From Gemmataceae bacterium (GTDB lineage: Bacteria; Planctomycetota; Planctomycetia; Gemmatales; Gemmataceae): a stretch of 64,000 bases of DNA. The position numbers and the translations under genes were made by a program. The notes under the pieces were generated by a model that was not told where the DNA came from, did no database searches, and saw nothing but the letters and a program-made list of their open reading frames with translations. The DNA lies in the NCBI GenBank assembly GCA_019694755.1, contig JAIBBI010000005.1:1-64000 (forward strand), given 5' to 3'. Shown in pieces: positions 1 to 64,000 of this stretch; the stretch's first letter is position 1; each line of letters starts with the position of its first letter.

Positions 1-26
1 CACGCCCGGCCCGCCCCGCGGCCCCC

Positions 27-965
27 GTGCGCACTGCCGTGTCCGTCGTCATTGTCAATTTCCAACAAGCCGATCACGTCCGTCGCCTGGTCCGCCAGCT
101 CGACCGCAGCGAGGCCATGCGCGGCCTGATCGCCGAGATCGTCATCGTCGACAACGATGCCGACCCGCAGGGCCTCCACGACTGGGCCACGCGCCGGCCG
201 GGTATCGCCTGGCGGGGCGCCGGCAAGAACCGCGGCTTCGCCCGTGCCGTCAATGCCGGCGTCCGACGTGCGGCCGGCAACTGGATTCTCCTGCTCAACC
301 CGGATGTCAGCGTCCCCGACGAATTTCTCGATCAGGTGATCGTCGCGGCCGAGGCCCGGCTCGCGGCCGACCCCAATGTCGGCATCATCGGCTTCGGCCT
401 CCGCCATGCCGACGGCACGCCTCAGGCCTCCGTTGGCCCGTTCCCGACTTTCGCCAACGTACTCTCCGGTCTGTTCCGCCCGCGGGCCCACCGCCGTTGC
501 CGGCCCGTAATGAAGAAGGCGGCCGAGGTCGCCTGGGCCACGGGGTGCTGCCTACTCGTCCACCGCGATTGCTGGGAAACGCTTGGCGGCTGCGACGAAG
601 ACTTCTTCCTCTATTACGAGGACGTCGACCTGTGCCGGCGGGCCCATGCCGGCGGCTGGACCGTCTGGCACGACCCGCACCTCGCCGTTACCCACTTTCA
701 CCCGCTGCACTCCAGGCCGGTGGCAGCGCCGCTTCGGGTCGTCACCCGGCACGCGCTCCTGACCTATGCCGCGAAGCACTGGCCCGTCTGGCAATTCCGC
801 CTGCTGGCCCGCTGCGTGCAATGGGAAGGCCGGCTCCGCGCACTCGGCGCGGACCGGGAACAGTTCCGGCGCATGGCCGAGATCGCCCGACTCCTCCTGG
901 CCGGGCAGACCACTCGCGCCCGCCACCTGCTCGCCTCGGCCGCCCGCGCGCTCGGCGAATCATGA
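27..965 (+). CDS. Family 2 glycosyltransferase (rhamnosyltransferase-like)
   Basis: A 312-residue GT2 protein that would transfer a sugar from a nucleotide-sugar onto a cell-surface glycan in the cytoplasm. The GT-A fold is recognisable from the N-terminal SVVIVNFQ strand, the IVDNDAD segment near residue 40, the LLLNPDVSV stretch near 88-96 (the DXD-equivalent) and FLYYEDVDLCRRA near residue 200, a hallmark of WbbL-like rhamnosyltransferases. It starts with GTG; the frame is open to the left edge of the window, so a longer N-terminus cannot be excluded, though the start fits the family. Its stop overlaps the next ATG (ATGA), pointing to translational coupling with a second GT2. The acceptor cannot be told from sequence. 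Confidence 0.88.
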   Translation: MRTAVSVVIVNFQQADHVRRLVRQLDRSEAMRGLIAEIVIVDNDADPQGLHDWATRRPGIAWRGAGKNRGFARAVNAGVRRAAGNWILLLNPDVSVPDEFLDQVIVAAEARLAADPNVGIIGFGLRHADGTPQASVGPFPTFANVLSGLFRPRAHRRCRPVMKKAAEVAWATGCCLLVHRDCWETLGGCDEDFFLYYEDVDLCRRAHAGGWTVWHDPHLAVTHFHPLHSRPVAAPLRVVTRHALLTYAAKHWPVWQFRLLARCVQWEGRLRALGADREQFRRMAEIARLLLAGQTTRARHLLASAARALGES

Positions 966-1837
966 CGCCCTCTCTTTCGGTGGTGATCCCGTCGCACCGG
1001 CGGGTCGACCTCCTGGCCGACTGTCTGACCGCCCTCGACCGCTACGCACCGGCGAACACGGAAATCATCGTCGTCGACGACGGCTCAAACCAATCTGCTG
1101 TATCGCGCGCCGCGACTCAATTCCCGCGATCCCATGTCATTCGCCACGACCGCGCCCGCGGCTTCTGTTCGGCTGCCAATGCCGGTATCGCCCGGGCCCG
1201 TGCCCCGATCGTTCAGCTGCTCAACGACGATGCACAGGTGACGGCCGGGTGGAGCGATGAACCGCTCGCCGCGTTCGCTGACCAGACCGTCGCGGCGGTC
1301 GCGCCGCTGATTTTGCGCGCGACTGATGGTCGCATCGACAGCGCGGGCGACGACTACGATGCCGGCGGCTTTGCCAGTCCACGGGCGCGCGGGCAGTTAC
1401 CTGCGGGCGATTGGTTGCGCCCGGCCGAGGTCGCCGGCGCGAGCGGGTGCGCCGCGTTCTACCGCCGCTCGGCCGTGCTCGCGGCCGGCGGGTTTCCCGA
1501 GTCGTTCGTCGCCTACTTCGAAGACGTGGATCTCTCTCAACGATTGCGTTCGCTCGGCCACCGCATCGTGTACGCGCCGACTTCCCGCGTGATCCATCGC
1601 GGCGGCGCGACCCACGGCAGGCCGCGGGGGCGACTCCTCCAGCAGCAGTCGTGCAACGAAGAGCGCGTTTTCTGGCGGAACACGACCGGTTCGCCCGCAG
1701 TGCTCGCCCGTCACGCGGCCGTGCTCGGGGGCAAAGCCCTCCGCCGGCTCGGCGAAGGCACGCTCACGCCCTGGCTGCTCGGCCGGGTTCGAGCCTGGAT
1801 CATGGAGGCGTCATGGCATCGCTCGTCAGCCAGTTGA
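962..1837 (+). CDS. Family 2 glycosyltransferase
   Basis: A 291-residue GT2 enzyme. The reading frame is open further upstream, but the ATG overlapping the previous stop gives the expected N-terminus (MTPSLSVVIPSHRR). Visible motifs are IIVVDDGSN near residues 35-43, QLLNDDAQV (DXD-like) near residue 80, and YFEDVDLSQRL in the C-terminal half, matching its upstream neighbour, so the two may be ancient duplicates acting successively on the same glycan. The 3' end overlaps the downstream ArnT-like gene by 25 bases, so the three genes form one transcription unit. Sugar and acceptor specificity are unknown. Confidence 0.88.
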   Translation: MTPSLSVVIPSHRRVDLLADCLTALDRYAPANTEIIVVDDGSNQSAVSRAATQFPRSHVIRHDRARGFCSAANAGIARARAPIVQLLNDDAQVTAGWSDEPLAAFADQTVAAVAPLILRATDGRIDSAGDDYDAGGFASPRARGQLPAGDWLRPAEVAGASGCAAFYRRSAVLAAGGFPESFVAYFEDVDLSQRLRSLGHRIVYAPTSRVIHRGGATHGRPRGRLLQQQSCNEERVFWRNTTGSPAVLARHAAVLGGKALRRLGEGTLTPWLLGRVRAWIMEASWHRSSAS

Positions 1838-3369
1838 ATCACCTGCCCCACGCGCTGATTCCCGCGCTGCGACTGCTCTGGTCGCAGACGCTGTTTCCCG
1901 CGGCCAGCGCGACCCCGGAGAAGACCCGGGCCGCGTCCTGGGCGATCCTGCTGGTCCTCCCCGCGCTGCTGCTTTACCCCGCGCTCGGATTTCACCTCTT
2001 CGAGCCCGACGAAGGGCGGTATGCCGAGATCCCGCGTGAAATGCTCGCCCGCGGAGACTGGATCGTACCGACGCTCCAGGGCGAGCCGTACATGGACAAG
2101 CCGCCGCTCTTGTACTGGCTGGTGATGCTCAGCTATCAGGCCTTCGGTGTGTCGGTCGCGGCCGCCCGACTCGTGCCCGCACTCACCGTTCACGGCTGCA
2201 TTATCGCGACCTACCTGTTCGGCTGCCACGCCTTCGGCGAGCGCCGGGCTTTGCGTGCCGCCCTGCTGCTCTCGGTCATGCCCGCGCTCATCGGCATCGG
2301 CCGGATACTCACGCTCGACGGGTTGCTGACGCTGTGGGTCACTATCGGCCTGTTTGCCGGCTATCGGGTCGCCACGCCCGGCCGGCCGCGCGGAGCGGTC
2401 GCATTGTGGACCATCGCCTGCGGGCTTGGCGTGCTGACCAAGGGGCCCGTCGCGCTTGCGCTGGTGCTCGTGCCGCTGTTCGCCTGGCGAAGACTGCACC
2501 CGGATCGGTCCGCAGAATGGGGCCGATGGACCTGGGCTACGTTCATCGCCGGCGTCGCGGTGATCAACGTGCCGTGGTACGTTGTCATGAGCCTCCGTCA
2601 GCCGGGCTTCGTGAAGTACTTCTTCTGGCAGCACAACGTCCAGCGGTTCTTCACGCCATTTGATCACGTCGAGCCGATCTGGTACTACGCGCCGATTTTA
2701 CTCGTGGGCCTGTTCCCGGCCGTCCTGGCTCTGCCTGCGATGCTCCGCAGTTTTACCGGCCCGACCGGCGCGGACCGCCGGTCGCCAGAGTTGAGCTTCG
2801 CACTCATCGCGGGGCTGGGTTGCGTCGGGTTCTTCTCGCTCTCGGGCTGCAAGCTTCCGACGTACATCCTGCCCGCGTTCCCCGCGCTCGCGCTCGCACT
2901 GTCAGTGCTGATGGAGTCGGGGCCGGGCCAGTTGTTTTCGCGCCGGCAGTGGGTCGCCGGGGCAGTCTGGGTGCCGCTCGTGACCGCGGCCGTGTGGTTC
3001 GTCCTCCCGGCTTATGCCCGGGCCCGCTCGCCGTTCCGCGATGCCGATACCGTGCAGAAGTACTGCGCCGACCCAAGCACGCGCGTCGTGTGTTATCCGC
3101 GCAACTGCGACTCGCTGAGTTTCTATCTGGGCCGCGACGACTTGCGCTCGACCCGCAGTAAGGAAGTGAACCGGCTGATCGAGGAATGCCGACGGCACCC
3201 GGCCACGGTGGTGCTGTTCACGCACCGGCACTCGATGCAGGCCTTCCGCTACGCGCTGCCCGCGGACCTCGCCCTGGAACCGGTGGCCGACTTCCGCCAA
3301 CCCGGAATCTTCGGTGATGTCCCGTGGGGCCTCTGCGACATGGGCATCGTCCGAAAACGCCAGCCGTAA
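1813..3369 (+). CDS. ArnT/PMT-like membrane glycosyltransferase
   Basis: A 518-residue polytopic membrane protein of the GT-C class (GT39/GT83, PMT_2 domain). These enzymes transfer a sugar from a polyprenyl-phosphate carrier to lipid A, protein or another acceptor on the outer face of the inner membrane. Diagnostic features are the first membrane helix at about residues 42-60, the first periplasmic loop with EPDEGRYAEI (acidic catalytic residues near 65-67) and YMDKPPLLYW near 93-102, followed by some ten hydrophobic segments and a soluble tail. The chosen ATG lies inside the end of the preceding GT2 gene. Lipid A modification by an ArnT-like reaction is possible but unproven; the two GT2 neighbours favour glycan assembly. 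Confidence 0.85.
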   Translation: MASLVSQLNHLPHALIPALRLLWSQTLFPAASATPEKTRAASWAILLVLPALLLYPALGFHLFEPDEGRYAEIPREMLARGDWIVPTLQGEPYMDKPPLLYWLVMLSYQAFGVSVAAARLVPALTVHGCIIATYLFGCHAFGERRALRAALLLSVMPALIGIGRILTLDGLLTLWVTIGLFAGYRVATPGRPRGAVALWTIACGLGVLTKGPVALALVLVPLFAWRRLHPDRSAEWGRWTWATFIAGVAVINVPWYVVMSLRQPGFVKYFFWQHNVQRFFTPFDHVEPIWYYAPILLVGLFPAVLALPAMLRSFTGPTGADRRSPELSFALIAGLGCVGFFSLSGCKLPTYILPAFPALALALSVLMESGPGQLFSRRQWVAGAVWVPLVTAAVWFVLPAYARARSPFRDADTVQKYCADPSTRVVCYPRNCDSLSFYLGRDDLRSTRSKEVNRLIEECRRHPATVVLFTHRHSMQAFRYALPADLALEPVADFRQPGIFGDVPWGLCDMGIVRKRQP

Positions 3370-3489
3370 GGGAACTGTAGTAGAGACAACAGGTTTCGAA
3401 ACAAAAGGCACTGACCAGACGTGCTCGCTTCATACTTATGGGTCGGAACGGAGCGCATGGCCCGGCAGGAAACGCGACCGAACATCGAC

Positions 3490-3534
3490 CCCGTCGGGTT
3501 CGCAGATTCGTTCCGCATCTGCGAACCCGACGGG
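3490..3534. repeat. Perfect 18-bp inverted repeat (stable hairpin)
   Basis: CCCGTCGGGTTCGCAGAT is followed after nine bases (TCGTTCCGC) by its exact reverse complement. It lies in the 242-base gap between two converging genes, where a bidirectional terminator would be expected. No T-run follows on either strand, so intrinsic termination is uncertain; a REP-like element or a protein-binding palindrome are alternatives. Nothing else is recognisable in this gap. Confidence 0.6.
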
Positions 3535-3611
3535 CTGGGTATGAACAAAGTCAGGGGTTATCGATCCCCGGCTAGTTTCCGGAATCCTCGCAGGATTCAA
3601 GGCCGGCGGCT

Positions 3612-5078
3612 CTATCCTTCTGCGCCGGGCTTCTTCGGGAGGACTTCGTCTCCGAGCGAGAGGCCTTCGAGGATCTCGACCTTGCTGCCCGATCGCTTGC
3701 CAACCTTGATGTAGACCTTCTCCGCTTTGTCGGCCGACGACTTCCAGACGTAGTGCCGGTCATCGTCTTCGTCGGTTTGGATCACCGCAGCAGGCAGCGT
3801 GAGGGCGTCCTTCTTCTCGTATGTCAGGACGCGCATATTGGCGGACATGCCGGGGATGATGGGTAATTGCGTCTGCCCGACTTTGACGCGGACTTCGTAG
3901 CCGCCGCCGACGGGCACCGTGCCGACCTTCTCGACGACTCCGGCAAACTTCGCATCGGGGAAGGCCGGGGTGGAGATGCGGACGGGTTGGCCGACCGCGA
4001 GCGACTTGACGTCTTTCTCCTCGGCCTGGGCCCGGACGATCAGTCCGCCCGGCTTGATGATGGTCATGAAGGCGTCGTCGCCGGCCACGGTGCCGCCCTT
4101 GAGCAGTTTGGTCGGCGTGCTCGACCACGAGCCGAGGACGCACTTGCCCCAGTACACCACACCGTCGGCCGGGGCCTTCACGGTGAACAGTTGGCGGTCC
4201 TTGCGGAGGTTTTCGAACTTCTCCTTCGCCCGGCCCCGCTCGTACTTCGCCTTCTCGACGGCGAGCTTCTTCTGCTCGAGGCCCATCGGGATGGCGCTCA
4301 TGGCCTTCTTGTAGGCGATCTCGGCCCGCTCGAGGCCGTCGCGCATTTCCTTTTCCCGGCGGACGAGGTCGACATTCAGTGCCTGGTCCCGGCGGTTCTT
4401 CGAGAGCTTCAGGAAGTGCTCGGCCTGCTCCACCTGGAACCGCTGCCGCTTCAGAATGATCTCCTCGGTCTCCTCGGTGAGGTCCTTCGTGCGGTACATC
4501 TTCTCGAGTTGCTTGAGTTCTTCCTTCTGATTGTCGAGATTGCTTTGAGCGCTCTTCAGGCCCATCTCGGTGCTCTCGATCGAGAGCTTCTTGTCGACGT
4601 TGACCCACTTCTCGAAGTCTTCCTTCGCCTGCTTGAAGGCCCGCTCCGCGCTGGCGAGGTCGAGCGGCGTGGCCCGCTCGGCGAGCGGAACGTCCATCTC
4701 CGCGCCGCGGAGCGTCAGGTCGGCGAGGCGCTGGTCAGCCTCCATGTCCCGGATGGCGCGGTCGATCTTCTCGGGGTCGAACTCGACGAGCACGTCGCCC
4801 GCCTTCACCACCGTGCCCGGCTCGACCGCCTTCAGTACGACGAACGACGACCAGACCTCGGGCTTCACCAGCACCTCGGCGACTTCGCTGGCTTCGAGCG
4901 ATCCCTTGAGCGAGACCTCCGACTTGAGGGCCGACTTCTCGACCTTGATCGTCTGACTCTTCGGCTTCTCGGCAAGGGGACTTTTGCGCTCCGGGTCCGA
5001 TGACTTGGGTGCGTCCTGAGCCAATGTCAGGCCGACGATCCCGACGGCGAACAGCGCGGCTAACCAGATGCGGGACAT
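3612..5078 (-). CDS. HlyD-family periplasmic adaptor protein
   Basis: A 488-residue exported membrane-fusion protein. The ATG chosen gives a clear signal peptide (MSRIWLAALFAVGIVGLTLA, then Q-D); the frame stays open upstream but without export features. The order is typical of the family: a lipoyl half-motif near residues 75-105 (VKAGDVLVEFD), a long charged coiled-coil hairpin through about residue 330, the second lipoyl half (FTVKAPADGVVYWGK), and a beta-barrel plus membrane-proximal domain at the end (LVRAQAEEKDVKSLAVGQPVRI). Such adaptors bridge an inner-membrane pump (ABC, RND or MFS) to the outer membrane. No pump or TolC-like gene is adjacent, so the partner is unknown. Confidence 0.85.
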   Translation of the reverse strand: MSRIWLAALFAVGIVGLTLAQDAPKSSDPERKSPLAEKPKSQTIKVEKSALKSEVSLKGSLEASEVAEVLVKPEVWSSFVVLKAVEPGTVVKAGDVLVEFDPEKIDRAIRDMEADQRLADLTLRGAEMDVPLAERATPLDLASAERAFKQAKEDFEKWVNVDKKLSIESTEMGLKSAQSNLDNQKEELKQLEKMYRTKDLTEETEEIILKRQRFQVEQAEHFLKLSKNRRDQALNVDLVRREKEMRDGLERAEIAYKKAMSAIPMGLEQKKLAVEKAKYERGRAKEKFENLRKDRQLFTVKAPADGVVYWGKCVLGSWSSTPTKLLKGGTVAGDDAFMTIIKPGGLIVRAQAEEKDVKSLAVGQPVRISTPAFPDAKFAGVVEKVGTVPVGGGYEVRVKVGQTQLPIIPGMSANMRVLTYEKKDALTLPAAVIQTDEDDDRHYVWKSSADKAEKVYIKVGKRSGSKVEILEGLSLGDEVLPKKPGAEG

Positions 5079-5201
5079 GGGAATCCTCGGTGGAATGCGG
5101 TAGCTCTCAGGGTACCTAGTTTTGTAAGCCCCCACGGGCGAAGTTGCTACTGATTTCCGCGGCCGTGTGGCGAATACTGCCGGGGACCCTAGAAAACGGG
5201 C

Positions 5202-5840
5202 ATGAACGAGACCGCGTACGCCTACCACGACTACGGCCACGCCGACCCGCCGCACCAGCCGCTCTACCTCGATATCATCCTGCGCCGGCTGGCCGAGCCG
5301 GGCGACATTCGCACCGTCCTCGATGCCGGGTGCGGCGACGGCAACTTCACCGCGAGCATCGCGGAGGCCGGCTACACGACCTTTGGCATCGACCTCTCGC
5401 CGGGCGGCATCGCGAAGGCCCAGGCGCGAGGCCTGCCCAACGGCCACTTTGCCGTCGGCTCCGTGTACGACGACTTCCGGACGGTCTTTCCCGGGCAAAC
5501 CTCGTTTGACGCGATCATGGCCATCGAGGTGATCGAGCACCTGTACGACCCGCGGTGTTTCGTCCGGCGGTGCTCCGAGGCAGTTCGGCCCGGGGGCCTC
5601 GTGATCATCACCACGCCGTACTGGGGCTACCTGAAAAACATCGTGCTGGCTGTGACCAACCGCATCGACCGCGCCCTGACGGTCCTCTGGGACGGCGGCC
5701 ATATCAAGCACTGGTCGTACCGCACGCTGCGGACGGTGTTCGAGGAACGCGGGTTCGAATTCGTCGCCTTCCACGGCGCGGGCCGACGAATCCCGTACTT
5801 GTGGAACGGTATGCTCATGGTCTTCCGCGCCCCCCGCTGA
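5202..5840 (+). CDS. Class I SAM-dependent methyltransferase
   Basis: A 212-residue Rossmann-fold methyltransferase of the UbiG/Methyltransf_11-like type. Motif I is VLDAGCGDGNFTASIAEAGY (about residues 39-58), with an acidic residue at the end of strand 2 (GIDLSPGGI) that would bind the SAM ribose, and IMAIEVIEHLYDP as motif IV near residue 108. The substrate is unknown. Proteins of this length with the IEVIEHLYDPR segment often modify sugars or lipids in envelope clusters, and the nearby glycosyltransferases allow that, but the evidence is weak. It lies 15 bases before comEC on the same strand. Confidence 0.85.
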   Translation: MNETAYAYHDYGHADPPHQPLYLDIILRRLAEPGDIRTVLDAGCGDGNFTASIAEAGYTTFGIDLSPGGIAKAQARGLPNGHFAVGSVYDDFRTVFPGQTSFDAIMAIEVIEHLYDPRCFVRRCSEAVRPGGLVIITTPYWGYLKNIVLAVTNRIDRALTVLWDGGHIKHWSYRTLRTVFEERGFEFVAFHGAGRRIPYLWNGMLMVFRAPR

Positions 5841-5855
5841 GCCGGTCCTGCGGCC

Positions 5856-8351
5856 ATGCCCTTCGCCGACTTGCTGCTCCGTGCCCCGCTCGCGCCCGTG
5901 GCCGTCGTCGCCACGCTGGGCATCCTCGCCGACCGTTATCTTTCACTGCCCGTTGCATTCTGGCCCGCGCTCGGCGTCGTCGGTCTCGCGCTCTGGCTGG
6001 CTCGTCCGCACCGTGCGGCCTTCGCTTTGGCCGGCGTCGCGATCGTCTCCTCGGCCGTCGCCGGATTGCATCATCACCTCGCGCATCATTACTTCCCGCC
6101 CGATGATGTCGGATTCCTGGCGACTGATGAATCGATGCTCCTGCGACTTCGGGGCCGGATCGTCGAGGAGCCGACTTTCGATCCCCCGGCAATTGGCGAC
6201 CCGCTCCGCAGCGTGCCCGAGGCGGCTCGGACGCGGACCGTGTTGCAGGCCGAGTCGCTTGCCGACGGGACGCCCGCGAGCGGCCTCGTCGCGCTGACCA
6301 TCGACGGGCCGCGCCCGGCCATGCGCGCGGGCGATCAGGTCGAGGTCACGGGCTGGTTTCACCGGCCCCGCGGCGCGGACAACCCCGGCGAGCGCGATAA
6401 TGCCGCCGCATTGCTCGACCGCGGCATCCGCGCCGTCATGCATGTGAAGCGCGTCGGGCCGGGCGTGCTCGATGTGCGCACCGACGACGGCTGGAGCATC
6501 GACCGGGCTGTCGCGGCCGTGCGGGCCTGGTCCCGGCGTTCGCTCGACGACTCGTTGCCACCGGCCGAGGCGGGGCTGGCGGCCGCTCTTCTGCTCGGCG
6601 ACGGCACAGCGCTGACGCGGGCCGACTGGGAGCGGTATGTCCGCACCGGCGTCGTGCATGTCCTCGCCGTCAGCGGGCAGCACCTCGCGATTCTCGCGGG
6701 GTTCCTGTGGTTCCTGCTCCGCGGCGTGGGGGTGCGCCGGCGGAACGGCGCGGCCGCCGTCGCCCTCGCTCTCTGCTTCTATTCGCTGCTGGCCGGGGGT
6801 CGCCCGCCCGTGCTCCGGGCGGCCGTGATGGTCGTCGTCGCGAGCCTCGGGTTGTTTCTGCGCCGGCCGACGACCCCGGCTAACGGCTTCGCCCTCGCCT
6901 GGCTCATCATCCTGATCATGAACCCCTCGGACGTCGCCGACCCCGGTTGCCAGTTCTCGTTCCTCTGCGTCGCGCTCCTGATTTGGGGCCTTTCACCACG
7001 ACTGAGTGAGAACGATCCCGACCCGCTGCAGATCGTCATCGACGCATCCCGGCCGGCGTGGCTGCGGGCGTTGCGGGCGGTGGGGTGGGCGGTGCTATCG
7101 AGTTACGTCATCACGCTGGTGCTTGGTCTGGCCGTGATGCCGCTGACGGCCGCGCGGTATCACCTGATCTCGCCGGTGGGCCTGCTCATCGGTCCGCCGG
7201 CGATCGCGCTGGCCTCGGTCGCGCTGATCGCGGGCTTCCTGCAACTGACCGTCGCACTCGCGCTGCCGGCCGCGGTGCCGCCGATCGCCCCGGTGACGCG
7301 GTGGTCGCTCGCGTGGCTCGAAGCGCTGGTGCAGGCGGCCGACCGGATTCCCGGCGGGCACGTGTATGTCAATGACGTCGGCTGGTGGTGGCTCGCCGGG
7401 TTCTATTTGCTGCTGACGGCAATGCTCATCTGGCCGGGGCGGATTCGCCCGCTGGCTGGTGCGCTCGCGGGTTGGCTCGCGATCGGCCTGGCCGTGATCG
7501 CGGTGCCGCGAAGCCACGACGGCCTGCGGGTGACGTTCCTCGCCGTGGGTCACGGCGGGGCGACGGTGATCGAAGCGCCCGACGGCCGTGTGGTGCTGAT
7601 CGATTGCGGCTGCGCTCTGGGGCCGGACGTCACCCGCCGGGTGATCGCGCCGTTCCTCTGGCACCGTCGCATCCGGCGGATCGACGAGGTGTTTTTGACG
7701 CACGCGGATCTGGATCACTTCAACGGCCTGCCCGCGCTGCTCGAGCGGTTCCCCGTGGGCCGGGTGAGCCTGACGCCGACCTTCGCCGACAAGCCGACGC
7801 CGGGGGTCCGCGAGACACTCCGGCACCTGACGCAGACGGGGGTGCCGACGCGGGTGGTGAAGGCCGGCGACCGGTTCGAGGCCGGCGAGGTCTCGTTCGA
7901 CGTGATCCATCCTCCGGCCGTCGGCCCTGCGGGCCCGGAGAACGCCCGCAGTCTGGTATGCGTGATCGGCCATCGCGGGCGGACCATCGTGCTGACGGGC
8001 GACCTCGATATGGACGGCCGGGCCGAGGTGATGCGCCGCCGGCCGATGGCGATGGACGTCTGGCTCGCGCCGCACCACGGCGGCAAGTCGGCCAACCCGC
8101 CGGAACTCGCCGCCTGGGCCAGGCCGAAACTGGCGGTGGCCCACAACGGCACCGGCGAAGCCCGCGACGCGGCCAAGCGCTACCTTGAAGTGGGTGCGAG
8201 TTTCGTAGGTACCTGGCCCTCGGGCGCGATCACGATCGTGAGTGATGACAATGGCCTGTGGTACTCGACGCACCACGACCCGCAGCGATCGGAAATCGGC
8301 GGTCGGCTACCGGCGTTCGGCTTTCGGTCGCCGGCCAGATTGGTCGATTGA
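5856..8351 (+). CDS. comEC: ComEC/Rec2 family DNA internalisation protein
   Basis: An 831-residue protein with the three-part ComEC layout: N-terminal membrane helices and a soluble OB-like region (about residues 1-220), a central multi-helix competence domain (about 220-530; it includes the VHVLAVSGQHLAILAGFLW segment), and a C-terminal metallo-beta-lactamase domain with THADLDHFNG (about 613-622) and APHHGGKSANPPEL. ComEC forms the inner-membrane channel carrying single-stranded DNA into the cytoplasm during transformation; the hydrolase-like domain may degrade the other strand. Isolated comEC genes are widespread in bacteria never shown to be competent, and no other com gene is in the window. 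Confidence 0.92.
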   Translation: MPFADLLLRAPLAPVAVVATLGILADRYLSLPVAFWPALGVVGLALWLARPHRAAFALAGVAIVSSAVAGLHHHLAHHYFPPDDVGFLATDESMLLRLRGRIVEEPTFDPPAIGDPLRSVPEAARTRTVLQAESLADGTPASGLVALTIDGPRPAMRAGDQVEVTGWFHRPRGADNPGERDNAAALLDRGIRAVMHVKRVGPGVLDVRTDDGWSIDRAVAAVRAWSRRSLDDSLPPAEAGLAAALLLGDGTALTRADWERYVRTGVVHVLAVSGQHLAILAGFLWFLLRGVGVRRRNGAAAVALALCFYSLLAGGRPPVLRAAVMVVVASLGLFLRRPTTPANGFALAWLIILIMNPSDVADPGCQFSFLCVALLIWGLSPRLSENDPDPLQIVIDASRPAWLRALRAVGWAVLSSYVITLVLGLAVMPLTAARYHLISPVGLLIGPPAIALASVALIAGFLQLTVALALPAAVPPIAPVTRWSLAWLEALVQAADRIPGGHVYVNDVGWWWLAGFYLLLTAMLIWPGRIRPLAGALAGWLAIGLAVIAVPRSHDGLRVTFLAVGHGGATVIEAPDGRVVLIDCGCALGPDVTRRVIAPFLWHRRIRRIDEVFLTHADLDHFNGLPALLERFPVGRVSLTPTFADKPTPGVRETLRHLTQTGVPTRVVKAGDRFEAGEVSFDVIHPPAVGPAGPENARSLVCVIGHRGRTIVLTGDLDMDGRAEVMRRRPMAMDVWLAPHHGGKSANPPELAAWARPKLAVAHNGTGEARDAAKRYLEVGASFVGTWPSGAITIVSDDNGLWYSTHHDPQRSEIGGRLPAFGFRSPARLVD

Positions 8352-8487
8352 TCCGACTGCGGTCCCGAGCCGCCCGGCACAGAAATGCTTCCGCGTTGTC
8401 GGACGGACATGGCCCTGGCCCGGGGGGAATCCGGTCAGGCGGATTTCGCGGAAGCATGGCACCCCGGCACTATTTGAACTCTAATGT

Positions 8488-9003
8488 CTAACTTGTTGTG
8501 CCATTCCTCTTGGTGTGTGACAAGAGACGAGCGAGGCGATAGTGCTTCGCCTTCAAAGCGATGTCCGCGGCGCTTCGTCCAATAAAGTCAACTGTATTCA
8601 CGTCCGCGCCATGCTGCAAAAGGACTTTGGCATTGTCTATTCTGCCATAACGAGCGGCGACCATTAACGGCGTCCAACAGGCGTCTATTCCAATTCGAAG
8701 ATCTACATCACCCAACATGACAATCAGTGCCTCCAAGATACTCGGATCACCGAACGCTGCTGCAACATGGAGCGCGGAATGTCCATTTGGCCCACTCAAC
8801 TCCGTGTTGGCGCCAGCCTCGATTAACATTCGACAGATCTTCATTTGATTCCGTCGCCGTGACGTCGCAATTGAAAAAAACAAAGGCGATTGTCCTTCAT
8901 CATCCCTTTCATTTACGTCAGCGCCACTCGCGATACTCTCGACAACCGCGCTTTCGTTCCCATCACAAATCGCCTGCACTAGTCGATAAAATCCTTCAGT
9001 CAT
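8488..9003 (-). CDS. Ankyrin-repeat protein
   Basis: A 171-residue protein made of about four ankyrin repeats: VVESIASGADVNERDDEGQSPLFF, ICRMLIEAGANTELSGPNGHSALHVAA, a third with DACWTPLMVAARYGRIDNAKVLLQHGA, and a last one with DVNTVDFIGRSAADIALKA. The repeats give a protein-binding surface; no catalytic domain or signal peptide is seen. The start used is the ATG before TEGFYRLVQ; the frame runs on upstream into sequence that looks non-coding. The gene is clearly less GC-rich than its neighbours and sits beside REP repeats and a transposase, suggesting horizontal acquisition. A single-gene insert next to mobile DNA is the safest description. Confidence 0.75.
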   Translation of the reverse strand: MTEGFYRLVQAICDGNESAVVESIASGADVNERDDEGQSPLFFSIATSRRRNQMKICRMLIEAGANTELSGPNGHSALHVAAAFGDPSILEALIVMLGDVDLRIGIDACWTPLMVAARYGRIDNAKVLLQHGADVNTVDFIGRSAADIALKAKHYRLARLLSHTKRNGTTS

Positions 9004-9229
9004 GGCCAAGGACTCTCGAAGTGTGTTCCTTGTGCCCCTCACGAAACTACGTCCAATTCTCGGTGCAGAATAGGAGGGGAGATCAGCATTTTTTTGAACG
9101 GTCGCAGGCCGCGCTCGACACGAGCGAGTCTGGCGTTCGTCGCAGGCGGTGCGTCGGTGGGACTCGATGGCATTCCGCGATGATACCCGATCATCGGGCC
9201 GCATGGAAGAACGTGTGAAGCGTGCGGCC

Positions 9230-9343
9230 GGCCCCGGCAGGGGCCGCGGAATGTAGCCACGGGTGGAGCGGCGGCGGAGCGGAGCCCGCCGTCGCGGAAC
9301 CCGTGGGACACGTTCCCCTCAATCCACTTGCCCCGGCAGGGGC
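9230..9343. repeat. Composite REP-like element with nested hairpins
   Basis: Two copies of the palindrome GCCCCGGCAGGGGC (at 9231-9244 inside a 16-base GGCCCCGGCAGGGGCC, and at 9330-9343) bracket a third hairpin whose ends are CCACGGGT (9257-9264) and ACCCGTGG (9299-9306). The stretch between the ankyrin gene and the RAYT-associated repeats has no convincing reading frame. Similar short GC-rich palindromes preceded or followed by AATGTAGCC are, from memory, common between planctomycete genes; that cannot be verified here. Confidence 0.55.
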
Positions 9344-9368
9344 AGAGGAGTTGACGATGTACCGGAGC

Positions 9369-9472
9369 GGTGTGGAGGGCGAAGGGCATGGCGTGACGCC
9401 AACGCATGCAATGACGGCGGCGGGGATAAACCCCGCCGCTCGTTATACATGATCCTCACGGGCTCCGCCGCG
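9369..9472. repeat. Partial copy of the RAYT start region plus REP
   Basis: This 104-base segment matches 10082-10185 over the same length: a 29-base identical block containing the first seven codons of the RAYT gene on the minus strand (MPFALHT), a variable middle, a REP hairpin differing at one position, and a conserved end GGCTCCGCCGCG. It is a remnant or mobilised copy of the transposase's 5' end and adjoining REP. The reading frame continuing leftwards from it on the minus strand does not resemble a RAYT, so this is not a second gene. Confidence 0.7.
9418..9442. repeat. REP hairpin, copy 1
   Basis: A 25-base palindromic element, CGGCGGGG-ATAAA-CCCCGCCG followed by CTCG. It is the exact reverse complement of the copy at 9539 and differs by one loop base from the copy at 10131. 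It is part of the RAYT-REP set. Confidence 0.7.
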
Positions 9473-9538
9473 TAATCGGGGCCCGCAAACGATCAACTTC
9501 TCGCCACGTTCCCGATCGTCGTTGTGAAGCAATACTGA

Positions 9539-9563
9539 CGAGCGGCGGGGTTTATCCCCGCCG
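9539..9563. repeat. REP hairpin, copy 2 (inverted), downstream of RAYT
   Basis: The exact reverse complement of the 9418-9442 element, lying five bases beyond the 3' end of the transposase gene. With the copy at 10131-10155 it brackets the gene with REPs in opposite orientation, the usual REPtron arrangement. Confidence 0.7.
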
Positions 9564-9568
9564 GAGTC

Positions 9569-10102
9569 TCATTCGCAAAGGCGCGCTTCTCCGTCAACAA
9601 TCTCTGCCAGCTTGAATTCCTGCCGGGCCACGTAATTCACGGCTTCCTCGATCGCGGCCCAGTCATTCTTGTACCGGTCGCTCCCGCCTGCCGCCCACCA
9701 GCGGCGAGCGCCGTGCCCCTTGCTCAGGTCGCTTTGACTCACGCCTTTGAAGACGCGACGCACGGCCGGTCCGTCGTTCGGGCATTCTGTCGTCACAATA
9801 TGAATGTGATTGCGCATCGCGGCCGCACGAAGAATCTGCCAGCCACGGGTGTTTGCGGCCGCGAGCACGGAGTGCATGGCGTCCAACGCCAGTCCCGGCG
9901 TCAGCAGCACAGGTTCGCCGAGCATGATGTCGCGGGCCCGCTGCTTCGTGTGCGGGTCGCCTTCCATCACCGGGGTGCCAGGCGTGTTCCGCTTGCGGAC
10001 GAACCCGCCTCCCGGAATCACGATATTCGAGACGTGACCACGTTCGTCACCGGGAAGCCAGTCACCGTAGGTGTGCCAGGTGGTGTGGAGGGCGAAGGGC
10101 AT
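9569..10102 (-). CDS. REP-associated tyrosine transposase (RAYT, IS200-like)
   Basis: A 177-residue protein of the Y1-transposase superfamily. RAYTs are single-copy domesticated relatives of IS200/IS605 TnpA that cut and rejoin REP hairpins as single-stranded DNA. The N-terminus MPFALHTTWHTYGDWLPGDERG, the metal-binding HxH motif (MRNHIHIV, about residues 92-99) and a C-terminal helix with the likely nucleophile tyrosine (EEAVNYVARQ) are visible. REP hairpins in opposite orientation flank the gene at both ends, and a partial copy of its start lies 700 bases away. It appears intact. It sits just after the LptC/A-like gene, where lptB would be found in enterobacteria. Confidence 0.85.
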   Translation of the reverse strand: MPFALHTTWHTYGDWLPGDERGHVSNIVIPGGGFVRKRNTPGTPVMEGDPHTKQRARDIMLGEPVLLTPGLALDAMHSVLAAANTRGWQILRAAAMRNHIHIVTTECPNDGPAVRRVFKGVSQSDLSKGHGARRWWAAGGSDRYKNDWAAIEEAVNYVARQEFKLAEIVDGEARLCE

Positions 10103-10130
10103 GGCGTGACTCCGCGGAATGCCGGGACGG

Positions 10131-10155
10131 CGGCGGGGATGAACCCCGCCGCTCG
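10131..10155. repeat. REP hairpin, copy 3, upstream of RAYT
   Basis: The same 25-base palindrome as at 9418 with one loop substitution (ATGAA instead of ATAAA), followed by the same TTATACATG tail. It lies 28 bases upstream of the transposase start. Confidence 0.7.
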
Positions 10156-10191
10156 TTATACATGTTCGTTACAGGCTCCGCCGCGTGTTTG

Positions 10192-13100
10192 TTACTGACT
10201 GATCGAGTTGACGTTCGTGCCGTCGAATTGACCTGTGGCGCGGTTGTAGGTGAACTTCTCGCCCGAGGTCTTTTTGGGCGGCTGGCCCTGGCCGCGGGTT
10301 TCGTTCAGCACGGCCGGGCGGCCCGGGCTGCCGATGAACGTGACCTGCTGCTTCTCCTCGTCGTACACGATGCTGTCCGCCAGGCCGTAGAAGTTGTCGA
10401 ATTGCACCGTCGCCTTACCGATCGCTTTCAGCACGTGCGACTTCTTCGGCCCCTTGTCCATGCTGAAGACTTCGAGCTTCTCGCACTTCAGATACAAGGC
10501 GCGGGGTGGCAGGCGGTTGATCAGTTCGTTGATGTTCAGGTGCAGCGCGGGGTCGTCGGCGGGGAGGTGCAGCACCTCCGCGTTGCCCCAGAAGATCGCC
10601 AGCCGTTTATCGTTGTAAACGAACAGCTTGTGATCGTAGCGCACATAGGTGAGCTTCAATTCCTCGCCGAGGTCGGCGGCCGGGGCACCTTTCGGCTGGC
10701 CCGGTCCGGCGACCGGGGCCTGCATGTTCTTCGGGCCCTTCTGCAGGATGCGGACCTCGCCGGGGCCGGGGGCTTCGAGTTGCCCGTCGGTCTTCAGCAC
10801 CGTCAGTTCGCGGGCCTCGATGCGCTGGTACCGCGTCACCGAGCCATTCTCGCGCAGGCTGTCGACGACGCTGACCGGGGCCGCGCCGTCCTGCCCGGTG
10901 GTGTTGCAGACGACCTTCTTCACGGTCGCGGTCTGTTTGCTTCCGCCGGCCTGCTGGGCGAACTTCACCGCCTGATCGAGCGTGACCTGCATGGAGTGGC
11001 ACAGCAGGCGCGTGCTTTCCTGGTCGGCCTGCACCTGCCCCTGGAACGTGGCGATGGTGCCGTTGAAGTGCATCTCCTGCCGCCAGGTAACGAGCAATTC
11101 GGACGACTTGGCGAGCTTGTTGCCCTGGAAGTCGGTGGTGCTTTGTAGCCGCATCGCCCCCGGGCCGATGACTTCCGCTACATTCTCGACCTGATCGATC
11201 TTCACCGAGGGACCCGCGAGTGCCAGGTCGGGGAAGCTGACCTCGGCCGGGCGGTCCGGGTCGCCGCTGACAGTCAACTCGTGGCCCTGCGCCCGCCGCT
11301 TGAGGTCGAGCGCGTCGCCCTTCATGTCGATCGGCTTGTCCTGCGCGGTGGCCGGGTCCTGGTGCACCCGCACCTGCCCCTCGCAATGCACCGTGTCGAG
11401 GTCCGTCGGCCCGTTGGAGTGGGCCAGTAGCGAGGCAGTGACCGAGCGAGCCGACAGCACCAGCGGCGGCTTCTCGGCCGCGGGTCCGGTCGGCGCGGCC
11501 GGCGCGGGTATGGTCGGGCCCGGGATCGGTGTCACGCCCGGCACCGGCGTATTGGCGGGCGCGGGATCGCCGTGCGGCACCTTCGGCGGCGCGTCGTTGA
11601 ACAGGACCACCAGTTGGTCGGTGTCCTGCACTTTCAATTCGGGAGCGCGGGCGGCGACCCGGCCAGTCACTTCCAGCCGGCGGGGCTTCACCTTCGCGCC
11701 GCCGGCCGCCGGCCTGGCATTCGGGTCCGGGGCGAGCGTGAGCTTGATCTGTTCGCCGCTGAGGGTCTGCTTGCGTTCCGGGTCCTCGAACACGGCCGCG
11801 CCGGCCAGCGTCAGCAATTCCACATCACCGTCCTTGCGGTAGTGCATGCGGTCCTGCCAGCGGGCGGTCAGCGGGCGGGCGTCGGCACCTGTGCCGGGCT
11901 GGCCCTTGAACCAGCCGGCCCCGAGGGCGTACGCCTCCGCGCCGGCCTTGCCGTCGGCTGCCAGCATCACGAGCGCGGGCGCGTGGATCTCGTTGCCGTC
12001 CTTGATGGCGACGACTTCGGGCGTGCCCTTGAGCGTGGTCTGCTTCGAGGCCGCGTCGTGATACAGGTCCGAGCCATGAGCCTGCAGGTTCTCACCCTGC
12101 GACGTGACGATGACATACTGGCCCCAGGCGTGAATCCACTGGAGGTTTGCGCCGGGTTCCTTCCCGGCCTGATTGCCCGCGGGCGCCGGTGTGGCCGGCT
12201 TGTGGGCGAAGCTCAGCTCGAGGTAATCGCTGTCGAGGCGGTCGTAGACGGTCGCGCCGTCCTTGAGGAGCGGGCGGATCACCTGGACGAAGCCGGGCTG
12301 CTCGCCGGGCTTGGTCGGCGGCTTCATCTCGAAACGCGCGACGTCCGCATCTTCGCCGATCGTGTACTTGAAGGCCCCGGGCGTCGTGATCTGGACGTTG
12401 GACCGCTCGGCCGAGGCGGCCGGCTTCGCCCCGGTGGCGAGGAAGCCGTTGCCCGGGTCCATCCAGATGTCCATCGTCACCTGTTCGGGCAGCACCACCT
12501 GCTTGACGCCGGTCGCCGTGCCGGGCTTCGCGCCGGCCTTGGGAGCGGCCTTGCCGGCCACGGTGTCCTTGCTGCCGGTCAGGTAGATCTTCATCCCCTG
12601 CGCGGTCATGGTGGTCGACTTCGGCGCGCCGCGCTTATCGATCATGCGGATCGCGGCCGCGGTCTGAATCTGTGGCGGCGCGTTGGCCGGGGCGGGCTCC
12701 GGCGTCTCGCGATACGACACGGGGCCGACCGTCTCCATCACCAGATCGTCGTCCGGGTCGGCGGTGCCGCGGTTGTGGTGGCAGGTGATCCGGTGCCGGC
12801 GCGGGTCCGGGCTGAGCAGGCTCGGGTCGCTGTTGAGGTCGCAGCCCACGATCTTCCGCTGGCCCATCTCGGCGAGGTTCTTCACCGGCCTGTCGAACAC
12901 GATGTACGCTTCGTCGGAGTGGACGGTGTAGACCTCGGGGTCCTGGCCCGGGCGGTCTTTGGACACGGCCACGCTGAACGGCTTGAGTTTGCACCGGCCG
13001 TCGGGCTCGATCATCACCGCGTTGGTGGCGAGGATCACGCCGTTCTTCTGCAACTCGATCCGATGGTTGTAAGCCGTCTCGGCACAGCCCGGCCCGAAGG

Positions 13101-13302
13101 CCCGCTGGAGCTTTTGATCGATGACGGAGTTGCGGACGGTGGGCGCCGGATCGACGTCGGTTGCGGTCCGGCGTTCGAGAAAGGCGACCGGTAGCGGCGG
13201 CAGGCCGTCGATCCGCCCGAACACGAGCGCGTACAGCCAGAAGGCCGCCACGCAGGCGGCGATACCGGCCAGAAGAACTACAAGTCGGCGGGGAGTGCCC
13301 AA
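10192..13302 (-). CDS. LptC/LptA (OstA)-like LPS transport protein, unusually long
   Basis: A 1036-residue protein anchored by one N-terminal helix (about residues 7-28). An LptC-like periplasmic region appears to follow (GRCKLKPFSVAVSKD... TVHSDEAYIVFDRPV), then several OstA/LptA-like beta-jellyroll stretches separated by Ala/Pro/Lys linkers. The best lies at about residues 640-760 (GDALDLKRRAQGHELTVSGDPDRPAEV, then EVIGPGAMRLQS) and another closes the protein (KAIGKATVQFDNFYGLADSIVYDEEKQQVTFIG). It lies 13 bases after kdsC; in Escherichia coli kdsD-kdsC is followed by lptC-lptA-lptB, so context and domain pattern agree on a periplasmic LPS-bridge component. Family LptC and LptA are only about 190 residues each. 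Assignment rests on pattern and synteny; no lptB follows. Confidence 0.65.
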   Translation of the reverse strand: MGTPRRLVVLLAGIAACVAAFWLYALVFGRIDGLPPLPVAFLERRTATDVDPAPTVRNSVIDQKLQRAFGPGCAETAYNHRIELQKNGVILATNAVMIEPDGRCKLKPFSVAVSKDRPGQDPEVYTVHSDEAYIVFDRPVKNLAEMGQRKIVGCDLNSDPSLLSPDPRRHRITCHHNRGTADPDDDLVMETVGPVSYRETPEPAPANAPPQIQTAAAIRMIDKRGAPKSTTMTAQGMKIYLTGSKDTVAGKAAPKAGAKPGTATGVKQVVLPEQVTMDIWMDPGNGFLATGAKPAASAERSNVQITTPGAFKYTIGEDADVARFEMKPPTKPGEQPGFVQVIRPLLKDGATVYDRLDSDYLELSFAHKPATPAPAGNQAGKEPGANLQWIHAWGQYVIVTSQGENLQAHGSDLYHDAASKQTTLKGTPEVVAIKDGNEIHAPALVMLAADGKAGAEAYALGAGWFKGQPGTGADARPLTARWQDRMHYRKDGDVELLTLAGAAVFEDPERKQTLSGEQIKLTLAPDPNARPAAGGAKVKPRRLEVTGRVAARAPELKVQDTDQLVVLFNDAPPKVPHGDPAPANTPVPGVTPIPGPTIPAPAAPTGPAAEKPPLVLSARSVTASLLAHSNGPTDLDTVHCEGQVRVHQDPATAQDKPIDMKGDALDLKRRAQGHELTVSGDPDRPAEVSFPDLALAGPSVKIDQVENVAEVIGPGAMRLQSTTDFQGNKLAKSSELLVTWRQEMHFNGTIATFQGQVQADQESTRLLCHSMQVTLDQAVKFAQQAGGSKQTATVKKVVCNTTGQDGAAPVSVVDSLRENGSVTRYQRIEARELTVLKTDGQLEAPGPGEVRILQKGPKNMQAPVAGPGQPKGAPAADLGEELKLTYVRYDHKLFVYNDKRLAIFWGNAEVLHLPADDPALHLNINELINRLPPRALYLKCEKLEVFSMDKGPKKSHVLKAIGKATVQFDNFYGLADSIVYDEEKQQVTFIGSPGRPAVLNETRGQGQPPKKTSGEKFTYNRATGQFDGTNVNSISQ

Positions 13303-13315
13303 GCCGGTTCCTTCC

Positions 13316-13837
13316 TCAGTAACTATCGACCCAGCGTTGCCAGGTTCCCTGCGCTTTCAGAACGTATTCGATCGCCTCGCGGACCGCGCCGCGCCCGCCG
13401 CGGGCCTGTAACACCACATCGGCGGCGGAGCGGATCTCCGGGCAGGCGTCGGCCACGGCAAACCGGGCCCCGACCGCCCGGAAGACCGGAAAGTCGGGCA
13501 AGTCGTCACCCACGGCGGCGATGCTCCGGGGTTCCAGGCCGAGCTGGGCGATCGCGTCGGCCACGGCCTGACCTTTGTCCTTCACCCGCATGAAGACCGG
13601 CGCGAGGCCGAGCTCGGTCGCACGGCGTTCCAGCGCGGGGCCGCCCCGGCCGGAGATCACGGCCGTCTTCCGGCCCGCCCGGCGCCAGAGCGCGAGCCCC
13701 GAGCCGTCGCGGACGTGGAACGATTGAAGCTCCTGGCCCGCGTCGGAGTAGATGATCGTGCCGTCGGTCAGCACGCCGTCGACGTCGAGGATCAGCGCTT
13801 CGATCGGCCGAAGCCGGTCCGCAAGGGCCGGCGTCAT
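13316..13837 (-). CDS. kdsC: 3-deoxy-D-manno-octulosonate 8-phosphate phosphatase
   Basis: A 173-residue HAD phosphatase that hydrolyses Kdo-8-phosphate to Kdo, the inner-core sugar of LPS. HAD motif I is LDVDGVLTDG (Asp18 and Asp20), motif II is in AVISGRGG (about residues 60-67), the conserved lysine lies in RVKDKGQAV, and motif III is AVGDDLPDFP (about 117-126). Length and lack of a cap domain match tetrameric KdsC. Its ATG overlaps the stop of kdsD (ATGA), so the two are translationally coupled. It supports an LPS-type outer membrane. Confidence 0.93.
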   Translation of the reverse strand: MTPALADRLRPIEALILDVDGVLTDGTIIYSDAGQELQSFHVRDGSGLALWRRAGRKTAVISGRGGPALERRATELGLAPVFMRVKDKGQAVADAIAQLGLEPRSIAAVGDDLPDFPVFRAVGARFAVADACPEIRSAADVVLQARGGRGAVREAIEYVLKAQGTWQRWVDSY

Positions 13838-14874
13838 GCGCTCTCCCGCAGTCGCGACTTGCGGACGCTGGTCGCATCCGCGCGGGCGGGCAATCCGATG
13901 AGGTCGGTCACGTCGAGCAGGCCCGCGGGCCGGCCGAGCGCGTCGACCACAGGCAGCTCACTGATCTTCCGGGATCGCATCAGGTCGAGGGCCGCGCCGA
14001 CCCGGCTGCCGACCTCGACCGTCATCGGGTTCCGCGTCATCACCTCGGCCACGGGGCGGTCGAAGCAGGCGTCCTGCCGGTTCTCGAAGAGCTTGGCGAG
14101 GTCGCTATCAGTGAACAGGCCGACGAGCCGGTCGGATTCATCGACGAGCATCACCGCGCCGGTCCGCCGGCGGAGGTGTTTGCCATCCACGAACACGTGG
14201 CGGACGGTGAGATCGGCGCGGGCGATTCGGACGGAGTCGCCGGTGCGCATCATGGCTTCGACCCGGGCGAGTTTAAGACCCAGGCTCCCGGCCGGGTGAT
14301 ACTTCGCGAATTCCTCGGCCGAGAACGCCCGCCGACGGGAAAGCTCCGCGGCGAGCGCGTCGCCCAGCGCGATCATGACGGTAGTCGATGTGCTGGGCGC
14401 GAGCGCGAGCGGCCCGGTCTCTTCGACCGTTCCATAAACGAGGGCGACGTCGGAAGTCCGGGCGAGCGTGCTTCCCGAATTGGCCGTCAGCGCGATGAGG
14501 GCGGAGGCGAGGTCGCGGAGCGGGCCGAGCAGGCGGACGAGTTCTTCGGTCTCGCCGGAATGCGAGAGCGCGAGGATGACGTCGTCGGGGTGGATCATCC
14601 CGAGGTCGCCGTGAATGGCTTTGGTCGGGTCGAGGAGGTAGGAGCGGGTGCCGGTGGAGTTGAGCGAACCGGCGATCTTGCCGGCCACGTCGAGCGACTT
14701 GCCGACGCCGGTGAGGCAGACCCGGCCCTGGCAGCCGAACACGAGATCGGCCGCGAGCCGAAACCCGTCGTCGAGGCGGTCGGCCACGTCGCAAAGGGCG
14801 GCCGCCTGGGCGCGGAGCACCCGGCGGGCGGTATCCAGCGGCGTGGCATCGAACGGGAGTGTCGGCGAGTCCAT
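13834..14874 (-). CDS. kdsD: Arabinose-5-phosphate isomerase
   Basis: A 346-residue enzyme converting ribulose-5-phosphate to arabinose-5-phosphate, the first committed step of Kdo synthesis. An N-terminal SIS domain (about residues 40-175) shows GKSLDVAGKIAGSLNSTGT, HGDLGMIHPDDVILALSHSGET and the conserved EEFAKYHPAGSLG; two CBS domains follow (about 210-330). The ATG used has an AGGAGG ribosome site seven bases upstream; the longer open frame lacks one. It heads the kdsD-kdsC-LptC/A-like unit and is transcribed divergently from the isc operon. Confidence 0.93.
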   Translation of the reverse strand: MDSPTLPFDATPLDTARRVLRAQAAALCDVADRLDDGFRLAADLVFGCQGRVCLTGVGKSLDVAGKIAGSLNSTGTRSYLLDPTKAIHGDLGMIHPDDVILALSHSGETEELVRLLGPLRDLASALIALTANSGSTLARTSDVALVYGTVEETGPLALAPSTSTTVMIALGDALAAELSRRRAFSAEEFAKYHPAGSLGLKLARVEAMMRTGDSVRIARADLTVRHVFVDGKHLRRRTGAVMLVDESDRLVGLFTDSDLAKLFENRQDACFDRPVAEVMTRNPMTVEVGSRVGAALDLMRSRKISELPVVDALGRPAGLLDVTDLIGLPARADATSVRKSRLRESA

Positions 14875-14990
14875 CGCGCCTCCTTGCGCGGTCCTCTCGG
14901 GTTCGCAGAATACCTGTATTCGCAGAACCTGACAATCCCGGGCCGGGCCGACTCGAAAGCGTTCAAATTCCACCTATTTATAATCGGGAC

Positions 14991-15018
14991 TTGTTTACTG
15001 CGCTTTCCCGACTAAAAT
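14991..15018 (+). promoter_or_regulatory. Candidate sigma-70-type promoter of the isc operon
   Basis: TTGTTT and TAAAAT are spaced by 16 bases, about 40 bases before the start of the Rrf2-family gene, in a locally AT-rich stretch that stands out from the GC-rich surroundings. The -10 hexamer overlaps GACTAAAATGGAAGTAG, a weak dyad where an Rrf2 protein could bind and repress its own operon. Promoter and operator are both inference; planctomycete promoter consensus is poorly known. Confidence 0.35.
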
Positions 15019-15057
15019 GGAAGTAGAACACTGCGGATTCCGAACGGGCGTCGGGCT

Positions 15058-15525
15058 ATGGCACTCCTCAACCGCAAAGTCGACTACTCGATACTGGTGC
15101 TTTCGCACCTGAACGAGCACCGGACCGGGGCGTCGGCCCGCGGCATTGCCGAGCGGTACGGGCTGAGCCAGGCGTTCGTCGCCAACATCCTCAAGTTGCT
15201 GTGCCGCAAGGGCTTTGTGTCGAGCCACCGGGGCGTCCATGGCGGCTATGTGATGGAGCCGCACGTCCCGACGGTGAATCTGGCAGAGCTGATCGCCGCC
15301 CTCGACGAGACATTCCAACTGGCGGAGTGCAGTCAGGCGGTCGGCGATCACCAGTGTGCGGTTGGCGCAGGCTGCCCGGTCAAGGAACCGCTGACCCACG
15401 TCCACCTCCGGCTCCAAGCCGTGTTGCAGGACGTGACTTTGGCCGAGCTTTTCCACCCGGTCGCTCAGCCGCTGACGCTCGGGCTGCCGATGGTCGAGGC
15501 CGGGATGATCCCGGTCGCTTCGTGA
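15058..15525 (+). CDS. iscR: Rrf2-family (IscR-like) transcriptional regulator
   Basis: A 155-residue Rrf2 regulator heading the isc operon. The winged helix (about residues 10-65) includes [39 protein letters not shown]. Three cysteines that could hold an iron-sulfur cluster are at 91, 100 and 106 (C-x8-C-x5-C). This resembles, but is not identical to, the C-x5-C-x5-C of enterobacterial IscR, and is closer to some NsrR proteins. Position directly before iscS argues that it senses cluster status and represses the operon. The symbol is by role and position; NsrR-like nitric oxide sensing is the alternative. Confidence 0.8.
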
Positions 15526-15544
15526 ATTCTGGGAGCAACCGCCG

Positions 15545-16765
15545 ATGGGCGTGAACCTGCCGATCTATCTCGATAACAACGCCACGACGCGGTGCGACCC
15601 GCGGGTGGTCGAGGCGATGCTGCCGTACTTCAGCGACAAGTACGGCAACTCCGCGAGCCGGAATCACGTCTTCGGCTGGGAAGCCGAAGAGGCGATTGAC
15701 AACGCGCGGGACCAGATCGCGAACCTGATCGGCGCGGGCGGCAAGGAGATCATCTTCACCTCCGGCGCGACCGAGTCGAACAACCTCGCCATCAAGGGCG
15801 CGGCCGCGATGTACCGCAAGAAGGGTGATCACATCATCACCCAGATCACCGAGCACAAGGCGGTGATCGACCCGTGCAAGCGGCTCGAGCGCGAAGGCTT
15901 CCGCGTGACGTACCTGCCGGTCGACAAGTTCGGCCGGGTGTCTGCCGCCGACATCGCCGCGGCGATGACCGACAAGACGATCCTCGTCTCGATCATGGCG
16001 GCCAACAACGAGATCGGCACGATCCAGCCGCTCGCCGACATCGGCAAGTTGTGCAAGGAAAAGGGCGTCCTTTTCCATACCGACGCGACGCAGGTCGTCG
16101 GCAAGGTTCCCGTCGACGTGATGGCAATGGGCATCGACCTGCTCAGCATGACGGCCCACAAGATTTACGGACCCAAGGGCGTCGGCGCGTTGTACGTACG
16201 CAAGAAGGACCCGCGCGTCCGCCTCGAGCCGCAGATCGACGGCGGCGGCCACGAGCGCGGCATGCGGTCGGGCACCCTCGCGGTCCAGAACATCGTCGGC
16301 CTCGGTGCCGCCTGCGAGATCGCCCGCAAGGAAATGGGCGAAGAGGCCAAGCGGACGTTCGCCCTCCGCGAAAAGCTGCACCGCGGCATTGCCGACCGGC
16401 TGAGTGATGTCCACCTCAACGGTCATCCGACCGAGCGGCTGCCCGGCAACTTGAACCTTAGCTTCGCCTTCGTCGAAGGCGAAGGACTGATGATGGGAAT
16501 CAAGGAAATCTGCGTGTCGAGCGGCTCGGCCTGCACTTCCGCGAGCCTCGAGCCCAGCTACGTGCTCAAGGCGCTCGGCGTCGGCGACGACTTGGCCCAC
16601 TCGAGCCTGCGGTTCGGCGTCGGCCGATTCACCACACCCGACGAGATCGAATACACCGCCAACGCCGTCGTGCGGGCGGTCACCAAGCTGCGGGAAATGA
16701 GCCCGCTCTACGAAATGGCCCAGGCCGGCGTCGACCTGTCGACGGTGCAGTGGGCAGCACACTAA
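15545..16765 (+). CDS. iscS: Cysteine desulfurase
   Basis: A 406-residue PLP enzyme that takes sulfur from cysteine as an enzyme persulfide and passes it to IscU. PLP-binding lysine is Lys206 in [12 protein letters not shown], the catalytic cysteine Cys330 in [17 protein letters not shown], and the N-terminal YLDNNATT signature is present. Length and residue positions match Escherichia coli IscS (Lys206, Cys328) rather than SufS. It lies 19 bases after the Rrf2 gene. An imperfect hairpin separates it from iscU, which could let iscS be expressed at a different level from the downstream genes. Confidence 0.96.
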
Positions 16766-16773
16766 AGGGAATG

Positions 16774-16852
16774 CAGATTTGAGATTGCAGATTGCAGATC
16801 GAAGAGCAGTAAGTGGGCGGCATTCAATCTGCAATCAGCAATCTCAAATCTG
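16774..16852. repeat. 26-bp imperfect inverted repeat between iscS and iscU
   Basis: The left arm (16774-16799) pairs with the right arm (16827-16852) at 25 of 26 positions around a 27-base loop. Each arm iterates a word near GCAGATT/GAGATT. No T-run follows, so an intrinsic terminator is unlikely; a processing, stabilising or attenuating hairpin is possible. It belongs to the set of word-iterated inverted repeats in this window (26357, 43926, 51565, 55694). Confidence 0.75.
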
Positions 16853-16871
16853 AAATCCGCTGGGGGATATC

Positions 16872-17264
16872 ATGGCATACAGCGATAAAGTTCTCGAACA
16901 TTACGATAATCCGCGGAACGTCGGCAGCCTGGATCAGGCCGACGCGAATGTGGGCACCGGTCTCGTCGGCGCGCCGGAGTGCGGCGACGTGCTGAAACTT
17001 CAGATCCGCGTCGATCCCAAGTCCGGGAAGATCGAAGATGCCCGGTTCAAGACCTTCGGCTGCGGCTCGGCCATCGCGTCGAGCAGCCTGGCCACCGAAT
17101 GGCTCAAGGGCAAGTCGATCGACGAAGCCCTGGCCATCAAGAACACGGCCATCGTCGAAGAGCTGGCTCTGCCGCCCGTGAAGGTCCACTGCTCCGTCCT
17201 CGCCGAGGACGCGATCAAGGCGGCAATCAAGAACTACCAGGAAAAGCAGCCCTCCAACGCCTGA
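16872..17264 (+). CDS. iscU: Iron-sulfur cluster scaffold protein IscU
   Basis: A 130-residue scaffold on which [2Fe-2S] and [4Fe-4S] clusters are built before transfer to apoproteins. The three cluster-ligand cysteines are Cys37, Cys64 and Cys107, with Asp39 beside the first (PECGDV), as in the family. LPPVK at residues 100-104 is the motif recognised by the dedicated chaperone HscA, which is encoded downstream, so this is the Isc-type scaffold rather than SufU or NifU. Size equals that of E. coli IscU. Confidence 0.97.
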   Translation: MAYSDKVLEHYDNPRNVGSLDQADANVGTGLVGAPECGDVLKLQIRVDPKSGKIEDARFKTFGCGSAIASSSLATEWLKGKSIDEALAIKNTAIVEELALPPVKVHCSVLAEDAIKAAIKNYQEKQPSNA

Positions 17265-17307
17265 CCCGCGTCCGGTCGCAACGAACACAAGAACGGGAGA
17301 TCATCCG

Positions 17308-17712
17308 ATGGCAACCGTAATGGAACAGGAAACGATCGGCGTGAAGTCGGCTTCGACCGAGCCGGCCCTGCCGCCGGTGACGATCACGCCGAAGGCGGCC
17401 GAGGAAGTCCGGCGGATCATCGCCGACCAGCACGCCCAGGGCACCACCGAAAAGCTCTACCTGCGCCTGCGGGTGGTCGGTGGCGGGTGCAGCGGCTTCC
17501 AGCACAAGCTGGACCTCGACCCGGCCGTGAACCCGAAGCTCGACGCCACCTTCGACTTCGACGGCATCGACGTGGTGATCGACAAGCGCAGCCTCCTGTA
17601 CCTCGAAGGCGTGACGGTCGATTACCACAGCGACATGAACAAGCGCGGCTTCAGCATCACGAACCCCAGCGCCAAGAGCACGTGCGGCTGCGGAAGTTCG
17701 TTCTCGATGTAA
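17308..17712 (+). CDS. iscA: A-type iron-sulfur carrier protein
   Basis: A 134-residue HesB/IscA-family carrier that accepts clusters from IscU and delivers them, especially for [4Fe-4S] targets. The three conserved cysteines are Cys61 (GGGCSGFQ), Cys126 and Cys128 (STCGCGSSFSM). About 22 extra residues precede the usual start of the fold (VTITPKAAEEV), giving a longer N-terminus than E. coli IscA (107 residues); a shorter start is not obvious. Its stop and the next gene's start share a base (TAATG), so hscB is translationally coupled. Confidence 0.94.
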   Translation: MATVMEQETIGVKSASTEPALPPVTITPKAAEEVRRIIADQHAQGTTEKLYLRLRVVGGGCSGFQHKLDLDPAVNPKLDATFDFDGIDVVIDKRSLLYLEGVTVDYHSDMNKRGFSITNPSAKSTCGCGSSFSM

Positions 17713-18170
17713 TGACGGATCATTTCGCACGGCTGGGGCTGACGCCGGGCTTCGCCCTCGACCCGGCCGAGTTGCAGCGGCGGTATCTGGTCGCCAGCCG
17801 GTCGGTCCATCCGGACCTGGCCGGCGAAGCCGCGGGCGCGGACGCGGCCAGGCTCAATGAAGCGTTTGCGGTCTTGCGGGACCCGTTCCGCCGGGGCGAT
17901 CATCTTGTGACGCTGCTCGGCGGACCGGGACCGAACGAGGTCCGCCAGCCGCCCGCCGAATTCCTCGAAGAGATGCTCGAACTGCGGATGGCGATCGCGG
18001 GTGGCGCGACTCCCGAACTCGCCGCCACGGTCGACGCCCGCCGGGCCGCCGTGATCGCGGACCTCGCGGCCGGCTTCGCCTCCGACACGCCCGACCTCAC
18101 CCGCCTGCGCCAGCAACTCAACGCCCTGAAGTTTCTCGACGGCCTCCTGCGCGACCTCCACGAGGGCTGA
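17712..18170 (+). CDS. hscB: Co-chaperone HscB (J-domain)
   Basis: A 152-residue J-domain protein that delivers IscU to HscA and stimulates its ATPase. The J-domain covers about residues 1-70 with the HPD motif at 33-35 (SVHPDLAG); the C-terminal three-helix domain (about 85-150) is the IscU-binding part. The frame is open upstream, but the ATG overlapping the iscA stop gives the typical HscB beginning (MTDHFARLGL). The N-terminal zinc-binding cysteines of some HscB proteins are absent. Confidence 0.9.
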   Translation: MTDHFARLGLTPGFALDPAELQRRYLVASRSVHPDLAGEAAGADAARLNEAFAVLRDPFRRGDHLVTLLGGPGPNEVRQPPAEFLEEMLELRMAIAGGATPELAATVDARRAAVIADLAAGFASDTPDLTRLRQQLNALKFLDGLLRDLHEG

Positions 18171-18172
18171 CC

Positions 18173-18475
18173 GTGTACGACATGAAGCACGTCTCGAAGA
18201 TCAAGAAGTACGGCGAGCTCGCGCCGGCGACCTTCCAGGCGTTTGTCGCGTTCGACAAGGCGGCCTTCGCCGAGGGCGCATTGTCCGTCAAAGTGAAGGA
18301 ACTCATGGGCCTGGCGGTCGCATTCACGACGCAGTGCGCGTACTGCATCGAGATCCATACCAAAAAGGCGAAAGCGGCCGGGGCGACGGAGGCCGAGATC
18401 GCCGAGGCGGTGTTTGTGAGCGCGGCCATCCGGGCCGGGGGCAGCGTTGTACACGGGTTGCACTGCCTCGAATAG
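18173..18475 (+). CDS. AhpD/carboxymuconolactone-decarboxylase-like protein
   Basis: A 100-residue protein of the CMD/AhpD family. CAYC at residues 55-58 with His62 (CxxCxxxH) is the redox-active motif of AhpD-type alkylhydroperoxidases, and LMGLAVAFTTQ precedes it as usual. It starts with GTG three bases after hscB; an ATG nine bases further in is possible. This gene is not part of the classical isc operon. Its place between hscB and hscA suggests a redox or peroxide-protection role tied to cluster assembly, which is inference. Confidence 0.85.
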   Translation: MYDMKHVSKIKKYGELAPATFQAFVAFDKAAFAEGALSVKVKELMGLAVAFTTQCAYCIEIHTKKAKAAGATEAEIAEAVFVSAAIRAGGSVVHGLHCLE

Positions 18476-18487
18476 AATGAACTCCCG

Positions 18488-18559
18488 GGGCGCTTAGCTC
18501 AGCGGTAGAGCACCTGCCTTACACGCAGGCTGTCACAGGTTCGAATCCTGTAGCGCCCA
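18488..18559 (+). tRNA. tRNA-Val (anticodon UAC)
   Basis: The 72-nt cloverleaf folds well: acceptor GGGCGCT with AGCGCCC, D-arm GCTC-AGCGGTA-GAGC, anticodon stem CCTGC/GCAGG with loop CTTACAC (anticodon TAC), and T-arm ACAGG-TTCGAAT-CCTGT, then discriminator A. The 3' CCA is not encoded. It lies on the operon strand between the AhpD-like gene and hscA, so it may be processed from the isc transcript. Confidence 0.96.
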
Positions 18560-18632
18560 TTCTTCCCCGGAGTCGTGGAGCCCGGTTTCAGACCATTGCC
18601 AGTCGGCGCGGGATCGACTCCCTCGACGTTTC

Positions 18633-20477
18633 ATGACCCCTTCCGTTATCGGCATCGACCTCGGGACGACCAACAGCTTGGCGGCATACGTCCGCGACGG
18701 AAAGCCGCGCGTCGTCCGCGACGCGACAGGCGCCGCGCTCGTGCCGAGCGCTCTGTGCTTCCCCGGCGACGGCTCGGTTCTCGTCGGCACGCCGGCGAAA
18801 GCCCGGGCTCTGGCCGACCCCGAGCACACGATTTTCAGCGTCAAGCGGCTCATGGGCCGGACGCTCGCGGAGCTGGCGAAGGAACTGCCGCTGATCCCGC
18901 ACCAGATCATCGAGCGCGATGCCGAGGCCGGGCGGAAGGTGTTGCACGTCGAGGTCGGGGGCCGGGAGTACACCCCCGAAGAACTGTCGGCCATGATCCT
19001 CCGCGAAGTCCGGCAGCGGGCCGGCGGCGCGACCAAGGCCGTCATCACCGTCCCGGCCTACTTCGACGACGCCCAGCGCCAGGCCACCCGCGATGCCGGG
19101 CGCATTGCCGGGCTCGACGTGCTCCGTATCGTCAACGAGCCCACCGCAGCCGCCCTCGCCTACGGACTCGACCGCAGGAAGCAGGGCCTCGTCGCCGTCT
19201 ACGACCTCGGCGGCGGTACTTTCGACTGCTCCATCCTCCGACTCGCCGACGGAGTATTCCAGGTGCTGGCCACCAACGGCGACACCAGACTCGGCGGCGA
19301 CGACTTCGACCGCGCCCTGATGGCGGTCGTGGCCCGGGACCTCGGCGTCGACCTCTCGGCCCGCGACGCGCAACTGCTCCAGCACCTCCGCGACCAGGCC
19401 GAACGGGTCAAGATCCGCCTGTCCGCATTGCCGGAAGCAGAGTTCGCCATCGACCTGCCGGACCGGGCGATGAAGTACCGCCGGCGGTTCACCCGCGATG
19501 AACTCGAAACGCTGATCGCACCGGAGATCGACCGCACGCTGGCGCGTTGCCGGTCCGCGCTGAAGGATGCCGGCGTGACCGTCGGCGAGATCGACGAAGT
19601 GGTGCTCGTCGGCGGGGCGACGCGGGTGCCGCTCGTCCGCCGGCGCGTCGAGGAGCTGTTCGGCCGGAAGCCGCACACGGAGCTGAACCCTGACGAAGTC
19701 GTCGCGCTCGGGGCGGCCGTGCAGGCCGACATCCTCACCGGCGGCCGAAAGGACATGCTACTGCTCGATGTCGTCCCGCTGAGCCTGGGCATCGAGACGC
19801 TCGGCGGCGTCGTCGACAAACTGATCTACCGCAACAGCGCGGTGCCCGCGCGAGCCCGCACTCGTTACACCACCGCCGTCGACAATCAGACTGCGGTCGA
19901 AATCAACGTTTACCAGGGCGAGCGCGAGTTGGCCGAAGACTGCCGGCCCCTCGGTAAGTTCAAGCTGGCCGGGATTCCACCCATGCCCGCGCAGTTTGCC
20001 CAGGTCGATGTCACATTCCTCGTCGACGCCAACGGCTTGCTCACTGTCTCGGCGGCAGAGCAACGAAGTGGGACATCGATGAAGGTGACAGTTCAGCCGG
20101 CCCACGGCCTCAGCGAGGAAGAGATCGAACGGCTGGTGCTCGAAAGCGTGGACTGTGCCCATGCGGACTTCCAGGCCCGACTGTTGATTGAACTGCGGAA
20201 CAAAGCCGAGGGCGAACTGAGGCACACGGAGAAAGGGCTGGCGGCCGCGGGCGATCGCATCCCGGCCGAGGGTCGGCAGGCGATCGAACAGGCGATCGCC
20301 GCGGTGCGGGCCGCACAGTCCGGGGCCGACCCCCAACCGTTGCGAGCCGCCCTCGACGGCCTGGCGGCCGCGACCCGCCCGCTGGCCGAGGAGATGATGA
20401 ATGCCGTAGTGTCGGCCGCCCTGAAGGGTCAGTCGCCCGACAGTTTGAGCTTGGACAGCCCGGGAGTTGAATCGTGA
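18633..20477 (+). CDS. hscA: Hsp70-family chaperone HscA
   Basis: A 614-residue Hsp70. The ATPase domain begins with [14 protein letters not shown] and contains [13 protein letters not shown] and [11 protein letters not shown]; a substrate-binding domain follows from about residue 390 and a helical lid ends the protein. HscA binds the LPPVK motif of IscU and drives release of the assembled cluster using ATP, with HscB as co-chaperone. Location between hscB and iscX and a length near E. coli HscA (616) support this over DnaK. Its TGA overlaps the GTG of iscX. Confidence 0.92.
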
Positions 20478-20692
20478 GCTGGAAGTGGGAAGACGCCCGG
20501 CCCATCGGCGAAGCCCTGTTTGAAAAGTACGGGAGCCTCAATCCGCTGACGGTCCGGTTCACCGACATGCACAAGTGGATCACGGAGCTGCCCGAGTTCG
20601 GCGACGACCCGAAAGGATCGAACGAGCGCCGGCTCGAAGCGATTCAGATGGTCTGGTACGAGGAGTGGAAGGACGAATACGGCGACGAGTAA
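20474..20692 (+). CDS. iscX: IscX (YfhJ) iron-sulfur assembly regulator
   Basis: A 72-residue acidic protein. [20 protein letters not shown] and [17 protein letters not shown] closely follow E. coli IscX, which binds IscS and iron and tunes desulfurase activity. The GTG start overlaps the hscA stop (GTGA). In enterobacteria a ferredoxin gene (fdx) lies between hscA and iscX; here it is missing, so the electron donor must be encoded elsewhere. Confidence 0.95.
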
Positions 20693-20782
20693 CGGCCAGC
20701 CCGACTGCGGGCGACAGGCCCGCTGCCTTCGTGTAGGATGATCTTCGCTCGGATCGGATCGGCGGAAACCCGGGGAAACATC

Positions 20783-21931
20783 ATGCGACGAGTCATTCTC
20801 GCCACGGCCGCGCTCGCGGGCCTTGCGGCCGATCCGCTCCCCAACGTGCCCCGGCCCAAGGAGCCCGCCCAGGTCTCGCCCGGCGACCTCAACTCGGCGA
20901 TGGATCGCGGGGTCCAATTTCTGGTCAAGAATCAGAATGCCGACGGGTCGTGGGGCACGCCCGAACGCACCAAGGCCCTGAACATCATGGCCGACCCGCC
21001 CGGCTCGCACAACGCGTTCCGCTCCGGGTGTACCGCGCTGACGGTTGCCGCCCTCATCGAGACCGGCGGCCAGTCGGAAGAAGTGATCAAAGCCATTGAG
21101 CGCGGCGAAGAGTGGCTGCTGGAGAATCTCCCGAAGCTGAAGCGCGGCACGCAGGTCGAGCTCTACAACGTCTGGGGCCACGGCTACGGCGTGCTCGCGC
21201 TGGCCCGCATGCACGGTCGCAAGCCCGACGACGCGGCCCGGAAGGCCCGCATCGAAGCCTGCCTGAAGGAACAGTACGAGCGACTCGATCGCTTCGCCTC
21301 GGTCGATGGCGGCTGGGGTTATTACGACTTCGACATCGGCGCGGCCCGGCCCGCGGCTTCATCCACCTCGTTCGTGAATGCGGCGGTGCTCTGTGCCCTG
21401 CACGAGGCGAAGGGGATTGTTGCCCCGCCCGAAAAGATGGTGAAGAAGGCGTTTGACGCCACCAAACGGCAACAGAAGCCGGACTTCACGTACCTCTACG
21501 GCGAGTACCTGAAGTGGCAGCCTCATATGGACATCAACCTCCCGGCCGGCAGCCTCGGCCGGAGCCAGGCTTGCAACGCGGCCCTGCGGTTCTGGGGCGA
21601 CACGAAAGTCACCGACCAGGTGATGATCGACTGGCTCGACCGCCTCGTCGTACGGAACGGCTGGCTCGATATGGGCCGGAAGCGGCCCGTACCTCACGAG
21701 TCGCACGCCAAGGTCGCGGGCTACTTCTATTACTTCGGTCACTACTACGCGGGCCAGTGCATCCGGCAGATCGCCCCCGAAAAGCGGGCGTTCTACCAGG
21801 ACCACCTCGCCAAGATCATGCTCCCGCACCAGGAAACCGACGGCAGCTGGTGGGACTACCCACTGTACAACTACCACCAGTCGTACGGCACCGCGTACGC
21901 ATTGATGACGCTCAACGCCTGCCGGCGATAG
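20783..21931 (+). CDS. Exported prenyltransferase/squalene-cyclase-fold protein
   Basis: A 382-residue protein with a short hydrophobic N-terminus (MRRVILATAALAGLAA), probably a signal peptide, then an alpha/alpha barrel with terpene-cyclase-like repeats: QNADGSWGT near residue 50, VDGGWGYYDFD in the middle, and QETDGSWWDYPLY near the end. The DXDD motif of squalene-hopene cyclases is not seen, so cyclase activity is unlikely. Related secreted proteins are frequent in planctomycetes with no assigned function. The ATG used is the one followed by the signal-like stretch. Confidence 0.7.
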   Translation: MRRVILATAALAGLAADPLPNVPRPKEPAQVSPGDLNSAMDRGVQFLVKNQNADGSWGTPERTKALNIMADPPGSHNAFRSGCTALTVAALIETGGQSEEVIKAIERGEEWLLENLPKLKRGTQVELYNVWGHGYGVLALARMHGRKPDDAARKARIEACLKEQYERLDRFASVDGGWGYYDFDIGAARPAASSTSFVNAAVLCALHEAKGIVAPPEKMVKKAFDATKRQQKPDFTYLYGEYLKWQPHMDINLPAGSLGRSQACNAALRFWGDTKVTDQVMIDWLDRLVVRNGWLDMGRKRPVPHESHAKVAGYFYYFGHYYAGQCIRQIAPEKRAFYQDHLAKIMLPHQETDGSWWDYPLYNYHQSYGTAYALMTLNACRR

Positions 21932-22178
21932 GCACATTCTCGGGGCAGCCGTGTTTCTTCACCACCCGGCGGTTCGAAGCCGGGTATTGTGCCAGCATCC
22001 GTGCCGGTCGAATTGGCCGGGCGAGCAGTTCGCCACCGCAATTCGGGCATACCCCCGCCAATTCACCCCCGGCACAGTCGACGCAGAACGTGCATTCAAA
22101 CGAGCAGATCCATGCGTCCGGCGAGTCGGCCGGCAGGTCGCGTTGGCAGCATTCGCAGCAGGGTCGCAATTCCAACAT
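21912..22178 (-). CDS. DUF1272-like small zinc-binding protein
   Basis: An 88-residue protein rich in paired cysteines: ELRPCCECCQRDLPADSPDAW, then ICSFECTFCVDCAGG and VCPNCGGELLARPIRPA. This arrangement is that of DUF1272, small proteins of unknown function that probably hold two zinc ions. About 30 extra residues follow the domain. The last 20 bases overlap the convergent upstream gene. It lies 15 bases after the MmcQ/YjbR gene and is likely co-transcribed with it. Confidence 0.82.
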   Translation of the reverse strand: MLELRPCCECCQRDLPADSPDAWICSFECTFCVDCAGGELAGVCPNCGGELLARPIRPARMLAQYPASNRRVVKKHGCPENVPIAGRR

Positions 22179-22192
22179 CTTTGATCTCCCGT

Positions 22193-22531
22193 TCACCGGA
22201 CGTCGTGGAGTTTTCGCAGCTTGGCCGGGGCCGTGTTGCACCACGCATCAATCAACGCCTGTCGCACAGTATCGGGGTCGGCCGACTCCAGCGTGATTTT
22301 CGTGTAACCGTGGCAGCCCCAGGCGCCGGCCGCAGGTTGATAGGTGCCGGCATCCGCCTTCATCAGCACGGCCTGCTGGGCGGGGGTGAGTTTCACCATG
22401 CCCCAACTCTCGTCGGGGCCGAGCGAAGCGAACACTTTGTTACCCACCCGGAAGTCCGGGTGTTTCATGTGCGATTGCTCGACCGACTCGGGCAGACTCA
22501 GCGCGAGTTCGCGAAAATCATCGGCGTTCAT
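22193..22531 (-). CDS. MmcQ/YjbR-family protein
   Basis: A 112-residue protein of the MmcQ/YjbR (CyaY-like fold) family: MNADDFRELALSLPESVEQSHMKHPDFRVGNKVFASL and the following WGMVKLTPAQQ are typical. Members are small DNA-binding-like proteins of unknown role, often beside transcription regulators. It is divergent from the HAD phosphatase, with about 58 bases between starts. Confidence 0.85.
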   Translation of the reverse strand: MNADDFRELALSLPESVEQSHMKHPDFRVGNKVFASLGPDESWGMVKLTPAQQAVLMKADAGTYQPAAGAWGCHGYTKITLESADPDTVRQALIDAWCNTAPAKLRKLHDVR

Positions 22532-22589
22532 CGTACACCTTCCGCGTCCTATACTAAAGGGACTTCGCCTGGCCGGCCCCCGGATTGGT

Positions 22590-23189
22590 ATGGTACCCGA
22601 TCACGTCCGCGGCATTATCTTCGATTGCGACGGCACCCTCGCCGACACCATGCCCGCGCACTTCCAGGCGTGGGCGGCAGCCACCGCCGACCACGGCCTC
22701 GAGTTTCCCGAAGAGCGGTTCTATTCGCTGGGCGGCATGCCGTCGCGCCGCATCGTGGCACTGCTCGCCGACGAGCAGGGCGTGACCGTCGACATCGATC
22801 TGGTGGCTGCGGAGAAGGAACGGCTGTTCATGAAGTGGCTGCCGGAGGTCCAGCGGATCACGGCGGTTTGCGATGTCGCACTCGCCCACCACGGGAGCAA
22901 GCCGCTGGCCGTCGCATCCGGCGGCTATCGCCGGATCGTGACGGCGACTCTGAGCCAACTTGATCTGCTGCACCTGTTCGAGACCATCGTGACGGCCGAG
23001 GACACGCCCCGGCACAAGCCCGAGCCCGACGTGTTTCTCGAAGCCGCCCGGCGACTCGGGGTCGACCCGGCCGAGTGCCTCGTGTTTGAAGACACCGACA
23101 TCGGTCTCGAGGCCGCCACCCGTGCCGGCATGATCGGCTTCGATGTTCGCAAGGTTCACACGCCCCGGCGCGTGATCGTCTCCGGGTAG
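22590..23189 (+). CDS. YqaB-like HAD sugar phosphatase
   Basis: A 199-residue HAD hydrolase of the beta-phosphoglucomutase/YqaB subfamily. Motif I is GIIFDCDGTLADT (about residues 8-20), followed by the small helical cap (AHFQAWAAATADHGLEF); motif II is AVASGGYR, the lysine lies in TPRHKPEPDVFL, and motif III is VFEDTDIGLEAATRAGM. The pattern is closest to E. coli YqaB, which dephosphorylates fructose-1-phosphate. A mutase activity is less likely. The start is the ATG whose protein begins MVPDHVRG. Confidence 0.87.
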   Translation: MVPDHVRGIIFDCDGTLADTMPAHFQAWAAATADHGLEFPEERFYSLGGMPSRRIVALLADEQGVTVDIDLVAAEKERLFMKWLPEVQRITAVCDVALAHHGSKPLAVASGGYRRIVTATLSQLDLLHLFETIVTAEDTPRHKPEPDVFLEAARRLGVDPAECLVFEDTDIGLEAATRAGMIGFDVRKVHTPRRVIVSG

Positions 23190-23212
23190 TTTCCCGTCCA
23201 TCTGCAACATTT

Positions 23213-24067
23213 ATGCTCACGCTGAGCGGCCATTCCGGTTACGTCTTCGGGCTGGCGTTTCACCCCGACGGGACGATGCTGGCGTCGGCCTCGTACGACG
23301 GCACGGTCCGCCTGTGGTCGTTGCCCGACGGCCGGGAGACGGCGCGACTGCCCGGCCCGTGCCAATATGCTCATGCGGTGGACTTCTCGCCGGACGGGTC
23401 GCTGCTGGCCGCGGGGTACGGTCGTCCGCGGGGCGTCGTGCAGTGGTATCGGCTCGACGACCTCACGCACCCGATCCGCTCCGAAGGGCACAGCGACATC
23501 TGCCGGGATGTGCGGTTCGCCAATCCGGGCATCCTGTATACCGCGGGCGGCGACGAACTGCTGAAACACGAAGTTGCGACGGGCGCGGTGAGCCGACACG
23601 TCAATCACGATTTCAAGCCGTGCCAGGCTGTGGACTTCAGCCCGACCGGCGATCCGGTCGCGCTGATCGGCGGGCGGGCGGTGCAACTTCCGCCGGACCT
23701 GTCGCAGCCGCGCGTGCTGTTCCGGGCCAACGGTCCGCAACCCGCACGGCGGCTACGCGCAGCCGGCGGCCGGTTCGCAGTCGTGGGAGGTCGCCGACTC
23801 TTCGTGTGGGACGGCCCGCCCAGTGCGACGCCCCGGCACTGGGATGCCGACGACCGCGAGTTGTATTGCGTGGAGTTCGATCCGTTCGGCTCGCTCCTCA
23901 CGGGCGGGGCCGACGGGATGGTGAAGCGGTGGAATCCGGTCACCGGAGAGTTGATCTCCGGCTACGACTGGGGCATCGGCGAAGCGCTGAGCCTCGCCGT
24001 CTCCCGCGACGGCACCCTCGCCGCGGCCGGCGGCCTCAGCGACATCGCGGTGTGGGATCTGGAGTGA
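23213..24067 (+). CDS. WD40-repeat protein
   Basis: A 284-residue beta-propeller. Repeat one is GHSGYVFGLAFHPDGTMLASASYDGTVRLW; later blades are seen at AHAVDFSPDGSLLAAGY, CQAVDFSPTGDPVALIGG, LYCVEFDPFGSLLTGGADGMVKRW and LSLAVSRDGTLAAAGGLSDIAVWDLE, about six or seven blades in all. No signal peptide or kinase domain is attached, so it is probably a cytoplasmic scaffold. WD40 proteins are unusually common in Gemmata-like planctomycetes. It follows the phosphatase by 23 bases and may share its transcript. Confidence 0.85.
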   Translation: MLTLSGHSGYVFGLAFHPDGTMLASASYDGTVRLWSLPDGRETARLPGPCQYAHAVDFSPDGSLLAAGYGRPRGVVQWYRLDDLTHPIRSEGHSDICRDVRFANPGILYTAGGDELLKHEVATGAVSRHVNHDFKPCQAVDFSPTGDPVALIGGRAVQLPPDLSQPRVLFRANGPQPARRLRAAGGRFAVVGGRRLFVWDGPPSATPRHWDADDRELYCVEFDPFGSLLTGGADGMVKRWNPVTGELISGYDWGIGEALSLAVSRDGTLAAAGGLSDIAVWDLE

Positions 24068-24074
24068 GGTGCCA

Positions 24075-24530
24075 TTACTTCTTCTTCTCGCGCTCGAACC
24101 TGACCAGGATGTGCTCGCTGCCCGATGTCGTCGTGAAAGCCTCGGGGCGTTTCTTTCCCGCAGGCGCGAAACACATCTTCCGGGTGCTCTCGCCGAGTTC
24201 GTAGATGCCGAGGTAGGAGTTACCTTTGCCTTCGCCCTCGGTCGGGGTGAAGTCGACGGTCTTCGGGTTCTTCGTCGGGTTGAAAGTGCTGGTGCCCCGG
24301 CTGATGACCTTGCCCTTATGGTGGAGAACCCAGGTGCCGTCGGTGCCGTTGACGACCATGACTTGCCGGGCGTCCTCGTCGGACAATCTCCCGCCGTTTA
24401 CCTCGATCATGACGCCACGCCACGTCCCGGCAATCTTCGCACGGTCCTCCTTCATCGCCTTGTCGGTTGCGTCATCGGCGATCACAGGAGCAACGACAAG
24501 AAATGCAAGAATCACAGTCAATTGACGCAT
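24075..24530 (-). CDS. Exported TIGR03067-type protein
   Basis: A 151-residue protein with a signal peptide (MRQLTVILAFLVVAPVIADD). The mature part (KIAGTWRGVMIEVNGGRL... VMVVNGTDGTWVLHHKGK... STFNPTKNPKTVDFT... YLGIYELGESTRKMCFAPAG.KRPEAF) fits TIGR03067, an expanded planctomycete family of unknown function, lipocalin-like in predicted fold. The ATG chosen has GGAG eight bases upstream; a GTG two codons earlier is possible but poorly spaced. Confidence 0.82.
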   Translation of the reverse strand: MRQLTVILAFLVVAPVIADDATDKAMKEDRAKIAGTWRGVMIEVNGGRLSDEDARQVMVVNGTDGTWVLHHKGKVISRGTSTFNPTKNPKTVDFTPTEGEGKGNSYLGIYELGESTRKMCFAPAGKKRPEAFTTTSGSEHILVRFEREKKK

Positions 24531-24585
24531 CGCCACATCTCCGGGGACTCGAATGCCGAGTCTAGCCGACGCCGCGCCGAGCCGT

Positions 24586-24804
24586 CTAGTGCGGACGAAA
24601 CTCCTCGCCGATGCCGTCGACGAACAACTCCACCCGTCCGCAGCGCGGGCACACGTACACGTCGAACCTCTCCTTGTTCACAAACAGCTCGCCGATTTCG
24701 CCGAGAATGCCCCAGCGGTGCCCCTCGTGAAACGCCTTGGTGCCGACGTAATCCAAGTCCTTCTCGCACCGCGGACACTTCATCGGATGGGGAGCGGTGT
24801 TCAT
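24586..24804 (-). CDS. Small zinc-ribbon protein
   Basis: A 72-residue protein with two CxxC knuckles, MKCPRCEKDLDYVG and VYVCPRCGRVELFVDG, separated by about 40 residues, the pattern of a single zinc ribbon. The start has GGAGG five bases upstream. Function is unknown; small zinc ribbons of this type are often called nucleic-acid-binding without evidence. Confidence 0.75.
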   Translation of the reverse strand: MNTAPHPMKCPRCEKDLDYVGTKAFHEGHRWGILGEIGELFVNKERFDVYVCPRCGRVELFVDGIGEEFRPH

Positions 24805-24890
24805 GACATCCTCCGCCGACACGCTGGCTGCCATCGAGGCACAGAAAACTGCACGCAATCGTGTGGGAACGAAAACAGAAGACGTGAAAC

Positions 24891-24961
24891 AGCGGGATAC
24901 GGGAGTCGAACCCGTCTCACAGCCTTGGGAAGGCTGGGCACAGCCGATATACCAATCCCGC
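24891..24961 (-). tRNA. tRNA-Gly (anticodon CCC)
   Basis: Read on the minus strand it is a 71-nt cloverleaf: acceptor GCGGGAT with ATCCCGC, anticodon stem CAGCC/GGCTG with loop TTCCCAA (anticodon CCC), and T-arm ACGGG-TTCGACT-CCCGT. The D-stem GTAT/GTGC uses two G-U pairs. The 3' CCA is not encoded. It lies about 44 bases downstream of accC on the same strand. Confidence 0.95.
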
Positions 24962-25004
24962 GCTAGACGTATTTAATCGCTTCGGGGCCGGGCGATCAAG
25001 GGCT

Positions 25005-26351
25005 TCAGCCGCCCTTGCGTTCCCGTTCGATGAAGGTCGTGTCGATCCTGCCTTCGGTGAAGACCGAGTGGGCCATCATCTCGAGGTGCAGCGGGATCGT
25101 CGTCGCGATCCCCTCCACCGTAAACTCGCGGAGCGCCCGCCGCATGGTCGCGATCGCTTCCGCCCGGGTCGGGCGGTGGACCAGCAGTTTCGCGACCAGC
25201 GAATCGTAGTTTGGCGGCACCCGATACCCTTGCACGGCGTGCGTGTCGAGGCGCACACCCGGCCCGCCCGGCGGCACCCACTTCGTGATCAGCCCTGGGC
25301 TCGGGCGGAAGTCCTTGGCCGGGTCCTCGGCGTTGATCCGGCACTCGATGGCCGCGCCCCGCAGGACCACGTCCTTCTGCGTGAAGCTCAGCTTCTCGCC
25401 GGCCGCGACGCGGATCTGCTCTTTCACGAGGTCGATGCCCGTGACCAGTTCGGTGACCGGGTGCTCGACCTGGATGCGGGCGTTGACTTCGATGAAGTAG
25501 AACTTGTTGTCCTTGTCGAGCAGGAACTCGCAGGTGCCGGCCGAGTGGTAGTTGGCCGCCTGGAGCAGTTTCACCGCCGCCGCGCAGATCGCATTGCGGA
25601 CCTTATCAGGCAGGTTGGGCGCGGGTGATTCTTCAACGAGTTTCTGGTGCCGGCGCTGGAGCGAGCAGTCGCGCTCGTACAGGTGGACGACCGATCCGTG
25701 GCGGTCGGCGATCAACTGCACTTCGATGTGCCGGGGCTGCTCGATGTACTTCTCGAGGTAGACCGAGCCGTCCTTGAACGCGGCCTCGGCCTCCTGCTGG
25801 GCGTTCTTGAAGCCGGCGGTGACGGCCATGTCGTTGCGGGCGACCCGCATGCCGCGACCACCGCCCCCGGCCGCGGCCTTGATGAGGACGGGGTAGCCCA
25901 TCTTGCGGGCGACTTCGAGGGCTTCGTTTTCGTTGCGGAGGATGCCGTCGGAGCCGGGCACGACGGGCACGCCGGCGGCGATGGCGAGCTTGCGGGCGGC
26001 GTCCTTGTTGCCCAGCCGGCGCATCGCTTCTTCCGGCGGGCCGATGAATTCGATGTTGCAGCTCCGGCACACCTCGGCGAAGTGGGCGTTCTCGCTGAGG
26101 AAGCCGTAGCCGGGGTGGATGGCCTGGACGTTGGAGATCTCGGCGGCGGAGATGATCCGCGGGATCTTGAGGTAGCTCTCGCCCGAGGGGGCCGGCCCGA
26201 TGCAGATGGCTTCGTCGGCCATGGCCAGGTACGGCGCGCCACGGTCGGCCTCGCTGTAGACCGCGACGCATTCGATACCGAGGTCGTGAGCCGCGCGGAT
26301 CACCCGCAGCGCGATTTCGCCCCGATTGGCAACGAGGATTCTCTGAAACAT
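25005..26351 (-). CDS. accC: Acetyl-CoA carboxylase, biotin carboxylase subunit
   Basis: A 448-residue ATP-grasp enzyme that carboxylates biotin on AccB with bicarbonate and ATP, the first half-reaction of fatty-acid synthesis. It shows the N-terminal [22 protein letters not shown], the glycine-rich ATP loop [15 protein letters not shown], and the active-site region [24 protein letters not shown]. Length equals E. coli AccC (449). The start used is MFQRIL; the frame runs nine codons further upstream into the left arm of an inverted repeat. It is separated from accB by an inserted four-helix-bundle gene. Confidence 0.96.
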
Positions 26352-26356
26352 TTTGG

Positions 26357-26393
26357 ACCGCTTTCCGCTCTCCGCCATCCGCTTTCCGCCAGA
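26357..26393. repeat. Left arm of 37-bp inverted repeat flanking the four-helix-bundle gene
   Basis: A 37-base arm iterating a word near CCGCTTTCCG. It matches the reverse complement of 26878-26914 at 32 of 37 positions. The two arms enclose about 480 bases containing one gene, placed exactly between accC and accB. Confidence 0.75.
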
Positions 26394-26436
26394 CAGCTTG
26401 CTCGAGCTGTCGCGAATACGCAGACGCCGGCTTTGA

Positions 26437-26796
26437 TCAGGAACCGCGTATCAGGGACTGGCGGTATCGGTAGATGACACCCGCCAGTCGATCGCCGAAG
26501 TCGACGAGTTCGCCGACTTTCTCACACGTGTACATTCCCAGTTCTGCCGTCAGCTCGATGCAGGTAATGGACTCCCGCAGCGAACGGTAGGCGATTTCGA
26601 GGAACCTTGCGAACTCTGCCGGGTTTTCGCATGCCGCCCCCTCGACGACATTCAACCGCACCGAGACGGCCGCCCGCTTGAGTTGGGACGAAAGGTTGTA
26701 GCACTCATCCTTGGGCAGTTGGCCAGTCAGGCGATAGCAGCGAACGATGAACTCCGTGATCTCATCCCAGAATCCAAGGTTCTTGGGATTCCTCAT
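26437..26796 (-). CDS. Four-helix-bundle protein (S23/IVS-encoded family)
   Basis: A 119-residue protein of the four-helix-bundle family (TIGR02436), first known from proteins encoded in intervening sequences of 23S rRNA genes. Diagnostic segments are [40 protein letters not shown], then [30 protein letters not shown], and a basic C-terminus. No rRNA is here; the gene stands alone between accB and accC, bounded by 37-bp inverted repeats, so it looks like a small mobile cassette that interrupts an acc operon in the sense direction. Its molecular role is unknown; relatives bind nucleic acid in diversity-generating retroelements (Avd). Confidence 0.88.
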
Positions 26797-26877
26797 GAGC
26801 GGGGCTCCCGCACATCAACAACTACCCAGCCAACCCGGCACCGCATCGCATCCCCGTCCGCGCGCCGCTGCCACTTT

Positions 26878-26914
26878 TCTGGCGGATAGCAGAATGCGGA
26901 CAGCGGAAAGCGGT
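26878..26914. repeat. Right arm of 37-bp inverted repeat flanking the four-helix-bundle gene
   Basis: It pairs with 26357-26393. It ends two bases before the accB stop codon region, so the repeat abuts accB's coding end without disrupting it. Confidence 0.75.
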
Positions 26915-26915
26915 G

Positions 26916-27416
26916 TCAGCCGACGTCCACCTTAAACAGCGGCTGGCCGTACTCGACGGGTTGGGCGTTGTCGACGAGGATCTCGACGATCGTGCCGGTA
27001 CAGTCGGCAGTGATGTCGTTGAAGATCTTCATCGCCTCGATCTTGCAGACCACGGTGTCGTTGGTCAGCTTACTGCCCACCTTCACGTAGGCCGGCTCTT
27101 CAGGGCTCGGCTTGGCGTAGAAGGTGCCCGGGGTGGGGCTGGTAATCACGTGGTACTTCTTGGTGTCCGCCGCGGGGGCGGCAGCCGGCGCGGGGGCGGC
27201 GGCCGGTGCGGCCACGTGGACCGGGGCGGCGGCCACCGGCATCGCAGCGACCGGGGCGTGGGCCACCATCGTGCTGCCACGCCGGAGGCGGATACGGCTG
27301 TCGCCGTCGTGCAGGTCCACCTCCGAGAGGTCGTGATCGGTCATCAGACCGATCAGCTTCTCGACCGTGGCGACATCGAACGGGTGGGGAGTGCGGCCGG
27401 ATTTATCGGAAGCCAC
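26916..27416 (-). CDS. accB: Acetyl-CoA carboxylase, biotin carboxyl carrier protein
   Basis: A 166-residue BCCP. The C-terminal biotinyl domain contains the biotin-lysine motif EAMKIFN (canonical EAMK[ML]), preceded by an Ala/Pro-rich flexible linker (about residues 56-85) and an N-terminal helical region ([34 protein letters not shown]). It carries carboxybiotin from AccC to the carboxyltransferase. It follows pepP on the same strand; pepP/efp-accB-accC is a widely conserved order, here broken by the four-helix-bundle gene. Confidence 0.95.
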
Positions 27417-27447
27417 CGCAGGCTCCTTCAGTATTGGGTGAAAGGGG

Positions 27448-28569
27448 TCAAAACCGCGCGGATTCCAAGTCCCGTGGCAGCGTCGAGAGTACCTCGACGC
27501 CGTCGGGCGTGATCAGCACATCGTCCTCGATCCGGACGCCGCCGAATCCGGGAATGTAGATCCCGGGCTCCACGGTCACCACATTCCCCGGGACGAGCTT
27601 CGTCTCCGAGTTCGACCGCAGGGTCGGTCCTTCGTGGACTTCGAGGCCGATGCCGTGGCCGAGCGAATGGGTGAACCGGTCGCCAAACCCCGCGTCGCCG
27701 ATGGCCTTCCGGGCTGCGGCGTCGGCATCGCTGGTCGCGGCGCCGGGCCGCAGGACGGCGACGGCCGCATCGCGGGCCGCGACGACGGCATTCCAGACCG
27801 GGTTCAGCCGGTCCAAATCGAGCCGGGGAGTGGACGCGGATCGAACCGATGGTTTATCCGGCACCAGCATACGGGTCAAGTCACTGGCATACCCGTCGAC
27901 GACTACGCCCCAGTCGATGAGTGTGAACGCCGCCGAGTCCACCCGCCGGGCCGTCGGCGGGGCGTGCGCCAGAGCCGAGCGGTCGCCGACCGCCGTGATC
28001 GGCTCGAAACTCGTCCGTTGGCCGCCGTGAACACGCGTCAACTGCTCGATTCGGTTGGTCAGGTCGAACTCTGTGTCATCCCCGCGGACCTGAGCCCGGA
28101 GGTCAAGGAATACCCCCTCGGCCGCCGCCACCGCCCTTCGGATGATCGCGATCTCGTCGGCATCCTTGACCGCACGCTCCGTCTCCACCAGCCCATCCGT
28201 CGACACCCAAGTCGCCGATTTCACCCGCTCGCGCAGTTTCTCCAGATCCCGCACTGTGAGCCGGTTCGCCTCGATGCCCACACGAGTCAGTTTGTGTTCG
28301 ACGAGGACCCGGCCGACGGCATCGACAGTCAACTCGCCGAGGGCGCGGATGTACGCCGGGAGGCCGGGGCACTCTTCCGCGATCTGCTCGGGAAAGCGTC
28401 CGTCGCTGATGAGAAGGCTGCGGTCCGGCGTGAGGAGCAGAAAGCTGCCGCCCCCGCCGGTGAAGCCGGTGAGGTACCGGACGTTGACAGCCGCACTGAC
28501 CAGCAGTGCGTCGAGGCCCTGCTGACGGAGGGAGTATGCCAGGCGGTCGCGGCGGGCGGCGTAGTTCAT
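27448..28569 (-). CDS. pepP: M24-family Xaa-Pro aminopeptidase
   Basis: A 373-residue metallopeptidase removing N-terminal residues next to proline. A creatinase-like N-terminal domain (about residues 1-130) is followed by the pita-bread fold with its metal ligands: [17 protein letters not shown] (two Asp), [15 protein letters not shown] (His), [23 protein letters not shown] (two Glu). The ATG used gives [14 protein letters not shown], a standard start for this family; the longer frame upstream is antisense to another gene. It is first in the pepP-accB-accC unit. Confidence 0.92.
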
Positions 28570-28642
28570 ATTGCAAGTTCGCTCGATGGGGCTATGTACG
28601 CAGTTTAGCGATGGCCCGCGTCCGTTCGAGGGAGATTTCGCC

Positions 28643-29464
28643 ATGGCCCCGGCTACCGAAAAGACTGTGATCCCACTGACCGGCGACCTGCCGCCCGAGC
28701 CGGAGCGGATTGCCCTGCGTAGTTCACTGCCGCCCTCGCCGGCCAAGGCTGCCGCACCCAAGTTGCAGGTTCCGGAACTGGGAGAGGTCCTGCCGCCGCG
28801 AAACCCGTTCGCCGACCTGACGGCCGAGCCACCCCGCAAGCTCGAGCCCCGGCCCGAGGTCAAACCCGAGCCGAAGCCGGAGCCGAAAGTCGAGCCGAAG
28901 GTCGAAGCCAAGCCGAAAAGCCGGCTGCCGAAAGAGGAGCCCGCGCCCGCCCCGGCCGTGCTCACGGTCATCGAGTCGGACGCCGACGTCGACCGGGTGT
29001 ATTTCCCGTCGCGGTCGATGCTGCCTGAAATCACGCTCTGCGGGATTGTCTGCGCCGGCTGGCTGTACGGCGTGATGCCGATGCTCAGCGAATTCTGGCA
29101 GTCGCCCGAGGTCTTCGCCTCGGTGCCCGGCGCGGCCTGCCTGTTTGTGTTTGTGCAATGGCTGTACGGGATCATCGGCGGCGGCTACCGCCTGACGAAA
29201 ACGCAACTGCTGCGGATCAATGCCGGGCCGATCCCCGACCCCGAACCGGTCGAACTGGCCCGGCTCGCCACCGTCACGGTCGAGCAGTCGGGGTTGGACT
29301 GGTGGCTGGCCGTGGGCCAGGTCCGACTGAAGTTCGAGCGCGATACGGACGCCGACATCGTGCTGGGACCGATCAGTTGGCCGAAGCGACGGGCGAAGAT
29401 CATTGAGGACGCGGCCCGTGCGGCCCGCGAAGGCACCGTGGTCGGCGGGCGGGTCGCGGCCTGA
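28643..29464 (+). CDS. Membrane protein with PH-like C-terminal domain
   Basis: A 273-residue protein. The first 115 residues are disordered and Pro/Lys/Glu-rich (repeated KPEPKPEPKVEPK). Two hydrophobic helices follow (about 133-150 and 162-182), then a soluble domain (RLTKTQLLRINAGPIPDPEPVELARLATVTVEQSGLDWWLAVGQV) resembling bacterial PH (YdbS/DUF304-like) domains, which usually sit at the membrane. A GGGAG site lies eight bases before the ATG. It is divergent from pepP. No function is known. Confidence 0.6.
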   Translation: MAPATEKTVIPLTGDLPPEPERIALRSSLPPSPAKAAAPKLQVPELGEVLPPRNPFADLTAEPPRKLEPRPEVKPEPKPEPKVEPKVEAKPKSRLPKEEPAPAPAVLTVIESDADVDRVYFPSRSMLPEITLCGIVCAGWLYGVMPMLSEFWQSPEVFASVPGAACLFVFVQWLYGIIGGGYRLTKTQLLRINAGPIPDPEPVELARLATVTVEQSGLDWWLAVGQVRLKFERDTDADIVLGPISWPKRRAKIIEDAARAAREGTVVGGRVAA

Positions 29465-29571
29465 GTTTGTACCCCGCCCGGATTTGCCGGGGGAAATTAC
29501 CCCGGAGGAAATAGAACATCCCTCGACACCCGGCGAAGAGGCCGGGGTTTTCAGGTCGAGGGAGGCGCTCC

Positions 29572-32010
29572 GTGCGGTTCTTGTTCTCATTCACGATCTT
29601 CGTCGGCGCGGCTCTTCTCTTCGTCGTCCAACCCATGATCGGCAAGATGATCCTTCCGCTGGCGGGCGGCACGCCGGCGGTCTGGACCACGTGCATGGTC
29701 TTCTTCCAGGCCGCCCTGCTCGGCGGCTATTACTATGCCCACGTCGGGACGACCCGGCTCGGGCCGCGCGGCATGGCCGGCCTGCACCCCGCCCTGCTCG
29801 GCTTGCCGCTGCTGCTGCTCATCGCGACCGCGCTGTTCGCCCCGGGCGGTTCGCCGCTCACGCCGATCAAGTCGCTCGCGCCGCACGGCACCGATTACCC
29901 GTTCTTCCCGCTCGCGCTTCTGCTTTTCGTCCTGATCGGCCTTCCGTTCTTCTTCGTGGCCACGAGCGCGCCGCTGCTCCAGCGGTGGTTCGCGGATACC
30001 GACGACTCCGCGGCCCGCGACCCGTACTTCCTGTATGCCGCCAGCAACCTCGGTAGCTTCCTCGGGCTGATCCTTTACCCGGCCGTGATCGAGCGCTATA
30101 TGCCGCTCAAGCAGCAGGCGTTTCTTTGGGCCGGGGGGTTCGCCGTGTGGGCCGCCCTGACTGCGCTGTGTGCCGCCGCCCTGAAGCGCAACCCCGGCCC
30201 CGCCGAGCGCATGACACTGGCCGAGGCCCCACCCATCACCTGGCCCCAGCGGTTGCGGTGGATTGGCCTTTCTGCCGTGCCCAGCTCACTGATGCTCAGT
30301 GTCATCACCGTCATCACCACCGACGTCGCGCCGATTCCGCTGTTCTTCGTGATTCCGCTCGGGATCTACCTGCTCACGTTCGTCGTCGCGTTCGGCGTGC
30401 GGGCCAAGTGGATCTTCAGCCTCGCCAATCTCGCGCTGCCGATGCTGCTGCTCGGCGCGCTGCTCATCCGCATCACGCCGATCGAGGGGAATTTCCCCAA
30501 GCTCATCCAGAGCATCATCGATCTGACCTCGGCGGCCGTCGGCCATCAGATTTTCACCGAGGAGATCACCTGCCAGATCATGTACTACCTCGGTCTGTTC
30601 ACGGTGATCGCACTGGGCTGCCACCTCGCGCTGGCCGCGTCCCGGCCCCCGGCCGCCCGGCTAACCGAGTTCTTCCTGTGGGTGTCGCTCGGCGGCGTGC
30701 TCGGCGGGCTCTTCAATGCCGTGGTCGCGCCGATGATTTTCGTCGAGCACACTGAACTCGCCATCGGCCTGATTGCCGCCTGCTTCTGCGTCGCGCCGGG
30801 CAAGAAGGCGGGCGGCCTCCGCGAACTCGCGCTCGACCTGATCGTCCCCGCGCTCCTGTTCGCGCTCGTGTTCGTGATGCTCACCGCATTCAATGCCGGC
30901 GAGTCGGAGGCGGCAGCGGGCGAATCGATCTTCTGGTCCGCGCCGCGATCGCTGATGAGCGGCTTCCGCGACTGGCTCAACCAGCGCAACCAGTTGTTCT
31001 GGTACGAAAGGGCGAAAACGCTGCTCTGCTACGGTCCCGCGGTGCTGGTCGCGTTCTTCTGCCTCGATCGACCGGTGCGGTTCGGCCTCGCCACCGCGGC
31101 CATCTTTTTCGCTCACACGCTGGTCACCGCCGAGGTGAGCCGGCGCGAGTCGGGTAGCAATTCGACCTACTCATTGATGGCGGGTCGGAGCTTTTTCGGG
31201 ACCCTCTACGTCAATCACACTTTCGACTCGACCGAGGGCGTGACATACCACAAGCTCGTCCATGGCACGACGGTGCACGGCCTGCAACAGGTCGATCCGA
31301 AGAGTGGCGAGCCGCTGAGCTACTACCATCGGCTCGGGCCGGTCGGCGATCTGTTCGCCTGCACGCCGGCGGGCAAATCCACCCGGCCCATCGCGTTCGT
31401 CGGCCTCGGTAGCGGCAGCCTCTCGGCCTACGGGCAGCCGGGCCAGTCCGTCACCTTCTACGAGATCGACGCGCTGATCCGCCGGCTGGCCAGCGACCCG
31501 CAGTACTTCCACTACGTGACCGACGCGAAGGCCCGCGGCGTCAAGCTCGACATCATCATGGGCGACGCCCGGCTTCGGCTGGAAGAAGCCGCCCCGGGCG
31601 CGTACGCCCTGCTCGCCGTCGATGCGTTTTCGAGCGACTCCATCCCCGTTCACCTGCTCACCCGCGAAGCGATCCAGCTTTACATGGATAAGCTCGCACC
31701 CGACGGCGTGCTCGCGCTGCACGTGTCGAACCGGTACTTGAAGCTCGACCGCGTCGTCGCCCGGATCGCCGCCGACCTCGGCCTGCCGGCCTACCAGTGC
31801 TACGACGGCGACGAAAACGCCCCGGGCAAGAGCCGGTCGGACTGGATCGTGATCGCCAAGAGCGAGTCTTCGTTCGGCGATCTGCTCAAGGTCGTCGACT
31901 CGAGCGGCGAACTGCGATGGAAGAGCCTCGGCGTCGATCCGAAAAACGACGCCCCGCTCTGGACCGATGACTTCTCGAACGTTCTGGACGTGTTCGGCTG
32001 GAAGCGCTAG
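29572..32010 (+). CDS. Spermidine-synthase-like membrane fusion protein
   Basis: An 812-residue protein of the fused MFS/spermidine-synthase type. It begins MRFLFSFTIFVGAALLFVVQPMIGKMILPLAGGTPAVWTT, characteristic of the family, with about twelve membrane helices through residue 510, then a methyltransferase-fold domain (PIAFVGLGSGSLSAYGQPG near 604, YEIDALIRRLA, MGDARLRLEEA, LLAVDAFSSDSIPVHLLT). The second domain resembles aminopropyltransferases, but polyamine synthesis has not been shown for these membrane forms. GTG start. It is conserved in many planctomycetes. Confidence 0.85.
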   Translation: MRFLFSFTIFVGAALLFVVQPMIGKMILPLAGGTPAVWTTCMVFFQAALLGGYYYAHVGTTRLGPRGMAGLHPALLGLPLLLLIATALFAPGGSPLTPIKSLAPHGTDYPFFPLALLLFVLIGLPFFFVATSAPLLQRWFADTDDSAARDPYFLYAASNLGSFLGLILYPAVIERYMPLKQQAFLWAGGFAVWAALTALCAAALKRNPGPAERMTLAEAPPITWPQRLRWIGLSAVPSSLMLSVITVITTDVAPIPLFFVIPLGIYLLTFVVAFGVRAKWIFSLANLALPMLLLGALLIRITPIEGNFPKLIQSIIDLTSAAVGHQIFTEEITCQIMYYLGLFTVIALGCHLALAASRPPAARLTEFFLWVSLGGVLGGLFNAVVAPMIFVEHTELAIGLIAACFCVAPGKKAGGLRELALDLIVPALLFALVFVMLTAFNAGESEAAAGESIFWSAPRSLMSGFRDWLNQRNQLFWYERAKTLLCYGPAVLVAFFCLDRPVRFGLATAAIFFAHTLVTAEVSRRESGSNSTYSLMAGRSFFGTLYVNHTFDSTEGVTYHKLVHGTTVHGLQQVDPKSGEPLSYYHRLGPVGDLFACTPAGKSTRPIAFVGLGSGSLSAYGQPGQSVTFYEIDALIRRLASDPQYFHYVTDAKARGVKLDIIMGDARLRLEEAAPGAYALLAVDAFSSDSIPVHLLTREAIQLYMDKLAPDGVLALHVSNRYLKLDRVVARIAADLGLPAYQCYDGDENAPGKSRSDWIVIAKSESSFGDLLKVVDSSGELRWKSLGVDPKNDAPLWTDDFSNVLDVFGWKR

Positions 32011-33257
32011 ACCGGGGGCGCGTAGCCGAATTGGAGGTGCGGCGTCTCGATCCGCGGGCCCCGGCGGCTGTGCGACTCCATCGCCGCGGCCAGGATGCCG
32101 GTCGTCAGGAGCGTCCGCTGGATCGGTGCGGGTGAAACGCCCGTCGCAAAGAATGATTCCAGCGCGCCGGCGAGCCGGTCGTAGTGCCGGACGCCCGGGG
32201 CAGCCCCGACTTCGAAGCGCCCCGCGTGCGTAGCTCCGCCGACCGTTTGACTGGCGGCCGTGAAGTCGGCGACGTGCCCGTTCAACAGCAGCACGGTGCC
32301 GCGGGTGCCGTCGCGGTACTCGATGAGAAACGCGATGGCCGGGGTCGCAGGCATCCCGGCAACGGCCATTGACCCGGTGTTGATGCGCACATCACCGAGA
32401 TTGGCCGTGTGCGAGTGGGCCAGCGCGGCATCGAGCAGCGGCCAGGACCATCGGCCGGAATCGCCCGCCCGCCAGACATCGCGACCCGTCAGGCACGTCA
32501 CCGCGGTCACACCCGATTCACCACCCGCTCGGCGCTCGACGAGGCATTGAAGGGCTTCGATCGCGTCGAAGCCGCCGACCTCGACGGGGCCGAACCCGGC
32601 CACGAGAGTCTCGTTCGGCCGGGTGTCGGCGACGCGGTCGAGATCGGGCGACCGCTCGGCAAACGGCACGGCCGATCCGGCCGCGAGCGGAAATCCCATC
32701 TGCTGCGACCACGCGACCATCTGCCGGGATTTTTCAAAGTCGTGGGAAAGCTGCCGGGCCGAGTACACAGGCACGCCCGCGCCGGCCTCGTGGAAGGCGG
32801 CAACGAGTTGTGTGAACAGTTCGAATCGCGGGTATAGGATCTGCCCGGTGTCGTGCCGGGGGTAGTTGCCGTGCTCGGCCGCGAGCAGCACGCCGGCGAC
32901 GGAAAGCGACCCGCCCGCGAAGACCGCCTCGTGAACGGTCCGGTGCCGGCGCACGCCAAAGGTCCGACAAACGTCCGGACTCAGGTCATTCTCCGGAGTC
33001 TGATCGACCCAGAGATTGGCGACATACTGTGCCGGGAGATGATGTCGCCCCGCATCGGACCAGCCGTGCAGGAACCGCCCGGCGAGGTGATAAAGGCAAC
33101 TCAGCGGACGGTAAACGGTCCCGAGCGCGGCCAGCGGGGCGCGGTGGGTGGTGGCGGGGGCGACGGCCCGCGCCGTGGTCGCGCCCCCGGCAAGGGACAT
33201 CCCCGCCGCTGACGCCAGAAACCCACGCCGACTGAATCGAAGCGGATGCTCGGCCAT
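32007..33257 (-). CDS. Tat-exported uncharacterised protein
   Basis: A 416-residue protein beginning with a twin-arginine signal (FSRRGFLASAAGMSLAGGATTARA, about residues 8-31), so it is exported folded. The rest has no motif I can name with confidence; segments such as PVYSARQLSHDFEKSRQMVAWSQQMGFPLAAGSAVPFA and VGGFDAIEALQCLVERRAGG recall the Gfo/Idh/MocA-like exported proteins abundant in planctomycetes, but no dinucleotide-binding GxGxxG is visible. Its last four bases overlap the end of the convergent upstream gene. Confidence 0.65.
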   Translation of the reverse strand: MAEHPLRFSRRGFLASAAGMSLAGGATTARAVAPATTHRAPLAALGTVYRPLSCLYHLAGRFLHGWSDAGRHHLPAQYVANLWVDQTPENDLSPDVCRTFGVRRHRTVHEAVFAGGSLSVAGVLLAAEHGNYPRHDTGQILYPRFELFTQLVAAFHEAGAGVPVYSARQLSHDFEKSRQMVAWSQQMGFPLAAGSAVPFAERSPDLDRVADTRPNETLVAGFGPVEVGGFDAIEALQCLVERRAGGESGVTAVTCLTGRDVWRAGDSGRWSWPLLDAALAHSHTANLGDVRINTGSMAVAGMPATPAIAFLIEYRDGTRGTVLLLNGHVADFTAASQTVGGATHAGRFEVGAAPGVRHYDRLAGALESFFATGVSPAPIQRTLLTTGILAAAMESHSRRGPRIETPHLQFGYAPPV

Positions 33258-33439
33258 GCGGTCAGTATAGCACGGCGAAGGTTGGCGAGTGTTATCTTCG
33301 ACATCCAAGGCGTCGACGTCGGAAAGGCTGTTTCAAGGCGTGCTTCGACCGACTGGCCGACGTGAAAATACGTGACTAACTTGAAGGCGGGTGTACGTCC
33401 ACTTCGTGCTACCACTCGACCCCTGACGAGAGCCAACCG

Positions 33440-33673
33440 ATGAACGACCGCGGACACTTCTTGCTCGGCTTGTGCATCATCGTTGCCGCGTCGCTGGTCG
33501 CATTCGTCCCGCGACCGCAGTCCCCCGTGCCGCCGGTCGGCAGGTACCAGATGTCGGGCGTGCCCGGCCATGCGTACGTCATCGATACCGTCACCGGGCA
33601 GGTCTGGGAGGATTTCGCGTCGAGCGGGCAGGGCTCGAGCGACAGCGACTTCAAGAAGCCGAAGCTGAAATAG
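33440..33673 (+). CDS. Small membrane-anchored protein
   Basis: A 77-residue protein with one N-terminal hydrophobic helix (residues 8-23) and a short tail with GRYQMSGVPGHAYVIDTVTGQVWEDF, a beta-hairpin-like stretch seen in small planctomycete proteins that display the phrase VIDTxTGxVW. Function unknown. It lies 25 bases before the RluA gene on the same strand. Confidence 0.65.
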   Translation: MNDRGHFLLGLCIIVAASLVAFVPRPQSPVPPVGRYQMSGVPGHAYVIDTVTGQVWEDFASSGQGSSDSDFKKPKLK

Positions 33674-33697
33674 CCGGCCCGGTGGTATAATCTCCGC

Positions 33698-34405
33698 GTG
33701 CCTGCCGCCGACCTGCCGGAACTCGATGTCCTGTTCGAAGACAACCACTGTCTGGCGGTGGCGAAGCCGTCCGGCGTGCCCAGCGCGCACTTCGACGGCG
33801 GGGCCGCCACGCTCGACCTCGCGGCCAAGGCCTACCTCAAATCCCGGTACAACAAGCCCGGCGAGGTCTTCCTTGGCATCGTTCACCGGCTCGACAAACC
33901 CACCTCCGGCGTACTGCTGTTCGCCCGCACCAGCAAAGCCGCCGCCCGGCTCAGCGAGCAGTTCCGCTCCGGCGCCATCGACAAGACTTATTGGGCGATT
34001 GCCGAGGGCGAGATCCGCCCCGCGGCCGGGACGTGGGACGATCATCTCCGCAAAGACCCCGCCACTGCCCTCGTCCGTGTCGTCGACCCCTCGGCCGAGG
34101 GCGCGAAGGCCGCGCGCACCCATTACTCCACGCTCGGTTTCGCCGACGGGATGAGCTGGCTCGAACTCCGGCCGCAGACGGGGCGAACACACCAGTTGCG
34201 CGTGCAACTGGCCACCCGCGGCCACCCGATCGTCGGCGACTACCAGTACGGCTCGGAGATCGTGTTCCCCGGCGGGGCCGCGCTGCACGCCCGCTCGCTG
34301 ACGTTCCTGCACCCGATCCGCGCCGAGCCGATCACCCTCACCGCCCCGTTGCCGCGCCGCTGGCGGGGCCGGTTCCCCTCGTTCTTCCGCGACCTGCCTT
34401 CATGA
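33698..34405 (+). CDS. RluA-family pseudouridine synthase
   Basis: A 235-residue enzyme that isomerises uridine to pseudouridine in RNA. The catalytic aspartate is in VHRLDKPTSGVLLFARTSKAA (about residue 68), and the conserved ELRPQTGRTHQLRVQLATRGHPIVGD stretch follows. The N-terminal S4 domain of RluD/RluC is absent, as in RluA itself, so the target may be tRNA or 23S rRNA; which cannot be told. GTG start. It overlaps the next gene by four bases (ATGA). Confidence 0.92.
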   Translation: MPAADLPELDVLFEDNHCLAVAKPSGVPSAHFDGGAATLDLAAKAYLKSRYNKPGEVFLGIVHRLDKPTSGVLLFARTSKAAARLSEQFRSGAIDKTYWAIAEGEIRPAAGTWDDHLRKDPATALVRVVDPSAEGAKAARTHYSTLGFADGMSWLELRPQTGRTHQLRVQLATRGHPIVGDYQYGSEIVFPGGAALHARSLTFLHPIRAEPITLTAPLPRRWRGRFPSFFRDLPS

Positions 34406-35448
34406 GCGACTCCCGGCTCCAGGACATTCTCGATGTCATCCAGCAGGACCCGGGCCGGCGCGGCCTGCGGGCTGACCCGGCCGACAACCTGATCACCGCA
34501 ACCGCCGGCGACTTCGAGGCCGCCTGCCGGACCATCGCCCTGCACCCCATGCCGCGGGTCGCGATCATTACCGGGTTCACCATTCCCACGGCCCGGCCGC
34601 CCGTCGGCGAGACCGACGGCCCGCCCGGCGCGCTATACCTCGCCCGCGCGCTGAACTCCCTCGGCATTCCCGTCGCGCTCGCGACCGACGGCACCAGCCT
34701 GCCCGCGCTCCGTGCCGGTGTCGCCGCCGCTCATCTCGCCGATGTGCCCGTCGTCGAACTGCCCGACTGCCCGGGGGCCTACGGCCGATCGCTCGCCGAG
34801 AACTACGAGCAAGACCGTTCCTGCTATCTCAACGAGTTCTTCACCCGGGCCGGCCCGGCCAACGTCCTCATCGCCCTCGAGCGCGTCGGGCCCAATCACA
34901 CGCTCGAGTCGCTCCGGCAATCGGGCGCGACTGTCAGCACTGCGACGTTTCTGAAGAGCGTTCCTGCCGGGCACATGGGCCGGTGTTACTCAATGCGTGG
35001 CCGCGACCTCACGGACTTCACCCGCCCCGCCCACCTACTGTTCGAGACGCCCCGGTGGGTGACCACCGGCGGACTGGCGACCATCGGCATCGGCGACGGC
35101 GGCAACGAGATCGGCATGGGCCGGGTGCCGTGGGAGACCATCCAGAAGAACATTGCCAACGGCGGCCTCGTCGCCTGCCGGGTCCGCGTCGATGCGCTCG
35201 TCGTCGCCGGGATCAGCAACTGGGGCGGGTGGGCCCTCGCGGCCGGCGTCCACCTGCTCCGCGGCACACAACCGGGCCCTGCCCTGTTCGATGCCGACGA
35301 GGAAAAGCGACTGCTGGAAGTGATGATCGCGGCCGGGCCACTCGTCGACGGCGTGACGCTCGAGAGCGCCGCCACCGTCGACGGCCTGCCGTTTCACGAT
35401 TATGTCGCGATATTGAAACAGATCGAGGCGATCGTCGCGCCCGACTGA
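34402..35448 (+). CDS. DUF4392 (D-glutamate cyclase-like) protein
   Basis: A 348-residue protein whose main domain fits DUF4392: IITGFTIPTARPPVGETDGPPGALYLARAL, IALERVGPNHTLESLRQ, TIGIGDGGNEIGMGRVPWE and GISNWGGWALAAGV. The mammalian homologue (DGLUCY) interconverts D-glutamate and 5-oxo-D-proline; activity of bacterial stand-alone forms is less clear. The ATG overlapping the RluA stop is used; the frame is open upstream as a shadow of that gene. Confidence 0.82.
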   Translation: MSDSRLQDILDVIQQDPGRRGLRADPADNLITATAGDFEAACRTIALHPMPRVAIITGFTIPTARPPVGETDGPPGALYLARALNSLGIPVALATDGTSLPALRAGVAAAHLADVPVVELPDCPGAYGRSLAENYEQDRSCYLNEFFTRAGPANVLIALERVGPNHTLESLRQSGATVSTATFLKSVPAGHMGRCYSMRGRDLTDFTRPAHLLFETPRWVTTGGLATIGIGDGGNEIGMGRVPWETIQKNIANGGLVACRVRVDALVVAGISNWGGWALAAGVHLLRGTQPGPALFDADEEKRLLEVMIAAGPLVDGVTLESAATVDGLPFHDYVAILKQIEAIVAPD

Positions 35449-35452
35449 CGGG

Positions 35453-35953
35453 TCATGCCGCGGCAGCGTACTCCGCGTGGGTACTCAGCTCATTGACGAG
35501 CCTCGCACCCTCCACCGTGATCAGCGTGATCCGCAACTTGCGATTGGCGTAGACCCACTCGGTCGGGGTGTCGGCCGGTAGATCGAATGCCGCGATCATC
35601 GACTTCGCGTACGCCTGCGATGGCGGCAGGTTCCAGGGCAACTCGCTCCCCTCGGGCGTGTGGAAGCCGCCCTTCTGCCAGCGACCGCGGACGAGCAACT
35701 CCACCTCGCCGGCCACCACGGCCGTCGGCAGGATCGAGCGGTTGGCCAGATACACCTTCCCGGTCCACACGCCGAGCGACCCTTGCTCGAGCCGGCCCTC
35801 GAACCCGCCTGCGGGAAACACGCCGACCGACACCCGCTCGCGGTTGACGCGCACAAACCAGAAATAGACCGTGACGCCAAGCGACCCGGCCGAGAACAGC
35901 AACTTCATCGCGTCGGCCCAGTCGAGCGACGCATCGGCGATCAGCCCCGTCAT
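35453..35953 (-). CDS. Uncharacterised single-helix membrane protein
   Basis: A 166-residue protein with one hydrophobic helix near the N-terminus (AMKLLFSAGSLGVTVYFWFV) and a soluble beta-rich part (RVSVGVFPAGGFEGRLEQGSLGVWTGKVYLANRSILPTAVVAGEVELLV). No family recognised. It ends five bases after the convergent DUF4392 gene. The ATG was chosen because upstream sequence is not conserved in character. Confidence 0.55.
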   Translation of the reverse strand: MTGLIADASLDWADAMKLLFSAGSLGVTVYFWFVRVNRERVSVGVFPAGGFEGRLEQGSLGVWTGKVYLANRSILPTAVVAGEVELLVRGRWQKGGFHTPEGSELPWNLPPSQAYAKSMIAAFDLPADTPTEWVYANRKLRITLITVEGARLVNELSTHAEYAAAA

Positions 35954-36135
35954 GGCGGGCCCTCCCGGCTTCCTCCTCGGCGGGCTTCGCAGCCTCAGCC
36001 CGCCCCACCAGGTCCGGAGATTACCCGATTCCGCCGGTGCCGACACGGTCAATCTGAGGGGTGCGAAACGAAGACACCCGGCCGATCGCGTTGCCGCGAC
36101 GGGCCGGGCGTGAGAGCTATTCGAATGGTGAGAGC

Positions 36136-37257
36136 TTACCAGTTCTTACCGTGCAGCCAGGCGTGGGTCGGCTCGCCGAAGAACTGCCGGCAAGAGCCGA
36201 ACAGGAAGACGTATTCCGATTCCCAGGTGCTGCAGCTCGCACAGCCGAGTGTCGTCGGGCTCTTCGAGGTGTGCTTCGGCTTCGGGCCGTTCGGCGGGCA
36301 GCTATCGCAGCTGTTCACCGGCAGGTTTGATTTGTCCTTCTTCTCCCAGGTCCAGAAGCCGATCGGCTCGATGAAGCTCATCGGCTTGGTGTCGGCCTTC
36401 GGCATCGCCTTCGGTGTGGTCGTCGGGGCGGCCGGCGTCACGGCCGCCGGGGCGCATCCGCCCGCGGTGCCGCACCCGGTCGAGCACGGGCTGCTGCAAC
36501 CCGAGTTGCATCCCACGCTCCAGCGGGCCCACCGGTCGCGACCGCACGAGTCGCCGCAACCGCCGAACCGGCTGAACAGACCACCACTCCGGCAACCGCT
36601 GTCGCACGTGTTGCACGAGTTGTGGCTGCCGCACGACGAGCCGAAGTTGAACCGGCTGAACAACCCGCCGCTGCCGCAACCTGAATCGCAGGTGTTGCAG
36701 GTGTTGCAAGACGGCTGGCTATTGCAGGAGCTGCCGCAACCGCCGAAGCTGAACCGGCTAAACAGCCCGCCGCTGCCGCAACCGCTGTCGCAGGAGTTGC
36801 AGGAGGACCCGCAGCCGCCGAAGCTCGGGCGGCTGAGGATCGAGCCGCACGAAGAGCCGCAGCCCGACGAACACGTGGTGCCGCATCCGCCGAACCGGCT
36901 GAACAGTCCGCCGCCGCAACCGGAGTCGCAGGAGTTGCCGCAACCGCTGTTGCAACCGCCGAGGATCGAGCCGCAGCCGTGGCCGCACCCGCCGCCGCCA
37001 CAACCCCAGAGGCACGCCGGGACGACGTAGCCCTCGGTGTTCATGTTTGGGATGTCACACGACAGCGTGAAGTTCGGCATGTTGTTCGCCGGGTTCGGCG
37101 CAGTCCGGTTCATCACGGTGGCGTTGTACGGCGTGGCCGCGCGGTACGGGTCGCCCGCGACCGGCGGGGCCACCGCTTTGTTGTCGGCCGAGTAGCCCGC
37201 GGGCACAGTCCCACCCAGGACCGCCGCACACATCATTCGGAATATCCACCGTCGCAT
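36136..37257 (-). CDS. Secreted Cys/Gly-rich repeat protein
   Basis: A 373-residue protein with a signal peptide (MRRWIFRMMCAAVLGGTVPAGYSADN) and a central region (about 80-270) of roughly six imperfect repeats of the form CDSGCGSGGLFSRF followed by FGGCGSSC, with dozens of cysteines. The C-terminal part is ordinary (TTPKAMPKADTKPMSFIEPIGFWTWEKKD) and ends with WESEYVFLFGSCRQFFGEPTHAWLHGKNW. The cysteines suggest a disulfide-stabilised cell-wall or surface protein; planctomycetes are known for cysteine-rich wall proteins. No homologue can be named from sequence alone. The DNA repeats give several alternative frames, but the signal peptide fixes this one. Confidence 0.7.
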   Translation of the reverse strand: MRRWIFRMMCAAVLGGTVPAGYSADNKAVAPPVAGDPYRAATPYNATVMNRTAPNPANNMPNFTLSCDIPNMNTEGYVVPACLWGCGGGGCGHGCGSILGGCNSGCGNSCDSGCGGGLFSRFGGCGTTCSSGCGSSCGSILSRPSFGGCGSSCNSCDSGCGSGGLFSRFSFGGCGSSCNSQPSCNTCNTCDSGCGSGGLFSRFNFGSSCGSHNSCNTCDSGCRSGGLFSRFGGCGDSCGRDRWARWSVGCNSGCSSPCSTGCGTAGGCAPAAVTPAAPTTTPKAMPKADTKPMSFIEPIGFWTWEKKDKSNLPVNSCDSCPPNGPKPKHTSKSPTTLGCASCSTWESEYVFLFGSCRQFFGEPTHAWLHGKNW

Positions 37258-37467
37258 GACATTGTTCCTGAGGAGGTCGGGGGGGAGCCATCCGCACGCT
37301 TGTTGGGGGAGCGTCCGGTTCTCCATCGGCAGCCCGTTCCATCGCATCGAGAAACAGTGCGCGAGTCGCGACATTATCGGACCGCGACGCACCGGTCGCG
37401 GCGGCTGTATTCGCAAGACAGGGAATGTTGATCGGAACTGCGACGCGGCCTGGACCGGCCGGGCCGA

Positions 37468-38457
37468 CTATGCGGCCCGGCGGACGCCCGCCTGTAGCGG
37501 TCGTGCCGGCAACGTCCGCGCACGCCGGACGAAGTACCGCCAGTCGCGCAGCGGCAGGAAACTCTGGGAATTGCGGGCCGAGAGAATCGTCAGCGCGGCC
37601 AGGAACGAAACCATGACAAGCTGCGTGAGAAGCACGGCCACCAAACCCCCGGCCATGATGGCCCAGCCCGGCACCGGCTGACTCGTGCCGAACGACCACG
37701 CCGCCGCACCCGCGGCCAAACCGGCCACGGCAAGGAACATGCCGACCGCCGCCACCATCAGCCGCACTCCCACGATCTCGCCGAACACTGACAACGCCGA
37801 GAGACCATGGACCACGAGCGCGACGAAGTTCATGCTCGACCGGCCGGCAATGCGGTAGCCGCGCGTCGTCGGGATTGTGTCGTACGGCAGCCGGCTCTTG
37901 AACACCGCGGCCGACACGTGATTCCACGTTTCCGGCACGGCCACCAGACTCGCGACCGCCGTCATCGGCAGGATGCTGAAATTGCCCACCCGCACCCGCA
38001 GGCCCGTCAGCGCGAGGTGCATCTGGCGGTAGAGCCAGTAGAACCCGCGGAACGTCAGCGACTCGGTCCGCCGGCGACGCTCGGCGAACACGATCTGCCG
38101 GCCGCCCGCCTCGCGGAATCGCTCGACCAGCCGGGGCACGTCGTCGGCCCGGTCCTCTCCGTCGGAGTCCATGACCACGACGGCATCGGCACCGCCCATG
38201 CGATGCAGGTAGGTCAGTCCCAACACAATGGCCCGCTGATGCCCGACGTTCCGGCGCAATTCGAGCAACCGAACCCGTGAAACAGCCCGCCGCTGTGCGG
38301 ACGCAAAGTCGAGCCCCGGCGGATTCTGCGAAGCATCATCGACAAACAGCACGTCGGCCGACAGCCCGGCCGCCGCCAGCGCATCATCGAGCTGCCCGAG
38401 CAGCGCGTCGGCCGCCGGCCAGTCGTTGTAAACAGGAAGCAGAATCGCCAGGCGCAT
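37468..38457 (-). CDS. GtrB/DPM1-like family 2 glycosyltransferase
   Basis: A 329-residue membrane-anchored GT2 enzyme that would make a polyprenyl-phosphate sugar. It has LAILLPVYNDWPAADALL, VLFVDDASQNPPG, the RRNVGHQRAIVLGLTYL segment and AVVVMDSDGEDRADDVPRLVERF, the DXD motif of DPM1-type enzymes. Two C-terminal helices (about 225-255 and 268-295) match GtrB topology. It could supply lipid-linked sugar to ArnT-like transferases such as the one at the start of the window, though they are far apart. The 210-base gap upstream of the Cys-rich gene holds nothing recognisable. Confidence 0.85.
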   Translation of the reverse strand: MRLAILLPVYNDWPAADALLGQLDDALAAAGLSADVLFVDDASQNPPGLDFASAQRRAVSRVRLLELRRNVGHQRAIVLGLTYLHRMGGADAVVVMDSDGEDRADDVPRLVERFREAGGRQIVFAERRRRTESLTFRGFYWLYRQMHLALTGLRVRVGNFSILPMTAVASLVAVPETWNHVSAAVFKSRLPYDTIPTTRGYRIAGRSSMNFVALVVHGLSALSVFGEIVGVRLMVAAVGMFLAVAGLAAGAAAWSFGTSQPVPGWAIMAGGLVAVLLTQLVMVSFLAALTILSARNSQSFLPLRDWRYFVRRARTLPARPLQAGVRRAA

Positions 38458-38516
38458 AGGACCGGAGCATACCCGAACTTACTCAGATCGCGGAAGGCGA
38501 AGTCCCAATGACCAAC

Positions 38517-38636
38517 GTAGCCGTATTCACCAGAATACGGCCGTCGCGTCACGCCTCGCGACAACGTTCCGCATCGCCCGTGTTAGGTGGGTGAACGCCA
38601 GCGCGGGTTTGTCGGCATTCTGGCGAATGCCGCTAC
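38517..38636. repeat. REP-pair unit 1 (120 bp)
   Basis: The unit begins with hairpin CCGTATTC-ACCA-GAATACGG, which carries one loop change from copy 2, and ends with the related hairpin GGCATTC-TGGC-GAATGCC in opposite orientation, so its ends GTAGC...GCTAC form an inverted repeat. It lies in the 413-base non-coding gap between the GtrB-like and lipoprotein genes. The element has no open reading frame and may be mobilised in trans by a RAYT, though its sequence differs from the REPs beside the RAYT at 9.6 kb. Confidence 0.75.
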
Positions 38637-38650
38637 GAAAGGCGTTCGTC

Positions 38651-38769
38651 GTAGCCGTATTCGCCAGAATACGGCCGTCGCGTCACGCCTCGCGACAACG
38701 TTCCGCATCGGCGTGTTAGGTACGTGAAAGCCATCGCGGGTTTGTCGGCATTCTGGCGAATGCCGCTAC
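38651..38769. repeat. REP-pair unit 2 (119 bp), direct repeat of unit 1
   Basis: Near-identical to unit 1 (only a few substitutions and one base fewer), separated from it by 14 bases (38637-38650). Hairpins CCGTATTC-GCCA-GAATACGG and GGCATTC-TGGC-GAATGCC bound it. The tandem pair resembles a BIME, in which inverted REP pairs amplify as units. Confidence 0.75.
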
Positions 38770-38870
38770 ATAAAGGTGAAACGATTCCCCACCCCCGGTT
38801 TCCGCTTGCTCGCCACGAGCGATTCGGGTATTGCCCGCGGCGTGTCTGAATCGCAAGGAGGCGGTTCTAC

Positions 38871-39737
38871 ATGGTCGGTCGGCTCGGAATACTCATTCCC
38901 GTGCTTTTCCTGGCGGGGTGCCTGACGCCTCAACTCGCGAGCCGGTCCATGATGGATCGGTTGCGAGCCGTCGGCGGGCCGCAGGGGCCGGACGTCGTCG
39001 TTTTCGACGTGGCCGAGATCGAGCAACCACCGTCCGACGGATACATTGATCGCGACCTGTGGGCCGCCCTCGACGAGACCGCCATCGGCCTCGATCGCAA
39101 GGCCGCCCTCGACGACAACGGCCTGCGGGTCGGCGTGGTCGGTGGTCTGCCGCCCGGCAAACTCCAGGCTCTGCTTCACAGCGACCGCTCGTGTCCGGAC
39201 CCGCGCCGAGTCACCATGCGGTCGGGCAATGCCAAGAGCCTCACGGTCGGCTCCACTCAAAACGAAGTCAATTTCGATACCAAGGTCGGCGACGCAACCC
39301 GCTCGCTGACATTGACCGCAGCTCAGCCCGGTTTCCTGATCACGCCGCAGCGCACGCCCGACGGCCGGGTCACGCTCCAGTTCACGCCGCAGGTCCAGCA
39401 CGGCGGGCGGACACTCTTCGTCCAACCGGCCGAGGGCGACGGCTGGGCGCTCGGCGGCAACCGCCCGGCCGAGAAGTTCCCCGACCTCTCGTTCACTGTC
39501 ACTTTGGCCCCGGCCGAGTACGTCGTCGTCGGTACCCGCTACGACCGCATGCGGACGATCGGCCACACCACCTTCGTCGGGACATCCGGCGAGCGGCCCG
39601 TGCAGAGGCTGCTCGTGATCCGCGCCCGGCCGCAGGGCGATACACCGATCGCCGACTGGACCGTCGCGGCCGGCCCCCGCTCCGCCGCCCCGCTCGCGCT
39701 GCAGGCCTCGCGCACGACCCGCGGCTCGCGCGAGTAA
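38871..39737 (+). CDS. Predicted lipoprotein of unknown function
   Basis: A 288-residue protein with a lipoprotein signal: MVGRLGILIPVLFLAGC, where LAGC is the lipobox. The mature part (VVFDVAEIEQPPSDGYIDRDLWAALDETAIGLDRKAALDDNGLRVGVVGGLPPGKLQALL) recurs in planctomycete lipoproteins but has no assigned role. It would be lipidated by Lgt (the unusual lgt of this window is at 62.5 kb). Confidence 0.7.
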   Translation: MVGRLGILIPVLFLAGCLTPQLASRSMMDRLRAVGGPQGPDVVVFDVAEIEQPPSDGYIDRDLWAALDETAIGLDRKAALDDNGLRVGVVGGLPPGKLQALLHSDRSCPDPRRVTMRSGNAKSLTVGSTQNEVNFDTKVGDATRSLTLTAAQPGFLITPQRTPDGRVTLQFTPQVQHGGRTLFVQPAEGDGWALGGNRPAEKFPDLSFTVTLAPAEYVVVGTRYDRMRTIGHTTFVGTSGERPVQRLLVIRARPQGDTPIADWTVAAGPRSAAPLALQASRTTRGSRE

Positions 39738-39773
39738 TAGAATCTCCTCCGGTCCCAACCCGGAGTTGATCTC

Positions 39774-40961
39774 ATGTCGGATGCCGCGCTGCGTGCCGTT
39801 CTCAAGACCCAATTGGCCGACCTTCAGGCGCAAGGCCTCTACAAGCGCGAGCGGCAGATCGAGACGCCGCAAGGCGCGGTGATTCGCGTCGCCGGCCGGG
39901 AAGTCATCAACTTCTGCGCCAACAACTATCTCGGCCTGGCCAACAACCCCGAAGTCGTCGCCGCCGCCCACGAGGGGCTGAAGAAGTTCGGCTACGGGCT
40001 CTCGAGCGTCCGATTCATCTGTGGCACGCAGACGCTGCACCGCGACCTCGAAGGCGAGATCGCGAAGTTCCACGGCAAAGACGACACGATCCTGTACACG
40101 AGTTGCTTCGACGCCAACGGCGGGCTCTTCGAGACGATCCTCGGCGAGCAGGACGCCGTCATCTCCGACGCGCTCAATCACGCCAGCATCATCGACGGCA
40201 TCCGCCTGTGCAAGGCGAAGCGCTTCCGCTACCAGCACGCCGACCTTGCGGACCTGGAGCGCTGCCTGAAAGAGGCGGAGGGCTGCAGGCTCAAGCTCAT
40301 CGCCACCGACAGCGTGTTCTCGATGGACGGCGACCTTGCCCCGCTGCCGGCCATCTGCGACCTGGCGGAGCGGTTCGGCGCGGCCGTCATGATCGACGAG
40401 TGCCACGGCACCGGCCACCTCGGCGCGGGGGGTCGCGGTGCGGCCGAGGCGCTCGGCTGCCTCGACCGCATCGACATCATCACCAGCACGCTCGGCAAGA
40501 CGCTCGGCGGCTCCGCCGGCGGATTTACCACCGGCCCGCAGGAGGTCGTCGACTTCCTCCGCCAGCGGTCCCGCCCGTACCTCTTCTCGAATGCGCTTAC
40601 GCCGTCGCTGGCCTACGCCTCGAAAACCGCGATCGACCTCATCCACCGCAGCGGCGACCTGCGGGCCCGCTTGCAGGAGAACACGAAGCAACTCCGTGGC
40701 GACCTCGAACGGGCCGGCTTCCAGGTGAAGCCGGGCCAGTCGCCGATCCTGCCGGTGATGATCGGCGATGCCGCGCTGGCCGCGAAAATGGCCGACGCTC
40801 TGCTCGAGCGCGGAATCTACGTGATCGGCTTCAGCTTCCCGGTGGTGCCGCAGGGCCAGGCGCGGATTCGCATCCAGGTCTCCGCGGCCCACACCCGCGA
40901 ACACATCGACCGCGCGGCCAAGGCGTTCACGGAAGTCGGCCGGGAACTCGGGATCATCTGA
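39774..40961 (+). CDS. kbl: 2-amino-3-ketobutyrate CoA ligase
   Basis: A 395-residue PLP enzyme of the alpha-oxoamine synthase family. Length, INFCANNYLGLANNPEV near residue 42, SVRFICGTQTLHRDLE, DECHGTGHLGAGGRG and the PLP lysine in STLGKTLGGSAGG (about residue 243) are those of Kbl, which cleaves 2-amino-3-ketobutyrate to glycine and acetyl-CoA in threonine breakdown. Threonine dehydrogenase (tdh), its usual partner, is not adjacent. A BioF or SPT-like role is a less likely alternative given FICGTQTLH. Confidence 0.9.
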   Translation: MSDAALRAVLKTQLADLQAQGLYKRERQIETPQGAVIRVAGREVINFCANNYLGLANNPEVVAAAHEGLKKFGYGLSSVRFICGTQTLHRDLEGEIAKFHGKDDTILYTSCFDANGGLFETILGEQDAVISDALNHASIIDGIRLCKAKRFRYQHADLADLERCLKEAEGCRLKLIATDSVFSMDGDLAPLPAICDLAERFGAAVMIDECHGTGHLGAGGRGAAEALGCLDRIDIITSTLGKTLGGSAGGFTTGPQEVVDFLRQRSRPYLFSNALTPSLAYASKTAIDLIHRSGDLRARLQENTKQLRGDLERAGFQVKPGQSPILPVMIGDAALAAKMADALLERGIYVIGFSFPVVPQGQARIRIQVSAAHTREHIDRAAKAFTEVGRELGII

Positions 40962-40962
40962 T

Positions 40963-43029
40963 TCACTTCGGCCCCGCGCCGCAGTACTTCTCGATCCAGC
41001 CGAATACCTCGCGGTGCCAGAGCAGCGCGTTGTGCGCCTTGAGTACCCAGTGGTTTTCGTCCGGGTAGTACAGCAGGCGCGTGGGCACGCCCTTCTGCCG
41101 GAGCGTGTTGTAATACTCGAAGCCCTGCGTTACCGGCACGCGGTAGTCCTTCTCGCCGTGGACCACGAGCGTCGGCGTCTTGAAGTTCGACGCGAGCCGT
41201 TGCGCGTTCTGCTTGTCGACGCGGGTCAGGTCGCCCCAGGGCGGCGCGCCGAGCGACCGCTCCCGGCCGCGGACCGAGTCCGACGCCATCATGCTGTGCC
41301 AGTTGTACACGCCGGCGTGGCAGACCATGGCCTTGAAGCGGTCGGTGTGCCCGTTCATCCACGCCATCATGTACCCGCCGTAGCTTCCGCCCGCGGCCGC
41401 CAGGCGGTCGCCGTCGGCCCACGGCTTCTTCAGCAGCCAGTCGGTGACTTTCATCACGTCGTCGAACGGCTTGGTCCCGAGGTCGCCCGTGATGCTGTCG
41501 GTGAACTCCTGGCCGAAGCCGCTCGACCCGTGGAAGTTGACGATGGCGACGACCCAGCCGCGGGCCGCCCAGACGTGCGGATTCCAGCGGTAGCTGAACT
41601 CATTGGTGATTGCATTGTGCGGGCCGCCGTGAACCATCTGCACGATCGGCCACTTCTTCGTCGGGTCGAAGTCGGGCGGGTAGACGATCCAGGTCTGGAT
41701 CGGCTTGTCGCCCGCACCGGGGATGCTCTGCTCCTCGACCTTGCCGAGCTTCCATTCACTGGTGAGATCGTCGTTGAACTTGTCGATGCGGCGCTTCGCG
41801 CCCCGCGGGTCGCCGACGTACAACTGCCCCGGCCGGTCGAACGACGACCGCAGGAACGCGACAGTCGCATTCGCCTTGGCGACATCCGGCGAGCGGTCTC
41901 CCGAAGGCCCCGGGAGCAGCCGGGCGGGATCGGTCGCCGAGAACAGCCCGAGCCGGACGTACCCGCGATCTTCGACCTCGGCGAGCACCGTCGCGCCGCC
42001 CTGGGCGTCGTCGATCGGCAGCCAGCGGAGATTGCCGGCCGAGCGATCAAGCGGCCGGCCCGGCGGGCAGAACTCCGTCGACTGGCCGGTCGCGCGATCG
42101 TACACCATCACCCGCGCCCGGTCGGCATAGAAGTACTTCACTGTCTGACGCACGAACGCGATCCGCTTGCCGTCCGGGCTGTAGGCCGGCTGACCGTCGC
42201 TGCCCGGGTTGTCGGCCGTGAGCAGCTTGATCGCCGCGTTCGGCGTGGTCAGATCGAGCGAGTACAGGTCGAGGTTGTAATCCGCGCCGTAGTCGTTGGC
42301 GCTGTCGGCCGCGAAGCAGAGTTCCTTGCTGTCCGGGCTGATGTCGAAGTCGTTGGCCGAGGGTTCAGTGGGCAGCAGATGCTTGCCCGTGTGCGCGAGG
42401 ACGTTGCGATGGTTGCCGGACGCGAGGTCGACCGCGACGACCGTCGGCCGCTTGCCGTCGGAGAGCCAGCGGTCCCAGTAACGGTAGGCCGCTTCAGTAA
42501 TGACCACGCCCTTGGCTTTGTTGTCTTTCAGCTCCTGCTCGCGGCGCTTGTGCTCGGCATCGGTGGCGCAGCCGGGCCAGGTCCACGCGACGGCGTAGAT
42601 CGTCTTCGAGTCCGGCGACCACTTCAGGCTGCCGGCGGCGTAGGGGAGCTTGGACACTCGCCGGGCTTCGCCGCCGGCCGGGTCGATGACGTAGATCTGT
42701 GCGACGCTGTCCCCGGCCCGCTGGCTGGCGAACGCGATCAGCTTGCCGTCCGGCGACCAGCGCGGGCTCGAGTTGCGGCCGCCCGAGTTGGTCAACGGGG
42801 TCTGCCCGGAGCCGTCGGAGGCGAACAGCCAGAGTTCGGAGCGCGGCTCGTCCTTCTCCATGTTCCAGGTCGTCACATCGCACACAACTCGCGAGCCGTC
42901 CGGCGCGATGCTCGGCGCACCGAGTCTACGGACCTTCCACAAGTCCTCCGGCGTGATGCTGCGCGGGGCGGCCGGTGAGACGGGGCACAGGCTCAGTAAC
43001 ACCACGACTGCCGAAGCGAAATACCGCAT
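40963..43029 (-). CDS. Exported S9-family (prolyl oligopeptidase-type) peptidase
   Basis: A 688-residue protein with a signal peptide (MRYFASAVVVLLSLCPVSPAAP), a beta-propeller domain (about residues 30-420; repeats such as GRNSSPRWSPDGKLIAFASQRAG and DGQPAYSPDGKRIAFV), and a C-terminal alpha/beta-hydrolase. Catalytic serine lies in AAGGSYGGYMMAWM, aspartate in VHGEKDYRVPVTQ and histidine in YPDENHWVL. The combination is that of acylaminoacyl-peptidases/dipeptidyl peptidases. Its signal places it in the periplasm-like space. It ends two bases after the convergent kbl. Confidence 0.92.
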   Translation of the reverse strand: MRYFASAVVVLLSLCPVSPAAPRSITPEDLWKVRRLGAPSIAPDGSRVVCDVTTWNMEKDEPRSELWLFASDGSGQTPLTNSGGRNSSPRWSPDGKLIAFASQRAGDSVAQIYVIDPAGGEARRVSKLPYAAGSLKWSPDSKTIYAVAWTWPGCATDAEHKRREQELKDNKAKGVVITEAAYRYWDRWLSDGKRPTVVAVDLASGNHRNVLAHTGKHLLPTEPSANDFDISPDSKELCFAADSANDYGADYNLDLYSLDLTTPNAAIKLLTADNPGSDGQPAYSPDGKRIAFVRQTVKYFYADRARVMVYDRATGQSTEFCPPGRPLDRSAGNLRWLPIDDAQGGATVLAEVEDRGYVRLGLFSATDPARLLPGPSGDRSPDVAKANATVAFLRSSFDRPGQLYVGDPRGAKRRIDKFNDDLTSEWKLGKVEEQSIPGAGDKPIQTWIVYPPDFDPTKKWPIVQMVHGGPHNAITNEFSYRWNPHVWAARGWVVAIVNFHGSSGFGQEFTDSITGDLGTKPFDDVMKVTDWLLKKPWADGDRLAAAGGSYGGYMMAWMNGHTDRFKAMVCHAGVYNWHSMMASDSVRGRERSLGAPPWGDLTRVDKQNAQRLASNFKTPTLVVHGEKDYRVPVTQGFEYYNTLRQKGVPTRLLYYPDENHWVLKAHNALLWHREVFGWIEKYCGAGPK

Positions 43030-43150
43030 TGCGTTGGTCCTCGTTGGCTCTCCGGAGAACGATACGGCAGGCCCAGCCGGTTGACAGCGCGCCCGCCCGT
43101 CGTTAACCTTTCCCTGCCAGCCCAGTGGTCCTGTCTATAGGTGAATCTCC

Positions 43151-43876
43151 GTGGCGAGCCGGTCGGCCAGCCGACGATCTCCCGACGCATTGGTCCAGTG
43201 TCAGGAGGTGATCGGATATCAATTCAAGGATATCGAACTGCTCCGTTCGGCATTGACCCACACGTCGGTCGCGAACACGCGGGCCGCGTCGAATGAGCGG
43301 CTCGAGTTCCTCGGCGATGCCGTGCTCGGCCTGATCTGCTGCGAGCAACTCTATCTCCGCTACCCGGATTTCCAGGAAGGCGAGATGACGAAGGTGAAGT
43401 CCGTCGTCGTCAGCCGGCGGACCTGCGTGCAGATGGGCCGGAAGATCCGGCTCCACGAGTTTCTTCAGTTCGGCAAAGGGATGCGCGGCGGCCCCGAAGG
43501 TCCGGCCAGCCTGCTCGCCGACGCGTTCGAGTCGCTCGTCGGGGCGGTCTATCTCGACGGTGGCATGGACGCGGTGAAGCCGATCCTGATTCCGCTACTG
43601 CAGCCGGCCATCGAGGTCGTCGTCGCCGGCGAGCACGGCAACCACAAATCGCAATTGCAGCAGATCGCGCAGAAGGAGTTCGGCGATTGCCCGCGCTACC
43701 GCGTACTCGACGAGCAGGGCCCGGACCACAACAAGTGCTTCAAGGTCGCCGCCGAGATCAACGGCTACACTTACCCCGCCGCCTGGGGCGCTACCAAGAA
43801 GGACGCCCAACAACGCGCCGCCGAGAACGCCCTGGCGTCGATTCAGAACGAGCCGTTGCCCTACCCCGCGGACTGA
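43151..43876 (+). CDS. rnc: Ribonuclease III
   Basis: A 241-residue double-strand-specific RNase that processes rRNA precursors and regulatory duplexes. The RNase III signature ERLEFLGDAVLGL (Glu52 and Asp56 catalytic) and the second acidic pair in LLADAFESLVGAVYLDGG are present; a C-terminal dsRNA-binding domain covers about 165-235 (HKSQLQQIAQKEFGDCPRYRV... GATKKDAQQRAAENAL). GTG start. It is alone on the plus strand between two minus-strand genes. Confidence 0.95.
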   Translation: MASRSASRRSPDALVQCQEVIGYQFKDIELLRSALTHTSVANTRAASNERLEFLGDAVLGLICCEQLYLRYPDFQEGEMTKVKSVVVSRRTCVQMGRKIRLHEFLQFGKGMRGGPEGPASLLADAFESLVGAVYLDGGMDAVKPILIPLLQPAIEVVVAGEHGNHKSQLQQIAQKEFGDCPRYRVLDEQGPDHNKCFKVAAEINGYTYPAAWGATKKDAQQRAAENALASIQNEPLPYPAD

Positions 43877-43925
43877 CGAGAAGAGTAGCCGCCGAGTGCG
43901 TCGAGAGACTTGAGAAGGGACAGCA

Positions 43926-44075
43926 AGCCACAGAGGGCACAGAGGCAGATGAGATTCAAGAAGCCAGAACCAGTTACTTGTCTTCCCGCGATGCCCTGAC
44001 TTTAGTTTCCGTTTCTTCTCGACTCCTCAGTAACTCTTTTCCGGTTGCTCTTCCTCCTCTGTGATCTCTGTGGCT
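43926..44075. repeat. 20-bp imperfect inverted repeat with word CACAGAG
   Basis: AGCCACAGAGGGCACAGAGG (43926-43945) and the reverse complement of 44056-44075 match at 18 of 20 positions. They enclose about 110 bases with no gene, between rnc and the convergent Fpg-like gene. The same word makes the repeat at 55694-55896. Confidence 0.7.
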
Positions 44076-44138
44076 CGTCTTTGGCATTCTCAGCTTCCTC
44101 GGCGATCTCGGCGACTGCCCTTCTTTGTCCCTCTGCAA

Positions 44139-45035
44139 CTACTTCCTGAATTCCTCCAACTCTTCCAGTGTCCGGGGCCAGTCGTCCTTGAGCAGCCGCG
44201 AGAGCGAGCGATCGGCCAGCACTCTGCCGCCCGTCTGGCAGCGCGGGCAGTAGTTCGTCTCGTTGTCGGCATACCGGATCCGCTGCACGGGGGTGCCGCA
44301 TTGCGGGCACGGCTGGCCGAACCGCCCGTGGACCGCCATGCCGGGCCGGAATGCCGTTACCTTCTCCGGGAACCCGTCGCCCGCCTCGGCCCGCAACCTG
44401 TCGCGCCATTCCGTCAGCGTGTCGATGATGACCCGCCGCAATTGCTCGACGCGGTCGGGGGGCAGTTGCCGGGTCAGCACCAATGGCGACAGGCCGGCCC
44501 GGAGCAGGATCTCGTCGGAGTACGAGTTGCCGATGCCGCTGAGGATGCGCGGGTCGGTCAGCGCGCGCTTGAGCGTCCGATTCTCGCGGACGAGCACGGC
44601 CGCGAACTGCTCCGGCGTCGCGCCGATCACTTCCAGCCCGCCGGGGTCGTGGGCCGCGAGCGCGGATCGGCCGCGCACGATGTATAGGCTCGCCCGGCGT
44701 TTGCTGCCCGCCTCGGTGAGCGTGAGCGATCCGGTCGGGAAGTCGAACGCGGCCAGTCCGATCTTGCCCGGCGGTCGGGCCCCCGCCGGCTTCCAGTGCA
44801 GCCGACCGGCGATCATCAGGTGCAGCACCGCGTACAACTCGTCGTCGAAGTGGAACACGATCCGCTTGCCGAGCCGCGAAAGTGCTAGTACCGGCTTGCC
44901 GTGAATCGCTTCGACGGGCGGGTCATACGTCCGCAACAGGAACGGGTTGAACAGCCGGACGCGCTCGAGCGTCTGCCCGAGCACGCGCGGCTTCAGGCAG
45001 TCGATGTACACTTCGATGTCGGGGTACTCGGGCAC
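44139..45035 (-). CDS. Fpg/Nei-family DNA glycosylase
   Basis: A 298-residue bifunctional DNA-repair enzyme that excises oxidised bases. Pro2 (nucleophile) and Glu3 are present, but the start reads MPEYPDIEVY rather than the usual MPELPEVE; a lysine-containing SRLGKRIVFHF loop follows. The helix-two-turn-helix region (DPRILSGIGNSYSDEILLRAGLSP) and the C-terminal zinc finger CPQCGTPVQRIRYADNETNYCPRC are intact. About 28 residues extend past the zinc finger, longer than E. coli Fpg (269). Whether it prefers 8-oxoguanine (MutM-like) or oxidised pyrimidines (Nei-like) cannot be decided here. Confidence 0.88.
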   Translation of the reverse strand: MPEYPDIEVYIDCLKPRVLGQTLERVRLFNPFLLRTYDPPVEAIHGKPVLALSRLGKRIVFHFDDELYAVLHLMIAGRLHWKPAGARPPGKIGLAAFDFPTGSLTLTEAGSKRRASLYIVRGRSALAAHDPGGLEVIGATPEQFAAVLVRENRTLKRALTDPRILSGIGNSYSDEILLRAGLSPLVLTRQLPPDRVEQLRRVIIDTLTEWRDRLRAEAGDGFPEKVTAFRPGMAVHGRFGQPCPQCGTPVQRIRYADNETNYCPRCQTGGRVLADRSLSRLLKDDWPRTLEELEEFRK

Positions 45036-45052
45036 GTCACCCCCTCCGCGGA

Positions 45053-47239
45053 TCAGATGGTGACGAGGAACCGCAGGCGGAACGCCAGGAAGTCGGACGT
45101 GGTCACCTGCCCGTCGCCATCTGCATCGAAAGCCGTCTGCGTACTGAGGAACGCGAGGCGGAAGGCGAGGAAGTCGCCGTTGTCGACGGTCGCATTGCCG
45201 TCGGCATCGCCGAACAGTCGGTGAAAGCCGCTGACCAGATCGCCGGCCATCGCCCGGCCTTCCGTGTCGAGCACCAGTCGACCATCCACGTTCAACGAAT
45301 ACCGGCCGTCGATCAGCGAACCGCCCGACACGAACCCGCCGCCGAATGTCAGCCGGGCGATCGTCTGCGTTGCCGTGCTGGCCGAGGTATCGATCGTCAC
45401 CGGCACCGAACCGGTCAATCCGCCCGGTCCCGTGCGCGTGACCCGAATTGCATCCCGGCCGAGAGTCACCCGCTCGCTGAAGGTCAGCGTCACGCTGCCG
45501 ACGCGCGACCGCTGGGCCGCACCGGTGTCAATCGTGACGGCCGCGGTCGGCGCAGGTTGCACGGCCGGGGCGATCACGAACAGGTTCACGCTCTGCATCT
45601 TGGCGTTGAACGTGAGCGAATTCCCGGTGATCGCGACGTTCGCCTGCTGGGTGATCGACGCGACGGTCTGGTTGTTGGCGTTCACGGCCGCGAGCTGCCA
45701 ATGCTGCGCGGTGCCGGTTGCGGTGAAATGATTGAGATTGAGCGTGACCGGCGTGGTCGCGCTCGGGTTGCCGGAGTTGTACAGGTTCTTGTTGATGACC
45801 ATAACCGTCAGAGCGCCGTCGCTCGACCGGCGGGACACAAACGCCGACACCTGATCGGTGTTCTCGACGATTGCCTGCCCGCCGACATCGCCGAAGCCGT
45901 GGCCCGCGCCGTCGTAGTTGCGGAACATCTTCATGGCGAGGTAGGTCGGCGAGTTGGTCGCCGGCGTGGTCCAGCGGTTAGCAAGGTCCAGGTCTTCCCG
46001 GCCGAAGATGCCGTAGATGTCGGCCTGGGCCGTGGCCCCGTTCATGTGCCCTTCCGCGCCCCAGTTGTATTCCGTGATGCCGACGTCGGTGCCGGGGAGG
46101 TAATAGCTGTCGGCCCATTGCCGGAGCCGGGGTATGAGCCGGACGATGCCGCCCTCCGGGCCGGCCGAGCCGATCCAGCTTTCGTTCACATACGCCGGGT
46201 CCCACAGCGCGCGGGTCGAGCGGTTGCGTAGGAGTTGCATCGACTGCGACACGTCGTTGCCGAACTCGCCGCCCTGCGGGTAGTAGTGGACGGTGAAGGC
46301 GTCGAGCGTCCGCCGGCCGGTCGCGAGGTCGCTGGCCTTGAGTTGCTGCAGTACCCACGGCAGATAGTCGGCCCCGCCGTTGGCGGTCTTGTCGGGCAGG
46401 CTGCCCCAGTTGCCGGTCTGGTTGCCGTATTGGATGTCCTTGCCGCTCAGGAAGTAGCCGCTCCAGCCGAACTCCTCGGGACCCATGACGTACGCACCGG
46501 GTTCGACGGCCTTGATGGCGGCAGAGTAGTCGCGCAGCTTGTCGCGGATCTGGCTCATCGACGCGCCGACGGGGTTGGCCGAGCGGTGGGTCTCGTGCCA
46601 GATGCTCGGCTCGTTATCGAGGATGAACGTCTTCACGCCGCCCGCCGCGGCCGTGCCCCAGGTCGACCGCAGGTGATTCACCCACGCGGCCTGAAACTGC
46701 TCGTTCACGGACACGAGCGCGTCGCTGGGCGTGTTCCAGGTGATGGGCGTGTTGGTGCCGGCCTGGATGCCGTTGCCCGCGTCGGGGAACCACTGCCAGT
46801 CGTTGCCGGTCTGGCCGCCATACTTGGAGATGGAGTACGAGGACAGCCGGCCGCGGTTCGGCCCCAGCGTCGCGACCCAGCCCATCGTCGGAATGGTGAT
46901 CAGTGGGTCGGCCGCGCCGGATTTCGTGCTCTGAATGAAGCTGTCGACTTCCGCCCCCGGTGTCGCGCTGCCGTAGGGCAGTGATTGGAAGTACCAGTCG
47001 CTGCCGCGGTTGTCGGCATTGAGTTGCCAGTTGTACGTCGAGGTGGTGTTGCCGCCGTACCGGTTGGTCGGCGCGGCGAGGTCGCCGAGTTGCGACGTGC
47101 TGGCAAAGGCCACGCCGTAAATGCGCGGGTCGATCGCATGCAGGTTGCCCGTCGGGTCGACGGACAGGACCGCGGGAGCCCAGCGGTCTTCAAGGCGTTC
47201 GAGGTTGATTCGGCGACGCTGCCGGCGGAGGTGTGCCAC
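45053..47239 (-). CDS. Secreted GH44-like glycoside hydrolase with dockerin-like tail
   Basis: A 728-residue protein. The N-terminus has RRINLERLEDRWAPA, a motif at the start of many planctomycete secreted proteins. The catalytic domain (about 25-510) resembles GH44 endoglucanase/xyloglucanase: NRYGGNTTSTYNWQLNADNRGSDW, ILDNEPSIWHETHR (Glu is the probable acid/base), TVHYYPQGGEFG, GITEYNWGAEGHMNGATAQADIYGIFGREDLDLANRW. A Calx-like/adhesion region and two EF-hand-like dockerin repeats end the protein (GDADGNATVDNGDFLAFRLAF, DADGDGQVTTSDFLAFRL). The GTG used has AAAGGGA nearby; a GTG 11 codons upstream is possible. It implies use of plant beta-glucans or xyloglucan. Confidence 0.82.
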   Translation of the reverse strand: MAHLRRQRRRINLERLEDRWAPAVLSVDPTGNLHAIDPRIYGVAFASTSQLGDLAAPTNRYGGNTTSTYNWQLNADNRGSDWYFQSLPYGSATPGAEVDSFIQSTKSGAADPLITIPTMGWVATLGPNRGRLSSYSISKYGGQTGNDWQWFPDAGNGIQAGTNTPITWNTPSDALVSVNEQFQAAWVNHLRSTWGTAAAGGVKTFILDNEPSIWHETHRSANPVGASMSQIRDKLRDYSAAIKAVEPGAYVMGPEEFGWSGYFLSGKDIQYGNQTGNWGSLPDKTANGGADYLPWVLQQLKASDLATGRRTLDAFTVHYYPQGGEFGNDVSQSMQLLRNRSTRALWDPAYVNESWIGSAGPEGGIVRLIPRLRQWADSYYLPGTDVGITEYNWGAEGHMNGATAQADIYGIFGREDLDLANRWTTPATNSPTYLAMKMFRNYDGAGHGFGDVGGQAIVENTDQVSAFVSRRSSDGALTVMVINKNLYNSGNPSATTPVTLNLNHFTATGTAQHWQLAAVNANNQTVASITQQANVAITGNSLTFNAKMQSVNLFVIAPAVQPAPTAAVTIDTGAAQRSRVGSVTLTFSERVTLGRDAIRVTRTGPGGLTGSVPVTIDTSASTATQTIARLTFGGGFVSGGSLIDGRYSLNVDGRLVLDTEGRAMAGDLVSGFHRLFGDADGNATVDNGDFLAFRLAFLSTQTAFDADGDGQVTTSDFLAFRLRFLVTI

Positions 47240-47309
47240 GTTCGATCCCTTTCGTCGCGGGCCGGGGGGCACGGGAATGAGTGTCGGACGGGGTCGACTT
47301 CAGAATAGC

Positions 47310-48167
47310 TTACGAATCGGCCTTCCGCCGCGCTTTGGGAATACGTTCGGCAAAGAACGTGTTGGTAGTCGCGGGTTCGCCGATCCGGACCGCCCCGGCC
47401 TTGATGCGCTCGAAGGCCGACTTCGCATTCTTCGGATTGAACTCGATGCCGATCGACCGCCGGTTGAGTGCCCGGGCCACCGTGCAAGTGGTGCCGCTGC
47501 CCAGAAACGGATCGAGTACCAGATCGCCCTCGTTCGACGAGCAGCGGATGACGCGCTCGAGATAAACCTCGGGCAACTGGTTCTGGTGATTCTCGCGCCG
47601 CTCCTTGTTGTTGCCCTGAACCCGACCCCAATTCTGGCCGTACCAGACGTCAAACGGCACGCGCACCCCGGCATACTCGTCCTTCTCAAACGTCCGCTTG
47701 TCGCCGTAGATCGCGGCCCGGTCACTGGGTTCAAGGACGGTGTCGGGATTCCAGGTGCGCTTCTCCTTGTCCTTGGCGAAGTAGAGCGTGTGGACCTTGG
47801 AGACGATGAAGTTGCCGGTGCGGTTCTGCCCGAAGCGGAAGTGCCAGATACACCAGTTGACCATGTGCAGCTTGCGCGACTTCAAGTGTATGACGATCTC
47901 GGCGGCCGTGTCGTCGGGGATGTTGACCCAGAGCGACCCGGTGTCGGTGAGCACGCGGATGCAGCCGTCGAGCCATTCGTGGGTGAAGTCGATGTAATCC
48001 TGCCGGGGCCGGGCGTCGTCCCACGCGCCGTAGTCGACGTTCCAGTTGAAAGGCGGATCCGCAAAGACGAGGTCGACCGACTTTGCCGGCAGCCCGGCCA
48101 GGACCTCCCGACAGTCGCCGACGTAGACTCGCGTCTCCGGATTGTCGAGGGTGTACTTCGGCTTCAT
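47310..48167 (-). CDS. Orphan DNA methyltransferase (N4/N6 class, beta order)
   Basis: A 285-residue SAM-dependent DNA methyltransferase. The catalytic motif IV is DLVFADPPFNWN (about residues 32-43) and motif I is LVLDPFLGSGTTCTVAR near residue 218; motif IV before motif I is the beta-class order. The ENHQNQLPEVYLERVIRCSSNEGDLV segment is conserved in type II adenine methyltransferases. No restriction endonuclease gene lies beside it, so it is probably a regulatory or anti-restriction orphan. The recognition site cannot be inferred. Confidence 0.9.
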   Translation of the reverse strand: MKPKYTLDNPETRVYVGDCREVLAGLPAKSVDLVFADPPFNWNVDYGAWDDARPRQDYIDFTHEWLDGCIRVLTDTGSLWVNIPDDTAAEIVIHLKSRKLHMVNWCIWHFRFGQNRTGNFIVSKVHTLYFAKDKEKRTWNPDTVLEPSDRAAIYGDKRTFEKDEYAGVRVPFDVWYGQNWGRVQGNNKERRENHQNQLPEVYLERVIRCSSNEGDLVLDPFLGSGTTCTVARALNRRSIGIEFNPKNAKSAFERIKAGAVRIGEPATTNTFFAERIPKARRKADS

Positions 48168-48364
48168 GCCATCGTTTTAGCGCGAAGGCCGCATGAAACA
48201 ACCCGCCGAAGCTGTCGCTCCGGAACGGAGTGCAAAGACCAGCATGCATCTTTTACTTTGGGCCGCGGGTCCCATGTCAGGGGCAATCAAAGGTCCATGG
48301 CCCGGCATGCTGACGAGGATTCGGAGTACGGAGAGCCGGATCCGGCAGGTAATTCACCGGCAAC

Positions 48365-48625
48365 ATGAAAATCACATTCAACCCAGCCCGCATAACCCCA
48401 CCTGTTCCGGGTGCGAGCTTCGTTTCAGACTACGATCCCCAATGCGGGTGGCTGCTTTTGCCCTTTGGCCATGACTACAAGGCATCGGTTGTGTCACAAG
48501 ATTATGCAATAAATAGCTTTAAGGCCGATACTTGGCCGAGATCCCTGGCTGGTTTCATTTCGGCGAACTTGTTGAAACAGACGAAAGCTCAAAGACCTGA
48601 CCCCAACGCCAGGCACTCTGTCTGA
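48365..48625 (+). CDS. Possible small hypothetical protein
   Basis: An 86-codon frame in the 630-base gap between the methyltransferase and the PEP-CTERM gene. The stretch is less GC-rich than its surroundings. The protein (MKITFNPARITPPVPG..., LLLPFGHDYKASVVSQDYAI) has no known domain, signal peptide or membrane helix, and its ATG has only a weak ribosome site. It may be a recently acquired gene or non-coding. The rest of the gap holds only the promoter below. Confidence 0.35.
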   Translation: MKITFNPARITPPVPGASFVSDYDPQCGWLLLPFGHDYKASVVSQDYAINSFKADTWPRSLAGFISANLLKQTKAQRPDPNARHSV

Positions 48626-48676
48626 TCGGTAGCCGATGGTTCGTCCACTTCGTTCGGAAAATTCGCGGATGATTGC

Positions 48677-48705
48677 TTGACCTGACTTTTCCGTCGGGGT
48701 AATCT
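48677..48705 (+). promoter_or_regulatory. Candidate promoter of the PEP-CTERM gene
   Basis: TTGACC (five of six bases of the sigma-70 -35 box) is followed after exactly 17 bases by TAATCT. It lies about 93 bases before the start of the PEP-CTERM gene, at the AT-richer end of the intergenic gap. Assignment is by consensus only. Confidence 0.4.
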
Positions 48706-48797
48706 GTGCAAAGAACTTCCCAGAAACCTAACCTCGGTGTTACCATCGGCGGGTCCCTGTCCGCCATGCAACACAGCTTCACCCCGGAGAGTCCCAG

Positions 48798-49481
48798 ATG
48801 GTTTCAGTGAACAAGACTCGCCTCCTGAGCCAGGCCGACCGCCTGCTCGGTCGCACGGCCACTGCCGTCGCAGTCGCGGCCGGTGCCGGGGTGCTCGGCA
48901 TTACGCCGACCGCACAGGCCGGCATCGTGTACTCCAATACTGTCATCCCGATCCCGGTTAACCTCGATGGCGTGTATCTAAACGTCATCACCGGCCTAAC
49001 GGGAACGGCGGGGTCGGGGACTGCGGGCTGGGACATCAACCCCTACAGCGCGACCACTCTTCAGTGGTTCCAACCAAACACGACGAATCACGGCTTCATC
49101 ACCAACCTGGGGTCGTCTGCGACGCTGGTCGACAACCTTGCGATCGGTTCACTGATCGATGTATCGTCGACATTCGGTAGCGGGACCGCCGGTTCGGAAG
49201 CTACGGGCGCTACCGCGTTCAACCTGAACAGTTCGAACAACTTCGTCGGATTCCGGTTCTTGAACGAAGGCACGTCGCAGATCAACTACGGCTGGGTCCA
49301 AGTCGCCCTCGGCGCGACCTTCACCGATCCCGCTCGATCGATCGTCGGTTGGGCGTACGAAGACTCGGGGGCCGGTATCACCGTGACCCCCGTGCCGGAG
49401 CCGTCGTCGATGGCGCTGCTGTCAGTCGGTGCGGCCGGCCTCGTCGCCTACCGCCGTCGCCGTCAGGCCGCCAAGGCCTGA
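48798..49481 (+). CDS. PEP-CTERM sorting-domain protein
   Basis: A 227-residue exported protein. A signal-like hydrophobic stretch (TATAVAVAAGAGVLGITPTAQA, about 20-41) is followed by a Thr/Gly/Ser-rich mature region and a C-terminal sorting signal VPEPSSMALLSVGAAGLVAYRRRRQ: the PEP motif, a helix and a basic tail. Such tails are cut by exosortase (EpsH-type), which is not in this window. The mature domain is small and uncharacterised; some related planctomycete proteins carry similar TNWGWVQVAL segments. It has its own promoter and a strong terminator, so it is a monocistronic unit. Confidence 0.88.
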   Translation: MVSVNKTRLLSQADRLLGRTATAVAVAAGAGVLGITPTAQAGIVYSNTVIPIPVNLDGVYLNVITGLTGTAGSGTAGWDINPYSATTLQWFQPNTTNHGFITNLGSSATLVDNLAIGSLIDVSSTFGSGTAGSEATGATAFNLNSSNNFVGFRFLNEGTSQINYGWVQVALGATFTDPARSIVGWAYEDSGAGITVTPVPEPSSMALLSVGAAGLVAYRRRRQAAKA

Positions 49482-49507
49482 TTTCGACTCGCTCCTGCTA
49501 CACACCC

Positions 49508-49549
49508 GACACGGTTCATGCTATCACGGCATGAACCGTGTCTTTTTTT
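49508..49549 (+). terminator. Rho-independent terminator
   Basis: A perfect 14-bp stem GACACGGTTCATGC / GCATGAACCGTGTC with loop TATCACG is followed at once by seven T residues. It ends the PEP-CTERM transcript and is the clearest intrinsic terminator in the window. Confidence 0.92.
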
Positions 49550-49559
49550 GGAGTCGCAC

Positions 49560-51503
49560 TTGGCCGACGATCGGCGTGCCGCGAAAGTCCTCCTGATCGG
49601 CTGGGACGCGGCCGACTGGAAGTTCATCAATCCGCTCCTCGATGCCGGGCGGATGCCGAACCTGTCCCGCCTCGTCGACGAGGGGGTGATCGGCAACATT
49701 GCCACGCTCCGGCCCTGCCTCTCGCCGATCCTCTGGACCTCCATCGCGACCGGCAAGACGGCCGACAAGCACGGCATCGCCGGCTTCGTCGAGCCGATCC
49801 CCGACGGTTCGGGGGTCCGCCTGTCGTCCAGCACATCGCGGACCACGAAGGCGATCTGGAACATCCTGTCGCAGAGCCAGATCACGAGTGCAGTCGTCAA
49901 CTGGTATGCCAGCCACCCGGCCGAGCCGATCCGCGGCACATGTATCTCCAACCGCTTCTTCGAGGGCCCGCCGGCCGACCCGAATCGCCCCTGGGAAGTC
50001 GTGCCCGGGAGCGTTCATCCCGAGTCACTTCTCCCGATCGTCGCGCAATTCCGCATGCACCCGGCCGAGCTTGGCCGGGCCGATATCGCGCGGTTCATCC
50101 CGGACATCGACCGCATCGACCTCACGACCGACCGTCGGCCGGCGCAACTCGCCGCCGCGCTGGCCCGCACCGTGTCCGTCCACAGCGTGGCCACCGGCAT
50201 CATGGAGGCCGAACCCTGGGACTTCCTGGCGGTGTATTACGACGGCCTGGATGTCGCGGGACACCAGTTCATGCCGTACCACCCGCCGCAGATGCCCGGC
50301 GTGAGCGACGGGGACTTCGCGACGTACCAGCACGTCATGCGCGAGCTGTATCTGTTTCACGACGCGATGCTGGGCCGGCTGCTCGACCTCGCCGGGCCGG
50401 ATACCACGGTAATTCTCGTGTCCGATCACGGGTTTCATTGCGACCACCTCCGGCCCACGCAGTCGGCAGAGACGGAAGAGGCCCAGGCCGCGCTCTGGCA
50501 CCGCCAGTACGGCATCTTCGCGATGCGCGGGCCGGGCGTCCGGCAGGACGAGCGGGTGTACGGTGCCAACTTGCTCGATATCACGCCAACGGTGCTGACG
50601 CTCTTCGGCCTGCCCGTCGGCCTCGACATGGACGGCCGGCCGCTGCTCCAGGCATTCGAGAACCCGCCCGGACACCTGGCGACGATCCCGAGCTGGGACG
50701 GCGTTCCGGGCGAGGCCGGTACGCACCCGTCCGAGTTGTTGCAGCCCGCGGCAAAATCGCAGGCGGCGATCGAGCAGTTGATCGCCCTCGGCTACCTCCC
50801 GGCCGCGTCGGCCGAGGCGAGGCAGGCCGTCGTCATTGCCGTAGCCGAGTCGAAGTTCAACCTGGCCGTGGTGCATTCCAGTCACGGCCGTGAGCGGAAG
50901 GCCGTCAGCCTGCTCGAAGGGCTCCACGAGGAGTTCCCGGACCAGCCGCGCTACGCGCTGGCGCTGGCGAAGTCGCACGCCAACCTGGGCCAGCACCCGC
51001 AGAGCCGGGCGATCATCGAGAAGCTGGAGGCCCGCGGCTGGCAGTCGCCGGAGACGGATCTGCTGGCGGCGGCCGCGCTGTTTCACGAGGGCAAAGCGGA
51101 TCTCGCGCTGGCTCGGCTGGCCGATTGCGAGCGGAAGTACCCGCCCGCCGCGGCGATCTACACCATGATCGGCAACATGTGCGCGGCGCGGAAGAACTGG
51201 CACGAGTCGGCCGAGGCGTTCGAGAAATCGCTCGCCCTCGACGGCGACGATCCGCTGGCCCACAACGGCCTGGCGCAGGCCCTCCTCCGGCTCTGCCGGT
51301 ACGAACCCGCCGCCGAGCACGCGCTGCGGGCCGTGGGCCTACTGTTCTTCTTTCCCCAGGCGCACTTCAACCTGGGCATGGCGTTCCTCGGGATGGGCGA
51401 GCCGGACCGGGCCGCCCGCTCACTGGAGCTTGCCGTCAGCCAGTCCCCCGGCTTCCACGAAGCGAGGCATCAGTTGGAAATGTTGAATAGAAGCAGAGAA
51501 TAG
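49560..51503 (+). CDS. Alkaline-phosphatase-superfamily protein with TPR repeats
   Basis: A 647-residue protein. The first ~400 residues form an alkaline-phosphatase/phosphodiesterase fold: KVLLIGWDAADWKFINPLL near the start (metal Asp), the LWTSIATGKTADKHGI nucleophile region (Thr), VILVSDHGFHCDH and DITPTVLTLFGLPVGLDMDGRPL. The C-terminal ~220 residues are tetratricopeptide repeats (HESAEAFEKSLALDGDDPLAHNGLAQALL, AHFNLGMAFLGMGEPDRAARSLELA). The best start is a TTG with GGAG six bases before it, just after the terminator's T-run; the in-frame ATG upstream lies inside the terminator stem. The substrate is unknown (nucleotide, phosphonate or sulfate ester). Confidence 0.82.
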   Translation: MADDRRAAKVLLIGWDAADWKFINPLLDAGRMPNLSRLVDEGVIGNIATLRPCLSPILWTSIATGKTADKHGIAGFVEPIPDGSGVRLSSSTSRTTKAIWNILSQSQITSAVVNWYASHPAEPIRGTCISNRFFEGPPADPNRPWEVVPGSVHPESLLPIVAQFRMHPAELGRADIARFIPDIDRIDLTTDRRPAQLAAALARTVSVHSVATGIMEAEPWDFLAVYYDGLDVAGHQFMPYHPPQMPGVSDGDFATYQHVMRELYLFHDAMLGRLLDLAGPDTTVILVSDHGFHCDHLRPTQSAETEEAQAALWHRQYGIFAMRGPGVRQDERVYGANLLDITPTVLTLFGLPVGLDMDGRPLLQAFENPPGHLATIPSWDGVPGEAGTHPSELLQPAAKSQAAIEQLIALGYLPAASAEARQAVVIAVAESKFNLAVVHSSHGRERKAVSLLEGLHEEFPDQPRYALALAKSHANLGQHPQSRAIIEKLEARGWQSPETDLLAAAALFHEGKADLALARLADCERKYPPAAAIYTMIGNMCAARKNWHESAEAFEKSLALDGDDPLAHNGLAQALLRLCRYEPAAEHALRAVGLLFFFPQAHFNLGMAFLGMGEPDRAARSLELAVSQSPGFHEARHQLEMLNRSRE

Positions 51504-51564
51504 GCGACGCGACCGGTAGATCAACCTCGATAGCACGAATTAGAGCAGCATTCAACAAAAACGA

Positions 51565-51660
51565 ATCACGAAAGCACGAAACCGCGAAAACACGAAATGG
51601 AGCCGGGCGGAGTTCAACAAAGATCCTTTTCGTGATTTCGAACTTTCGTGTTTTCGTGAT
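51565..51660. repeat. 37-bp imperfect inverted repeat with word CACGAAA
   Basis: Arm 51565-51601 and the reverse complement of 51624-51660 agree at about 31 of 37 positions. Each arm iterates CACGAAA about four times. The 22-base interior holds no gene. It separates the phosphatase/TPR gene from the convergent thioredoxin-fold gene. Confidence 0.75.
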
Positions 51661-51687
51661 GAAGTATTTTTCTTCGTCCTGCAGCGA

Positions 51688-52047
51688 CTACGCCAGATAC
51701 TCTTCGTACGCCGCTTCGTTGCAGCCGACGATCAGTGTCTTGCCGACCAGAACGGTCGGGGCTTTGAGATTGCCCGAGGGGCCGAGTAGCAATTTCGCGA
51801 GGTCTTCGTCGGCCGGCGGGTCTTTCTTCAGATTTACGACCGTGACCTTGGCCCCCCGGCCGGAGACGACCGTGGTCGCCTTGCCTTTGGCCAGCGCGAC
51901 GGCCTCGTCGGCCCCGAAGCGGACCTGCCGGGCGTCGATGGCGGGGCCGGCCACTTCCACCTTGTTCTTCTTGAACCAGGCGTGGGCCCGCTCGCAGCCG
52001 GTGCAGTTCTTGCGGTGGTAGAGCCAGGCGATTTTCTTCGCGGCCAT
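51688..52047 (-). CDS. Thioredoxin-fold (ArsC/glutaredoxin-like) protein
   Basis: A 119-residue protein with a CTGC redox motif at residues 15-18 (HRKNCTGCERAHAWFKKN) and the cis-proline segment LKAPTVLVGKTLIVG near residue 95. This is the arsenate-reductase/glutaredoxin layout, but a CxxC rather than the single Cys of ArsC suggests a disulfide oxidoreductase. It lies 18 bases after fabF on the same strand and may be co-transcribed. Function is inferred only from the fold. Confidence 0.7.
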   Translation of the reverse strand: MAAKKIAWLYHRKNCTGCERAHAWFKKNKVEVAGPAIDARQVRFGADEAVALAKGKATTVVSGRGAKVTVVNLKKDPPADEDLAKLLLGPSGNLKAPTVLVGKTLIVGCNEAAYEEYLA

Positions 52048-52065
52048 GCGAATTGATTCCCGTGC

Positions 52066-53307
52066 TTACTTGAACGCGCCGACGGCCAGGCAGCAGTTGT
52101 GCCCGCCGAAGCCGAAGCTGTTGGACACGACCGCGGAGACGCGGGCCTCGCGGGCCTGGTTGGGCACGTAGTCGAGGTCGCAGGACGGGTCGGGCGTGTC
52201 GTAATTGATGGTGGGATGCACGACGCCGTGCTTGATGCTCAGGCAGCAGGCGATCAGGGCGGCCCCGCCGCTCGCGCCGAGCAGGTGGCCGATCATGCTC
52301 TTGGTGCTGGTCACCATCAGCTTGCGGGCGTGGTCGCCGAAGCTCTTCTTGATGGCCGCGGTCTCGGCCGCGTCGCCGAGCTCGGTGCTGGTGCCGTGCG
52401 CGTTGACGTACTGCACCTGGTCGGCATTCAGCCCGGCGTCGGCCATTGCGAATTCCATCGCCTTGCACGCCCCGAGGCCCTCGGGGTGCGGCGCGGTGAT
52501 GTGGTAGGCGTCGGCCGTGCTGCCCGCGGCGAGCACCTCGGCGTAGATCTTCGCGCCGCGCTTTTTGGCGTGTTCGAGTTCTTCGAGGATGTACAGGCCC
52601 GCCCCTTCGCCGAGGACGAAACCGTCGCGGTCCTTGTCGAACGGCCGGCTGGCCTTCGCGGGCGCGTCGTTCCGGCTCGATAGCGCCTTCGCCGACGCGA
52701 AGCCGCCGAGGCCCATGGGCGTGATCGCGGCTTCCGCGCCGCCGGTGATCATCACGTCGGCATAGCCGAACTGGATGGCCCGCAAAGCGTCGACGGTGGC
52801 ATTGTGGGCCGAGGCGCAGGCCGTCGAGACGGCCGAGTTCGCGCCCATGAGGCCGTAGCGGATCGAGACGTTGCCCGTGGCCGCGTTGGCGATCATCTTG
52901 GGGATCACGAACGGGCTGATCCGGCCGGGGCCCTTGTCGCGGAGGTCGTTGTGACCGTCTTCGAATTCGTTGAGCCCGCCGATGCCCGAGCCGATGATGA
53001 CGCCGGCCCGGAACGGGTCCATCTTCGCGAAGTCGATCCCGGCATCGGTGACGGCTTCGTGGGCGGCGATGACGGCGAACTGGGTGAACCGGTCCATCCG
53101 CCGGGCTTCTTTCACGCCGACGGTCGTCTCCGGGTGGAAGTCCTTGACCTCGCCGGCGAAATGCACCTTGAAGTTGGTGGTGTCGAACTGGGTAATGGGC
53201 GCAACGCCGCTGACGCCCGCCAGCAGATTCTGCCAGTAGGTCGCGACGTCATTACCGATCGGTGTCACCGCCCCGAGGCCGGTGATGACCACCCGCCGGC
53301 GGTTCAT
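52066..53307 (-). CDS. fabF: 3-oxoacyl-ACP synthase II
   Basis: A 413-residue condensing enzyme that extends acyl-ACP with malonyl-ACP. The catalytic cysteine is Cys164 ([13 protein letters not shown]); the two histidines lie in [13 protein letters not shown] and [13 protein letters not shown]. Length and motifs match FabF (KAS II). Its ATG overlaps the stop of acpP (ATGA), so enzyme and carrier are translationally coupled. Confidence 0.96.
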
Positions 53308-53546
53308 TTCTTCTTGATCTCCGCCTCGATGTAATTAATCGCTTCGCCGACGGTTTTGATCTTCTCGGCCTGGTCGTCGGGGATGTTGATCTCGAACTCT
53401 TCTTCGAGTTCCATGATCAATTCCACGATGTCCAGCGAGTCCGCGCCGATGTCTTCGATAAAGCGGGTTTCCCGCTTCACCTGGTCCTTGTTGACGCCCA
53501 GGTTCTCACAGACAATCTCGGTCACGCGTTCTTCAACGGAGGGCAC
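53304..53546 (-). CDS. acpP: Acyl carrier protein
   Basis: An 80-residue acidic four-helix carrier of fatty-acyl chains. The phosphopantetheine attachment serine is Ser37 in [30 protein letters not shown], the standard DSL motif. It is the first gene of acpP-fabF, the order found in many bacteria. Confidence 0.97.
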
Positions 53547-53789
53547 GTGTTTCTCTCCTGAGTGCAGTCGGCCCGGAATATGGGCAGAATGTATCGCCGG
53601 GGGGAAGTTTCGGGAAGTCCAATTGGGCGAGGCCGCGGCGACGGGCGAAGTCTGGTAATTGTGCGACCGGGGGGGTGAATCGGCTACGGCCGATCGGGAA
53701 ATGGTCCGCTCCGGGTCCCGAATCGGGTTTGTCTTTGACCTGCCGATGTACGCCCGTTACGATGAGGACACCACCGGGGAACCGCCGCC

Positions 53790-54803
53790 ATGCGCCGCTT
53801 CGCGTCCGCCACCCTCACGCTGATCGCCTTCATCGGCCTGACGCTCGCCCAGCCCAAGCCGGCCGCGAGCACCGGCAACATCTACAAGCGCACCATCAAG
53901 TCCTGCGTCTGGGTGTTCAGCCCGCTCGGCGGCGGCAAGGCCCGCACCGGGTCCGGCACCCTCATCGACGTGAAAGACCGCCTCGTCATCACCAACTATC
54001 ACGTCGTCGGCGACGACCCCGACGTCTACATCCTCTTCCCGATCCTCGACAAGGCCGGCAACCCGCACAACGAGCGGCAGGAATACGTCAACCTCATCAA
54101 CTCCGGCAAGGCCCCCAAGGGCAAGGTCATCGCCGTCGAGAAGAAGCGCGACCTCGCCCTCGTCCAGGTCGCATCGATTCCCAAGGACACCCCCGCCGTC
54201 CGCATCTCCAAAGACGGGGTCGGCCCCTCGGATGCCGTCCACTGCATCGGCAACTCCGGCGCGAGCGCGGGCCTCTTCGACTACTGCAAAGGCGACGTCC
54301 GCAACGTCGCCCAGCTCCGGGCCATGCCAAAGGGCTCCGACAAACCATTCGAACTCAACGCTCGCATGATCGAGCACACCGCCCCGGTCAATCAGGGCCA
54401 GAGCGGCGGTCCGGTGCTCAACGATGCCGGCGACCTCGTCGGCGTGACGCAGGGGCACGCGCTCGGCGAGAACGTCCGCGGCATCAGCCTCGCCGTCGAC
54501 CTGAGCGAGGTCAAAGACTTCCTGAAAGCCAACAAGTACGCCCGACTCCTGAACGCCCCGCCAACGGCAATCGCCTCGGCCGTCGAGTCGCCGAAGTCCT
54601 CCGCGCCGGCCGGCGAACCGGACGCCAAGGCTGACGCCGCGAAGCAGGAAAACGCGGCGGCCGGGAAGCTCTCGTTCGCCAAGGAGTTCATCAGCGCGGG
54701 CAAGAAGGACAAGGCCCGCGAACGCCTCGAAGACATCCTGAAAAACTACCCCACCACGAAGGCCGCCGCCGAGGCGAAGACTTTGCTCGAATCGCTGAAG
54801 TAG
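53790..54803 (+). CDS. Exported trypsin-like (HtrA-type) serine protease
   Basis: A 337-residue protein with a signal peptide (MRRFASATLTLIAFIGLTLA). The chymotrypsin-fold domain carries the full triad: His71 (VITNYHVVGDD), Asp121 (KKRDLALVQV) and Ser205 (VNQGQSGGPVLN). No PDZ domain follows; instead there is a low-complexity Ala/Lys linker and a TPR-like C-terminal helix pair (FAKEFISAGKKDKARERLEDILKNYPTTKAAAEAKTLL). The combination suggests periplasmic quality control or regulated proteolysis. A direct repeat starts at its stop codon. Confidence 0.88.
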   Translation: MRRFASATLTLIAFIGLTLAQPKPAASTGNIYKRTIKSCVWVFSPLGGGKARTGSGTLIDVKDRLVITNYHVVGDDPDVYILFPILDKAGNPHNERQEYVNLINSGKAPKGKVIAVEKKRDLALVQVASIPKDTPAVRISKDGVGPSDAVHCIGNSGASAGLFDYCKGDVRNVAQLRAMPKGSDKPFELNARMIEHTAPVNQGQSGGPVLNDAGDLVGVTQGHALGENVRGISLAVDLSEVKDFLKANKYARLLNAPPTAIASAVESPKSSAPAGEPDAKADAAKQENAAAGKLSFAKEFISAGKKDKARERLEDILKNYPTTKAAAEAKTLLESLK

Positions 54804-54838
54804 GTGTCAGGTGTCAGGTGTCAGGTGTCAGGTGTCAG
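54804..54838. repeat. Five tandem copies of GTGTCAG
   Basis: Exactly five head-to-tail heptamers begin right after the protease stop codon. The inverse word CCTGACACC (54913-54921) and CACCTGGCACCT-like words follow, so part of the region can form a hairpin. Between them, 54842-54874 iterates GAATGCA-like words. The whole 158-base gap is repeat DNA with no gene. Confidence 0.8.
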
Positions 54839-54961
54839 GGAGAATTGCAGAATGCAGAATTTAGAATGCAGAATGAAAAGCGGGCTTTGCGAACCACGGT
54901 CAGGTGTATCGGCCTGACACCCGGCACCTGGCACCTGAAACCCTTGAACCCGCGACAACAG

Positions 54962-55762
54962 TTACTCCTTCTTCGGACCCAGTACTACGATCACGGGGTC
55001 TTTTGCGGGTAAACTGGCGTCGAGTGGGAGTTCGTTGGTGGAGGGCATGCGTTTGACGTTGGTTTGGCCTTCGAGGAACTCGTCGGCCGGGAGCACGTCG
55101 TCGAAAATCTTGTTGCCGTAGTGCATCGGCAGGATGTACCGCCGGGGCTTTATCGCCGCGACGACTCGTTTCGCCTGGTCGCCGTTCAGCGTGTAGACCC
55201 CGCCGACGGGGACGAGCAGCACATCCACCGGGCCGATCTGCCGCAGTTGTTCCTCGCTGAGTTGATGGCCGAGGTCGCCGAGGTGGGCCAGAGTCAGGCC
55301 ATCGAACTCGACGATGAACACGGAGTTCCGACCCCGCAATGCGCCCTGCGACGAGTCGTGGAAGACACCGACGTTGCGGACCTTCACGTCGCGGAAGGTT
55401 TCGTCGACGGGGTTCCAGACGGACCGGGAGCTGCGCCCGCCCTCGCCCGCCATCTTCACGCCTTCCAGCACCTTCGCGGTCGCGCGGTTCTCGATCGATT
55501 CGAGCCGGGTGTGGTCGGGATGAGGGTGGCTGATGAGCACGAGGTCCGCCCGCGCGACCGGTCGGCCGAACGCCTCGATGGCATGGGGATCAAAGGCGAT
55601 CTTGGTGCCCTTCGAGGTCTCCAAAACGAAGAACGACTGCCCGAGCCAGCGCAGCACCGGCTTCTTGTCCTGGGCCCGGGCGGACAAAGACATGCCACAG
55701 AGAACACAGAGAGCACCGAGTAGGAAAGTCAATTGCAGCTTTGAGCGTCGACGGGAGTACAT
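54962..55762 (-). CDS. Exported metallo-beta-lactamase-fold hydrolase
   Basis: A protein of 266 residues with a signal peptide (SKLQLTFLLGALCVLCGMSLSARAQ). The metal-binding HPHPDH lies in VLISHPHPDHTRLES, and LAHLGDLGHQ and LPMHYGNK supply further ligands, as in UlaG/L-ascorbate-6-phosphate lactonase-like proteins. Substrate unknown. The start is the ATG before YSRRRSK; an ATG five codons earlier (MKGLI) is equally possible. The signal peptide's hydrophobic core is encoded by one arm of an inverted repeat (see findings). Confidence 0.85.
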   Translation of the reverse strand: MYSRRRSKLQLTFLLGALCVLCGMSLSARAQDKKPVLRWLGQSFFVLETSKGTKIAFDPHAIEAFGRPVARADLVLISHPHPDHTRLESIENRATAKVLEGVKMAGEGGRSSRSVWNPVDETFRDVKVRNVGVFHDSSQGALRGRNSVFIVEFDGLTLAHLGDLGHQLSEEQLRQIGPVDVLLVPVGGVYTLNGDQAKRVVAAIKPRRYILPMHYGNKIFDDVLPADEFLEGQTNVKRMPSTNELPLDASLPAKDPVIVVLGPKKE

Positions 55763-55896
55763 TATCAGGCCTTTCATTTACCGTTTGAGCTACACCTGCG
55801 ACCGCCTTGGTTGACAATTATCCAAAGTTCTCGCCGGATGATACACAGGCCAATCAGTCGTCACTCTCCGGGCTTCTTCTCTGAGTTCTCTGTGGC
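55694..55896. repeat. 19-bp inverted repeat with word CACAGAG, across a gene start
   Basis: GCCACAGAGAACACAGAGA (55694-55712) and the reverse complement of 55878-55896 match at 18 of 19 positions. The left arm lies in the coding sequence of the hydrolase signal peptide; the right arm touches the last base of the phosphoglycerate mutase gene, which is also on the minus strand. The word is shared with the repeat at 43926. Confidence 0.75.
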
Positions 55897-57089
55897 TACT
55901 TGTTCAAAAGCCACGGCATCAGTTGCCAGCCGGGGTCGAAGGCGGGGCCGCGCTGGGCGTGTTCTTCATCGTACTGCACCGGCCCGCCGGACGCGATGCC
56001 CGCGCCCCCCGCCGCGTACGGCACCGCGCCGTAACTGTGGGCCCGGGTCGTCAGCGGCGTCCGGTGATCCGGGCTGACCAGCATCCGCCAGTCGCCGAAC
56101 TTTGGCAGCGCATCCAAAATCGGCCCGACGATGTGCGCGTCGATCTGCTCCAGCGACTTCACCTTCTCCTCAACCAGCCCCGCATGCGACGCCTCGTCCG
56201 GCGCTTCGACGTGGACGCAAATCAGATCGTACCGGTCGAGGTGATCGATTGCGAGGCGGGCCTGGGCCGCGTAGTCGGTGTCGATGTAGTCGGTGATTCC
56301 CGGGGCTTCGAGCCGGTCCCAGCCCAAAAGCGCGCCGACGCCGCGGACGAGGTCGACGCCCGTCGTAATCGCGCCGCGGGGGCCGTACTTGCGGTCGAAC
56401 TGCTCCAGCGTCGGCGCCCGGCCCTGACCCCAGAGCCAGACCTGTGTCGCGTCCTTCTTCCCGGCCGCCCGCCGGGCCACGTTCACCGGATGGTCGGCAA
56501 GTACTGTGCGACTTCGCGCCATGATGTCGCGGAGGACGTCGCTGCCGGTGCCGCGCGGAAGATACCTGTCCACGGGCTGATCCGGAATATCGTGCGGCGG
56601 TTGCGTAGTCACGTCGTCGGCGAAGATCGGCCCGGTCTCGCCGCGGTAGGCCAGCAGATTCCGATAGCCGACGCCCGGCGTCAGGTCGAAGCCGGCCGGC
56701 AGAATTTCGCGGAGCGCTTCGACGAGCTGCCCGCCCTCCTCGCTGGAGATATGCCCGGAGGTGAAGTCGCGCATGTGGCCGTCGGGGACGTGCACGAAAT
56801 TGCAGCGGATGGCCCAATCGGCCGGGCCGAGTGCGACCCCCAGGGCGGCCGCCTCCAGCGGCGCGCGGCCGGTGTAGACCTCGAGCGGGTCGTAACCGAA
56901 AAGCGAGAGCGTGGCGACATCACTGGCCGGCGTGAGCGGGTGCGGCACGTTGTTGGTCAATCCGCAGACGCCGAGCGTGGCCAGGCGATCGATGTTCGGC
57001 AGTCGGGCCGCCTGCAACGGCGTCTTCCCGCCCAAGGCCGGGCACGGGTCGTCGGCACAACCGTCCGGAATCACGATCACGTATTTCAT
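55896..57089 (-). CDS. apgM: Archaeal-type cofactor-independent phosphoglycerate mutase
   Basis: A 397-residue alkaline-phosphatase-superfamily enzyme that interconverts 2- and 3-phosphoglycerate. MKYVIVIPDGCADDPCPALGGKTPLQAARLPNIDRLATLG is diagnostic; ASDVATLSLFGYDP carries the phosphoserine, and HVEAPDEASHAGLVEEKVKSLEQID and LVSPDHRTPLTTRAHSYGAVPYA hold metal ligands. Length matches aPGAM rather than the ~510-residue bacterial iPGM. DHRTP is the metal site. Confidence 0.93.
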   Translation of the reverse strand: MKYVIVIPDGCADDPCPALGGKTPLQAARLPNIDRLATLGVCGLTNNVPHPLTPASDVATLSLFGYDPLEVYTGRAPLEAAALGVALGPADWAIRCNFVHVPDGHMRDFTSGHISSEEGGQLVEALREILPAGFDLTPGVGYRNLLAYRGETGPIFADDVTTQPPHDIPDQPVDRYLPRGTGSDVLRDIMARSRTVLADHPVNVARRAAGKKDATQVWLWGQGRAPTLEQFDRKYGPRGAITTGVDLVRGVGALLGWDRLEAPGITDYIDTDYAAQARLAIDHLDRYDLICVHVEAPDEASHAGLVEEKVKSLEQIDAHIVGPILDALPKFGDWRMLVSPDHRTPLTTRAHSYGAVPYAAGGAGIASGGPVQYDEEHAQRGPAFDPGWQLMPWLLNK

Positions 57090-57130
57090 CGCGACATTCT
57101 ACGATAAGGGAAACTGCGGAGCGTTGCCGG

Positions 57131-59542
57131 ATGAACAGCCGATTCGTCTGCGTCCACGGGCACTTCTACCAGCCGCCCCGCGAGAACCCGTGGCTCGGTG
57201 CGGTGGAGTCGCAGCCGAGCGCGGCTCCGTTTCACGACTGGAACGCGCGGATCACCGCGGAGTGCTACGCGCCCAACGCCCGCTGCCGGATCCTCGACTC
57301 GGCCGGGCGCATCGCCCGCCTCGTCAACAACTACGACTCGATCAGTTTCAACGTCGGCCCGACGCTGCTCGGCTGGCTCGAGCGGCACGACCCCACGACC
57401 TACTCGCGCATCCTCGAAGCCGACCGCCGGGGGATCGCCCGGTTCGGCGGCCACGGCCCGGCCATGGCCCAGGTGTACAACCACATCATCATGCCGCTGG
57501 CCAACGAGCGCGACAAGCGGACGCAGGTAGTCTGGGGCATCGCCGACTTCAAGCACCGGTTCGGCCGAGCGCCCGAAGGGATGTGGCTCGCGGAGACGGC
57601 CGCGGACAACAAATCGCTTCTCGCGCTGGCCGACGCCGGCATCAAGTTCACCGTGCTCTCGCCGCACCAGGCCGCACGAGTGAAGCCCGGCGCGTCCGAC
57701 GTCTGGATCGACGTGCGCGGCGGGAAGATCGACCCGACGAAGCCGTACCAATGCCACCTGCCCGGCGGCAAATCGATCGCCGTCTTCTTCTACGACGGAG
57801 CAATCTCGCAAGCGATCGCCTTCGAGCGGCTGCTGCAATCCGGAGACAAGCTGGCCCGCAGGCTTCTCGGCGCGTTCCGCCCGCATCTCGACCGCGCCGG
57901 CCGGCAACTCGTCGCCGCGTCCACCGACGGTGAGACCTACGGGCATCACGTTGCATTCGGCGACATGGCCCTCGCTTACGCGCTTGACGCGATCCGCACG
58001 TCGGGCGAGGCCGAGCTGACCATCTTCGCCGAGTACCTCGAGAAGAACCCGCCGGTCGATACCGTCGAGATCATCGAGCCCAGCGCGTGGAGTTGCACGC
58101 ACGGCGTGGGCCGGTGGAACTCCGATTGCGGCTGCTCGACGGGCGGCGAGCCGGGCTGGCACCAGTCGTGGCGCGGGCCGCTACGGACCGCCTTCGACAA
58201 CCTCCGCGACCGGCTGGCCCCCGAGTTCGAAGCCGGCGCGGGCCAGTTCTTCGCGGACCCGTGGGCCGCCCGCGACGGGTACATCGCGCTGATCCTCGAC
58301 CGCCGGCCGGAAGCGGTCTCGGCCTTCCTGGCCGAGCACGCGGGGCGGACGCTGCAGGCATCGGATCGCGTGGCCGCGCTGCGCTGGCTCGAGTTGCAGC
58401 ACCAGTGCCTGCTCATGTACACGAGTTGCGGCTGGTTCTTCGACGAGTTGAATCGGCTGGAGCCGACGCAAGTGATGGCGTATGCCGGGCGGGCCGCTCA
58501 CCTCGCGGAGCAACTCGGGGTCGCGGGCGTCGAAGACGCATTACGGGAGGACCTGGCCGCGGCGAAGAGTAACATCCCCGCCAGCGGCGACGGGCGGAAA
58601 ATCTACGACACCGCCGTCCGACCCCTGCGAATCGGCCTCGACCGCGTGGCCGGGCACACGGCCGTCGCCGCCCTGTTCGGGCCCGATCTCGAGAAAACGC
58701 TGACCTACTCTTACGAGGTCGACGTCGGCAAACTGCGCCACTTCCAGGCGGAGGGCCGGCCGACCCGAATGGTGTGCGGGCGGGTGCTCGTCCGCGATCG
58801 CGTCACGGAAGAGTCGGCCGAGTTCACTATTGCCGCGATCCATCTGGGTGAGTTGGACCTTCGCGGAGGAGTCCGTCCGGCGGGCGATGCCGACGACGAC
58901 GCCCAGCGCGACTGGCGGCTCGAAGTCGCGTTCTCGTCTCAGGACTTCAGTACCGTGCTTAAGATCCTCGACGACGAATTCGCCGCGCGGAACTACTCTC
59001 TCAAGGCGGTCTTCCACGACGAGCGCGACCGCCTGCTCCGGCAGATCCTCGCGCCCGCGGCCGGGAAGATCGAAGAGCAGTTCCGCAAGGTGGTGAACGA
59101 GCACGAAGCGACGATGCTCCTGCTGCACCAATTGAACACCCGCGTGACGCCCGCCTACCGCATGGCCGAGGCGTTCATCGTCAATCAGGACCTCCGCCGC
59201 GCGCTCGAGCGAACCGATCCCGACCAGGACGCGATCCGCTCCCTGGCCGGCCGGGCGGCCCTGAGCGACGTGCCACTCGAATACCAAGAGCTGAACTACA
59301 CGGCGGCCCAGGCGGTCGCCCGGCAGATGGCCGACGTGCGGGCCCACCCGACCGACGTGACGCGGATCACCCGCACAGTGCGCCTGGTCGAACTCGTCGG
59401 CACGCTCCGCCTCAAACCGGACCTTTGGCAGGCGCAGAACGACTGGCACGACCTGCGCCACGGCGAGTGGGTCGACCTGCCCGTACTCGCCAAAGCCGCG
59501 CTGACCGATCTCGGCCGGCGGCTGAACATGGTCGTCGACTGA
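57131..59542 (+). CDS. GH57-like protein with DUF3536
   Basis: An 803-residue cytoplasmic protein. The N-terminal part (about 1-330) is a GH57-type barrel: FVCVHGHFYQPPRENPWLGAVE at the start, FGGHGPAMAQVYNHIIMPLA, GMWLAETAADNKSLLALADAGIKF and STDGETYGHH near residue 264. The remaining ~450 residues fit DUF3536. GH57 enzymes act on alpha-glucans (amylase, branching enzyme); the CVHGHFYQPPRE form with DUF3536 is unstudied, so a glucan role is inference. It lies 34 bases before the Xer gene. Confidence 0.87.
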   Translation: MNSRFVCVHGHFYQPPRENPWLGAVESQPSAAPFHDWNARITAECYAPNARCRILDSAGRIARLVNNYDSISFNVGPTLLGWLERHDPTTYSRILEADRRGIARFGGHGPAMAQVYNHIIMPLANERDKRTQVVWGIADFKHRFGRAPEGMWLAETAADNKSLLALADAGIKFTVLSPHQAARVKPGASDVWIDVRGGKIDPTKPYQCHLPGGKSIAVFFYDGAISQAIAFERLLQSGDKLARRLLGAFRPHLDRAGRQLVAASTDGETYGHHVAFGDMALAYALDAIRTSGEAELTIFAEYLEKNPPVDTVEIIEPSAWSCTHGVGRWNSDCGCSTGGEPGWHQSWRGPLRTAFDNLRDRLAPEFEAGAGQFFADPWAARDGYIALILDRRPEAVSAFLAEHAGRTLQASDRVAALRWLELQHQCLLMYTSCGWFFDELNRLEPTQVMAYAGRAAHLAEQLGVAGVEDALREDLAAAKSNIPASGDGRKIYDTAVRPLRIGLDRVAGHTAVAALFGPDLEKTLTYSYEVDVGKLRHFQAEGRPTRMVCGRVLVRDRVTEESAEFTIAAIHLGELDLRGGVRPAGDADDDAQRDWRLEVAFSSQDFSTVLKILDDEFAARNYSLKAVFHDERDRLLRQILAPAAGKIEEQFRKVVNEHEATMLLLHQLNTRVTPAYRMAEAFIVNQDLRRALERTDPDQDAIRSLAGRAALSDVPLEYQELNYTAAQAVARQMADVRAHPTDVTRITRTVRLVELVGTLRLKPDLWQAQNDWHDLRHGEWVDLPVLAKAALTDLGRRLNMVVD

Positions 59543-59576
59543 TTTGCCGGGCCCGCGACGGTCGATCATTGTCTTC

Positions 59577-60476
59577 ATGATCGAGCTGTTCGACGACGTC
59601 CGGGCGTTTACGCAGTACCTCACGGCCGAGCGCGGAATGGCGGCCAACACCGTCCTGGCCTACGCCCGTGACCTCGAGCGGTTTGCCGGCTGGGCTTCGG
59701 GCGGCGGCCTGCGCGACTTCCTGAAGCCCACGCTTCGCGAACTGGCCGGCTACGTCGGCTTTCTCCGCGACGAAGAACTCGCCCCGCCGAGCATCGCCCG
59801 ACACCTCGTCGCGCTCAAGATGTTCTACCGTTTCCTGCGGATGGAGGAGCGCGGCGACCCCACGGCCGTGGACCTGCTCGCCTCGCCCGCGCTCTGGGAG
59901 CGCGTGCCCAGCGTCCTGTCGCCGACCGCCGTCGAAAAGCTGCTCCGCGCCCCGATTCCGGCCGACCGGTTCTTCCTCCGCGACCGCGCCCTGCTCGAAA
60001 CGCTGTATGCTACTGGCGCGCGGGCCAGCGAGGTCGTGAACCTGAAAGCCGCCGACGTGCATCTGGAGGCCGGCTTCTGCAAGTGCGTCGGCAAGGGCTC
60101 GAAGCAGCGGATCGTGCCGCTCGGCGACATGGCCCGCTCGGCACTGGCCGCGTACCTCGGCGAGCAGCGCGGCGACCTCGTCGCCCATGGCGACCCCGGC
60201 GTCGTGTTCGTCAGCAAGGCAGGCCGGCGGCTGAGCCGCGAGATCATCTGGTCGCTGGTCCGCAAATACGCCCGCCGGGCCGGCCTCACCGGAAAGGTCA
60301 GCCCGCACACGCTCCGCCACAGCTTTGCGACCCATCTGCTGGCCGGCGGGGCCGACCTGCGGGCCGTGCAGGAGTTGCTGGGGCACTCGAGCATCCGCAC
60401 CACGCAGGTCTACACGCACGTCGATCATTCCCGGCTCAAAGCGGTCCACGCGAAGTTCCACCCGCGGGGCAAATAG
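59577..60476 (+). CDS. xerD: XerD-type site-specific tyrosine recombinase
   Basis: A 299-residue recombinase that resolves chromosome dimers at dif with a XerC partner. The SAM-like N-terminal domain (about 1-85) is followed by the catalytic domain with LYATGARASEV (Arg), GKGSKQRIVPL (Lys), SPHTLRHSFATHLL (His-x-x-Arg), LGHSSIRTTQVYTH (His and the nucleophile Tyr). Length matches XerD/XerC, not phage integrases. The start is MIELFDD; an 11-codon longer frame lacks support. XerC versus XerD cannot be told with certainty. Confidence 0.9.
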   Translation: MIELFDDVRAFTQYLTAERGMAANTVLAYARDLERFAGWASGGGLRDFLKPTLRELAGYVGFLRDEELAPPSIARHLVALKMFYRFLRMEERGDPTAVDLLASPALWERVPSVLSPTAVEKLLRAPIPADRFFLRDRALLETLYATGARASEVVNLKAADVHLEAGFCKCVGKGSKQRIVPLGDMARSALAAYLGEQRGDLVAHGDPGVVFVSKAGRRLSREIIWSLVRKYARRAGLTGKVSPHTLRHSFATHLLAGGADLRAVQELLGHSSIRTTQVYTHVDHSRLKAVHAKFHPRGK

Positions 60477-60517
60477 GGCTGTCGCCGGGCGGGCCTTTCG
60501 GCTACCATTCTGCGATC

Positions 60518-62473
60518 ATGGACGATTCCGCGCGAACGCCGACGGACCGGCGCGTGGCCCAACTGGAGTCCGCGCTCAGCCGGCGCGGCGAACAGCTCGA
60601 CGAGTTGTATGCCGCCCTCGCCGCCGTGCAGGCCTCGCACGCCTACCGCTTCGCGCAGCTCCTCAGCAAAGTCGGCAACAAACTTCTCCCGCTGCACTCG
60701 CGCCGCCGGCGGGCCGTGCGCACCGCGCTGCGGTCCGGAGTCCGCCTGCTGAAGCGCGTCACCGGTCGGAACGTCGCCCACATCGCCGAGGGCGGCGAAG
60801 GCACGCGGGTCGCGCTTGATCAGGCTCAATACGCCCGATGGATCCGGTCGCATGAACCGCCGGAGCTGCCCCGGGCATTCTCACGCCAGCCGATGATCTC
60901 GATCGTCGTGCCCGTCTACAACCCCCCGGCTGAGTACCTCGAAGAACTCATCGCCTCGGTGCTGGCACAGTCCTACCCGCGCTGGGAGCTGTGCCTGGCC
61001 GACGGCGCGAGCACCGCGGCCCACGTTCGCACGATCCTCGCCGGGCAGACCGACCCGCGCATCCGCAGCGTCACGCTGGCCGAGAACCGCGGCATCACCG
61101 GCAACACGAACGCCGCCCTCGAACTGGCGACCGGTGACTTCATCGCCTTCGCCGACCACGACGACACGCTCGCGCCCTTCGCCCTGGCCGCGCTCGTGAA
61201 CGCGATCAACGAACACCCCGATGCCGACTTCCTTTACAGCGACGAGGACAAACTCGACGCGGCCGGCCAGCGGGTCGACCCGTGCTTCAAGCCGGACTGG
61301 TCGCCCGACCTGCTCCGTACGCACAACTACGTCTGCCATCTCGTCTGCCTGAGGCGCTCGCTTGCGGACCGGCTCGGCGGCATCCGCCCGGGCTTCGACG
61401 GCGCGCAGGATTACGACCTCGTGCTGCGGGCCGGCGAACTGGCGACACGGGTCGTCCACATCCCCCACGTCCTGTACCACTGGCGGCTGCACGCCCAATC
61501 GACGGCCCAGAACACGGCCAGCAAGCAGTACCTTGTCGCGGCCGGGCAGCGGGCGCTCGAAGAGCACCTCGTCCGGGCCGGCTGTGCCGCCCGCGTCGCC
61601 CCGGCCGAGAAGCCGGGCGAGTACCGCGTCCGCTACCTGCTGCCGCGTCAGCCGCTCGTCAGTGTGATCGTGCCAAACCGCGATCAGGTGCAGACGCTGG
61701 GCCGATGCCTCGAGTCGCTGTTCGCGTCGAGCTACGCCAACCTCGAGATCCTGGTGGCCGAGAACGGCAGCGCGGAGGCCGACACGTTTGCGTACTACCG
61801 CGACGTCGAGCGCGGCCACGGCGTGCGGGTGCTGCGGTGGGATCGGCCGTTCAACTATGCCGCGATCAACAACTGGGCGGCAGCCCACGCCCGCGGCGAG
61901 GTGCTGCTCTTTCTGAACAACGACGTTGAGACGACCGACCCGGACTGGGTCGAGGCGATGGTGATGCACGCGATGCGGCCCGAGATCGGCGCGGTCGGCG
62001 CGAAGCTGCTGTATGCCGACGGCACGATCCAGCACGCCGGCGTGGTGCTCGGAATGGGCGGGGCGGCCGGGCACGTGCACCTGTGCTTTGCCGGCCACGA
62101 CGAGGGCTATCTGGGTCGATTGCAGCGCGTGCAGGAAGTCGCGGCCGTCACCGGCGCGTGCCTGATGACCCGGGCCGAGGTGTTTCGGACGGCCGGCGGC
62201 TTCGACGAGCGGTTCGTGCTGGCTTACAACGATGTGGACTACGGACTGACCGTGCGCGAACTCGGCTACCGCGTGCTCTGGACCCCCGAGGCGGAGTTGT
62301 ACCACCTCGAATCGAAGACCCGCGGCTACGAAGACGACCCGGCGAAGCAGGCCCGCTTCCGCCGGGAGTTCGACCTTTTCCGAAGGAAGTGGGAGCGGGC
62401 GCTCACGGCCGGCGACCCTTATTACAACCGCAACCTCCGCCTGGACCGGGCGGACGCGGCACTGCGGGCGTAG
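60518..62473 (+). CDS. Two-domain family 2 glycosyltransferase
   Basis: A 651-residue protein with an N-terminal coiled region (QLESALSRRGEQLDELYAALAAVQ) and two GT2 domains in tandem. Domain one (about 127-350): ISIVVPVYNPPAEYLEELIASVLAQSYPRWELCLADGAST, FADHDDTLAPFAL and DADFLYSDEDKLD. Domain two (about 380-620): VSVIVPNRDQVQTLGRCLESLF, LLFLNNDVETTDPDWVEAM and YNDVDYGLTVRELGYRVLW. Such enzymes alternate two sugars in O-antigen or capsule chains. The ATG used is 41 bases after xerD; frame upstream is a shadow. Confidence 0.9.
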   Translation: MDDSARTPTDRRVAQLESALSRRGEQLDELYAALAAVQASHAYRFAQLLSKVGNKLLPLHSRRRRAVRTALRSGVRLLKRVTGRNVAHIAEGGEGTRVALDQAQYARWIRSHEPPELPRAFSRQPMISIVVPVYNPPAEYLEELIASVLAQSYPRWELCLADGASTAAHVRTILAGQTDPRIRSVTLAENRGITGNTNAALELATGDFIAFADHDDTLAPFALAALVNAINEHPDADFLYSDEDKLDAAGQRVDPCFKPDWSPDLLRTHNYVCHLVCLRRSLADRLGGIRPGFDGAQDYDLVLRAGELATRVVHIPHVLYHWRLHAQSTAQNTASKQYLVAAGQRALEEHLVRAGCAARVAPAEKPGEYRVRYLLPRQPLVSVIVPNRDQVQTLGRCLESLFASSYANLEILVAENGSAEADTFAYYRDVERGHGVRVLRWDRPFNYAAINNWAAAHARGEVLLFLNNDVETTDPDWVEAMVMHAMRPEIGAVGAKLLYADGTIQHAGVVLGMGGAAGHVHLCFAGHDEGYLGRLQRVQEVAAVTGACLMTRAEVFRTAGGFDERFVLAYNDVDYGLTVRELGYRVLWTPEAELYHLESKTRGYEDDPAKQARFRREFDLFRRKWERALTAGDPYYNRNLRLDRADAALRA

Positions 62474-62497
62474 CCCCGCCCGCACCGGAGACGATTC

Positions 62498-63583
62498 ATG
62501 GGCCAGGTCCTGTTCTGGATTCCGATCCACACGGCATGGACGCCGAACGGCGTACCCGTGTACGGCTTCGGCGTCATGCTCTTCCTGGCGTTCGTGATCG
62601 GCTCGGCCCTCGCCGCCCGACGGGGGCGACTCGTCAACATCCCCGGCGACCGGCTGCAGGACCTCATCCTCTGGATCTTCATCGGCGGTCTGTTCGGCGG
62701 CCGACTGTTGTACGTCTGGCAGGCCGGCGTGCCGTGGTCCGCATTCTTCGAGATCTGGAACGGCGGCATCGTCTTCTACGGAGGGGCCATCGGCGGCACC
62801 GTCGCCGGCCTGCTCGCTTACCGGCGCATGCTCCGGCCGTTCGGCGTCACCGCCTGGCAGGTGGCCGACGCGCTCGCCCCGGCCATTGCGATGGGCCTGT
62901 GCCTCGGTCGGCTCGGCTGCTTCCTCAACGGCTGCTGCTACGGCCACGTCGCGGCCCCGGGCTACCCCGACGTGCATTTCCCCGCCATGACCGCCCCGGC
63001 CCGCGACCGCCTTGTCGTGAAGTATGCCGAGCAGACGCTCGCGGGCTTCAGCATGGACGATGCCGCGAAAGACGACCGCACTGTCGGGGTCGTGGAGGCG
63101 GGCAGCCCGGCCGAGGCCGCGGGCCTGAAGCGCGGCGACGTGATCAGCAAGGTCGGCGACACCGCCGTAAAGAGCTTCGCCGAGATCGAGAACGCCATGG
63201 CGGGCGATTGGCCCCGCGGGCAGACCCGGCTCACGCTCGGCGTCACCCGCGGCAAGGAGGAGCTGACGCTGCCGCCGTTCACGCCCCGGCTCATGGGCCT
63301 GTACCCGACGCAGATCTACGAGTCGATCACCGCGGCTTTGCTGATCCTCGCGCTGATCGCGACCTGGCCCGTGCGGAAGTACGACGGACAGATCATGGTG
63401 CTGTTGATGCTCGGCTACGCGGTGCATCGCTTCGTCAACGAGTCGCTGCGCGACGACACGCCTGTTTACGGGCCGTTCACGCTGTCGCAGTGGATCAGCG
63501 TCGGGATTTTCTCGGCCGGGCTGGCGCTGGCGGCCGTGCGGCGGGGCGGCGGGCGCGACCCGGTGGCCGTCGCCCGGACCTGA
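62498..63583 (+). CDS. lgt: Prolipoprotein diacylglyceryl transferase with inserted PDZ domain
   Basis: A 361-residue membrane protein; E. coli Lgt is 291. The family parts are clear: VYGFGVMLFLAFVIGSALAARR, the IWNGGIVFYGGAIGG periplasmic loop, the signature GLCLGRLGCFLNGCCYGH (about 133-150), and later GLYPTQIYES, then VHRFVNESLRDD. Between them (about 194-260) lies an extra PDZ-like domain: VGVVEAGSPAEAAGLKRGDVISKVGDTAVKSFAEIENAM and LTLGVTRGKEELTLPPF. The PDZ sits in the loop after the signature and would face the periplasm. Lgt adds diacylglycerol to the lipobox cysteine of lipoproteins; the PDZ may help capture substrate. Confidence 0.9.
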   Translation: MGQVLFWIPIHTAWTPNGVPVYGFGVMLFLAFVIGSALAARRGRLVNIPGDRLQDLILWIFIGGLFGGRLLYVWQAGVPWSAFFEIWNGGIVFYGGAIGGTVAGLLAYRRMLRPFGVTAWQVADALAPAIAMGLCLGRLGCFLNGCCYGHVAAPGYPDVHFPAMTAPARDRLVVKYAEQTLAGFSMDDAAKDDRTVGVVEAGSPAEAAGLKRGDVISKVGDTAVKSFAEIENAMAGDWPRGQTRLTLGVTRGKEELTLPPFTPRLMGLYPTQIYESITAALLILALIATWPVRKYDGQIMVLLMLGYAVHRFVNESLRDDTPVYGPFTLSQWISVGIFSAGLALAAVRRGGGRDPVAVART

Positions 63584-63649
63584 CCCGGCCCGTTTCCGTG
63601 GCGTCGGCCGGGATTGCGCGGTACGCTACAGACACGAGAAGCCGGGGGA

Positions 63650-64000
63650 ATGGCAATGCAGACGAGCGTGCTGGCCAAATTGTTCGGGGTCGACCGGGTC
63701 TGGCACGGGCCGTGTACCATCGTGGTCGACGCCGACGTGACGATTCAGGTCAGCGGGACCGACGCCATCATGAATGCCGGGGCGAAGATGTACGCGCCCC
63801 GGCTGATTAGCGGCCGGGTCGCGGCCGACAACGTCGCTTATCTGCCGGATGACGGGACTTTGACGGTTGTGCAGTGGGTGCGGATTCGACAGGCGGCCGG
63901 GCAGGACCAGTTTCAGCAAACTGTCCTGGTCATCGATTCCGAACATATCGCAGCGGTTGAATTCACGGAGGGTACGAACTTCGCGGCGTTGGGCCTGCCC
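63650..64000 (+). CDS. Uncharacterised gene, 3' end beyond the window
   Basis: An open frame of 117 codons reaching the end of the window with no stop. It starts with ATG after GGGGGA; a second ATG two codons later is possible. The translation begins MAMQTSVLAKLFGVDRVWHGPCTIVVDADVTIQVSG and continues with mostly beta-strand-like residues. No family is recognised. It is 66 bases after lgt on the same strand. Confidence 0.6.
   Translation, partial: MAMQTSVLAKLFGVDRVWHGPCTIVVDADVTIQVSGTDAIMNAGAKMYAPRLISGRVAADNVAYLPDDGTLTVVQWVRIRQAAGQDQFQQTVLVIDSEHIAAVEFTEGTNFAALGLP

Follow-up and report, generated by a model that had tools for sequence, protein, structure and literature searches.

Most Gram-negative bacteria cannot live without Lgt, the phosphatidylglycerol:prolipoprotein diacylglyceryl transferase, which is also an antibiotic target, and to our knowledge it is still unsolved how the enzyme recognises its protein substrate. 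In the crystal structure of the E. coli enzyme the loop between TM4 and TM5 is part of the periplasmic head (PMC4728403), and a 2026 study assigns the specificity of Lgt to its arms together with the head, whose sequence is poorly conserved (PMC13251419). The Lgts compared in that study are from pathogens only, and no PDZ domain is found in the comparison. A survey of 7,852 microbial PDZ proteins divided them into 12 families, no Lgt among them, with 7% unclassified, and noted an expansion of PDZ proteins in planctomycetes (PMC6411480). We found no published description of an Lgt with a PDZ domain in the open-access literature that was searched.

The gene described here lies in the window, the whole stretch of 64,000 nucleotides of Gemmataceae DNA that was analysed, and encodes a PDZ-containing prolipoprotein diacylglyceryl transferase of 361 aa (PDZ-Lgt; 62498..63583, + strand; Pfam and AF2 model). 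Its architecture is almost certainly that of an Lgt with an HtrA-type PDZ set into the tip of the periplasmic head loop that connects TM4 and TM5. With E. coli Lgt (5azb/5azc) it shares the seven-TM body, the arms, the head and the R143/R239 region, at 25% identity over 256 aligned residues, but where the E. coli enzyme has a variable loop of about 25 residues PDZ-Lgt has about 100, including the PDZ, and N146/E151 and H103 are replaced by two cysteines and a Tyr. The PDZs of the HtrA family (DegP/DegS/DegQ, HtrA2 and Deg8) have the same bacterial PDZ topology, the GLGF-type loop and the PGSPA..AGL..GD motif (Z about 10-11), whereas the PDZ-Lgt chain is without a protease, has an Lgt-specific Q-T before the loop and has both ends of the PDZ joined into another domain. 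RseP, a site-2 protease and so a membrane enzyme too, likewise has periplasmic PDZs between its transmembrane segments, but its catalytic domain and reaction are unrelated; 7w6x and 7w6y were weak Foldseek matches. The Lgt of Leptospira interrogans has a Cys at the N146 position as well, and can partly function in an E. coli that lacks Lpp, but no PDZ is described in it (PMC13251419). The sequence-only reading had called the architecture not textbook; it is clade-wide and not peculiar to the gene in the window.

The Lgt body and its reading frame

The open reading frame runs from an ATG at 62498 to a TGA at 63581-63583 with zero internal stops, and a GGAG at 62487..62490 (+), with a spacing of 7 nt to the ATG, is its likely ribosome-binding site. 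GC3 is even over the gene (N half 0.92, insert 0.93, C half 0.94) and there is therefore no frameshift, which bears out the earlier claim of one protein not interrupted by a stop or frameshift. The gene is adjoined upstream, across a gap of 24 nt, by a gene (60503-62473) whose product has two GT2 glycosyltransferase domains; its stop lies at 62473, just upstream of PDZ-Lgt, and the two are therefore probably cotranscribed. Further upstream in the window are a tyrosine recombinase and a GH57/DUF3536 protein. No gene neighbour is common to the 12 Gemmatales loci compared; a Band_7 gene is near four of them and a VanZ-like gene near four. A Band_7/SPFH-family gene is located directly upstream of PDZ-Lgt in the Gemmatales contigs L133, L135, L138 and L152.

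A search against the PDB pairs both ends of the protein with E. coli Lgt and its middle with the PDZs of DegP/HtrA. The Pfam LGT profile (PF01790) matches residues 18-346 with 162.2 bits (cut-off 24.9, 1.8e-47), covering positions 8-239 of its 240, and the AF2 model aligns with 5azb over 256 residues with a Z of 23.0 and an rmsd of 2.9 Å (VIA-align). By Pfam LGT and the alignment to 5azb, the N-terminal part (residues 1-175; 62498..63022, +) holds arm-1, TM1-TM4, the signature and the start of the head, and the C-terminal part (residues 264-361; 63287..63580, +) holds TM5-TM7, with YPTQIYE at 269-275 and R311/E315/R318. The Lgt signature, G137-G149 (62906..62944, +; phmmer alignment to 5azb), had been read as intact; it is present, but as a variant, GRLGCFLNGCCYG, of the canonical GRLGNFINGELWG. 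In it R138 and G149 align with E. coli R143 and G154, and the invariant G/R/N/G of the signature are seen in alignment A5. C141, C146 and Y94 stand in place of N146, E151 and H103, and at the C-terminal catalytic positions R311, E315 and R318 correspond to R239, E243 and R246. The essential positions R143, G154, R239, E243 and R246 are all retained in the alignment, as are those of Y235 and E202. N146, E151 and H103 belong to the proteobacterial enzyme and are not universal in the family, the H103 position being Y/W in Firmicutes/Actinobacteria and the N146 position C in Leptospira (PMC13251419), and the cysteine-rich variant of the signature is common in planctomycetes and Verrucomicrobia. 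The NCBI equivalog model TIGR00544 gives 103.3 bits against a cut-off of 118.9, the match being broken in two by the insert; the Singulisphaera Lgt without insert gives 122.9 bits. The best explanation is that PDZ-Lgt is a genuine Lgt, usually the sole one of the cell.

The PDZ insert and its conservation

The inserted domain occupies residues 176-263 of the TM4-TM5 periplasmic head loop (63023..63286, +), as delimited by Pfam, by AF2 with VIA and by its absence from sister orders. The sequence-only reading placed it at about 194-260, where the domain indeed is, but its true extent is larger. Three Pfam profiles match, PDZ_6 (PF17820) at 196-237 with 35.0 bits (cut-off 27, 1.2e-8), PDZ_2 (PF13180) at 193-258 with 35.2 bits (cut-off 27) and PDZ (PF00595) at 178-241 with 25.7 bits (cut-off 23.2). 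LGT and PDZ are thus both above their cut-offs in one ORF. A profile made from Pirellulales inserts only, and built independently of the PDZ-Lgt gene, gave 45.4 bits on the insert, and the best of 5000 shuffles 10.4. The full AF2 model, run with an 81-row alignment, has a pLDDT of 90.8 and a pTM of 0.87, and its residues ~162-270 match HtrA-family PDZs of many structures at Z ~10-11 (VIA-align), peptide-bound DegS and HtrA2 chains included. The domain alone (176-263) was modelled with a pLDDT of 91 and reached a Z of up to 10.9 against the PDZs of Deg8, HtrA, DegQ and DegP, so the PDZ fold is predicted both within the protein and by itself. Together with the domain homology of the insert, the predicted fold supports the proposed PDZ insertion on the periplasmic side.

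In the model compared with 5azb the insert is positioned in the head over the Lgt active site. The loop is short in the Lgts of Isosphaerales and the Planctomycetales-like family, e.g. FPKNSPPWNAQVVSRLIDAKAHWSLPVHPTQIYS, and has the layout FPLSSPPRVAMVERGYQTAAGF-[PDZ]-..IGLHPTQVYE in Gemmatales and FPAGSLPHVHQVEKGIAFIHGV-[PDZ]-..SLPVHPTQIYS in Pirellulales. From these layouts it follows that the PDZ took the place of the tip of a hairpin that was already there; the first PDZ strand joins directly onto native Lgt sequence.

Just before that strand is the carboxylate-binding (GLGF-type) loop, Q179-T180-L-A-G183-F184 (63032..63049, +), with the xxGF at residues 181-184. The consensus Q-T-x-x-G-F is the best-conserved stretch of the insert among 54 Gemmatales (Q179 99%, T180 85%, G183 100%, F184 98%), and the fold positions A205 and D214 are conserved in 100% and 96% of them. 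Overall the insert is less conserved than the Lgt body (mean JSD 0.43 vs 0.57), and the residues of the groove helix alphaB are variable. Such a pattern looks like that of a retained peptide-binding module; it favours peptide binding and names no ligand.

Distribution and origin of the insert

Lgt was found in 63 of the 68 near-complete genomes of the family to which the window belongs, and the loop is enlarged in all 63, as judged by match span or split match and with one ending at a contig edge. In 54 of the 63 no Lgt besides the PDZ form was found, and the other nine add a short insert-free paralogue, possibly a specialised one. The genome of the window has a second, short Lgt-family protein of 233 aa on contig C152 (L002:1471-2172; GRWGCYCNGCCFG), in which R..E..R is retained and the HGGL arm region is not recognisable.

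PDZ_6 is matched in 41 of the 43 Gemmatales Lgts tested. Another 20 long-loop Lgts came from other families in the class, and 12 of these match a Pfam PDZ; many Pirellulales inserts are degenerate and have drifted below Pfam recognition. Among 18 long-loop Lgts from other planctomycete classes (L089-L106, loops of 70-119 aa) there was no Pfam PDZ match, and the head loop is a hot spot for expansion. Named carriers are the Gemmataceae and many Pirellulales, namely Rhodopirellula rubra, Rhodopirellula europaea, Botrimarina, Thermoguttaceae and Mariniblastus; named records without the insert are Singulisphaera acidiphila, Verrucomicrobia and others. The homologue search thus finds a homologous insert at the same site across Gemmatales and Pirellulales, where the long loop is the normal state of Lgt, and finds it absent from Isosphaerales, the Planctomycetales-like family and the outgroups, one insert-free family being assigned to Isosphaerales by its clustering with Singulisphaera and another presumably belonging to Planctomycetales.

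The loop also occurs in more elaborate forms. In a relative (JAKOSN010000092.1, L137:6001-7683) this head loop of Lgt holds three PDZ domains in tandem, with PDZ_6 in three stretches (E 7e-26). Many Gemmata-like PDZ-Lgts (L109-L128, e.g. L117:495-1811 and L127:444-1895) have an extra module of ~65-100 aa, without a Pfam match, embedded in the PDZ immediately ahead of helix alphaB; it is missing from PDZ-Lgt of the window and present in its nearest tree relatives.

The insert profiles of Gemmatales and Pirellulales are homologous (hhalign probability 98.9%, E 1e-17), and a control profile of long loops from other planctomycete classes reached 0.1% against the insert profile. An ordinary planctomycete loop without a domain is rejected for both orders by this match together with the Pfam PDZ matches and the PDZ fold. 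In the Lgt-body tree Gemmatales form one clade and Pirellulales one clade, and the insert needs two changes, that is, two gains, or one gain and losses. In the PDZ-domain tree the Lgt PDZs of both orders are separate from 19 other PDZs (support 93/85), the latter coming from two genomes and the 85 columns including some Lgt-derived flank that may drive the grouping. The PDZ tree is suggestive, not decisive, of a single origin of the Lgt PDZs in both orders.

Possible role of the PDZ domain

The seven-helix body would do ordinary Lgt chemistry, with the predicted transfer of diacylglyceryl to the lipobox cysteine, and the PDZ above the substrate entrance would be a peptide-binding module that grips a peptide, extended or C-terminal, in the simplest case from the preprolipoprotein under modification. 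Its grip may deliver the lipobox cysteine to the active site, or retain it there. In 54 of the 63 genomes there is no other Lgt, which speaks indirectly for this transfer, and the genome of the window also encodes LspA and two Lnt-like proteins; the lipoprotein pathway therefore probably depends on PDZ-Lgt. The odds seem to us about even that this is a working Lgt whose head brings the preprolipoprotein, or alternatively a partner, to dock above the active site. E. coli Lgt functions differently after head swaps, and the study that made them proposes contact between the head and the preprolipoprotein linker (PMC13251419); for this reason we favour docking of the substrate, followed by recruitment of a partner and then gating. 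What counts against docking is the variable groove helix, the many Pirellulales inserts that Pfam no longer recognises, the lack of a conserved gene neighbour, and that Isosphaerales and the Planctomycetales-like family manage without a PDZ.

The PDZ might instead recruit not the substrate but a partner protein, e.g. LspA, Lnt, a Sec/YidC component or an HtrA protease, into a processing complex. Bacterial PDZs commonly bind C-termini and the loop that does so is conserved here, and the genome encodes, besides LspA and the Lnt-like proteins, about 26 PDZ matches; the 12 Gemmatales loci, however, share no neighbour, and we find a partner of this kind unlikely. As a lid or gate, a role that has been proposed for RseP-type PDZs, the domain would limit substrate entry or regulate activity without specific peptide recognition. 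The location above the active site would suit it, as would an insertion site in which triple PDZs, a module within the PDZ and further expansions of a non-PDZ kind are all tolerated, but a steric role leaves unexplained why conservation is highest in the peptide-binding loop, and gating is distinctly unlikely.

A neutral expansion, with a function limited to folding, would agree with the wide variation of loop length across the phylum, the often degenerate inserts of Pirellulales and the sister orders that have none. It is nevertheless very improbable: the insert is kept in every Lgt-positive genome of the family (63/63), G183 and F184 are all but invariant, and the PDZ is recognisable in 41/43. 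An artefact, be it chance similarity, a frameshift or an assembly join, is next to impossible and was rejected by the shuffle control, the uniform GC3 and the recurrence of one and the same architecture across dozens of independent genomes.

A well-understood peptide-binding module thus sits in exactly the Lgt head, and whole bacterial groups have this Lgt as their only one; the closely related orders without the module are ready-made controls with which it becomes directly testable what the head does in substrate recognition. To the bacterial PDZ proteins it adds a non-protease architecture. Gemmatales and Pirellulales could, as a tentative thought, use the PDZ to read a peptide signal of their preprolipoproteins (C-terminal or in the linker), or the tail of a partner, at the step that comes first in lipoprotein maturation and commits to it, and if true this would give Lgt a function in substrate selection or quality control that is known in no bacterium. 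The PDZ in Lgt, the enzyme that adds the first lipid of a lipoprotein, suggests that these two large planctomycete groups select or enlist the proteins to be lipidated by a route unfamiliar from the textbook enzyme.
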